Part shown: positions 1-34,486 of the stretch, piece after piece | Numbering within the stretch: the stretch's first letter is position 1 | Layout: every line of letters begins with the position of its first letter | Assembly (NCBI GenBank): GCA_947178195.1 | Contig: CAMWXM010000003.1 | Location: 1 to 34,486 of the forward strand | DNA length: 34,486 nucleotides | Source of the DNA: an uncultured Ruminococcus sp. | GTDB taxonomy: Bacteria > Bacillota > Clostridia > Oscillospirales > Ruminococcaceae | Reading direction: 5' to 3' | The notes under the pieces: generated by a model | Told to the model about the DNA's origin: nothing | What the model saw: the letters and a program-made list of their open reading frames with translations, nothing else | Databases searched by the model: none | Program-made: the position numbers and the translations under genes

Positions 1-205
1 TTGCAATTTTAATCATTTCATCACTCCCATATTTTCCATAATATCATAAATTCACATTTATTTCAAGAATTTTTTAATAATTCGTAATTAAATTAGTCTT
101 TCATTTAAGGATACCTATAAAACCTTTGCCATTCATTAGATACTACTGCCCAAAGCAATACTGATATAGTCAGCAAACCATAAACAAATATTTTATTATT
201 TTGCA

Positions 206-267
206 AGAGCCTATTTAGTACCTTTTTTGCACGTCTTTTTGAGCATAAAAAATACTAAACAGGCTCT
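206..267. repeat. 62-nt imperfect inverted repeat (MITE-like or transposon-end remnant) just downstream of hsdR
   Basis: AGAGCCTATTTAGTA (206-220) pairs with TACTAAACAGGCTCT (253-267), 14/15, with further T-run/A-run pairing inside; lies 14 nt from the hsdR stop. Confidence 0.6.
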
Positions 268-281
268 AAGAATTACTGGGT

Positions 282-3200
282 TTATACACTCATAATATTA
301 TCTGCCCACAATTCACATTGGTTCATAACTATTGTGACAGCATCATTCATGCCTTCGGGAGGATAACGATGATCTTTCAGTAATTTGCGTATCATCATAC
401 GCATTTTTGCTCTTGCACTATCACGCTTCTGCCAATCTATAGTTCGATTTTTACGGAGTTTATCAGCAAGTTCCTTAGTAATAGCAATAAGCTCCTCGTT
501 TTCATAGAAGTCCTTGATAGCTTGCGGTTTGGTGAGCGCATCGTAGAAAGCAAGCTCCTCAGCCGTCAGACCAAGTTCTTCTCCGGCTTCTTTAGCTTCA
601 CGGATTTGCTTTGCAAGATTAAGCATTTCCTTAATGACTTGCCTATTCGTCAGCATACCATTCACATAGCGGTTCATCGCACTATGCATGATTTCGCTGA
701 ATTTTTCAGATTTTACGAGGTTTGTACGTTTATAAATATGTACTTGCTCGGCAATCAGGCGTTTCAGCAGTTCAACAGCAAGATTCTTCTCTTTCATTCG
801 GGAAATTTCTTCAAGGAATTTCGGATCAAACAGCGAAAAGTCTTGTTTCTTGTCCGAGAAAAGATTAATTACGCCGTCACTCTTTATACTCTGCTTCAGC
901 AGTTCATTGATTTTAGAATTGATTTCGGGAAGTGACAGCTTTTTACTGCCACCCTGATTGAGGATACGCATTAAAAGTACACGTACAGCTTCAAAGAAAG
1001 CAGCTTCGTCACGCTCTCTTTGCACAGCGATAGAAGAACATAGCGAAAGAGCCTGCTTCAGTAACAATGCTTCTTTAGTGTAACTTTCTCGGTCTTTTTC
1101 TCTATTTCTGTCCATAAGAAAGTTTACTGCACCTGTTATCGTTCTGCCTGCTGTAAGCTCATTACCTCCGAAAAATTCGGAATAGTCATATTGGTGAAGA
1201 AGCTCACGGCAGATTTGCAGTTTCTCCTGAAATTTAGGGTATGCGACTTTTGCAATATCGGTGTTGCCATAGTTCTTGCGGTCACGGACGGTATAATCAT
1301 TCATGGCCTGCTTCAAAGCGCTTGCAATTCCTACATAATCAACCACAAGACCGCCCTCTTTATCACGGAATACACGATTTACACGAGCAATAGCCTGCAT
1401 AAGATTATATCCCATCATCGGCTTATAAACATACATAGTCGCAAGGGATGGAACATCAAAGCCTGTCAGCCACATATCAACAACGATAGCAATTTTCATG
1501 GGACTGTCATTATCCTTGAATTTCTTTGCAAGCTCCTCTTTGTGCCGTTTGTTGCCGATGATATTATGCCATTCTTCGGGATCTTTGTTAGAAGCGGTCA
1601 TTACCACGCCGACTTTTTCTTCCCAACCTGGACGAATTTCAAGAATACGCTTGTATATCTTCATAGCGATAGCTCTTGAATAAGCAACGATCATGGCCTT
1701 ACCGGTCAGCAGATTTTCCCTGTAATTCTCATAATGATCGAGAATATCGTCCACAAGAGATTTTATAGTATCATCGTGACCGAGAATAGCTTCCATTTGT
1801 CCAAGTTCACGCTTGCTTCTTTCAATCACATCAGCATCGGCATTCATAGCCATAATGTCATATTCGGTATCGATCAGTTTCAGTGTACTTTCATCAAGTT
1901 TCAGCTTCATTACACGGCTTTCATAGTATACAGGACGAGTTGCACCGTCCTCAACCGCCTGTGTCATATCGTAAATGTCGATATAGTCACCGAATACCTC
2001 TCGAGTGTTTCTATCTTCTCTGGAGATAGGCGTTCCAGTAAAGCCGATATATGTAGCGTTAGGCAGAGTATCACGAATAATACGAGCTGTACCTATCACT
2101 TTTCTTGCTACAAGTTCCCCGTCCTCATTCTTTGTCATTTTGATTTTTTCGGTCAGACCATATTGTCCCCTATGAGCTTCATCAGCCATAACAATGATAT
2201 TTCTTCTTTCAGACAGAGGTTCACCAGATTCCTCAAACTTCTGCATCGTAGTGAAAATGATACCGTTCGCTTTTCGGTCATCAAGGAGCGTTTTCAGATG
2301 TTCACGGCTCTCAGCGTGTACAGGCTCCTGACGGAGGAAGTCCTTGCACTTGGCAAATTGAGCATAGAGCTGATCGTCAAGATCGTTTCTGTCCGTGATA
2401 ACAACAATGGTCGGACTTTCAAGTTCTGATTGGAGCAAGTGTGCATAAAAAACCATAGACAGCGACTTTCCGCTGCCCTGAGTATGCCAGAACACACCGC
2501 CCTTACCATCCGTAATAGTTGCTCTTTTTGTAGATTCCACAGCCTTGCGGACGGCAAAATACTGATGATAGCCTGCCAGTATCTTAAACTGCTGCAAACC
2601 CTCATTTGAAAACAGTATGAAGTTTTTGAGTATGTCAAGCAGACGGTCTTTCTGAAAAATACCCTCAAAGAATGTGTCAAACTGAGCGTACTGCGTGTTT
2701 TCATAGCTTCCGTCATTCGTTTTCCACTCCATATATCTATCTTCACCTGAAGTAATAGTACCTGCTCGGCTTTCGGACAGGTCGCTCATAACGCAGATTG
2801 CATTGTAAATGAACATAGACGGGATAGAGTGCATATAGTTCCGTATCTGAGTATAGGCTTCCGAAGCATCCGTTTCCTCACGGGACGGAGATTTCAATTC
2901 CATAAGCACCACAGGCAAGCCGTTAACAAACAACAGCACGTCAGGACGCTTGTTGCTGTTCTCAATAAAAGTCCACTGATTAGCCACAACAAACGAGTTA
3001 TTGTCCGTGTTTGCATAGTCAACAAGATAGCAGATTGCAGAGCGTTCCTCACCCTTTTCGGTATACCTAACCTCTATGCCGTTTTGAAGATAATCCATAA
3101 AGACGGCGTTTTTCTGCACAAGCTCGCCGTTTTCAAAGTTCATCAATTTATACAGAGCGTCTGATATAGCGTCATCAGGGAGCGTAGGGTTTAGCCTGTA

Positions 3201-3338
3201 AAGAGCGTTCGTGAGCTCGTCCATGTACAGCGGATTTTTATAGTCACGGGAAATGTCAGGTCCGTATGCGTGGGCGTATCCCATTTTCTCAAATAGCTGG
3301 ATTATTGCGGTTTCGTAGTCAGATTCAGTGTAGGGCAT
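282..3338 (-). CDS. hsdR: Type I restriction enzyme R subunit (HsdR)
   Basis: N-terminal nuclease domain, helicase motifs (FWHTQGSGKSLSMVF, MADEAHR, YIGFTGTP), ~1020 aa. ORF opens at 3347, but the SD AGGAG spaces better for the ATG at 3338. Confidence 0.96.
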   Translation of the reverse strand: MPYTESDYETAIIQLFEKMGYAHAYGPDISRDYKNPLYMDELTNALYRLNPTLPDDAISDALYKLMNFENGELVQKNAVFMDYLQNGIEVRYTEKGEERSAICYLVDYANTDNNSFVVANQWTFIENSNKRPDVLLFVNGLPVVLMELKSPSREETDASEAYTQIRNYMHSIPSMFIYNAICVMSDLSESRAGTITSGEDRYMEWKTNDGSYENTQYAQFDTFFEGIFQKDRLLDILKNFILFSNEGLQQFKILAGYHQYFAVRKAVESTKRATITDGKGGVFWHTQGSGKSLSMVFYAHLLQSELESPTIVVITDRNDLDDQLYAQFAKCKDFLRQEPVHAESREHLKTLLDDRKANGIIFTTMQKFEESGEPLSERRNIIVMADEAHRGQYGLTEKIKMTKNEDGELVARKVIGTARIIRDTLPNATYIGFTGTPISREDRNTREVFGDYIDIYDMTQAVEDGATRPVYYESRVMKLKLDESTLKLIDTEYDIMAMNADADVIERSKRELGQMEAILGHDDTIKSLVDDILDHYENYRENLLTGKAMIVAYSRAIAMKIYKRILEIRPGWEEKVGVVMTASNKDPEEWHNIIGNKRHKEELAKKFKDNDSPMKIAIVVDMWLTGFDVPSLATMYVYKPMMGYNLMQAIARVNRVFRDKEGGLVVDYVGIASALKQAMNDYTVRDRKNYGNTDIAKVAYPKFQEKLQICRELLHQYDYSEFFGGNELTAGRTITGAVNFLMDRNREKDRESYTKEALLLKQALSLCSSIAVQRERDEAAFFEAVRVLLMRILNQGGSKKLSLPEINSKINELLKQSIKSDGVINLFSDKKQDFSLFDPKFLEEISRMKEKNLAVELLKRLIAEQVHIYKRTNLVKSEKFSEIMHSAMNRYVNGMLTNRQVIKEMLNLAKQIREAKEAGEELGLTAEELAFYDALTKPQAIKDFYENEELIAITKELADKLRKNRTIDWQKRDSARAKMRMMIRKLLKDHRYPPEGMNDAVTIVMNQCELWADNIMSV

Positions 3339-3343
3339 GGTAT

Positions 3344-3922
3344 TCATCTCCTAAATAAATTTATTAAGGCATTTATTGAAGCAATCAAAGCCGAAATACC
3401 TGCTGTCATAGCTGTAACTGCAACTAAAAAAGCAGTAATTCCTTCAATAATTTTTTTAGTTGCTGAATAATTTTCTTTTGCAGAAGAAGTAAGTAAATGT
3501 GCTTTTATTTTCAATATAATGCAGTATGAATTTCTAAAAAATTCTATAAACAAATAAGAACTATATGAAATTGCAAACAATATCCCTAAAGCTGCCGGTA
3601 TTTCATACAACGTATTTCCTACATTACTATTCACATAGAAATCTAAAGAAAAAAATAGCGCATAAAAGCAACCTGAAAATAGTATAATATGTATAGCAAG
3701 CGTCAATGCTATTTTTTCTTTCTTGTTCATATTGATAAAGGGAAACAAAAAATACGAAAAAGCTATAAAAACACCAGCTATAATCACTCTTAATTCAGAT
3801 TCTGTATCGTACAATTTACTAAATAACATGAGAATTATCCCTGATAAGAACAATCCAGCATCAATACTATAAAATATTTTCTTGTTACAAAATATTTCCT
3901 TTATTTTCTCTTTAAGTTTCAT
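3344..3922 (-). CDS. multi-pass membrane protein of unknown function between hsdS and hsdR
   Basis: About 5 hydrophobic segments in ~192 aa; good SD (AGGAGG) before ATG at 3922; stop overlaps the hsdR start region. Confidence 0.8.
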   Translation of the reverse strand: MKLKEKIKEIFCNKKIFYSIDAGLFLSGIILMLFSKLYDTESELRVIIAGVFIAFSYFLFPFINMNKKEKIALTLAIHIILFSGCFYALFFSLDFYVNSNVGNTLYEIPAALGILFAISYSSYLFIEFFRNSYCIILKIKAHLLTSSAKENYSATKKIIEGITAFLVAVTAMTAGISALIASINALINLFRR

Positions 3923-3939
3923 ATTTCCTCCTAAAAACA

Positions 3940-5082
3940 TTAAATTTCGACCTCTGATACGTCAATTTCACCGTTCATCAGCTTCGGCAGTAGTGTGTCA
4001 CGAAGATTAGATAAGTTTTTAGCTTCAATCCTGTTCGTATATACTGTTTCAAGCATAGGGGCAACGGCTTGATCGAATTGTTCGATATATTTAGTAGATG
4101 GAATACAGATAGGATACATCATTATCTGTTGTTTATCACCTCTTGGCATTTTAGTTCCTTTTGCACCCGCAACCATATAATCAAAAAATTTATCGGAATA
4201 CAGAGCGCAGTAAAGAAAAACTGATAACTCAACTTTATTAGGTACAAAACAAAGTACATCTGTTGAACAACCACAATCAGAAAAGCAGTATACTATTTTC
4301 TTGAAGTAAGGACGAATATTCGATACAAGCACATCGCCTTTTTTGCATGCAGTTGTCTGCTTGATTGCCGGGAGCGTGGTAGCCTGTACAGCACCTTGAC
4401 GATTAGATTGCATATTTTCAGTTGAGTAATAGGTATCAACTGTTAAATTCTCAAGATTAACCTTATCTTTGGAATATCCACATATATCGGAAAGTGTGCC
4501 TGTTTTCCAATCATTAGGCATAACACCATCAAACGGCTCAAAATCCACAAACCAAGACTTAAAAATCGCCTGAGCCTGCTGCTCTAAATTTTCATTTATT
4601 GCTGTGTTGAGGGCGATTTTGTCGTCAAGCATTGAAAGATAACGCGAAATTACTTGTTGTTTTTCAACATCATCAGGAATATCTATTTCTAAACTATTAA
4701 TATCATTTCTGTTTACCGAACCAAATACTGTTCCACTTTCTTTTTGAGTAAGATATGAAACATAGTATTTCATCATATAAAACAAAAAATCTTGATTACC
4801 ATTTTTCATTCTCAAAGAGCAAACGCCACGCCCTAAACACATATCAACAGGAGTAATGTTAAGGTCTCCAACTGGAGCACGTACGCTCATAATAACATCA
4901 CCCGCTTTTGCAGATTTTGTCATAACTGTAGTATATGTATCAAAAGTTGGATATTTGAAACCAAAAGTCCTATTACCTTGTAGAAAAGGATATCCATTCC
5001 CATCAGTGTTATAATATTTAGACTTTGGCGATTGCCCCATTGTAATATCAACCACTTCTGAAAGTTTATATTTCATACCCAA
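3940..5082 (-). CDS. hsdS: Type I restriction-modification specificity subunit (HsdS)
   Basis: Two TRD-like halves, central conserved region NENLEQQAQAIFKSWFVDFEPF, C-terminal NLRDTLLPKLMNGEI. Confidence 0.95.
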   Translation of the reverse strand: MGMKYKLSEVVDITMGQSPKSKYYNTDGNGYPFLQGNRTFGFKYPTFDTYTTVMTKSAKAGDVIMSVRAPVGDLNITPVDMCLGRGVCSLRMKNGNQDFLFYMMKYYVSYLTQKESGTVFGSVNRNDINSLEIDIPDDVEKQQVISRYLSMLDDKIALNTAINENLEQQAQAIFKSWFVDFEPFDGVMPNDWKTGTLSDICGYSKDKVNLENLTVDTYYSTENMQSNRQGAVQATTLPAIKQTTACKKGDVLVSNIRPYFKKIVYCFSDCGCSTDVLCFVPNKVELSVFLYCALYSDKFFDYMVAGAKGTKMPRGDKQQIMMYPICIPSTKYIEQFDQAVAPMLETVYTNRIEAKNLSNLRDTLLPKLMNGEIDVSEVEI

Positions 5083-5091
5083 TCGCCCCTA
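5066..5091. repeat. second copy of hsdM 3'-end/junction sequence, immediately upstream of and into hsdS
   Basis: 23/26 identical to 5754-5779; minus-strand reading GGG GCG ATT GGG TAT GAA ATA TAA = GAIGYEI*, same peptide as the HsdM C terminus. Confidence 0.85.
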
Positions 5092-5487
5092 TTAAAAATT
5101 CAACCATCTGTCATCCATATCCTTTTTTAAAGTTTCAAAAAGGGAAATATGATCTGATTTCAATTTTCTAATAACATATAGTGACTGTTCGTCGCTGTAT
5201 GTATGGGCAAGGATATTTCTTAAATCAAGAAGTTCAAGCCAGCCATCGCAATTATTTACCATTCCGCACTGATAGGCAACCTTTATAATAGCTTTTGGAG
5301 AGCCTATTTTTTCTTCGAATCTGCCATGCTCTTCTAGTACTTCTTTCATAAGCTTCCACGACTGTTCAAAACATATTTCAAAAAGTCCGACAATGCCGGT
5401 CTGCTCTACGATTGTATAGGGTTCTTCAATTTCCAAACCCTCTTTAAGATTTGCAATAGACTTACAAAAATTATCATATTTCTTCAT
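5092..5487 (-). CDS. HEPN-domain protein, HepT-like toxin / nucleotidyltransferase substrate-binding (HI0074) family
   Basis: RX4HXY-type motif R-N-I-L-A-H-T-Y; helical ~130 aa protein; paired and overlapping with an MNT-domain protein. Confidence 0.9.
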   Translation of the reverse strand: MKKYDNFCKSIANLKEGLEIEEPYTIVEQTGIVGLFEICFEQSWKLMKEVLEEHGRFEEKIGSPKAIIKVAYQCGMVNNCDGWLELLDLRNILAHTYSDEQSLYVIRKLKSDHISLFETLKKDMDDRWLNF

Positions 5488-5764
5488 ATAAAATCACTCC
5501 GTCCCTGTTTATTTCGGCTTGCAGCTCTTCGGTAATGCCCCTGTCCAGTTCCACAACATCAAACATCAGCAAAGTCCACGCTTCTTCTTCAACATCGTAA
5601 TAAAAATCCAGTGCATTTCCACCGCTTATTGCAAGGTCAATATCACTTCTTTCAGAATTAGTTCCTCTTGCTCTCGAACCAAAAAGAATTACTTTTTTTA
5701 TACCATTTTTCTTTGCAATTTTAATAATATCTCTTTCAACTCTTTCTGGAAGATTATATTTCAT
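5474..5764 (-). CDS. MNT-domain minimal nucleotidyltransferase, MntA-like antitoxin
   Basis: GSRARGTNSERSDIDLA motif of the NTase superfamily, downstream FDVVELD; overlaps hsdM and hepT ends. Confidence 0.92.
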   Translation of the reverse strand: MKYNLPERVERDIIKIAKKNGIKKVILFGSRARGTNSERSDIDLAISGGNALDFYYDVEEEAWTLLMFDVVELDRGITEELQAEINRDGVILYEEI

Positions 5765-5779
5765 ATCCTATCGCTCCTA
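5754..5779. repeat. first copy of hsdM 3'-end/junction sequence (within hsdM end and mntA start)
   Basis: GGA GCG ATA GGA TAT GAA ATA TAA on minus strand = GAIGYEI*; paired with 5066-5091. Confidence 0.85.
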
Positions 5780-7259
5780 ATTTTTCACGGATTTCATTTT
5801 CAAGCTTATGTGACTTCTTGAACATTTCGGAAAGCTCGGAAGTCAGCCGCTTCATTTTTTCATCAAACGGTTCTCCATCGTCTTCCTGTTCTTCAATGCC
5901 TACATATCGTCCGGGTGTAAGAATATAATCCTGCATTTCAATTTCCTCAATGGTTGCAGCAGCACAGAAACCTTTGACTTCTTCGAGAGACCCATTCTGA
6001 AAATCTCTGAAAGTATCAGCAAGCTTTTGAATGTCATCATCTGTAAAGTCACGGTGCTTGCGGTCGACCATATAACCCATTTTTCGAGCATCAATAAACA
6101 GCGTTATTCCTTTCTGCTTCTTGTTTTTGCTGATAAACCACAGAGTTACGGGGATAGTTACGCTATAAAAAAGCTGAGTTGGCATAGCAACAATCCCCTC
6201 AACAAGATCGGCTTCAATGATATTCTTGCGTATTTCTCCCTCACCGCTTGACTGAGTAGAGAGCGCACCGTTAGCAAGCACAAGACCTATCTTTCCGTTA
6301 GGCGCAAGGTGATGTATCATGTGCTGAATCCACGCATAGTTAGCATTTCCGGCAGGTGGAGTGCCATATTTCCACCGAATATCATCTTTAAGCTTGTCCT
6401 GTCCCCAATTAGAGAGATTAAAAGGCGGATTTGCCATTATAAAATCGGCTTTCAACGATTTGTGTAAATCATTGAAAAACGTATCGGCATGATATGCTCC
6501 AAAGTCAGCATCAATACCACGGATAGCCATATTCATTTTAGCCATTTTCCATGTATCAGCATTGGACTCCTGTCCATAAACGGAGATATTCCCACGATTA
6601 CCGCTATGTGCCTGAATAAATTTTGCACTCTGCACAAACATACCACCTGAACCGCAGCATGGATCGTACACACGGCAGTTCTCAAAAGGATTGAGTATAG
6701 AAACAATTGTCTTTACGATACTTGACGGAGTATAAAACTCACCGCCCTTGACACCCTCATAAGCGGCAAACTGAGCAATACAGTATTCATAAGTACGACC
6801 GAGCAAGTCTTTGTTGTCGCCGGTATCGGTCATGTCCATGTTGGTAAACAAGTCAACAACATCGCCGAGTACACGCTTGTCAAGATCAGGACTTGCATAA
6901 TTTTTAGGAAGAACATTTTTCAGAGTTTTGTTTTCTTCTTCAATCGCTCTCATAGCGTTGTCAATTACTGCACCAATTTCGGGAGTATGAGCCGCCGCAG
7001 ATACAACAGACCAGCGAGATTTCTCAGGAACAAAGAAAATATTATCCATAAGATAAGCATCAGGCTCGTTTTCAAAGCCATCACCGTCAGCCACAAGCTC
7101 ATTATAACGCTTTTCAAATGCACTTGATATGTAGCGTAGGAATATCAATCCTACAATTACTTTTCTGTATTCAGCAGCAGGGATATGTCCCCAAAGGACA
7201 CAGGCAGCGTCCCAAATCTGCTTTTCAAAGCCAATATTAGCATTATTCTTTTCAGCCAT
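5754..7259 (-). CDS. hsdM: Type I restriction-modification DNA methyltransferase (HsdM)
   Basis: N-terminal HsdM domain, DPCCGSGGM and MANPPFN methyltransferase motifs. Confidence 0.97.
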   Translation of the reverse strand: MAEKNNANIGFEKQIWDAACVLWGHIPAAEYRKVIVGLIFLRYISSAFEKRYNELVADGDGFENEPDAYLMDNIFFVPEKSRWSVVSAAAHTPEIGAVIDNAMRAIEEENKTLKNVLPKNYASPDLDKRVLGDVVDLFTNMDMTDTGDNKDLLGRTYEYCIAQFAAYEGVKGGEFYTPSSIVKTIVSILNPFENCRVYDPCCGSGGMFVQSAKFIQAHSGNRGNISVYGQESNADTWKMAKMNMAIRGIDADFGAYHADTFFNDLHKSLKADFIMANPPFNLSNWGQDKLKDDIRWKYGTPPAGNANYAWIQHMIHHLAPNGKIGLVLANGALSTQSSGEGEIRKNIIEADLVEGIVAMPTQLFYSVTIPVTLWFISKNKKQKGITLFIDARKMGYMVDRKHRDFTDDDIQKLADTFRDFQNGSLEEVKGFCAAATIEEIEMQDYILTPGRYVGIEEQEDDGEPFDEKMKRLTSELSEMFKKSHKLENEIREKLGAIGYEI

Positions 7260-7272
7260 TTTTCACACTCCA

Positions 7273-7338
7273 TTGTACTTATGTACAAACACATGATAAT
7301 TTTCATTTTATTATACCATAATTTGTACAATAAGTCAA
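7273..7338 (-). promoter_or_regulatory. hsd operon promoter with TTGTAC/GTACAA palindromes
   Basis: -35 TTGACT (7333-7338), 17-nt spacer, -10 TATAAT (7310-7315) on minus strand; TTGTACTTATGTACAA (7273-7288) and TTGTACAA (7323-7330). Confidence 0.7.
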
Positions 7339-7400
7339 TAAATTTACAAGCTTTTTTCTACATTTTGTACTAATAATAATTCTTATATCTTTTAATAGAC

Positions 7401-7434
7401 AAAAAAATATTGCATAAAAATGCAATATTTTTTT
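7401..7434. terminator. bidirectional Rho-independent-like terminator
   Basis: AAAAAAATATTGCA-TAAAAA-TGCAATATTTTTTT, 14-bp perfect stem, between the histidine kinase 3' end and hsdM upstream region. Confidence 0.75.
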
Positions 7435-7466
7435 AATTATTTATCCAATGGTCGGCACATATATTT

Positions 7467-8738
7467 TTATTTTGGTAATTTTACCAGGAAAGTAGTTCCT
7501 CCTCCCTCTGTATCAGTTACAAAGATCGTTCCGCTGTGCAATGTCACTAACTCCTTTGCAATGGACAAGCCAAGCCCAAAATGTTCTGTATCATGGCGAG
7601 ATGTATCTGCACGATAAAACCGCTCAAAAATATGCTGTTTTTGTTCCTTACTTAATCCTGCACCGTTATCGGCAACTTTTAATATAAAGTGATTCTTTGT
7701 CTTTTCACATTGCAGAGCCACTGTTCCGTGTTCCGGCGTATAGCTGATAGCATTGTCCAGTAAAATAGAAATAACCTGTCGTATACGTTCTCCGTCCATA
7801 TGTTCCGATATCAATTCATCTTCAGGTAAACTAACTGTCAAAGCGATTTGCTTTTCTCTGGCTGGTTGCAAAAACGCTTCGTAACTTTCTAAAACAATAG
7901 TATCAAGTTCGGTTCTGCCAAAGTTCACAGATATTGAATTACTGTTCCCTCTTGCCAGCATGAGCAGGTCGTTGGTCAGATAGGTCAAACGCTGTCCCTC
8001 TTCCCGGGCAATATCCAGAAAGCCGTTTCCTTGCCTGCCATCTCTGGGCGCTTCTATCGCGCGCAGCGCTGATAATATCGTATGCACCGGACTGCGTATC
8101 TCGTGAGAAGCTGCCGCTATAAAATCAGCCTGCTGCTTTTGGGATTTCTGTATTGGCTGTAACAGCTTTCCGGTATATAGCCATGAAAAGCCAAACAGCA
8201 ATGCAACCCCTAAAACGATAATTATGGCAAACCGAAAATAAAGATTTTTAAGCTGCGTCTGTACTGACTGCAAGGAAGAAATTACATAAATCTCCGTATT
8301 GCCGTTCTCGCCAAACAAAATGATGCTGCTTATCTGGTAAACTTCTTTTTCCGTATTATAGCGGTACTCTTTATGTGAAATTGTTTCAGTGCTCTGTATA
8401 TCTGTTTGTACTGGATGTTCCTGTCTAAATACCTCTAACATTTTTATATCATCTGCACTTTTTGTATCCTTCAAAAATCGCATTGGAATACCGTTGTCAT
8501 ACAAATAAAAGTCATAAGAATAGTTTCTTTGCACAGCCTTCAGCCAGTCATAGGTAATTATTGTACTATTTTTAAAGGTATACAAAAATCCCTGTACATC
8601 CTGTTGAAACTTGTGTTCTGCATTTTCATAAAAATTCTGTCTTTGAAAAAAAAGCAGCAGCAGCGACATACCTATCAGAATAATACTGCTGACAGATGCA
8701 AACAGTACAGCCAGACTTATTCGTACCTTACGAAACAT
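7467..8738 (-). CDS. sensor histidine kinase
   Basis: Two TM segments, HisKA SHEIRSPVHTILSALR, HATPase motifs DNAISYTPEHG, DNGAGLSKEQKQHIFERFYR, FGLGLSIAKELV. Confidence 0.96.
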   Translation of the reverse strand: MFRKVRISLAVLFASVSSIILIGMSLLLLFFQRQNFYENAEHKFQQDVQGFLYTFKNSTIITYDWLKAVQRNYSYDFYLYDNGIPMRFLKDTKSADDIKMLEVFRQEHPVQTDIQSTETISHKEYRYNTEKEVYQISSIILFGENGNTEIYVISSLQSVQTQLKNLYFRFAIIIVLGVALLFGFSWLYTGKLLQPIQKSQKQQADFIAAASHEIRSPVHTILSALRAIEAPRDGRQGNGFLDIAREEGQRLTYLTNDLLMLARGNSNSISVNFGRTELDTIVLESYEAFLQPAREKQIALTVSLPEDELISEHMDGERIRQVISILLDNAISYTPEHGTVALQCEKTKNHFILKVADNGAGLSKEQKQHIFERFYRADTSRHDTEHFGLGLSIAKELVTLHSGTIFVTDTEGGGTTFLVKLPK

Positions 8739-9417
8739 ACTCCAGCTCCGTTCTCAAAACATATCCGATACCACGCACAGTTTGAATCTTTAAATTACTG
8801 CCAACTGTTTTCAGCCGTCTGCGGACAAAATAAATATAGTTATCCAGATTGCCCTCTTCTATTTCATAGTCAACACCCCAGACTCTTGTAAGAATAGTAC
8901 CTCTTGGCAAGGTCTGATTGGGATTATTCAAAAACAAAAGCAACAAACTTCCCTCTTTCTGCGATAACGTACAGCTTCCAGTTTTTCCTTTCAGCTGGTT
9001 TTCTTCCTGATGATATATTACATCACCAACTTGTATCTGATTTTTTTGCTGTAATTTTGACGGACGACGAAGCAAGCACCGAATACGAGCAGATAATTCT
9101 TCGTATGCAAATGGTTTTACCAAATAATCATCTGCGCCGCTGTCAAGTCCGGTGATTTTATCGCCTAGTTCTCCCAATGCCGTCAGTAAAATTACAGGGG
9201 TATGATTACCAGAGCTTCGCATCTCACCCAGAATGGAAAGTCCATCCTTATGAGGCAGCATTCTGTCCAGCAATACTAAATCATAGGCATTCTGGCTGAG
9301 ATAATAATCAGCATCGTCACCGTCATAGCAAAGGTCTATATCATATCCTTCCTGTTCCAACCTGAATTGCAGCAGCATACATTGTTGTTTGTCATCTTCT
9401 ATAACTAAAATTCGCAA
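8728..9417 (-). CDS. OmpR/PhoB-family response regulator
   Basis: Receiver domain (LVIEDD, LVLLDRMLP, VKPFAYEEL) plus winged-helix C-terminus (DNYIYFVRRRLK, IQTVRGIGYVL). Confidence 0.96.
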   Translation of the reverse strand: MRILVIEDDKQQCMLLQFRLEQEGYDIDLCYDGDDADYYLSQNAYDLVLLDRMLPHKDGLSILGEMRSSGNHTPVILLTALGELGDKITGLDSGADDYLVKPFAYEELSARIRCLLRRPSKLQQKNQIQVGDVIYHQEENQLKGKTGSCTLSQKEGSLLLLFLNNPNQTLPRGTILTRVWGVDYEIEEGNLDNYIYFVRRRLKTVGSNLKIQTVRGIGYVLRTELEYVS

Positions 9418-9491
9418 AATACAGTTCCCCCTTTAGAGCCTGTTAAGTATCTTATCATTATTATAACATAAATGCATACTTTTTTCACGAA

Positions 9492-9547
9492 TTAGAGATA
9501 AATTAGATAAAATTTTAGAGAAAAAATAGAGATTCAGAGGATATTAT
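9492..9547 (+). promoter_or_regulatory. putative response-regulator operator: four ~11-bp phased direct repeats upstream of a -10
   Basis: TTAGAGA/TTAGATA/TTAGAGA/ATAGAGA starting at 9492, 9503, 9515, 9526; -10-like TATTAT at 9542-9547. Confidence 0.6.
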
Positions 9548-9573
9548 AAAATAGAAAAGGAGGTTTTCACATT

Positions 9574-11799
9574 ATGAAATATAAACTTACCGCATTCTTG
9601 TCCGCAGCCGCCTTGCTTCTTTCACTTCCCGGATGCATCCCAGTAAAAGAAAGCAGTTCTAAGGACATTCCTGTAACGCCTATATCTTCTGATGTTGGAA
9701 AATATGTTGAAGAAGAGGTTATTATACCAGTCGAAATTATGGAAAACAGTATGACTGAATTATTTTTATGCGATAATTCACCAGCATTCATCGAGATTGG
9801 ACATAACTATCTCTATCAGGAAAATGAAAGCCAAACCGCTTTTACTGCCAGTTCCCTGTCTTTTCCTGAAGGAGATATTTCAATTCATGCAGAAGCCGGA
9901 TTTACAAAAGAAACATCTTATCTGGTATATATAAACTATGAAAACTATGATTCAGCGCAGAACGGAGAGGCTTATGAAGAACTTTGCGGTTATAGAACGC
10001 CGGAGGGTACATGGAAGTCATTTTCTCTTGGTGACTCCAATGTCATGGAGATGGAATGTTCGCCGGACGGACGATTATTCGCAACCGGTTATGATTTAGA
10101 AAGTAATGCTTTGGTTTATGAGATAAATACTCATGATGAAACCATAACGCCAATATCTACGTTAGAAAACAGCAGTATTATATCTCTGGATATTGTTGGC
10201 GATTATGTAATATTTGTTTCCACATCTTTTGACGGAGATTCCATTTCTTTCTATAATTATAAAACTAATCAGTTAGAAGAAACACCGAAAGTTATAGAAC
10301 AGTTTGTGCAAGAGCAAAAATTTGCAGGAAAGTCAAACAGAGGCACGTCAAGTTTTGACATATGCGCCGGTGAAGAAGGCACAATGTACATTGCCTGTGA
10401 AAGCGGATTATACCGATATGTTTTAAATGGTAATCAAGTGGAACAGCTTATTGACGGAGTTACCTGCCATCTTGGCAATCCTGCATGGAAAGTGGATTCT
10501 ATTTTGCAGGAAAACAGTAACACCTTTTTCATCGCCTATACAAATGGCAGGATTATGCGGTATTATTATGACAAAAATGCTGGAAATTCTTATGATTCAG
10601 AGCTTAATGTTTTTAGTCTGACCGCCGATGAAACGGTTATGAACACCATTGCAGAGTACAACCTGCAATATCCAAATGTCAAAGTAAACTATACAACAGT
10701 CAGAAAAAATGATACTGACTATGAATCCGCTGTAGAACAACTTGAAACTATATTAAGCAGCGATAATCCACCTGATGTTATAGTAACAGATGATTTAGAG
10801 CTTTCACATATGATACAAGCCGGTTATTTTATGGATCTTTCTGAACAAGAAAAACTTATTTTACCTGAAAGCGGTGTATTGGAGAACATTGCCAAACCAA
10901 AACAAAATGGAAAATGGTATACTATTCCCTGTCGTTTTAAGCTGCCATATATTGCAGGAAACAAAAAGGAGCTGGATTCAATTTCTAATATCTCCGACTT
11001 TCTGCAATTATGTCAGGAAAAAAGTCATAAACGTTTTTTTGACGTTATAGGTGAGCATGAATATTTTAACTTCTTTTTTGATTATACACCAGAAGGATTA
11101 TTGCAAACACTTTTACCTCTTACTTGGAATTTATTCGTTACAGAAAACGCTATAGATATTGAAGCTGCAAAACAATTTTTAACAGACTGCAGGGAATATT
11201 ATGAAATAGTAATACAAAATCCTGGTACGTACTCAACAAAAGCCCACGGGCATTGTTATTTCTCTTTATCAGACAATGATCTTGTTGCTGGTACTGTATG
11301 TAGTTTGAATGACCTGCTTTGTCTGAATACCCTTTCTAAAGTTGACCCTTCCCGCATATATAGCATGGATAAGATGAATCAGAATTGCTATATACCATCT
11401 TGCAGTCTGAGCATTTCTGCCAATGCCCCAAATGAGGAAAACGCAATACGATTCTTAAATACAGCTGTTTCAGATGATGTGCAAAGTATAAAAAGCGAGG
11501 ACGGTTTACCTGTAAATATCTCTGTTATAGAACGTTTTTCAGAACGAAGATACGGTTCTTATTCCACAACAAATAATCATTTCTACTCCGAGACAACTAA
11601 ACGGTGGACCTTGATACAAAAGTTATCAGAAGCAGAATATAAGGATTTTTATGAAATGATAACAAAACTGAATACTCCGCTTTTGGATAACGGCGCTATT
11701 AAGGAAGCATTCCTTACCTATGGGGCAGATTATATTGTTAATAAAATAGTCACAGCTGAATCCGCCGTAGCTTCAATTGCAAAATCAACAGAGAAATAA
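9574..11799 (+). CDS. lipoprotein with N-terminal propeller-like region and C-terminal family-1 solute-binding-like domain
   Basis: Lipobox LPGC; C-terminal half resembles extracellular solute-binding proteins (NTIAEYNLQYPNVKVNY ... NPPDVIVTDD ... GYFMDLSEQ). Confidence 0.75.
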   Translation: MKYKLTAFLSAAALLLSLPGCIPVKESSSKDIPVTPISSDVGKYVEEEVIIPVEIMENSMTELFLCDNSPAFIEIGHNYLYQENESQTAFTASSLSFPEGDISIHAEAGFTKETSYLVYINYENYDSAQNGEAYEELCGYRTPEGTWKSFSLGDSNVMEMECSPDGRLFATGYDLESNALVYEINTHDETITPISTLENSSIISLDIVGDYVIFVSTSFDGDSISFYNYKTNQLEETPKVIEQFVQEQKFAGKSNRGTSSFDICAGEEGTMYIACESGLYRYVLNGNQVEQLIDGVTCHLGNPAWKVDSILQENSNTFFIAYTNGRIMRYYYDKNAGNSYDSELNVFSLTADETVMNTIAEYNLQYPNVKVNYTTVRKNDTDYESAVEQLETILSSDNPPDVIVTDDLELSHMIQAGYFMDLSEQEKLILPESGVLENIAKPKQNGKWYTIPCRFKLPYIAGNKKELDSISNISDFLQLCQEKSHKRFFDVIGEHEYFNFFFDYTPEGLLQTLLPLTWNLFVTENAIDIEAAKQFLTDCREYYEIVIQNPGTYSTKAHGHCYFSLSDNDLVAGTVCSLNDLLCLNTLSKVDPSRIYSMDKMNQNCYIPSCSLSISANAPNEENAIRFLNTAVSDDVQSIKSEDGLPVNISVIERFSERRYGSYSTTNNHFYSETTKRWTLIQKLSEAEYKDFYEMITKLNTPLLDNGAIKEAFLTYGADYIVNKIVTAESAVASIAKSTEK

Positions 11800-11811
11800 T
11801 GGAGGCTATAT

Positions 11812-12780
11812 ATGAAAAAAATTCTTTCTATAAGCTTGTTTACTGTGCTGCTTTGTTTTTTCTTATGTAATTGCAGCAGCACAAATCAAGGTATAAAAGT
11901 GCTTACAAATCACATGACAGAAACTGAAAAAGAAAGTATTTCCGTAGACCCGCTTTCTTTGCTGGATAAAACTTATAGTTACCCATGGGAATTTGACAGA
12001 GCTGCAACAGAAGAGATTCGGGATTATGTAAGTGAGATTTCTATTTATGACGAAGAATTAGACACAACTTTTATTATTCATGTGACAGTTCCACCCAACT
12101 ACAAAGAGGGGAAAAGTTATCCGGCATTTGTTATGACAGACGGCGTCTGGAGATTCGGCAATCATCCGGCCTTGTGGAATATGATGAAAGACGGAACAGC
12201 AGAAGATGTTTTGCTGGTAAGTGTGGGATACGATTTTTCCATAGACGGTACGGGTGATTTCCGAAGCAAATTGTTATATGAAACGAAAGAGGAATTTCTG
12301 AATTTTCTCACGAACAATCTGATGCCTTATCTCAACGAAACATATTCCATTGATTTCTCACGTTCTGGAATCTATGGGCATTCCGCCGGAGGTGCGTTTA
12401 CACATTATGCAGTGTGCCACTCAGACCTCTATGAAAATCAGCCGTTTCACTATTATATAATTGGCAGTCCCGGATTCTGGTCTCCGAATTTCCTTCCGTT
12501 TCAAAAGGAAATTGGTGATTTTCAAAAAGAATATGGCTATTTTGACCGCTGCAAAAAATCTGACAAGGAACTTTATATTTGTGCCGGAAAGGATGAAGAT
12601 CCGGACTATGAAGAATACTACGGCGAAAATGATACAACTTTGGAAGGAGTAGAACATCTTGTAGAACGGCTGGATAGTTATGGCTTTGATAACTATACGT
12701 ATGAACTTTATGATTCTCATCATTATCAGTACATTCCTGAAATGTTCGAGCGTTTCTTTCAATTGTATTATCATAAATAA
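11812..12780 (+). CDS. lipoprotein alpha/beta hydrolase, putative esterase (enterochelin esterase-like, PF00756-type)
   Basis: Signal peptide with NC lipobox-like site; GHSAGG nucleophile elbow; YPAFVMTDG motif; C-terminal SHHYQY. Confidence 0.8.
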   Translation: MKKILSISLFTVLLCFFLCNCSSTNQGIKVLTNHMTETEKESISVDPLSLLDKTYSYPWEFDRAATEEIRDYVSEISIYDEELDTTFIIHVTVPPNYKEGKSYPAFVMTDGVWRFGNHPALWNMMKDGTAEDVLLVSVGYDFSIDGTGDFRSKLLYETKEEFLNFLTNNLMPYLNETYSIDFSRSGIYGHSAGGAFTHYAVCHSDLYENQPFHYYIIGSPGFWSPNFLPFQKEIGDFQKEYGYFDRCKKSDKELYICAGKDEDPDYEEYYGENDTTLEGVEHLVERLDSYGFDNYTYELYDSHHYQYIPEMFERFFQLYYHK

Positions 12781-12910
12781 CCTTGCGAATTGAACGTTTT
12801 ACTTTTTAAGTAAATAGACTATAATAAAAACTTCAAGGCACTTCAAAAAAACTCTATACAAAAGAGCAAAAATATGATAAAATAGTAATAAATTATCAGA
12901 TGAACAACGT

Positions 12911-12959
12911 CACATCTAAAAAACTATGTCGTTTAGATGTGTCCTTAAAATTTTTTTTT
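12911..12959 (+). terminator. hairpin followed by T-rich tract, between esterase and ECF sigma genes
   Basis: CACATCTAAA (12911-12920) / TTTAGATGTG (12932-12941), then TTAAAATTTTTTTTT. Confidence 0.5.
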
Positions 12960-13044
12960 GAAATTTTTTTATAAAAATGAGATTTTTTTTAATCCTGATT
13001 CGTTTTATAAGTGAGGCGCCAAAAATGAAAGGAGGTTTTTCAAA

Positions 13045-13566
13045 TTGGATAAGGAAGAATTTATAAAAAAGCTTTTGGAATATAAGGATACGGTATTTCG
13101 TGTTGCGTTATCTTATACCAAAAATTTAAGCGATGCAGAAGATATTTCTCAGGAGGTTTTTCTAAAGCTTTACTCATTAAAAAGCATACCCGAAAATCCC
13201 GAGCAGCTCAAAGCATGGCTTATAAGAGTAACCATAAACAAATCAAAAGACCTTTTGAAATCAAATTGGTTTTCAAAACGTTCGGACGAAACCAATATTG
13301 CACAGCAATTTAGCATGAATGAATCACAGTCGGAAATCCTTGAAACTGTTTTATCACTGCCCGAAAAATATAAAATAGTTATACATCTTTACTACTATGA
13401 AGGCTATTCCATAAATGAAATATCTGAAATTACAGGCGTAAAAATATCTACATTACAAAGCCGACTCCAACGTGGACGGAAATTACTTAAAAAGAAATTA
13501 AAGGAGGAGGAAATATATGAACAAGAATTTATACAATGCAGCTATGGACAAAATTACCATGAGTGA
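13045..13566 (+). CDS. ECF-type RNA polymerase sigma factor
   Basis: Sigma70 region 2 (YTKNLSDAEDISQEVFLKLY) and region 4 (YYYEGYSINEISEITGVKISTLQSRLQRGRKLL); TTG start with SD AAAGGAGG. Confidence 0.95.
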   Translation: MDKEEFIKKLLEYKDTVFRVALSYTKNLSDAEDISQEVFLKLYSLKSIPENPEQLKAWLIRVTINKSKDLLKSNWFSKRSDETNIAQQFSMNESQSEILETVLSLPEKYKIVIHLYYYEGYSINEISEITGVKISTLQSRLQRGRKLLKKKLKEEEIYEQEFIQCSYGQNYHE

Positions 13567-14557
13567 TGAATGCCTTGGCGAAATACTCGATAACATTGAT
13601 GAGATTCAGCCGGAGCTGACAACTAAACAGCATAAAAAGGTAAGATATATCCGGATTATCACGGCTCTTGCAGTATTTATTTTCGGCTCTGTCACTGTTG
13701 CAGCTGAAACAGGCAGCCTTGAATGGATTAAAAATATTTTTGCTAAGGAAGTTACTGTTACTAATGTTTATGATATGGTAACGGAAATCGAAAACTTCCG
13801 GTGCGAAAGCGATATGGGCGTAGAACTCTCTCCGGTAGGCATACTTTGTGATGAACAGGACTTTTATGCTGTTTTTCATGCTGACAAATTTCCAAAAAAT
13901 CTTAATAAGGAATATATAGGATATTTGATAGAAGATGGCGGTAAGTATGCAGAAGAATACGGTGGACTCAGTTATTCGTATACCAGTGATTTTGACGCTG
14001 AAAAAAACTATATCATTTTAAAGCTCAATATGGCGCAAAGAATTTTTAAAGACGGAGAAAATATTACACTGCGTGTAAACTATGATGAACATGAATACAA
14101 CCCTTCTAAAGCACCAGAACATCGGGACCATATAATACTGAGCGATTTAGCAAGATTAAGCTTTACTCTTCGTTTGGGCAAATTTGATTCTCTTAATATA
14201 AATTACAAGGAGTATATGCCAGAATTTATACCTAAGCGCGATTATACTTTCTTGTTTGATGAAATCAATATAACGCCGTTTTCATTGACGACTATCGGAA
14301 GAATGAATTTCTATGCTGACGCATTGTTAAACGATGGTTACAGAATAGTTATGACCGATGGAACGGAGCTTTTGTCAAAAGACTGGTCGTCCAGTTCGCA
14401 CGGTTTGTCCGATTCGTACAGTTACAGTACGTCCAGTTCGTCTAGTGGAACAAATGCTGGTATTGTATATGATACCTCATGGGTATTTGATGAACCTATC
14501 GACCCGAATAATGTAGCTGAGCTTTATCTTGGCAAAATGCTTATCTACCGCAAATAA
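13517..14557 (+). CDS. membrane anti-sigma-factor-like protein (DUF4179-type)
   Basis: Overlaps the ECF gene by 50 nt; single TM segment (IITALAVFIFGSVTVAAETG) and large extracytoplasmic domain. Confidence 0.7.
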   Translation: MNKNLYNAAMDKITMSDECLGEILDNIDEIQPELTTKQHKKVRYIRIITALAVFIFGSVTVAAETGSLEWIKNIFAKEVTVTNVYDMVTEIENFRCESDMGVELSPVGILCDEQDFYAVFHADKFPKNLNKEYIGYLIEDGGKYAEEYGGLSYSYTSDFDAEKNYIILKLNMAQRIFKDGENITLRVNYDEHEYNPSKAPEHRDHIILSDLARLSFTLRLGKFDSLNINYKEYMPEFIPKRDYTFLFDEINITPFSLTTIGRMNFYADALLNDGYRIVMTDGTELLSKDWSSSSHGLSDSYSYSTSSSSSGTNAGIVYDTSWVFDEPIDPNNVAELYLGKMLIYRK

Positions 14558-14611
14558 TTTAAAACTCAACAGCTGAAGCTTCAATAACTCAAAACTCCAT
14601 AACATCATGTA

Positions 14612-14644
14612 AGACCGGTGCATTTTAAATGTGCCGGTCTTTTT
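14612..14644 (+). terminator. Rho-independent terminator after the ECF operon
   Basis: AGACCGGTGCAT...ATGTGCCGGTCT followed by TTTTT. Confidence 0.85.
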
Positions 14645-14738
14645 CTGTAAAAAAATACTTTTCACAATTGAATATTTATGTTATAATAAATCTGTCAGTA
14701 AGTCTGATAGGTTTATTTAAAAGGGTGATAGTGATAAA

Positions 14739-15464
14739 ATGAATAATTTAAAAGAATTTATAAGCAGTAGCAAAAATATTGTATTTTTCGGAGGTGCAGG
14801 AGTTTCCACAGAAAGCGGGATTCCCGACTTCAGAAGTGTTGATGGACTTTACAATCAAAAATACAAATTTCCGCCGGAAACGATTTTAAGTCATGATTTT
14901 TTTAAAAATAATACGGCGGATTTTTATGAATTTTACCGTGACAAAATGCTTTGCCTTGATGCAAAGCCTAATATAACACATATTACACTGGCAAAGCTTG
15001 AAGAAAACGGAAGGCTTAAAGCGGTCATAACCCAGAATATTGACGGTCTGCATCAGGCGGCAGGAAGCAAATCGGTATATGAGCTTCATGGAAGCGTACA
15101 CCGTAATTATTGTATGGAATGCGGAAGCTTTTATGATGCGGAATTTATTTTAAACAGCAGCGGAATACCACTATGCAATTGCGGAGGAATCATAAAACCG
15201 GACGTGGTTTTATATCAGGAGGGTCTTGATAATAACACCATAAACGGTGCGGTCATGGCTATAGAAAATGCTGACCTGATAATTGTCGGCGGAACTTCTC
15301 TTAATGTTTACCCTGCGGCAGGACTTTTACAGTACCGCAGCAGAGATTGCAAAGTAGTCCTTATCAATAAAACGGTCACATCGGCAGATTCTTACTGCGA
15401 CCTTGCGATACATGATAGTCTTGGAAAGGTTTTTGCAGAATTGGGAGAGGTTGAAAATATATGA
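14739..15464 (+). CDS. NAD-dependent protein deacylase, Sir2 family
   Basis: [31 protein letters not shown], zinc-binding CMEC...[18 protein letters not shown]. Confidence 0.96.
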
Positions 15465-15898
15465 AAGCAGTGTTACAGAGAGTTACTCATGCGTCAGTAA
15501 AGGTCGACGGTGAGACAAAAGGAAATATCGGACAGGGACTGTTGATTTTTCTGGGAGTGGGACAGGAGGACTGTGAAGAAAATGCTGAAAGACTTGCCCA
15601 GAAAATTTCAAGGCTGCGTATTTTTTCCGATGAAAATGATAAAATAAATCTTTCAGTGAACGATGTAAACGGTGCGGTTCTTGTTATATCCCAGTTTACC
15701 CTTTATGCGGATTGCCGAAAGGGAAATCGTCCCAATTTCATGAATGCAGGAAAGCCTGACGAGGCGGAACGGCTTTATGAATATTTTGTACAGCAGTGTA
15801 AAAAGCTTATTCCTGTTGTTGAAAAGGGTGTGTTCGGCGCAGATATGAAAGTAGAGCTTTTAAACGATGGGCCTTTTACAATATTGCTTGAGGATTGA
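15461..15898 (+). CDS. dtd: D-aminoacyl-tRNA deacylase
   Basis: [18 protein letters not shown] start, [31 protein letters not shown]-terminus. Confidence 0.97.
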
Positions 15899-15935
15899 TG
15901 AAATGGCGAATTACTTACATTATTATTGTTAATAA

Positions 15936-15971
15936 TTTGAAATAGTTAAGCTTGACAATAAAAAGAAATAA
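15936..15971 (+). pseudogene. frameshifted tail of a Hol_Tox-like type I toxin
   Basis: Hydrophobic ITYIIIV in one frame then FEIVKLDNKKK* in another, stop abutting the terminator hairpin; no intact ORF or start. Confidence 0.4.
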
Positions 15972-16050
15972 CCGCCCTCCCTTCCAAAGTTGGCGGTTAT
16001 TTTAACTTAAAACTTTCAGGTAAAACCGCTTATCGCAGTTACCCTTTTTA
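15955..16050 (-). ncRNA. putative small antisense RNA (RNA antitoxin type)
   Basis: Consensus minus-strand promoter TTGACA-16-TATAAT just upstream; 5' stem-loop GGTAACTGCGATAAGCGGTTTTACC; 3' hairpin AAATAACCGCC...GGCGGTTATTTCTTTTT. Confidence 0.65.
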
Positions 16051-16056
16051 CTTATT

Positions 16057-16084
16057 ATTATACTACAAGTTTATAATATGTCAA
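16057..16084 (-). promoter_or_regulatory. consensus sigma-A promoter for the small RNA
   Basis: -35 TTGACA at 16079-16084, 16-nt spacer, -10 TATAAT at 16057-16062 (minus strand). Confidence 0.8.
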
Positions 16085-16131
16085 GTGATTTTTTTGTAAT
16101 GCTTTAAGTCACTTTTTTCAAAAATTAATGC

Positions 16132-16160
16132 TGGACAAATTGGAATAAATATTGTATAAT
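16132..16160 (+). promoter_or_regulatory. metG promoter
   Basis: TGGACA (16132-16137), 17-nt spacer, TATAAT (16155-16160). Confidence 0.7.
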
Positions 16161-16224
16161 TAAAGAATAGAATTTTAAGAACCTGTTTTTAAACAAATGA
16201 CCGGTTCATATGGGAGGAACATAT

Positions 16225-18165
16225 ATGTCAAAAAAACCGTTTTACATTACGACCCCGATATATTACCCATCGGGGAATCCGCATATAGGACACTGTTATA
16301 CTACGGCTGCATGCGATTCTATTGCTCGCTACAGACGAATGCAGGGATACGATGTAATGTTTTTGACAGGTACTGACGAGCACGGTCAGAAAATAGAGCA
16401 GAAGGCTACCGAAGCCGGCGTTACACCAAAGGAATATGTTGACAGGATAGTTGAAAAATTTAAAAAGCTCTGGAGCTATATGAATATCAGCTATGACAGA
16501 TATATAAGGACGACAGACGATTATCATGTTGAGACTGTTCAAAAAATCTTCAAGGCTCTTTATGATAAGGGTTACATTTACAAGGGCGAGTATTCCGGAA
16601 AATACTGCACTCCATGTGAGAGCTTCTGGACGGATTCACAGCTTGTAGACGGAAAGTGTCCGGACTGCGGCAGAGAAGTTATTGAAGCTAAGGAGGAAGC
16701 ATATTTCTTTAAAATGTCCCCATTTGCTGAAAGAATAGAAAAGCTTTTGACCGAAACAGATTATCTCCAGCCGAAAACGAGAGCTGTAGAGCTTGTTAAT
16801 AATTTTATAAAACCGGGGCTTGAGGATCTCTGCGTCTCAAGAACAAGCTTTAAATGGGGCATTCCCGTTACGTTTGATACAAATCATGTGGTTTATGTCT
16901 GGATAGACGCACTTTCAAACTATATATCGGCGCTTGGATATGAGAACGGAGCTTATAATGAATTTGAAAAATTTTGGCCTGCTGATATTCACATGGTAGC
17001 TAAGGATATTATGCGTTTTCATGCTATCATATGGCCAGCTATGCTTATGGCTCTGGACATAGAGCTTCCTAAGCATCTTGCGGTTCATGGCTGGATAACC
17101 TTTAACGGACAGAAAATGAGCAAGTCGCTGGGAAATGTTGTAGACCCGTTTATATTGGGAGAAAGATACGGCGCAGATGCTATCCGTTATCACATACTCA
17201 GGGAAATGGCGCTAGGTTCTGACAGCTCATTCTCAAATGAGATCATGATAAACAGAATAAACTCCGATCTTGCAAACGGTTTTGGAAATCTTGTTTCAAG
17301 AACGGTGGCTATGGTTGAAAAATATTTCGGCGGAACTCTTCCTTCTGAAAAGCAGGCAGGCGAATTCGATGACGAGCTTATTGCCGAATGCCAGGCTTTG
17401 CGCATTAAGATAGATGATTATATGAATAAAACTCAGCTTCAGAATGCCCTTGCGGAAATTTTCAAGGTGATATCCCGTGCAAATAAATATATTGATGAAA
17501 CAGCTCCTTGGGTTCTTGCCAAGGATGAAGCGAATAAACCGAGACTTGCGGCAGTGCTTTATAATTTATTGGAATCCATAAGGATCACATCAACTCTTTT
17601 AAGTCCGTTTATGCCTATGACAATGCCGAAGGTATGGGAGCAGATAGGAGCGTCTGAAGAAGCTGTTACCTATGAAAACACAGGAAAATTCGGCGTATTG
17701 AGTGAAAATGTAACCGTGAAAAAAGGAGAAGTTCTTTTCCCGAGAATCGACGTTGAAAAGGAAATCGAAGAATTGAACGGTATCATTGAAAAACAGATGG
17801 CAGAGGCAGAAGGCTCAAAGAAAAAAATCGAACTTGCGCCTGAAATAACCATAGATGAATTTTTTAAAACCGAGCTTCGTGCCGCTAAAGTTAAAGCATG
17901 TGAAAAAGTCAAGAAATCCAAAAAGCTGCTGAAGCTTCAGCTTGATGACGGAATGGGCGGTAGACAGGTGGTATCCGGTATAGCTCAGTTCTATGAACCG
18001 GAAGAGCTTGTGGGTAAAACCGTTATGGTGGTTGCAAATTTAAAGCCGGTAAAGCTTTGCGGTGAAGAAAGCTGCGGTATGATATGCGCATGCGATATGC
18101 CCGATGGAAGCGCTAAGGTGGTATTTTTAGACGACGATACAGAGCCGGGAACTAAAATAAGATAA
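16225..18165 (+). CDS. metG: methionyl-tRNA synthetase with C-terminal tRNA-binding domain
   Basis: ITTPIYYPSGNPHIGHCYTT, KMSKSLGN; C-terminal EMAP/Trbp-like domain. Start at 16225 fits SD GGGAGG. Confidence 0.98.
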   Translation: MSKKPFYITTPIYYPSGNPHIGHCYTTAACDSIARYRRMQGYDVMFLTGTDEHGQKIEQKATEAGVTPKEYVDRIVEKFKKLWSYMNISYDRYIRTTDDYHVETVQKIFKALYDKGYIYKGEYSGKYCTPCESFWTDSQLVDGKCPDCGREVIEAKEEAYFFKMSPFAERIEKLLTETDYLQPKTRAVELVNNFIKPGLEDLCVSRTSFKWGIPVTFDTNHVVYVWIDALSNYISALGYENGAYNEFEKFWPADIHMVAKDIMRFHAIIWPAMLMALDIELPKHLAVHGWITFNGQKMSKSLGNVVDPFILGERYGADAIRYHILREMALGSDSSFSNEIMINRINSDLANGFGNLVSRTVAMVEKYFGGTLPSEKQAGEFDDELIAECQALRIKIDDYMNKTQLQNALAEIFKVISRANKYIDETAPWVLAKDEANKPRLAAVLYNLLESIRITSTLLSPFMPMTMPKVWEQIGASEEAVTYENTGKFGVLSENVTVKKGEVLFPRIDVEKEIEELNGIIEKQMAEAEGSKKKIELAPEITIDEFFKTELRAAKVKACEKVKKSKKLLKLQLDDGMGGRQVVSGIAQFYEPEELVGKTVMVVANLKPVKLCGEESCGMICACDMPDGSAKVVFLDDDTEPGTKIR

Positions 18166-18176
18166 AATAATGACAG

Positions 18177-18204
18177 CGCCGCACAATTTTTTGTGCGGCG
18201 TTTT
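18177..18204 (+). terminator. metG terminator
   Basis: CGCCGCACAA-TTTT-TTGTGCGGCG followed by TTTT. Confidence 0.9.
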
Positions 18205-18316
18205 CCGGTTTAACAGAATTTTTGGTAATTTTCCCTATTAAGCGATTGCAAGGTTGATTATGATTGAAAATTACTTACACAATTTTTTCATAAACCTGAA
18301 TTTTTTCAAAAAGGAC

Positions 18317-18385
18317 TTGATAAATAAGGGGAAAAAATGGTATAATAAATAGGAAGCGTCTGTGGACTGCTACAGACGCTCCCTA
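18317..18385 (+). other. sigma-A-like promoter directly followed by a hairpin
   Basis: TTGATA (18317-18322), 18-nt spacer, TATAAT (18341-18346), then TAGGAAGCGTCTGT...ACAGACGCTCCCTA (18350-18385). Confidence 0.5.
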
Positions 18386-18414
18386 TTGTAAAGAATGATA
18401 AAGACTTAATACGT

Positions 18415-18831
18415 TCAATCAGCTTTTAAGACTCTGGGACTTTTATCTTTGTTCAGGCGTTTTCTGAGAAAAAAACAAAGCAGATACGCAGGAATGCAGA
18501 TAAGAAACCAAAGAGCCGTAAAGGGAAGGCAGACCTGTCCCAGCAGATTTAAAGGGACTGCCGAATAATCCCATACATTCCAATGCAGTATTATATTTAC
18601 GATGACCCCTACGGTAAATTCAAAGGAAGTTATAATCACCGAACCCAACAGGCATTTTGCCCATAGCGGCGTATTTATAAGACCTGAATTTAACCGGTAA
18701 AGTACAGAAAAAATTATTCCCCCGGTAACAGCCATTGTCCAGTGGGTAAAGCCTCTGAAAGCTATCTCTACCAGGCTGTAGATCAGAGCACCAGTCAAAA
18801 ATATTGTTATCGGTTTTCCGATACGATTCAT
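18415..18831 (-). CDS. small membrane protein, putative ABC-transporter type IV/CmpB-like family
   Basis: Hydrophobic ~139 aa with E-x-x-FRGFTHWTMAVTGGIIF motif. Confidence 0.6.
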   Translation of the reverse strand: MNRIGKPITIFLTGALIYSLVEIAFRGFTHWTMAVTGGIIFSVLYRLNSGLINTPLWAKCLLGSVIITSFEFTVGVIVNIILHWNVWDYSAVPLNLLGQVCLPFTALWFLICIPAYLLCFFLRKRLNKDKSPRVLKAD

Positions 18832-18961
18832 GATATATCCCCCATTTGTGTTTTCTTTAATTTTATGTAAAATAATGAAAATTATACATATATCTTTATT
18901 GGTTTGAAAAAAATTGATTTGAAAAATATGTCAAATAAGCTTTGACAGAACGGAGTGAAAA

Positions 18962-20437
18962 ATGAGAAAAAACGGTATACTTATGCACATTTCCAGCCTT
19001 CCGTCAGAATACGGTATAGGAAAAATGGGAAGAGCCGCTTATGACTTTGTTGATTTTCTTGCAGCATCGGGAGTTAAATGCTGGCAGATACTGCCGCTGT
19101 CTCCCACAAGCTATGGCGATTCGCCCTATCAGTCTTTTTCCGTATATGCCGGAAATCCGTATTTCGTTGATTTTGATACGTTAAAACGTGAGGGACTTAT
19201 AAAAAAATCTGATTATGAGGATATAAAATGGCAGGATAATTCTCGTAGGGTGAATTACAGTCTTATATATAACGGCTGCTTCAAGGTTTTAAGGCAGGCT
19301 TATAAAACCTATAAACGTGACGTTTCAAAAAGATATAAAGAATTTAAAGTCGAAAATAAACAATGGCTTGACGACTATGCTTTGTTTATGGCTTTGAAAT
19401 TCAAAAACAACGGCAAGGCATGGTATGAATGGGACAAAAAGTTTGCTATGAGAGATAAAAACGCCCTTCTGAAAGCTTCGGAAGAGCTGGAAAAGGATAT
19501 AGAATTTTTTAAATTCATTCAGTATAAATTTTTCAGCCAATGGAAAAATCTGAAAAAATATACTAATGACAAGGGAATTGAAATTATTGGAGATATGCCT
19601 ATTTATGTTTCCTATGACAGCGTTGAGGCGTGGGCATACCCTGAGCTTTTCTGCTTTGACAAGGATAAAAAGCCCAAAGACGTTGCCGGATGTCCGCCTG
19701 ACGATTTTTCGAAAACCGGTCAGTTGTGGGGGAATCCGCTTTACGACTGGGAATACCACAAAGAAACCAACTATAAATGGTGGGTACAGCGGCTTAAATT
19801 TTCCTCTGAAATTTATGATATTGTAAGAATAGACCATTTCCGTGGCTTTGAAAGCTATTATACTATCCCATATGGTAACAAAACTGCTGAAAAAGGCGAA
19901 TGGAGAAAGGGTCCTGGAGCGGCTCTGTTTAAGGAAGCTGAAAGAAAATTGGGTAAGCTTAACATTATTGCCGAGGATCTGGGATTTATAACCTCTGATG
20001 TACGTGAAATGCTGGCGGCTGTGGGGTATCCGGGTATGAAGGTCACTCAGTTTGCTTTCGGCGAGGGCGGAAAAAACGAGCACCTGCCCCATAATTATGA
20101 CAATTCAAACTGTGTGGCATATACGGGAACTCATGATAATGAAACATTAAAGGGCTGGGTGGCATCTCAGTCATCCGAAACTCTTAAATTCTGCATGGCA
20201 TACCTTAATGTAAGCAAGAAAAAGGATATTCCTAAGGGAATTATAAGGGAAACTTGGGGAAGTGTTGCGCAGATCGCAGTAGCACAGATGCAGGATTTCC
20301 TTAATTCTGATGCAACGGCAAGAATGAATATCCCTTCAACTCTGGGCACTAACTGGCAGTTCAGAACCAAATCCGATGACTTTACGGAAAAACTTTCAAA
20401 ACGCATTCTTAAAATCAATAAAATGTATAATAGATAA
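18962..20437 (+). CDS. malQ: 4-alpha-glucanotransferase
   Basis: GILMHISSLPSEYGIG, YGDSPYQSFSVYAGNPYF, RIDHFRGFESYYTIP, AEDLGFIT, YTGTHDNETLKGW. Confidence 0.97.
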   Translation: MRKNGILMHISSLPSEYGIGKMGRAAYDFVDFLAASGVKCWQILPLSPTSYGDSPYQSFSVYAGNPYFVDFDTLKREGLIKKSDYEDIKWQDNSRRVNYSLIYNGCFKVLRQAYKTYKRDVSKRYKEFKVENKQWLDDYALFMALKFKNNGKAWYEWDKKFAMRDKNALLKASEELEKDIEFFKFIQYKFFSQWKNLKKYTNDKGIEIIGDMPIYVSYDSVEAWAYPELFCFDKDKKPKDVAGCPPDDFSKTGQLWGNPLYDWEYHKETNYKWWVQRLKFSSEIYDIVRIDHFRGFESYYTIPYGNKTAEKGEWRKGPGAALFKEAERKLGKLNIIAEDLGFITSDVREMLAAVGYPGMKVTQFAFGEGGKNEHLPHNYDNSNCVAYTGTHDNETLKGWVASQSSETLKFCMAYLNVSKKKDIPKGIIRETWGSVAQIAVAQMQDFLNSDATARMNIPSTLGTNWQFRTKSDDFTEKLSKRILKINKMYNR

Positions 20438-20451
20438 AAAGGAGAATTGAT

Positions 20452-22788
20452 ATGGAAAATTATAAGGAAAATCTCAGGGCAGCTTTGAAGGGCTGCAATA
20501 CTCCTCAGGAGATTCATACGGCTGTGGGAAACGCTGTTATGAAGTATGCCGCTGAAAACTGGAGCAAGTCAAAAAATGCCCACAAAAACAGCAGACGTGC
20601 ATGCTATTTTTCAATGGAATTTTTAGTGGGCAGAGCGGTTTATAATAATTTATTATGCCTGGGCATTTACGATGAGACTGAAAAGGTCTTAAACGAAATG
20701 GGTAAAAGTCTTTCTGAGCTTGAGGAAATCGAGGACGCTGCTCTCGGCAACGGCGGTCTTGGAAGGCTTGCAGCTTGTTTCCTTGACAGTGCGGCTTCCC
20801 TCGATCTTCCGCTGGACGGCTATGGCATAAGATATAAATATGGTCTTTTCAAGCAGGGGATCGAAAACGGCTTTCAGACGGAAGCTGCTGACGACTGGAC
20901 AAAATTCGGCGATCCATGGTCAGTAAGAGTTGACAGCGAGGCTGTTGAGGTAAAATATAACGGTCAGACGGTAAAAGCCGTGCCTTATGATATGCCCATA
21001 TTCGGCTGTAAAACCAATCATGTCAGCACTCTCAGACTCTGGCAGGCTGAAGCAGTAAATGAATTTAATTTTGACCTTTTCAATCAGCAGAAGTATATGG
21101 AGGCAGCGGCAGAAAAAATTTATGCCGAGGATATATCCAAGGTTTTATATCCTAACGATGACGGAAGAGAAGGTAAAAAGCTCCGTTTAAAGCAGCAGTA
21201 TTTCTTCTGCAGCGCATCGCTTCAGGATATTATAAAAAAACATATAGACCGGTTTGGCGGAGTAGAAAATATTTCCGACAGCATTACTATCCAGTTAAAC
21301 GATACTCATCCGGTAATCTCGATACCTGAATTTATTAGACTTATGCGTCTTAACGGAGTAAGCTTTGATAAGGCATTTGCCCTTGCAAAAAAAGTATTCA
21401 ATTACACAAACCATACTGTAATGCCGGAAGCACTGGAAAAATGGGATTGCTCTCTTGTGGAAGAGCTTCTGCCTGAAATTTATACTATTATTTTGCAGAT
21501 AAACGAACAGCTTATTGCTGAAATGTATTCCAAGGGTAAAAAATCTGAGGAAATCGAAAAAATCAAAATTGTCAGAAACGGTCTTGTAAATATGGCTGAT
21601 ATGGCTGTTTACTGCTCTTCATATGTAAACGGCGTTGCTGAAATTCATACGGAGATATTAAAGGATACTGTTCTTGCGGATTGGTATAAGCTGTATCCTG
21701 AAAGATTCCAGAATAAAACAAATGGTATTACTCAAAGACGCTGGCTTGCCCTTTGTAATCCTGAGCTTTCTGCTCTTATTACCGAATTGCTGGGCAATGA
21801 AAAGTGGATGACAAATTTAGATGAGCTGAAGAAAATTTCCGGCTATTCCGAAGACGAGGAAATGGTGAAAAAATTCCTTGATATTAAAAAAGCAAATAAG
21901 AAAAAGCTTGCGGACTATATCTGTAAAGCCGAGGGTATTACTATCGACCCTAATTCGATTTTCGATATTCAGATAAAGAGACTGCACGAATATAAGCGCC
22001 AGCTTCTTAATGCTTTTTCGATACTTTATATTTATTTCGGCATCAAATCCGGCGAAATTATAAATTTAAACCCTGTTACTTTTATTTTTGGCGCAAAGTC
22101 TGCCCCTGGTTATCGCAGAGCAAAAGCAATCATTAAATTTATAAACGAGATTGCAAAGCTTGTTGAAAACGATGAAGAGGTTAGCAGATACGTAAAAGTA
22201 GTGTTTGTTTCAAATTATAACGTTTCCTATGCAGAAAAGCTTATTCCGGCTGCTGATGTTTCTGAGCAGATCTCAACCGCCGGAACAGAAGCTTCAGGAA
22301 CAGGCAATATGAAGCTTATGTTAAACGGTGCGGTAACTCTTGGAACATACGACGGAGCAAATATCGAAATAGTTCAGGAAGCAGGTGAGGAAAATAATTA
22401 TATTTTCGGCGCAAGAGTTGAAGAGCTTAAAGAAATTATGCCTGAATATAACAGCCGTAAAATTCTTTCTGAAAATCCTAAAATAAGACAGGTGGTTCAG
22501 ACACTTATTGATGGTACTGTTTCCGATGGCGGCTCTGGAGATTTCAGAGAGCTTTATTATTCACTGACAGACGGAGCTTCATGGCATTCACCGGATAATT
22601 ATTACTTATTGGGCGATTTGGAAAGCTATATTGACGTAAAGCTTAAATGTATAGGAGATTTCGGCAATAACAAGCTTATAGGAAAGAAAATGTGGCTTAA
22701 TATGTGCAATGCGGGTAAATTCAGCTCCGATAGAACTATCAGGGATTATGCTGAAAATATCTGGCATATCGGTAAGGCGGAGATTTAA
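20452..22788 (+). CDS. glgP: glycogen/maltodextrin phosphorylase
   Basis: CYFSMEFLVGR, LGNGGLGRLAACFLDS, QLNDTHPVISIPE, KNGITQRRWL-like TNGITQRRWL, QIKRLHEYKRQLLN, EQISTAGTEASGTGNMK. Confidence 0.97.
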   Translation: MENYKENLRAALKGCNTPQEIHTAVGNAVMKYAAENWSKSKNAHKNSRRACYFSMEFLVGRAVYNNLLCLGIYDETEKVLNEMGKSLSELEEIEDAALGNGGLGRLAACFLDSAASLDLPLDGYGIRYKYGLFKQGIENGFQTEAADDWTKFGDPWSVRVDSEAVEVKYNGQTVKAVPYDMPIFGCKTNHVSTLRLWQAEAVNEFNFDLFNQQKYMEAAAEKIYAEDISKVLYPNDDGREGKKLRLKQQYFFCSASLQDIIKKHIDRFGGVENISDSITIQLNDTHPVISIPEFIRLMRLNGVSFDKAFALAKKVFNYTNHTVMPEALEKWDCSLVEELLPEIYTIILQINEQLIAEMYSKGKKSEEIEKIKIVRNGLVNMADMAVYCSSYVNGVAEIHTEILKDTVLADWYKLYPERFQNKTNGITQRRWLALCNPELSALITELLGNEKWMTNLDELKKISGYSEDEEMVKKFLDIKKANKKKLADYICKAEGITIDPNSIFDIQIKRLHEYKRQLLNAFSILYIYFGIKSGEIINLNPVTFIFGAKSAPGYRRAKAIIKFINEIAKLVENDEEVSRYVKVVFVSNYNVSYAEKLIPAADVSEQISTAGTEASGTGNMKLMLNGAVTLGTYDGANIEIVQEAGEENNYIFGARVEELKEIMPEYNSRKILSENPKIRQVVQTLIDGTVSDGGSGDFRELYYSLTDGASWHSPDNYYLLGDLESYIDVKLKCIGDFGNNKLIGKKMWLNMCNAGKFSSDRTIRDYAENIWHIGKAEI

Positions 22789-22801
22789 TACCGTATAAAA
22801 T

Positions 22802-22841
22802 AAAAGACTCTATACCCGATTTTTCGGATATAGAGTCTTTT
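22802..22841. terminator. shared bidirectional terminator between glgP and spoVAC
   Basis: AAAAGACTCTATA...TATAGAGTCTTTT, 13-bp perfect outer stem with nested CCGA/TCGG. Confidence 0.85.
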
Positions 22842-23276
22842 TTATTTTGTGAAATAATATATCAGACCGTATACTACGGCGGCAGCTGAACCGTAAAGAA
22901 TTACCGGTCCTGCGATTGTGAATATTTTTGCGCCAACGCCAAGAATAAATCCTTCTGATTTTGCCTCTAAGGCGGCAGAGGAAATAGAGTTGGCAAATCC
23001 TGTTATCGGAACAAGTGTTCCTGCGCCGGCATGCTTTGCAAGTTTTTCATACAGACCAAGACCGGTCAATAATGCGCTGAGAGTGACAAGAATTATGGAA
23101 GTCCATGCTCCGGCTGTTTCCTTGTCGAAATCGTAATGAAGAAAAATATTCATTATACCTTCTCCCAGCATGCATATAAGTCCGCCGATTATAAAAGCAG
23201 TAGGGACATTTATCCATGACCTTGAGGGCGGAGATGCCTTCTGGCTCATTTCCTTGTATTCCTTTTTTGAAACCAT
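22842..23276 (-). CDS. spoVAC: SpoVAC-like stage V sporulation membrane protein
   Basis: AFIIGGLICMLGEG, LLTGLGLYEKLAKHAGAGTLVPITGFANSISSAALEAKSEGFILGVG. Confidence 0.88.
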   Translation of the reverse strand: MVSKKEYKEMSQKASPPSRSWINVPTAFIIGGLICMLGEGIMNIFLHYDFDKETAGAWTSIILVTLSALLTGLGLYEKLAKHAGAGTLVPITGFANSISSAALEAKSEGFILGVGAKIFTIAGPVILYGSAAAVVYGLIYYFTK

Positions 23277-23367
23277 ATTTTCACTTCCTCTTGAATTTTT
23301 TTGTATGATATAGTATTTGTTTTAATGGTTGTTTTATACAATGGAAAAATTTTTTATAATTTAAAAC

Positions 23368-23401
23368 ACCGCCCAAAGTTTTCAGAAGAACTCTGGGCGG
23401 T
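23368..23401. terminator. terminator-like hairpin downstream of the DUF2752-type gene
   Basis: ACCGCCCAAAG...CTCTGGGCGGT. Confidence 0.65.
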
Positions 23402-23406
23402 ATGAT

Positions 23407-23814
23407 TTAAAGAGGTTTCAAATAATAAAATGCAGGAATATTTCTCAGTATTCCAAAAATGAGTAATATTATAATTAGTATAATTCCTATTACGGTCATA
23501 AATTTTTTATGTCTTAATTTTCCGTATCTTACATTGTCGTAGGATTGCTTTAACATTATTGCCGCTAAAACAGGCAGCAAAACAAACAATAGCGGATTAC
23601 TGCGAAAGGCTTTGTAAAAATCAAGCTTTATAATACTTATGCACATTCGTGTTACGCCACAGCCGGGGCAGTAAAAACCGGTTACATAATGAAAAACACA
23701 TGGGATGATCAAGCCGGTAGTCGTTGTGATAAGATAATAAATAACGCCTGCTGACAAAACGGCAGCAAGCATTATTAATTGCTTTTTTAATCTCTTATGC
23801 ATTTGGCGTAGCAA
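23407..23814 (-). CDS. DUF2752-type membrane protein
   Basis: FYCPGCGVTRMCISIIKLDFYKAFRSNPLLF motif; overlaps the upstream DUF4234-type gene by 20 nt. Confidence 0.85.
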   Translation of the reverse strand: MLRQMHKRLKKQLIMLAAVLSAGVIYYLITTTTGLIIPCVFHYVTGFYCPGCGVTRMCISIIKLDFYKAFRSNPLLFVLLPVLAAIMLKQSYDNVRYGKLRHKKFMTVIGIILIIILLIFGILRNIPAFYYLKPL

Positions 23815-24151
23815 TTTTGTTCAGTTCTGACTGAATCAAAGCCATAGTAACGATACTTAATCCAAATAACGAAAGTATAAGATAAAGAATCGCACTGTTT
23901 GAATCAGATGGCAGACCTCTTTTAGACATAGCAGTCTGTACTTTTCCACCAGCTGTATACGCCCAGTAAATTAAGTAAATACCGCATGTAACAATGCCAA
24001 GTACAACTACCAAAGCTCCGCTTGTATCGTTTGGCGCATCAGCAGCAACGTTTAAGTCGTTTGCTACACAGTACAGCCAGTAATACATATATATTCCGCA
24101 GGTAACAATTGATAAAATTATGCATGTTACAATATTTCTTTCCTGAATCAC
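23795..24151 (-). CDS. DUF4234-type membrane protein
   Basis: IVTCIILSIVTCGIYMYYWLYCVANDLN with repeat VVLGIVTCGIYLIYWAY. Confidence 0.85.
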   Translation of the reverse strand: MIQERNIVTCIILSIVTCGIYMYYWLYCVANDLNVAADAPNDTSGALVVVLGIVTCGIYLIYWAYTAGGKVQTAMSKRGLPSDSNSAILYLILSLFGLSIVTMALIQSELNKIATPNA

Positions 24152-24207
24152 TGCAATAACCTCCTTCTTTTTTAAAAAAATAAAATTGCCTTTACTCAGC
24201 AGTTTAT

Positions 24208-24236
24208 ATTATACTATATTTTCCATGCAGTGTCAA
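24208..24236 (-). promoter_or_regulatory. consensus sigma-A promoter upstream of the DUF4234-DUF2752 pair
   Basis: TTGACA (24231-24236), 17-nt spacer, TATAAT (24208-24213) on minus strand. Confidence 0.85.
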
Positions 24237-24254
24237 TATGTCAATAACAATTAT

Positions 24255-24320
24255 GGCAATACCGCACAAATATTATGCCTGAGATGCGTATTCGCAAGCC
24301 GAAATTTGTGCAGTATTGCC
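24255..24320. repeat. 66-nt inverted repeat with structured loop downstream of ilvE
   Basis: GGCAATACCGCACAAAT (24255-24271) / ATTTGTGCAGTATTGCC (24304-24320), 16/17; no T tract following on either strand. Confidence 0.6.
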
Positions 24321-24354
24321 TTATATTCAGACTGGAGTATGATACACTCCGTTT

Positions 24355-25422
24355 TTATTTGATTTCCCTGATCCAGCCAAATTCATCTGGGATTTTTCCC
24401 CACTGGATACCCGTCATGGTATCATAGAGCATCTGAGAAATGTTTCCGATCTTATTATCGTTTATTTCCATTATCTTATCGCCCCATTTGAGATGACCGA
24501 CAGGAGAAATAACAGCCGCTGTGCCTGTTCCAAAAACTTCATTAAGCTTTCCGGCGTCATAAGCTTCAGCAACCTCATGAATTGTAATTTTTCTCTCGGT
24601 TACCTTATAACCCTTGCTACGGCATAATTCAATAGCGGATTTTCTGGTGATACCCGGCAAAACTGAACCGGTAAGCTCAGGCGTTATTATTTCATTATCG
24701 ATAACGAAGAAGATGTTCATTGAGCCTACTTCTTCTATATACTTTCTTTCAACGCCGTCAAGCCAAAGAACTTGTTCATAGTCCTGTTCATGGGCTTCTT
24801 CCTGACCTGCAAGAGAAATAGCGTAATTGGCAGCTGTTTTTGCAAAGCCTGTGCCGCCTCTTACCGCTCTTACATAATTATTTTCAACATAAATTTTAAC
24901 AGGGTTAAGACCTGTGGAATAATAAGCTCCCGAAGGCGAAAGGATTATCATGAATAAATAGTGGTCAGCAGGACGAACGCCTACATAAGGGTCTGTTGCA
25001 AAAATAAACGGACGAATATAAAGCGCTGTACCGTCGGTATGCGGAACCCAGTCCTTTTCAATTTCGATAAGCTTTTCAAGAGCTTCAAGGCAATCAGTTT
25101 CGTTTATCTGAGGAATAACCATTCTTTTATTTGAAACGTTAAGTCTTTTAAAGTTTTCATCAGGACGGAAAAGTTGGATTTTGCCTTCCGCAGTACGATA
25201 AGCCTTAAGACCTTCAAAGACCTCCTGTCCGTAATGCAGACACATTGAAGCCGGCGACAGCGAAATATTCTGATAAGGAATTATCCTTGCGTCATGCCAG
25301 CCCTCACCTGTGTCATAATTCATAACAAACATATGGTCTGTAAAAATATGACCAAAACCAAGCTTGCTTTCATCAGCAGGCTTGTCCTTTAATTTTTCTG
25401 CCAATTCAATTTTGATGTTCAT
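24355..25422 (-). CDS. ilvE: branched-chain amino acid aminotransferase
   Basis: LHYGQEVFEGLKAYRT, RPFIFATDPYVGVRPA, GGTGFAKTAANYA, EEVGSMNIFFV, LPGITRKSAIEL, EVFGTGTAAVISPVG. Confidence 0.97.
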   Translation of the reverse strand: MNIKIELAEKLKDKPADESKLGFGHIFTDHMFVMNYDTGEGWHDARIIPYQNISLSPASMCLHYGQEVFEGLKAYRTAEGKIQLFRPDENFKRLNVSNKRMVIPQINETDCLEALEKLIEIEKDWVPHTDGTALYIRPFIFATDPYVGVRPADHYLFMIILSPSGAYYSTGLNPVKIYVENNYVRAVRGGTGFAKTAANYAISLAGQEEAHEQDYEQVLWLDGVERKYIEEVGSMNIFFVIDNEIITPELTGSVLPGITRKSAIELCRSKGYKVTERKITIHEVAEAYDAGKLNEVFGTGTAAVISPVGHLKWGDKIMEINDNKIGNISQMLYDTMTGIQWGKIPDEFGWIREIK

Positions 25423-25450
25423 TTATAAAGACTCCCTTTTTAAAGTCTGT

Positions 25451-25573
25451 TTATTCACAGACTGTAATATAACTTTTTTTATACTTCTTTTTGTATACGA
25501 GCACTGCAGCCGTTAATGCCGCTGCCGCAGAAAATACGGCAAGAACAGCCAAAATTATTTTTATTGCTTTCAC
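25451..25573 (-). CDS. small ORF (40 aa), single-TM protein or leader peptide, absent from the supplied ORF track
   Basis: GTG start with AGGAG 8 nt upstream; translation (V/M)KAIKIILAVLAVFSAAAALTAAVLVYKKKYKKSYITVCE*; 28 nt before ilvE. Confidence 0.6.
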   Translation of the reverse strand: MKAIKIILAVLAVFSAAAALTAAVLVYKKKYKKSYITVCE

Positions 25574-25756
25574 AACACACGCTCCTTAAGAATAAAATAT
25601 ATTTTTCCGGCTTTCCATATAGCCATATATTATTATACCACATTTTTTTTCTCTTGGCTACAATGCAAAGCCAAAAATATGCACAATTTTTACCGTTGGT
25701 TTTTTGGCATTTTAACAATTTTTTTCTTTTGTTTTAAAAAAAATTCAATTTAACAC

Positions 25757-25785
25757 TTGAAAAATTTTATAAGATGTGTTATAAT
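25757..25785 (+). promoter_or_regulatory. promoter of SRP RNA
   Basis: TTGAAA (25757-25762), 17-nt spacer, TATAAT (25780-25785). Confidence 0.7.
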
Positions 25786-25806
25786 TTTGATGTTGATTAT
25801 TTTTAT

Positions 25807-25939
25807 TCCGAAATATAGGTGTGCGGGCCCTGTGCAACGGAACACCGTGAACCATGTCAGGCGGGGAACCGAGCAGCATTAAGCGGATCGTTTTGTGTGC
25901 CGCAGCCAGCCTGCACACCTATGTTCCGGAATTTTTTTT
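25807..25939 (+). ncRNA. ffs: bacterial small signal recognition particle RNA (4.5S type)
   Basis: Conserved GTGAACCATGTCAGGCGGGGAACCGAGCAGCATTAAGCGG with GGAA tetraloop closed by CGG/CCG; closing stem ATAGGTGTGC/GCACACCTAT; T tract; located before dnaX. Ends approximate. Confidence 0.92.
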
Positions 25940-25964
25940 TCTTATTTGAAGGGAGGAAGCCGCT

Positions 25965-27527
25965 ATGTATACAGCTTTATATCGGAAATGGCGTCCTCTT
26001 TCGTTTGACGACGTTATTTCTCAGCCACATATAACTACAACTCTGAAAAATCAGATAAAAAATAATAAAACGGCTCACGCCTATCTCTTTACCGGTTCGA
26101 GAGGTACGGGTAAAACTACCTGTGCCAGAATTTTTGCTAAGGCGGTGAACTGCCCAGAGGAAAAGGACGGCAATCCCTGTCTTGAATGCGGCGTATGTAG
26201 GGACGCAGATAATTTTGCCCTTTCGGATATTATAGAGATAGACGCCGCTTCAAATAACGGAGTTGACGATATAAGAGACCTGAGAGAAGGCGCAGTCTAT
26301 ACTCCGGAACGCTGCAGATACAAGGTCTATATCATCGATGAGGTGCATATGCTGACTCCCAGTGCCTTTAACGCTCTTCTGAAAATTATGGAAGAACCGC
26401 CGGAATATGTTAAATTTATTCTTGCTACCACAGAGGTTCATAAGGTTCCGGCAACTATCACTTCACGGTGTCAGCGTTTCGATTTCAGAAGAATACTGAC
26501 GGAGGATATCAAACAAAGACTTTTATATATTGCAGAAAAGGAAGGCATAACCCTTGATGAAAATGCCGCTTCCCTTATCGCAAGGCTTTCTGACGGTGGA
26601 ATGAGAGATGCTCTTTCGCTTCTTGACCAGTGTGCGGCTTATTCTGAAAATATAACTCCCGAAACTGTTTCTGCTGCGGCGGGGATTGCGGGAAGAGATG
26701 ATATTTTTGAAATAATAGATGCTGCAGTTTCAAAAGCACCGGCAAAAGCGTTGGCGGCAGCGGACAAGCTTTATTCCCAGTCTAAGGATATGGGCAAGCT
26801 GTGTTCGGAGCTTACAGACCAGTTCAGGAATCTTATGCTTATGAAGGTATGCCCTGAAAAGCCGGAGCTTATTGCATGTATGCCCGAAGAATTTGAAAGG
26901 CTTAAAAATATAGCCGCTAAAACGGAGCTTCAGGACATTCTTTCAAAAATTTCCATATTGCAGGAATGCGGAGAGAGAATGGGAAAGGCGCTAAATAAAC
27001 GTATCGAGCTGGAAATGTGCCTTATAAAGCTTTGTTCCGTACAAAATAAACAGAAACCTATTGACAATAACGAAATTTATGGTAAAATAAATACAGATAG
27101 TTCTTTAAAGCAAACGGTAACAGAAGGTAATTATCACACTGATGAGGCTCAGCCGGATGAAGCAGAGGCTGTAAAGCCGGCTGTAGATATGAAATCGCTG
27201 AAGGCGTCTGACTTTAAACCGCTTATGGAATGGTCGGACATACTGGAGGAGATCACAAGGCTATCGCCGTCTGTATCGGGAACGCTGTCGGGCTCAAGAG
27301 CCTTTGCTTATAAAAATATTATGCTGATAGACACTAAAAATCAGTTTTTCTTGAAGCTTTTTAAAGTAAAGGAAAATCTGAAAATACTCAATGACGCAAT
27401 AAAAAACGTTATGGGAAAGGCTTATGTACTGAAAGCAAGGTGTTCAGCTGCCGCTGTAAAGGAACAAAAGGCGGAAGAACTGATTGAAAAAGCTATAAGC
27501 AGCGGAATTGAAACTGCTGTTGAATAA
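25965..27527 (+). CDS. dnaX: DNA polymerase III subunits gamma/tau
   Basis: MYTALYRKWRPLSFDDVISQPHITTTL, GSRGTGKTTCARIFAKAVNC, IIEIDAASNNGVDDIRDLRE, YIIDEVHML. Confidence 0.98.
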   Translation: MYTALYRKWRPLSFDDVISQPHITTTLKNQIKNNKTAHAYLFTGSRGTGKTTCARIFAKAVNCPEEKDGNPCLECGVCRDADNFALSDIIEIDAASNNGVDDIRDLREGAVYTPERCRYKVYIIDEVHMLTPSAFNALLKIMEEPPEYVKFILATTEVHKVPATITSRCQRFDFRRILTEDIKQRLLYIAEKEGITLDENAASLIARLSDGGMRDALSLLDQCAAYSENITPETVSAAAGIAGRDDIFEIIDAAVSKAPAKALAAADKLYSQSKDMGKLCSELTDQFRNLMLMKVCPEKPELIACMPEEFERLKNIAAKTELQDILSKISILQECGERMGKALNKRIELEMCLIKLCSVQNKQKPIDNNEIYGKINTDSSLKQTVTEGNYHTDEAQPDEAEAVKPAVDMKSLKASDFKPLMEWSDILEEITRLSPSVSGTLSGSRAFAYKNIMLIDTKNQFFLKLFKVKENLKILNDAIKNVMGKAYVLKARCSAAAVKEQKAEELIEKAISSGIETAVE

Positions 27528-27552
27528 GGAAAATTAAAGGAGATTTTAAATT

Positions 27553-27897
27553 ATGAAATCAAGAGTACCTAAAAATATTGGCGGAGCTTCAAATATGAAT
27601 TCGATGATAAAGCAGGCTCAGAAAATGCAGGACGAGATCACTGCTTTGCAAACGGATATTGAAGCAAGAGAATTTTCGGCCACCTCCGGCGGCGGCGCTG
27701 TTGAAGTAAAGGTAACAGGAGCTAAGAATATCAAATCCCTTACAATCAAACCTGAGGTGGTTGATCCCGATGATGTTGAAATGCTCCAGGATTTAGTGGT
27801 AAGCGCTATCAATGAAGCTATGAACGATGTGGAAAAAACTACCGAGGAAGAAATGAACAAAATAACCGGCGGAGTGGCTTTGCCGGGCTTATTCTGA
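27553..27897 (+). CDS. YbaB/EbfC family nucleoid-associated protein
   Basis: MNSMIKQAQKMQDEITALQTDIEAREFSATSGGGAVEVKVTG ... ITGGVALPGLF; between dnaX and recR. Confidence 0.95.
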   Translation: MKSRVPKNIGGASNMNSMIKQAQKMQDEITALQTDIEAREFSATSGGGAVEVKVTGAKNIKSLTIKPEVVDPDDVEMLQDLVVSAINEAMNDVEKTTEEEMNKITGGVALPGLF

Positions 27898-27903
27898 TAA
27901 AAT

Positions 27904-28506
27904 ATGGCTGATAATAACGCACTTCCCCTGGTGATACTTGCCGAGCAATTCGCAAAGCTTCCGGGAATAGGTATGAAAACTGCTCAGCGTCTCGCCTATG
28001 CGGTAATGGCTATGAGCGATGAGGACGCAAAGCAATTTTCAGACGCGATTATTTCTGTGAAAAACGATGTGGGTTACTGTAAAGTATGTCAGAACCTTAC
28101 CGAATCTGAGATTTGCCCGATTTGCAGCGATTCAAATCGGGATTCTTCCATTATATGCGTTGTGGAAACTCCCAAGGACGTTTCCGCTTTTGAACGTACA
28201 AACGAATATGGTGGAACTTACCATGTTCTTCATGGGCTTATTTCTCCTATAAACGGAATAGGTCCTGATGATATAAAAATCAAAGAGCTTCTGGATAGGG
28301 TGAGCAATAACGCTGTTTCTGAAATTATTATGGCTACTAATCCTACAGTTGAGGGAGAGGCTACGGCTATGTACATCGCAAGGATTTTAAAGCCTTTGGG
28401 CATCATGGTGACAAGACTTGCTTTCGGTATACCTGTGGGAGGTCATCTTGAATCTGCCGACGAGGTGACGCTGTTCAAGGCTCTGGAAAACAGAAGCGAA
28501 ATGTAA
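27904..28506 (+). CDS. recR: recombination mediator RecR
   Basis: [20 protein letters not shown], zinc finger CKVCQNL...CPIC, Toprim [13 protein letters not shown], [27 protein letters not shown] C-terminus. Confidence 0.98.
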
Positions 28507-28545
28507 GATGCAGATACGTCAATATTTTTTAAGGAGTTGATATTT

Positions 28546-29253
28546 ATGCCTACGCCCCATAATAACGCCCAAAAAGGCGATATTGCAAAAACTGTTCTTA
28601 TGCCGGGAGACCCACTCAGAGCAAAATTTATTGCCGAGACTTATCTTGATGATCCTGTATGCTACAACAACGTAAGAGGTATGCTGGGATTTACCGGAAA
28701 ATATAAGGGAACTGAAGTTTCTGTTCAGGGCAGCGGTATGGGTATGCCGTCTATCGGCATATACTCATGGGAGCTTTATAACGAATATGACGTGGAAAAT
28801 ATTATAAGGATAGGTACTATAGGGGCTATTGCCGATTTTGTAAATCCAAGAGATGTTATATTCGGTATGGGCGCATGTACCAACTCCGGCTATGCTGCAC
28901 AGTACCGCCTTCCGGGAACTTATGCTCCGACAGCATCTTATGAGTTGCTGAAAAAAGCAGTTGAAAATGCTGAAAAGCTGGGTGCTGTATATCATGTGGG
29001 AAATATTCTTTCAAGCGATACTTTTTATGACGACGCAAATTCTCTGGCGCAATGGCAGAAAATGAATGTTTTAGGTGTTGAAATGGAAGCCGCCGCTCTT
29101 TATATGAATGGAGCAAGAGCCGGTAAAAATGCCCTTTGCATTGCAACCGTTTCCGATTGCCCTCTGAGAAATATTTCTCTTCCGGCAGAGGAACGCCAGA
29201 CAAGTTTTACGCAAATGATGGAGATCGCTCTTGAAACAGCGGTCGGTTTATGA
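28546..29253 (+). CDS. deoD: purine-nucleoside phosphorylase, DeoD type
   Basis: MPTPHNNAQKGDIAKTVLMPGDPLRAKFIAETYL, VQGSGMGMPSIGIYSWELY, VEMEAAALYMNGARAGKNALCIATVSD. Confidence 0.97.
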   Translation: MPTPHNNAQKGDIAKTVLMPGDPLRAKFIAETYLDDPVCYNNVRGMLGFTGKYKGTEVSVQGSGMGMPSIGIYSWELYNEYDVENIIRIGTIGAIADFVNPRDVIFGMGACTNSGYAAQYRLPGTYAPTASYELLKKAVENAEKLGAVYHVGNILSSDTFYDDANSLAQWQKMNVLGVEMEAAALYMNGARAGKNALCIATVSDCPLRNISLPAEERQTSFTQMMEIALETAVGL

Positions 29254-29267
29254 GAAGGGACATATAA

Positions 29268-29843
29268 ATGAAAATTTTAGAATTGGGAATTGCTGTTGTT
29301 GCTGCAGTTGCATGTGTTTCTGCCATTAATTCAAATAATATCAGGACTGACAATGATCCTTGCATTATTCCAGGAATATACTGCGGAATGACAACAGAGG
29401 AAGTTTTCGATGTTGTGGGAACAGATTATTCCGAGTACGCTGATGAAAATAACCCGGGAGAAATGGAGTATTATTTTCAACTGGACAGAGTCGACTGTTT
29501 GGGCATAGACATGCCTGCGGAAATGTTTTTTGAATTTTCGCCAAAAGGGGAGTTATTTAATTACGGTTATCATATAGGCTGCGTTTACGATGTTAATACA
29601 AACGAATATTCTTACCCTTATGACGAAAGTCAGTTGTTGGAAGCTTATGAAACTATTTACGATATACTGGAAAGTACTCTTGGATCGGGACAAGAAACCT
29701 CTATTGCTTCCGAATCAATAAAGGAATATTCATGGAAATCCAGAGATAATGAGGAAATATGGTTTATGGTGGGTACTGATTTATGGTCAAGCGGAGTAAA
29801 TGAGATACTGCTTTCTTCGGCAGATGAGTCGCTGAGAAATTGA
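29268..29843 (+). CDS. hypothetical exported protein
   Basis: Good ORF with N-terminal hydrophobic segment, 15 nt after deoD; no family recognised. Confidence 0.65.
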   Translation: MKILELGIAVVAAVACVSAINSNNIRTDNDPCIIPGIYCGMTTEEVFDVVGTDYSEYADENNPGEMEYYFQLDRVDCLGIDMPAEMFFEFSPKGELFNYGYHIGCVYDVNTNEYSYPYDESQLLEAYETIYDILESTLGSGQETSIASESIKEYSWKSRDNEEIWFMVGTDLWSSGVNEILLSSADESLRN

Positions 29844-29894
29844 TATAATTGGCGATTGTTTGCGTTTTTATTTCCGGATTTTCCTGATAAAAAG

Positions 29895-29932
29895 TCAGCG
29901 CCGTATAATTTTCATACGACGCTGATTTTTTT
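29895..29932. terminator. terminator after deoD/hypothetical gene
   Basis: TCAGCGCCGTAT...ATACGACGCTGA followed by TTTTTTT. Confidence 0.85.
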
Positions 29933-30245
29933 AAAAGAATGTATTTTTACACTGGATGACAATTTCGGTACAAGCCCTGATTTTATCCGGCATGAGCAGA
30001 TACAAAACCGTTTCTACAACTTTTTCTGATTTCTGATTTTTGTTTATGCTGAAATTTTTACCAAGTATTTCTATTTCCGTTTTTTGGCTGTTTTGTTCTA
30101 TAGAAGCCATGACCAGCTGATTGCGGCTTACGATATTATTGGTGTTAAGGTAAGCCTTCATAAGTCCGAAAATAAAAATATTAATAATAATATAAATGAA
30201 GAAGGCAAGCATGAACGCTCGTCTTATTTTTTTTCTTTTTTCCAT
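29931..30245 (-). CDS. small membrane-anchored protein downstream of spoIIP, unknown function
   Basis: 104 aa with a single TM; start one nucleotide after the spoIIP stop (coupled). Confidence 0.65.
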   Translation of the reverse strand: MEKRKKIRRAFMLAFFIYIIINIFIFGLMKAYLNTNNIVSRNQLVMASIEQNSQKTEIEILGKNFSINKNQKSEKVVETVLYLLMPDKIRACTEIVIQCKNTFF

Positions 30246-30246
30246 T

Positions 30247-31392
30247 TTAATCGTCCTCTGCTAATTTTTTAAAAGATTTGACAAGAGATTTTCCGATAAG
30301 CTTTCCTGAATATTCAACCTGTTCCAGGGTGTTTCCATGACTTCCCACTTCTATTAAAAGGCTGCCTGTTGTCAGATCCTGATTGTATTTACGGTAATCA
30401 AACAGAACTGGTCTTGCAAACCCCGGATAATCCGACGACATCTGCTGCTGCAAAAGAGCTGCAAATCTGAAATTTTTCATATAATCCGGCATATTCAGCG
30501 TTCCGTCGTCGCAGCCTGATATTATCATGACCTGTGCCGCCTTTTTTCCGTCTATGGTGACAGTCGGCTGCATGATGCTTTCGCTTGTGCCAATAGCGTC
30601 CCTGTGAATATCCAATACTACCTTTATTGTAGGATTTTCTTTTAGAATATTTTTTATTGTTGTGGCGCTTCTTTCATACGATCCATTGTACGATGGGTAA
30701 TCATGTATGGTCGTATCATGTATTACACCTATTCCCGCATCTTCCAGCTGACGGGTAATTTCATCTCCTATTAAAACAACATTTTTTTCGGGGTCGGTGG
30801 TGCGGTAATTAAACGATGTATCAAAGCTGCTGCGTTCATAAGGCTCGAAGCTTTCGGTAGTATGTGTATGCATAATAAGTACCTGAGGCGTACCGTCAAG
30901 CTCTACTTCAAACTCCGGCAGCTTGCCGCTTTCTTCAATAAGCTCTGCATTTGAAATACTTGTTTCATTCATAACCTGTCCGCCGCCCTCAAGAGCTATA
31001 AACTTGTTTCCGCTGTATCTTTCAAAGGTATAGGGGTATACCGTTGTGTCACCTTCCTTCCAGTTTTCGGGATAAGGCTTGGGACCTGGGTCTGCCGAAA
31101 CTGCGGCTGCTACTTCGTCTTTGTCGTTGTCGTTGGCGTTTTCATCATCTTCTTCCGATTCGTATTTCTGGGTTATTCTCTCTCCTCCGAAAATTTCAAA
31201 ATAGTCATAATCATCCTCCCCGGTATAATATTCAGGGTCGGACGTAAAATCAATTTTCTTCTCCGCAAAGAATATTGCCGATGGCGTTATCTCAGGAAAA
31301 GCTTTATAGGTTATTGTTCCGGCTGCAAATACTCCGACAAGAAGTATAGCGGCTTTTTTTGTTTTTCCGTATTTTTTTTTGCGTTTACGCAT
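30247..31392 (-). CDS. spoIIP: stage II sporulation protein P, SpoIIP-family amidase
   Basis: N-terminal TM; VLIMHTHTTESFEPYE, NVVLIGDEITRQLEDAGIGVIHDTTIHDYPSYNGSYERS, VVLDIHRDAI, LLIEVGSHGNTLEQ. Confidence 0.95.
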   Translation of the reverse strand: MRKRKKKYGKTKKAAILLVGVFAAGTITYKAFPEITPSAIFFAEKKIDFTSDPEYYTGEDDYDYFEIFGGERITQKYESEEDDENANDNDKDEVAAAVSADPGPKPYPENWKEGDTTVYPYTFERYSGNKFIALEGGGQVMNETSISNAELIEESGKLPEFEVELDGTPQVLIMHTHTTESFEPYERSSFDTSFNYRTTDPEKNVVLIGDEITRQLEDAGIGVIHDTTIHDYPSYNGSYERSATTIKNILKENPTIKVVLDIHRDAIGTSESIMQPTVTIDGKKAAQVMIISGCDDGTLNMPDYMKNFRFAALLQQQMSSDYPGFARPVLFDYRKYNQDLTTGSLLIEVGSHGNTLEQVEYSGKLIGKSLVKSFKKLAEDD

Positions 31393-31546
31393 TTTATCTC
31401 ACACTTTCTACTATTGGTTATTAATAGAATTATATTCATTTTTAATGAAAAATATGATAAGAATTTTTGTAATAGCATATTTCTGAACATGTTTTGCATA
31501 AATGATATATAGCATTGAATAATAATTAACAGAAAGGGGAGGTAGT

Positions 31547-32410
31547 ATGTACAAATGCTGCAACATAAAAAAATTTGCTGAAATCGTTTTATTCGATATA
31601 GTGATAATAGCTGCCGCTCTTATTATCACCTTTGGCGGAGCAGCTTCTGAAGATAACTCCGATCCGGTCTTTCTTCCGATAATTATGTATCACAGCATAG
31701 TGGGAGACGATAGAGCTGAAAGCGATTATAAAATAAAGGTAAGCACAGTTGAAAATGACCTTTTATACCTGAAAGAGCATGGGTACAATTCGATTTTTGC
31801 TGAAGACGTTATAAATTATACCCGAAAAAACAAGCCACTGCCGGATAATCCGGTTTTAATTACTGCTGACGATGGCTTTTATAATAATTATTATTATCTT
31901 TTACCGCTTCTTGAAAAATATGATATGAAGGCGACAGTTTCCGTGGTGGGATATTTTAGCGAGGTTCTGGCGAAAAACGATCCTCACATTCCTCAGTATT
32001 CTTATCTGACATGGGACGATATAAAAGAATGCATTGCCAGCGGAAGAATAGAGATCGGAAACCATACTTATAATATGCATTCGATTTCAGACAGAAAAGG
32101 TTGTTCAAAGCTACCGTATGAATCCGAAGAGGAATACGAAAAAATATTTATTGAGGATATAGGACTTCTGCAAACGCTTTTGAAAATGAATACCGGAACA
32201 GTCCCGATAGTTTTTGCCTATCCTTATGGAATGATTTCCGACGAAAGCGTTCCGCTTTTAAAAAAACTCGGCTTCTCAGCAGCATTTAACTGTACTGAAA
32301 AGCCGAATTATATAACTCATGATGAAAAATGCCTTTTCAGCCTGAACAGGTATAACCGTCCGGCAGGAATTTCCACTGAGGAATTTATGAATAAGCTGCT
32401 TGCTTATTAA
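31547..32410 (+). CDS. polysaccharide deacetylase family protein
   Basis: N-terminal TM; PIIMYHSIVG, LITADDGFYNNYYYLLPLLEKYDMKATVSVVG, EIGNHTYNMHS, FAYPYG. Confidence 0.92.
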   Translation: MYKCCNIKKFAEIVLFDIVIIAAALIITFGGAASEDNSDPVFLPIIMYHSIVGDDRAESDYKIKVSTVENDLLYLKEHGYNSIFAEDVINYTRKNKPLPDNPVLITADDGFYNNYYYLLPLLEKYDMKATVSVVGYFSEVLAKNDPHIPQYSYLTWDDIKECIASGRIEIGNHTYNMHSISDRKGCSKLPYESEEEYEKIFIEDIGLLQTLLKMNTGTVPIVFAYPYGMISDESVPLLKKLGFSAAFNCTEKPNYITHDEKCLFSLNRYNRPAGISTEEFMNKLLAY

Positions 32411-32413
32411 CCC

Positions 32414-34057
32414 TTATGCAGTATTATTTTTGATTTTAAGGGCATATTTTTCTATTGCTTTAGCTGCGCCGTCGTCCTCACAGCAGTCGGTCACATGCAG
32501 AGCATGAGCCTTGACGGTTTTGGAAGCATTGCCCATAGCCACGGAAATGCCTGCGGATTTCAGCATGGAAATATCGTTATTACTATCGCCGATAGCCATG
32601 ACCTCCGACATATCTGCCTTTATCATATTGCTTAAATACTGAACTCCCTGACCCTTGCAGCAGGTATTTGCGGTTATTTCCAGGTTATAATCCATAGCGT
32701 AGGCGATTCTTGGCGGCGGAACAAGATGGCTTATTCTGCATATAGCCTCTTTGCGTTCCCTTTTGCTTGCAAAAAACAAATTGATTTTTTCAAGACTCGG
32801 ATTAGTATCGTTATAATATTTGCGTATATTATTTTTAAGAGTTCTTGAATTTTTCAGCACCTTGTCAAATCCGTCGGTAACATTATAATAGTCCAGCTTC
32901 TGCATATCCGACGCCTGTATATAACCCTTGCCGTCGATATAAAGGTCGATCATGCATTGATAGCTGTTCAGGATATCCAGTACCTTTTCAGCCGTTTCAG
33001 GCTCAAGAGGATTTCTGTATATTACAGTTCCTTCACTATCTACGATAGACGAACCGTTGGAGGTTATAAAGTACATTATTCCCTTTATATTTTTTACTGC
33101 ATCAGGTATTTCGTCCATCATTCTGCCTGTGCATACCGCAACGGTTATCCCCGAAGCGGCAGCCTTATTGATAACGTCGATGGATCTTTGTGAAATATTT
33201 TCAGCATGGCTTATAATAGTACCGTCAAGATCCACTGCAATAAGCTTGATTTTTTTAACAGGCTTTACGAGCAGCCTTTTACGGAAATTTTTCTTAACGG
33301 TTTTTTTCATACGTGAATATCTGGACTGTAATTTTTTCAGACTGTCAACGGTATCGTTATCCGGCTCGATAATAATTTCGCCGGTAAAGCCGTTTACAGC
33401 AGCAAATTTTCCGTTCATACTGCTATCCAGTTCTTTTACATTGAATACAGAGGGGATTTCAAGATTTCTTGCAAGGCAGGCGGCGTGAGATTTTCTCATA
33501 CCGTTTATTGCGATAACAGCATTTGCGGAAGCAAGCCGCATAGCTATAATATAGCTGGGAACATAAGATTCGCTTACAATAATTTTATTCGTTTTATCTG
33601 GAATTTTAAAAACAGCCTTTTTAAGGGTAAGAAATCTTATAATGTGCTCGGAGATGTCTATAACGTCCATGGATTTCGCACGGCTCATCTCATCCTCCAT
33701 ACTGAGGAACAGAGATGAAAATTCTATAGAAACGACACGAACCGCATATTCGGCACAGACATTTTTTTCTCTTATCATTTCTGTGATAGAATTAATATAA
33801 TCGTTATCCTGCAGCATCATTTGCTGAAAGCTGAAAATCTGTGCATTTTCTTCTCCTGCTCTGTGCAGAGTTTTTTCATAAAGTGTTTGAAGTAAATTAA
33901 GAGTATCAGCGCTTGCTTTAAAAAAACGATTGATTTCATATTCGGTGTCTTCTGCCGCCTGCTTTTCAACAACAGAAATGTTTTTTGTAAAGTCACGAAC
34001 ATGAATATATCCGAAAGCAATCCCCTTGCTGACGCTCGTTCCTTTTATAATTTTCAT
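32414..34057 (-). CDS. fusion protein: PTS enzyme I N-terminal (phosphohistidine) region plus Cof-type HAD phosphatase
   Basis: Residues ~1-235 EI-like (IIKGTSVSKGIAFGYIHV, SHAACLARNLEIPSVF); residues ~270-547 HAD (IAVDLDGTI, TGRMMDEI, GDSNNDISML); PEP-binding barrel absent. Confidence 0.9.
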   Translation of the reverse strand: MKIIKGTSVSKGIAFGYIHVRDFTKNISVVEKQAAEDTEYEINRFFKASADTLNLLQTLYEKTLHRAGEENAQIFSFQQMMLQDNDYINSITEMIREKNVCAEYAVRVVSIEFSSLFLSMEDEMSRAKSMDVIDISEHIIRFLTLKKAVFKIPDKTNKIIVSESYVPSYIIAMRLASANAVIAINGMRKSHAACLARNLEIPSVFNVKELDSSMNGKFAAVNGFTGEIIIEPDNDTVDSLKKLQSRYSRMKKTVKKNFRKRLLVKPVKKIKLIAVDLDGTIISHAENISQRSIDVINKAAASGITVAVCTGRMMDEIPDAVKNIKGIMYFITSNGSSIVDSEGTVIYRNPLEPETAEKVLDILNSYQCMIDLYIDGKGYIQASDMQKLDYYNVTDGFDKVLKNSRTLKNNIRKYYNDTNPSLEKINLFFASKRERKEAICRISHLVPPPRIAYAMDYNLEITANTCCKGQGVQYLSNMIKADMSEVMAIGDSNNDISMLKSAGISVAMGNASKTVKAHALHVTDCCEDDGAAKAIEKYALKIKNNTA

Positions 34058-34442
34058 TATGTCAGACGCCTTTCATAGAACAAGTTAGTAACAGGTTTGT
34101 GCAACAATAAATGTCGTAATGCTGAGGCATACTGCAAAAAGCATGGCATAATCATGATTTATGCAATCTGACGAAAACCGACTGTACATTTTCAGCACGC
34201 TCATTATTCGTCACTGCCTTATACTTATATTATATCTCATTTTTTGTGAAAATTCAATAATTTTTTATAAAATATATTAAATTTCTTGTTTTAACCAAAT
34301 ATGCGCATGCAAAAAAATATTACTTCGTGAACGGCTGCTGATCTGCTTTCGACAGAAGGTTCTGAAACACGAGTTTCAAAAGCACTTCAAACAGTTTTTT
34401 TATATCTTATTTGTATAAATTTGAGAAAATTGAAAAAAAATA

Positions 34443-34470
34443 TTGATTTTTTTGAAAAATATGTTATAAT
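34443..34470 (+). promoter_or_regulatory. promoter directed out of the right edge of the window
   Basis: TTGATT (34443-34448), 16-nt spacer, TATAAT (34465-34470). Confidence 0.55.
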
Positions 34471-34486
34471 GTAAATATAACTGGGC

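Follow-up and report, generated by a model that had tools for sequence, protein, structure and literature searches.

Toxin and defence genes are frequent inside type I restriction-modification operons, and their entry into such operons without breaking them lacks an explanation. The question is raised by a 34,486-nucleotide stretch of DNA from an uncultured Ruminococcus sp. (hereafter the window), in which a putative toxin-antitoxin pair lies between hsdM and hsdS. The relevant features, all on the minus strand, are as follows.

5754..7259, minus strand: hsdM, type I N6-adenine methyltransferase subunit, 501 aa (PF02384, 1e-109; PF12161, 1.2e-22).
5754..5779, minus strand: tail 1, the final hsdM codons and stop (GAIGYEI and stop), holding the Shine-Dalgarno sequence GGAGCGAT and the ATG of mntA.
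5474..5764, minus strand: mntA, minimal nucleotidyltransferase antitoxin, 96 aa (PF18765, Pol-beta NTase, 1.2e-15; matches to MNT/MntA in the PDB).
5092..5487, minus strand: hepT, HEPN toxin of the HI0074/PF08780 family, 131 aa (PF08780, 2.2e-25; TIGR01987 above its cut-off; matches to HI0074/HEPN toxins in the PDB).
5066..5091, minus strand: tail 2, a second copy of the hsdM tail 3' of the hepT stop, holding the Shine-Dalgarno sequence GGGGCGAT and the ATG of hsdS.
3940..5076, minus strand: hsdS, specificity subunit (PF01420, 2.1e-29).
3344..3940, minus strand: predicted membrane protein of 198 aa between hsdS and hsdR (hydrophobic segments in the translation).
282..3347, minus strand: hsdR, type I restriction subunit, 1021 aa (TIGR00348, 1.2e-181).

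With hsdM, hsdS and hsdR sharing one operon, the window holds a type I restriction-modification system; relatives of its hsdM are found across Bacillota, Spirochaetota, Bacteroidota and others. The 198-aa membrane protein gave no match in Pfam, NCBIfam or PADLOC. The hsdS gene most likely starts at the ATG at 5076 within tail 2; the mechanical list of open reading frames places its start at a TTG six bases upstream of this ATG.

The mntA gene is encoded 5' of hepT and overlaps it by 14 nt. The RX4HXY motif of HepT (RNILAHTY) and the GSX10DXD motif of MntA (GSRARGTNSERSDID) are both intact, and the presence of the former in HepT and of the latter in an upstream, overlapping MntA corresponds to the sequence definition of a HEPN/MNT (type VII) pair, although the specific family of MntA is borderline, its score of 45.7 against the NCBIfam MntA model lying below the cut-off of 60. 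Both motifs are reported as signatures of the Shewanella HepT/MntA pair, with GSX10DXD as the key active motif (PMC7641770). HepT of the window would be active as an RNase and silenced by MntA, in pairs of this type through adenylylation. In being antitoxin-first, overlapping and equipped with RX4HXY and GSX10DXD, the pair resembles HepT/MntA of the HI0074/HI0073 type; unlike known HepT/MntA, it is fused by its start codon to the end of hsdM and closed by a second hsdM tail. Neither this fusion nor a duplicated hsdM tail was found described in the open-access literature of PubMed Central. That HEPN families cluster with restriction-modification operons has been noted previously (PMC3710099), and PrrC of EcoprrI is a HEPN-type RNase toxin within a type I restriction operon that provides a second line of defence (PMC3710099, PMC12707154). 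The predicted HepT of the window is likewise encoded by a HEPN-type toxin gene inside a type I operon, but it is accompanied by its own MntA antitoxin, whereas PrrC, which belongs to the ABC-HEPN type, is restrained by the restriction enzyme.

The pair is bracketed by a repeat. Tail 1 (TAGGAGCGATAGGATATGAAATATAA, minus strand 5779-5754) recurs as tail 2 (TAGGGGCGATTGGGTATGAAATATAA, minus strand 5091-5066), which is placed directly 3' of the hepT stop and overlaps the hsdS start. The duplication described in the initial annotation is real: the copies are 688 bp apart and identical at 23 of 26 positions, and none of the three differences (GGA/GGG, ATA/ATT and GGA/GGG) alters an amino acid when read in frame with hsdM. 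Each copy contains the ATG from which the following gene starts, mntA at 5764 and hsdS at 5076. In a repeat search the pair extends to 44 nt at 82% identity (5736-5779 and 5048-5091), because the native mntA start (MKYNLPE) resembles the native hsdS start (MKYKLSE). Nor is the likeness of the tails a product of chance. The consensus tail 18-mer, with up to three mismatches allowed, has three matches in the 3.2-Mb genome (tail 1, tail 2 and one other site), and the local alignment 3' of hepT scores 20/27 against a 95% null of 10, with 0 of 200 shuffles reaching it. A degenerate tail pattern searched in 247 relative genomes fell on hsdM ends, on the second tails of genomes G000 and G223 and on roughly a dozen scattered sites; it is nearly confined to hsdM ends and is therefore not a generic start signal.

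Comparison with related hsdM loci (about 140, at about 57-97% identity) points to a second role of the tail. An ATG able to start the next gene stands 8 nt before the hsdM stop codon in 104 of 144 loci. Across 112 aligned hsdM genes, codons L495, G496, A497 and Y500 show the lowest synonymous entropy among positions with the same amino acid (rank 1 of 31, 36, 32 and 14, respectively), so that the nucleotides themselves are under constraint. The median pairing with the anti-Shine-Dalgarno sequence, computed as duplex energy with the standard sequence rather than this genome's own, is -12.7 kcal/mol in the 104 loci with an ATG overlapping the hsdM end, versus -4.25 in the 40 loci without. Most likely, the hsdM tail also provides the following gene with its ribosome-binding site, and its conservation would be due to this role: the 3' end of hsdM encodes the last residues of HsdM and, at the same time, carries a Shine-Dalgarno sequence (GGRGNGAT), a spacer of ~9 nt and the next gene's ATG in another frame. 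In EcoKI, hsdM and hsdS overlap by 1 nt and are translationally coupled (PMC3510504), and in Staphylococcus xylosus they overlap by 8 bp with a conserved Shine-Dalgarno sequence (PMC10030836). The short overlap in the present loci is similar, but it differs in serving repeatedly as a seam for cargo genes and in being present in two copies.

Relatives lacking the module support the proposal of the initial annotation that hsdM and hsdS were once directly joined. In the majority of them a single tail joins hsdM straight to hsdS through exactly one tail/ATG junction (e.g. L005, L016, L032, L035 and L061), and these loci include the same-genus genomes G009 (L005) and G004 (L016). At 18 examined loci a gene other than hsdS is started from the hsdM tail, the cargo being mntA-hepT, a PIN protein (PF16289), RhuM (PF13310), a PUA-like protein (PF24405), ORF136 or others. 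A second tail stands exactly before the next gene in eight of these (the window, L003, L034, L055, L059, L072, L086 and L142), namely in six of seven mntA-hepT loci, one of them only a stub, and in two of four PIN loci, L086 and L142, whose cargo between the tails is unrelated to mntA-hepT. The weakest second tails are those of L072 (with an indel, p about 0.01) and L059 (p about 0.005), both p values being uncorrected, and the second-tail match at L006 was not significant. The second tail is absent from 10 of the 18 cargo loci and is therefore not required. Tail 2 precedes ORF136 in L003 and L034, whereas in L137 ORF136 is joined to tail 1 without any intervening gene; the position of mntA-hepT is thus upstream of whatever gene used to follow hsdM. 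A conserved protein of ~134 aa without a Pfam match (FTPTYVLA..NITVSDML) recurs upstream of hsdS, following either the hsdM tail or the second tail, in L003 (2392-2796), L034, L059 and L137; its gene is a putative accessory component of type I operons.

For the window allele, a same-species pair with and without the module was not found among the related hsd loci collected; the closest approach is L061, where an hsdS of 52% identity follows hsdM with nothing in between. The comparison of occupied and uninterrupted loci that the initial annotation had suggested gave one junction in each uninterrupted locus and a with/without pair elsewhere: the empty locus L087 and the loci L086 and L142 (PIN gene and second tail) have one common hsdS allele, 88% identical in nucleotides from position -27 of the empty junction onwards. 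Across tail 2 and the hsdS start, L086 is identical to the empty L087 junction at 33 of 34 positions. More generally, in each of six loci compared, tail 2 together with the start of the next gene is closer to the junction of another hsd operon than to the tail 1 of its own locus (in L086 and L142, where that tail 1 has two extra codons, the printed mismatch count is inflated, and alignment on the ATG gives about 6 of 21). The left end of tail 2 varies, from about 20 nt in L055 and about 24 nt in the window group to about 48 nt in L142, where hsdM-like codons continue with altered residues (EFVIREKLEAIGHEI versus ENEIREKLGAIGYEI). The hsdM origin of tail 2 and its position at next-gene starts can be read directly from the sequences of several loci. 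The second tails are apparent remnants of hsdM/next-gene junctions, and tail 2 of the window is best read as one such former junction, which presumably persists because hsdS uses it as ribosome-binding site.

From the synonymous differences it had initially been suggested that each of the two copies evolved as a functional end of HsdM, and this part of the interpretation is not supported. Tail 2 of the window is identical to the hsdM-family consensus; it is therefore tail 1 that carries the three differences, and in a genuine hsdM end such as this, synonymous change is to be expected. Tail 2 copies of other loci carry non-synonymous changes (GEIGHEM in L003, RVIGHEI in L055 and EAIGHEI in L142) while the Shine-Dalgarno sequence and the ATG are retained, and what is kept in tail 2 is a predicted ribosome-binding site rather than an HsdM end. 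Recombination between hsd alleles, as proposed along with it, is largely supported by the better fit of tail 2 to the junctions of other operons; for the window itself, an old local duplication keeps some small plausibility. Short ATG-started frames are also present at the second tails. That of L142 (400-460), MNTGQERINEFVIREKLEAIGHEI followed by a stop, comes after the PIN gene and, in frame with hsdM, continues into the second tail, and one 3' of the PIN gene in L086 (8540-8610) likewise reaches the second tail in the hsdM frame; the window, L003 and L034 have similar frames at theirs.

We propose, with a probability of roughly 0.78, that the locus as a whole is explained by a dual-use hsdM tail, to which mntA-hepT was joined at the ATG, and by a tail 2 that is the remnant of a junction from another hsd operon. 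In the ancestral arrangement hsdS would have followed hsdM directly. The mntA-hepT pair, with a native start (ATGAAATAYRAY) that is already junction-like, would then have been joined at the ATG in such a way that mntA uses tail 1. Orphan mntA genes often have MKYN/MTYN-like starts behind a Shine-Dalgarno sequence of their own, ATGAAATAY being native to mntA, and the mntA start thus naturally resembles the junction. On the other side, hepT would have been joined a few bases 5' of the Shine-Dalgarno sequence of a former hsdM/next-gene junction, most likely one from another hsd operon, and this remnant would have been retained as tail 2 since it would drive hsdS translation. Entry of the pair at the hsdM/hsdS junction, already suggested by the initial annotation, agrees with the location of the module exactly there and with the hsdM origin of tail 2, which goes together with the gene downstream of it. 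The joining itself may have involved short-homology or microhomology recombination together with selection for a working ribosome-binding site. The variable left ends of tail 2, the lack of a recombinase in the operon and the lack of inverted tails in shufflons favour such occasional short-homology joining, whose survivors would be those in which the next gene has a working start, over the action of a cassette recombinase.

An alternative history would be a single insertion of mntA-hepT into the hsdM-hsdS junction with a target duplication of ~24 bp, by a staggered break or slippage, and divergence of the copies in place. One event would give the identical architecture, and the arrangement is common to the window, L003 and L034; moreover, an old insertion that duplicated a short target would leave similar traces, and a ribosome-binding site under selection would draw tail 2 towards the consensus as well. 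We regard this history as unlikely, given that tail 2 is closer to other operons' junctions than to its own tail 1 in all six compared loci and that its left end differs among loci. The same variability of endpoints argues against a fixed recombinase site, and hence against the hsdM tail being a site-specific target for module insertion and excision in the manner of integron cassettes or an hsdS shufflon. Different cargos do occur at one site between direct repeats, tyrosine recombinases are present in many related hsd loci, and shufflons (inverted hsdS copies with a tyrosine recombinase) exist in relatives such as L056, L061 and L079. The window operon, however, has neither a recombinase nor the constant tail 2 boundary of an integron-like cassette, and with its single hsdS it is no phase-variable shufflon; the second tail is missing in more than half of the cargo loci, and the shufflon loci are without inverted tail copies. 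This mechanism is therefore highly improbable. The tail as an inversion site was also considered and rejected, opposite-strand tail copies having been sought in the hsdS-shuffling loci and none found.

Least probable of all, by a little, is that tail 2 is a Shine-Dalgarno sequence resembling the hsdM tail by coincidence. The tail is indeed Shine-Dalgarno-like, and the leader of the orphan mntA at L154 is similar; but the near confinement of the pattern to hsdM ends in the 247 genomes, a similarity that spans spacer and stop and in L142 covers the whole stretch of about 48 nt of hsdM-like codons (EFVIREKLEAIGHEI and a stop), and the match of L086 to the empty junction all speak against convergence. 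At L154/L260 (~7443, minus strand), an orphan mntA with a truncated hepT has the hsdM-tail-like leader AGCTGGGGGAAAATGGGTATGAAA right after a TATAAT box. Excision of this gene from an hsd operon was considered and rejected, since it groups with other orphans and has no hsd genes nearby; likeness to a Shine-Dalgarno sequence is enough to account for its leader.

Returning to the proposed joining at the hsdM tail, trees with weak support suggest at least two captures of mntA-hepT. The pair at L055 (7491-8177) is mixed, with an MntA 90% identical to that of the window and a HepT of a strongly separated clade (100/100) with 37% identity; toxins would therefore also have been exchanged, through a comparable seam where mntA and hepT overlap. 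Two further loci show altered toxins. In L003 (1981-2376, genome G006), HepT reads RNILARTY, the catalytic HEPN histidine being replaced by arginine, and MntA is intact. In L059 (1880-2400), mntA is cut to a stub (MKYDLPEEVER and a stop), and the adjoining HepT reads KCNMSVHIY instead of KRNTSVHIY, so that the HEPN arginine is lost, as would be expected if the antitoxin can be lost only when the toxin is inactivated too. The EGDW/GEDG C-terminus of HepT in L055, L006 and L059 was considered as a translated hsdM tail, which was rejected because the orphan HepT of L157, outside any hsd operon, ends in GEDWM; this C-terminus is native and only provides microhomology. No close MntA was found on viral contigs, and the plasmid records held three distant MntA/HepT pairs only.

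Judged from related bacteria, the hsdM tail is a putative recurrent seam at which defence genes are joined into hsd operons. More tentatively, and with slightly less than even confidence, the dual-use tail may quite generally be the seam at which hsdS alleles are swapped between type I operons and toxin and defence genes are gained or shed, every new piece being accepted since the HsdM C-terminus and a working ribosome-binding site are always restored; the duplicated tails would be the scars of such events and could allow precise loss. The combination of coding end, ribosome-binding site and start codon offers a simple, testable rule by which foreign genes could join with all partners expressed, and the duplicated tail, as a readable scar, would mark insertion events in other genomes and predict which embedded modules can be lost cleanly.

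Follow-up and report, generated by a model that had tools for sequence, protein, structure and literature searches.

We report here a gene, near one end of a 34,486-nucleotide contig (C3) of an uncultured Ruminococcus sp. genome, in which the N-terminal half of enzyme I (EI) of the phosphotransferase system (PTS), hereafter EIN, is fused in frame to a Cof-type HAD phosphatase. The window analysed is this whole contig, and the genome (G000) is a 3.2 Mb assembly in 446 contigs which is 97% complete. The gene is a remodelled ptsI. The reading we favour, which we put at a little under an even chance and which draws on sequence comparison, is that HPr and His191 of this remodelled enzyme exchange phosphate and that the fused phosphatase is probably modulated by the state of the PTS. 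If the proposed function is true, a PTS phosphate-exchange domain has been wired to a catabolite phosphatase, and gut Ruminococcus, in which PTS use is poorly known, would offer a testable coupling in cis between the state of sugar uptake and the removal of sugar phosphates.

The fusion is encoded by a single minus-strand open-reading frame with an ATG start (32414–34057; stop codon 32414–32416; 547 codons, 547 aa), and the plus-strand frame over the same interval is riddled with stops. Residues 1–232 (33362–34057, minus strand, as for all features of the gene) form the EIN part, with a helical subdomain of the HPr-binding type (PF05524, PEP-utilisers_N, residues 5–126, E 1.5e-26) and a swivelling phosphohistidine subdomain (PF00391, PEP-utilizers mobile domain, residues 156–226, E 5.2e-11), and Foldseek also identifies this part as EIN. 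The Cof-type HAD (HAD-IIB) domain occupies residues 270–540 (32438–33250), is complete in Pfam (Hydrolase_3/Cof, residues 273–535, E 5.6e-56), scores 174.8 bits against a cut-off of 137 for the Cof subfamily TIGR00099 in NCBIfam, and contains all four HAD motifs: DLDGT (motif I, residues 276–280, 33218–33232), TSN (motif II, 33056–33064), Lys468 (motif III, 32654–32656) and GDSNND (motif IV, residues 490–495, 32573–32590). These four motifs are conserved across all three of the fusions described below. The PEP-binding and dimerisation barrel with the catalytic Cys (PEP-utilizers_C, PF02896) was not found by Pfam in the fusion protein; it does occur in the canonical EI of the same genome and in the EI of a related genome (G007). 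Consistent with this, the PTS_I_fam profile TIGR01417 matches at 128.9 bits, below its cut-off of 341.7, and the match stops at residue 274, so that the protein has the helical and swivel domains of EI with the catalytic His and lacks the C-terminal barrel. Searches with phmmer and Foldseek independently matched solved EIN structures (5woy, 1zym) to residues 4–252 and Cof HADs (1nrw, 1rkq, 4dwo) to residues 270–541, and Foldseek on the HAD half also gave BT4131, YidA and YbiV, which suggests a predicted phosphatase acting on sugar or other small-molecule phosphates.

An initial annotation of this DNA, made from the letters alone, had proposed an EI N-terminal domain without its barrel and, in place of the barrel, a HAD domain with intact DLDGT and GDSNND motifs, and had called for a domain search of the boundaries. 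Pfam, NCBIfam, phmmer and Foldseek bear out the EIN boundaries and the missing barrel, both HAD motifs are in place, and the Pfam search confirms EIN at residues 5–226 and HAD at residues 273–535. At the junction (residues 233–268, 33254–33361), delimited by a helix in the AF2 model and by comparison with the G007 EI, the EI linker helix is kept and runs into the start of the HAD, whilst the barrel (about 290 aa in the G007 EI) is gone. The AF2 model (mean pLDDT 91.7) connects the two halves by a long linker helix at residues 234–264, and its pTM of 0.68 means that it does not fix their relative orientation.

The initial annotation had also raised the possibility that two genes were joined by a frameshift or an assembly error. 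In favour of such an artefact, all of the genomes are metagenome-assembled (MAGs) and the copy in one of them (G009, same fusion, 54–57% identity) has a frameshift within EIN (L041, around 7140–7150); however, the in-frame fusion recurs at the same locus, intact and full-length, in a MAG of another species (G010, 60% identity), and the frameshift in G009 is well away from the junction, in a contig whose name gives a coverage of 2.19 (about 2.2×), and is likely a sequencing error. An artefactual join is thus so improbable that we treat it as ruled out.

We searched eleven Ruminococcus genomes for the locus and found it in three forms. The fusion is present in three of the eleven species (G000, G009 and G010); two named orthologues are the Ruminococcus MAGs RUG14211 and SIG547, whose names we take to mark them as rumen genomes. 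Beside the atp operon of G007 lies a full-length EI gene (554 aa, barrel present), the only EI found in that genome, the last 11 nt of which (ATGAGCATTAA) overlap the start of a separate 272-aa HAD gene. A third group of species (G008, G001, G003 and G006) has, at the atp locus, a stand-alone EIN (about 230 aa) that no HAD adjoins (L037:6592–7284, L038:6773–7465, L039:2418–3110 and L040:7971–8663), and no close HAD orthologue is left in these four genomes. In the relatives the next genes upstream are those of the divergent atp operon; the window contig ends 429 bp upstream of the fusion gene with the atp operon off contig, and we infer that the G000 fusion sits at the atp locus from its orthology with G009 and G010. 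Its convergent downstream neighbours are a polysaccharide deacetylase gene and then SpoIIP.

The fusions and the EIN-only proteins cluster with the G007 EI in a 49-row EIN-domain tree, which is to be read with a warning about long branches, the branches being long after barrel loss. Once the longest unrelated rows are taken out, all seven barrel-less proteins fall into a single clade (96/92), which the G007 EI joins in a clade of eight rows (82/84); dropping either barrel-less group still leaves the G007 EI as the nearest row outside the other. Synteny provides an independent argument for the orthology of the atp-linked EI, fusion and EIN-only genes. In its ancestral-type form the locus has an EI gene with an overlapping Cof-HAD gene, divergent from the atp operon, and in a sub-lineage the barrel-coding stretch is lost, which leaves either the in-frame fusion or EIN alone. 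The overlapping genes of G007 argue for a functional tie between EI and HAD which predates the fusion, as the only EI found in that genome is co-encoded with the HAD through the 11-nt overlap. With full EI plus HAD, the fusion, and EIN alone all at one locus, nature has in effect set up a small experiment on what an EI N-domain does when free of its barrel.

The residue assigned as the catalytic His by the initial annotation, His191 (codon CAC, 33485–33487), lies in the motif RKSHAACLAR (residues 188–197, 33467–33496) and indeed aligns with His189 of E. coli PtsI; this His is kept in all seven barrel-less proteins and in 76 of 76 full EIs, and Ser190 and Arg197 are likewise conserved in the barrel-less seven. 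With the His kept, the barrel lost and the domain under selection, these proteins belong to a functional class of barrel-less EIN which has no curated family. They differ from full-length EIs at other positions: Ile170 (33548–33550) aligns with Thr168 of E. coli EI, a position where each of the seven barrel-less proteins has Ile, Val or Met and 76/76 full clostridial and coriobacterial EIs have Thr, and the loop after it is also lost. The Thr168 hydroxyl of E. coli EI hydrogen-bonds the unphosphorylated His189 (PMC8295985). Val stands at this position in the truncated EI domains of E. coli and Klebsiella DhaM, and also in a full-length Vibrio casei DhaM-type protein (799 aa), which keeps the barrel, and in an Acinetobacter FruB; the latter two rule out loss of Thr168 as a strict mark of barrel loss. 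Since DhaM and some full-length multiphosphoryl-transfer proteins have Val here, the Thr168 change is no sign of inactivity; it is compatible with phosphotransfer and does not exclude phosphorylation. Each barrel-less copy has lost about 12–16 of the 51 positions that at least 90% of full EIs share. Position 78 is Gln in all seven (H78Q), His in G007 and at least 90% His in the column of 86 full EIs, and by this comparison Gln78 is a shared derived state of the barrel-less proteins. No significant excess of preserved positions was seen in the helical HPr-binding subdomain relative to the swivel subdomain (Fisher p 0.2–1.0).

Selection at the locus bears on whether EIN does anything at all. The EIN-only genes are under strong purifying selection (dN/dS 0.03–0.14, Nei-Gojobori), and in all four species perfect TTGACA-17-TATAAT hexamers lie 36–40 bp upstream of the start codon; low dN/dS and perfect promoters together indicate that EIN is no neutral remnant. 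In the fusions, pN/pS between G000 and G010 is 0.38 for EIN and 0.35 for HAD, ratios which are rough as synonymous sites are near saturation and which are similar for the two halves, both of which evolve under purifying selection. One alternative holds that the EIN half has decayed to a scaffold or oligomerisation module without phosphotransfer, with the HAD reaction alone mattering. The loss of Thr168, of the loop after it and of other near-invariant EI positions would fit this, as would the long branches following barrel loss, but the active-motif His, Ser and Arg are kept in every one of the seven, the dN/dS of the EIN-only genes is far below 1, EIN is retained even where the HAD is lost, and the Val of DhaM and of full-length multiphosphoryl-transfer EIs removes Thr168 as a mark of decay. 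We consider a degenerate EIN unlikely.

The initial annotation had further suggested that EIN gates the phosphatase. This is not supported so far: four sister species keep EIN without HAD under strong purifying selection, so EIN needs a role that is independent of the HAD, and the case that it exists solely for gating is weakened accordingly. EIN may bind HPr and work by itself as a phosphate acceptor or competitor, thereby buffering or braking the PTS, whilst the HAD is an ungated, constitutive housekeeping phosphatase. The EIN-only orthologues, with their own promoters, their constraint and no close HAD orthologue remaining in their genomes, speak for such a division of labour. It is harder to reconcile with the overlap of the EI and HAD genes already seen in the ancestral-type arrangement, or with the persistence of an in-frame fusion, constrained in both halves, across three divergent species, both of which suggest that the tether is important; moreover, aromatic and Met residues on the HPr face are altered in the EIN-only proteins (F113H, F117L, M120T) and retained in the fusions. 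We regard an independently acting EIN as a serious minority possibility, behind the remodelled, phosphate-exchanging and phosphatase-coupled enzyme set out at the start.

Under this preferred reading, the fusion protein, having no barrel, would be unable to take phosphate from PEP, and a canonical EI encoded elsewhere in the genome would charge HPr, which would then exchange phosphate with His191. G000 does encode an HPr and, at the edge of a contig (C194), a canonical EI distinct from the fusion. The general statement made by the initial annotation, that an EI N-domain without a barrel can be charged through HPr, has support in the literature: an isolated EIN (the tEIN construct) is phosphorylated with catalytic EI, HPr and PEP (PMC8295985), and E. 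coli DhaM has a truncated EI domain (PMC13099321). By analogy with these two precedents, phosphate exchange between HPr and His191 is plausible. The HAD half is predicted to dephosphorylate a sugar phosphate or similar metabolite, and the fusion would keep this phosphatase tethered to, and probably modulated by, the phosphorylation state of HPr and the PTS; the HAD, for which activity is a prediction, would thus probably follow the state of sugar uptake. Least certain in this scheme is how strongly, and in which direction, the HAD is controlled.

A different coupling is conceivable, in which His191 receives phosphate from HPr and the HAD removes it by hydrolysis, or acts on phospho-HPr directly, so that the protein drains phosphohistidine and lowers PTS phosphorylation in the manner of SixA. 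A phosphate acceptor is here physically fused to a phosphatase, and SixA, which dephosphorylates a PTS carrier protein (NPr in E. coli), gives a precedent (PMC7948535). Against this, the nearest HAD relatives are capped sugar-phosphate phosphatases of the Cof/HAD-IIB type, whose cap suits small molecules, and the EIN-only orthologues have no phosphatase; such a drain is possible, but the capped Cof type of the HAD makes it less likely, and overall it seems to us quite improbable.

The 97% complete G000 assembly yielded no PF02378-family EIIC, so that the PTS of this organism may be mainly regulatory, or the contig with the EIIC is missing. More broadly, and as a speculation which we hold with less assurance than the preferred reading of the fusion, the genus could have a regulatory PTS branch of its own. 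The barrel-less EI domains of this branch, free or HAD-fused, would trade phosphate with HPr, either storing it reversibly as a sink or sensing it so as to switch, or supply, a phosphatase. If such a branch exists, it would link PTS flux directly to sugar-phosphate removal or to PTS dephosphorylation.

The fusion resembles several known systems and is identical to none of them. With PtsI (TIGR01417) it shares both N-terminal subdomains, the position of the catalytic His, the linker helix and, by synteny and tree, an atp-linked ptsI origin; it differs in having a HAD instead of the PF02896 barrel and in its altered Thr168 and other near-invariant positions. E. coli DhaM likewise has a barrel-less EIN with the conserved His and with Val for Thr168 (here Ile, Val or Met), but it supplies a kinase and has EIIA-Man and HPr domains within the same chain, whereas the fusion has a C-terminal phosphatase, no EIIA-Man or HPr domain in Pfam, and a score of 98.3 against a cut-off of 520 bits for NF008478. 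The HAD half shares the entire fold, and each of the four catalytic motifs, with the Cof-type HAD-IIB sugar-phosphate phosphatases (YidA, YwpJ/1nrw, BT4131), whose relatives seen here, the fusion excepted, are free-standing genes. In lactococcal inducer expulsion, HPr(Ser-P) acts on a separate small sugar-phosphate phosphatase; the idea of such a phosphatase under PTS/HPr control is common to both, whereas in the fusion a domain predicted to exchange His-phosphate is joined in cis. Barrel-less EI domains are already known from DhaM, and what is new is the HAD phosphatase partner, in three of the eleven species of one genus.

A survey of this architecture, which the initial annotation had recommended, revealed no other EIN-HAD fusion in about 1,150 sampled genomes (among them 295 from the order, 398 from the family and 399 from the phylum, some, such as G000, in more than one set), so that among the genomes sampled the fusion is restricted to three Ruminococcus species. 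The 80 best loci of a GTDB contig scan likewise held no further fusion, all other EIN matches being full-length EIs; these searches relied either on pattern matching or on an E-value limit near 1e-46 to 1e-48, which a very divergent fusion could escape. No EI was seen adjoining the nearest free-standing HADs in other genera, and a literature search found no described EI-HAD fusion.

Upstream of the fusion gene, a candidate promoter TTGAAT-17-TATAAT (34229–34257, minus strand), identified by consensus match, lies about 170 bp from the start codon. No cre sites were found upstream of the gene and no riboswitch or other RNA element near it, the only RNA element in the window being a bacterial small SRP RNA (RF00169, 25821–25919) located elsewhere, directly upstream of dnaX and recR. 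The opposite end of the contig carries a type I restriction-modification locus (282–7259) with hsdR (282–3347, minus strand), hsdM (5754–7259, minus strand) and smaller open-reading frames between them. A 4-alpha-glucanotransferase gene (GH77) followed by a glycogen phosphorylase gene lies at 18962–22788 on the plus strand; in G009 (L192, 4284–11042) what are seemingly the same two glucan enzymes flank a PTS EIIC gene and another gene.
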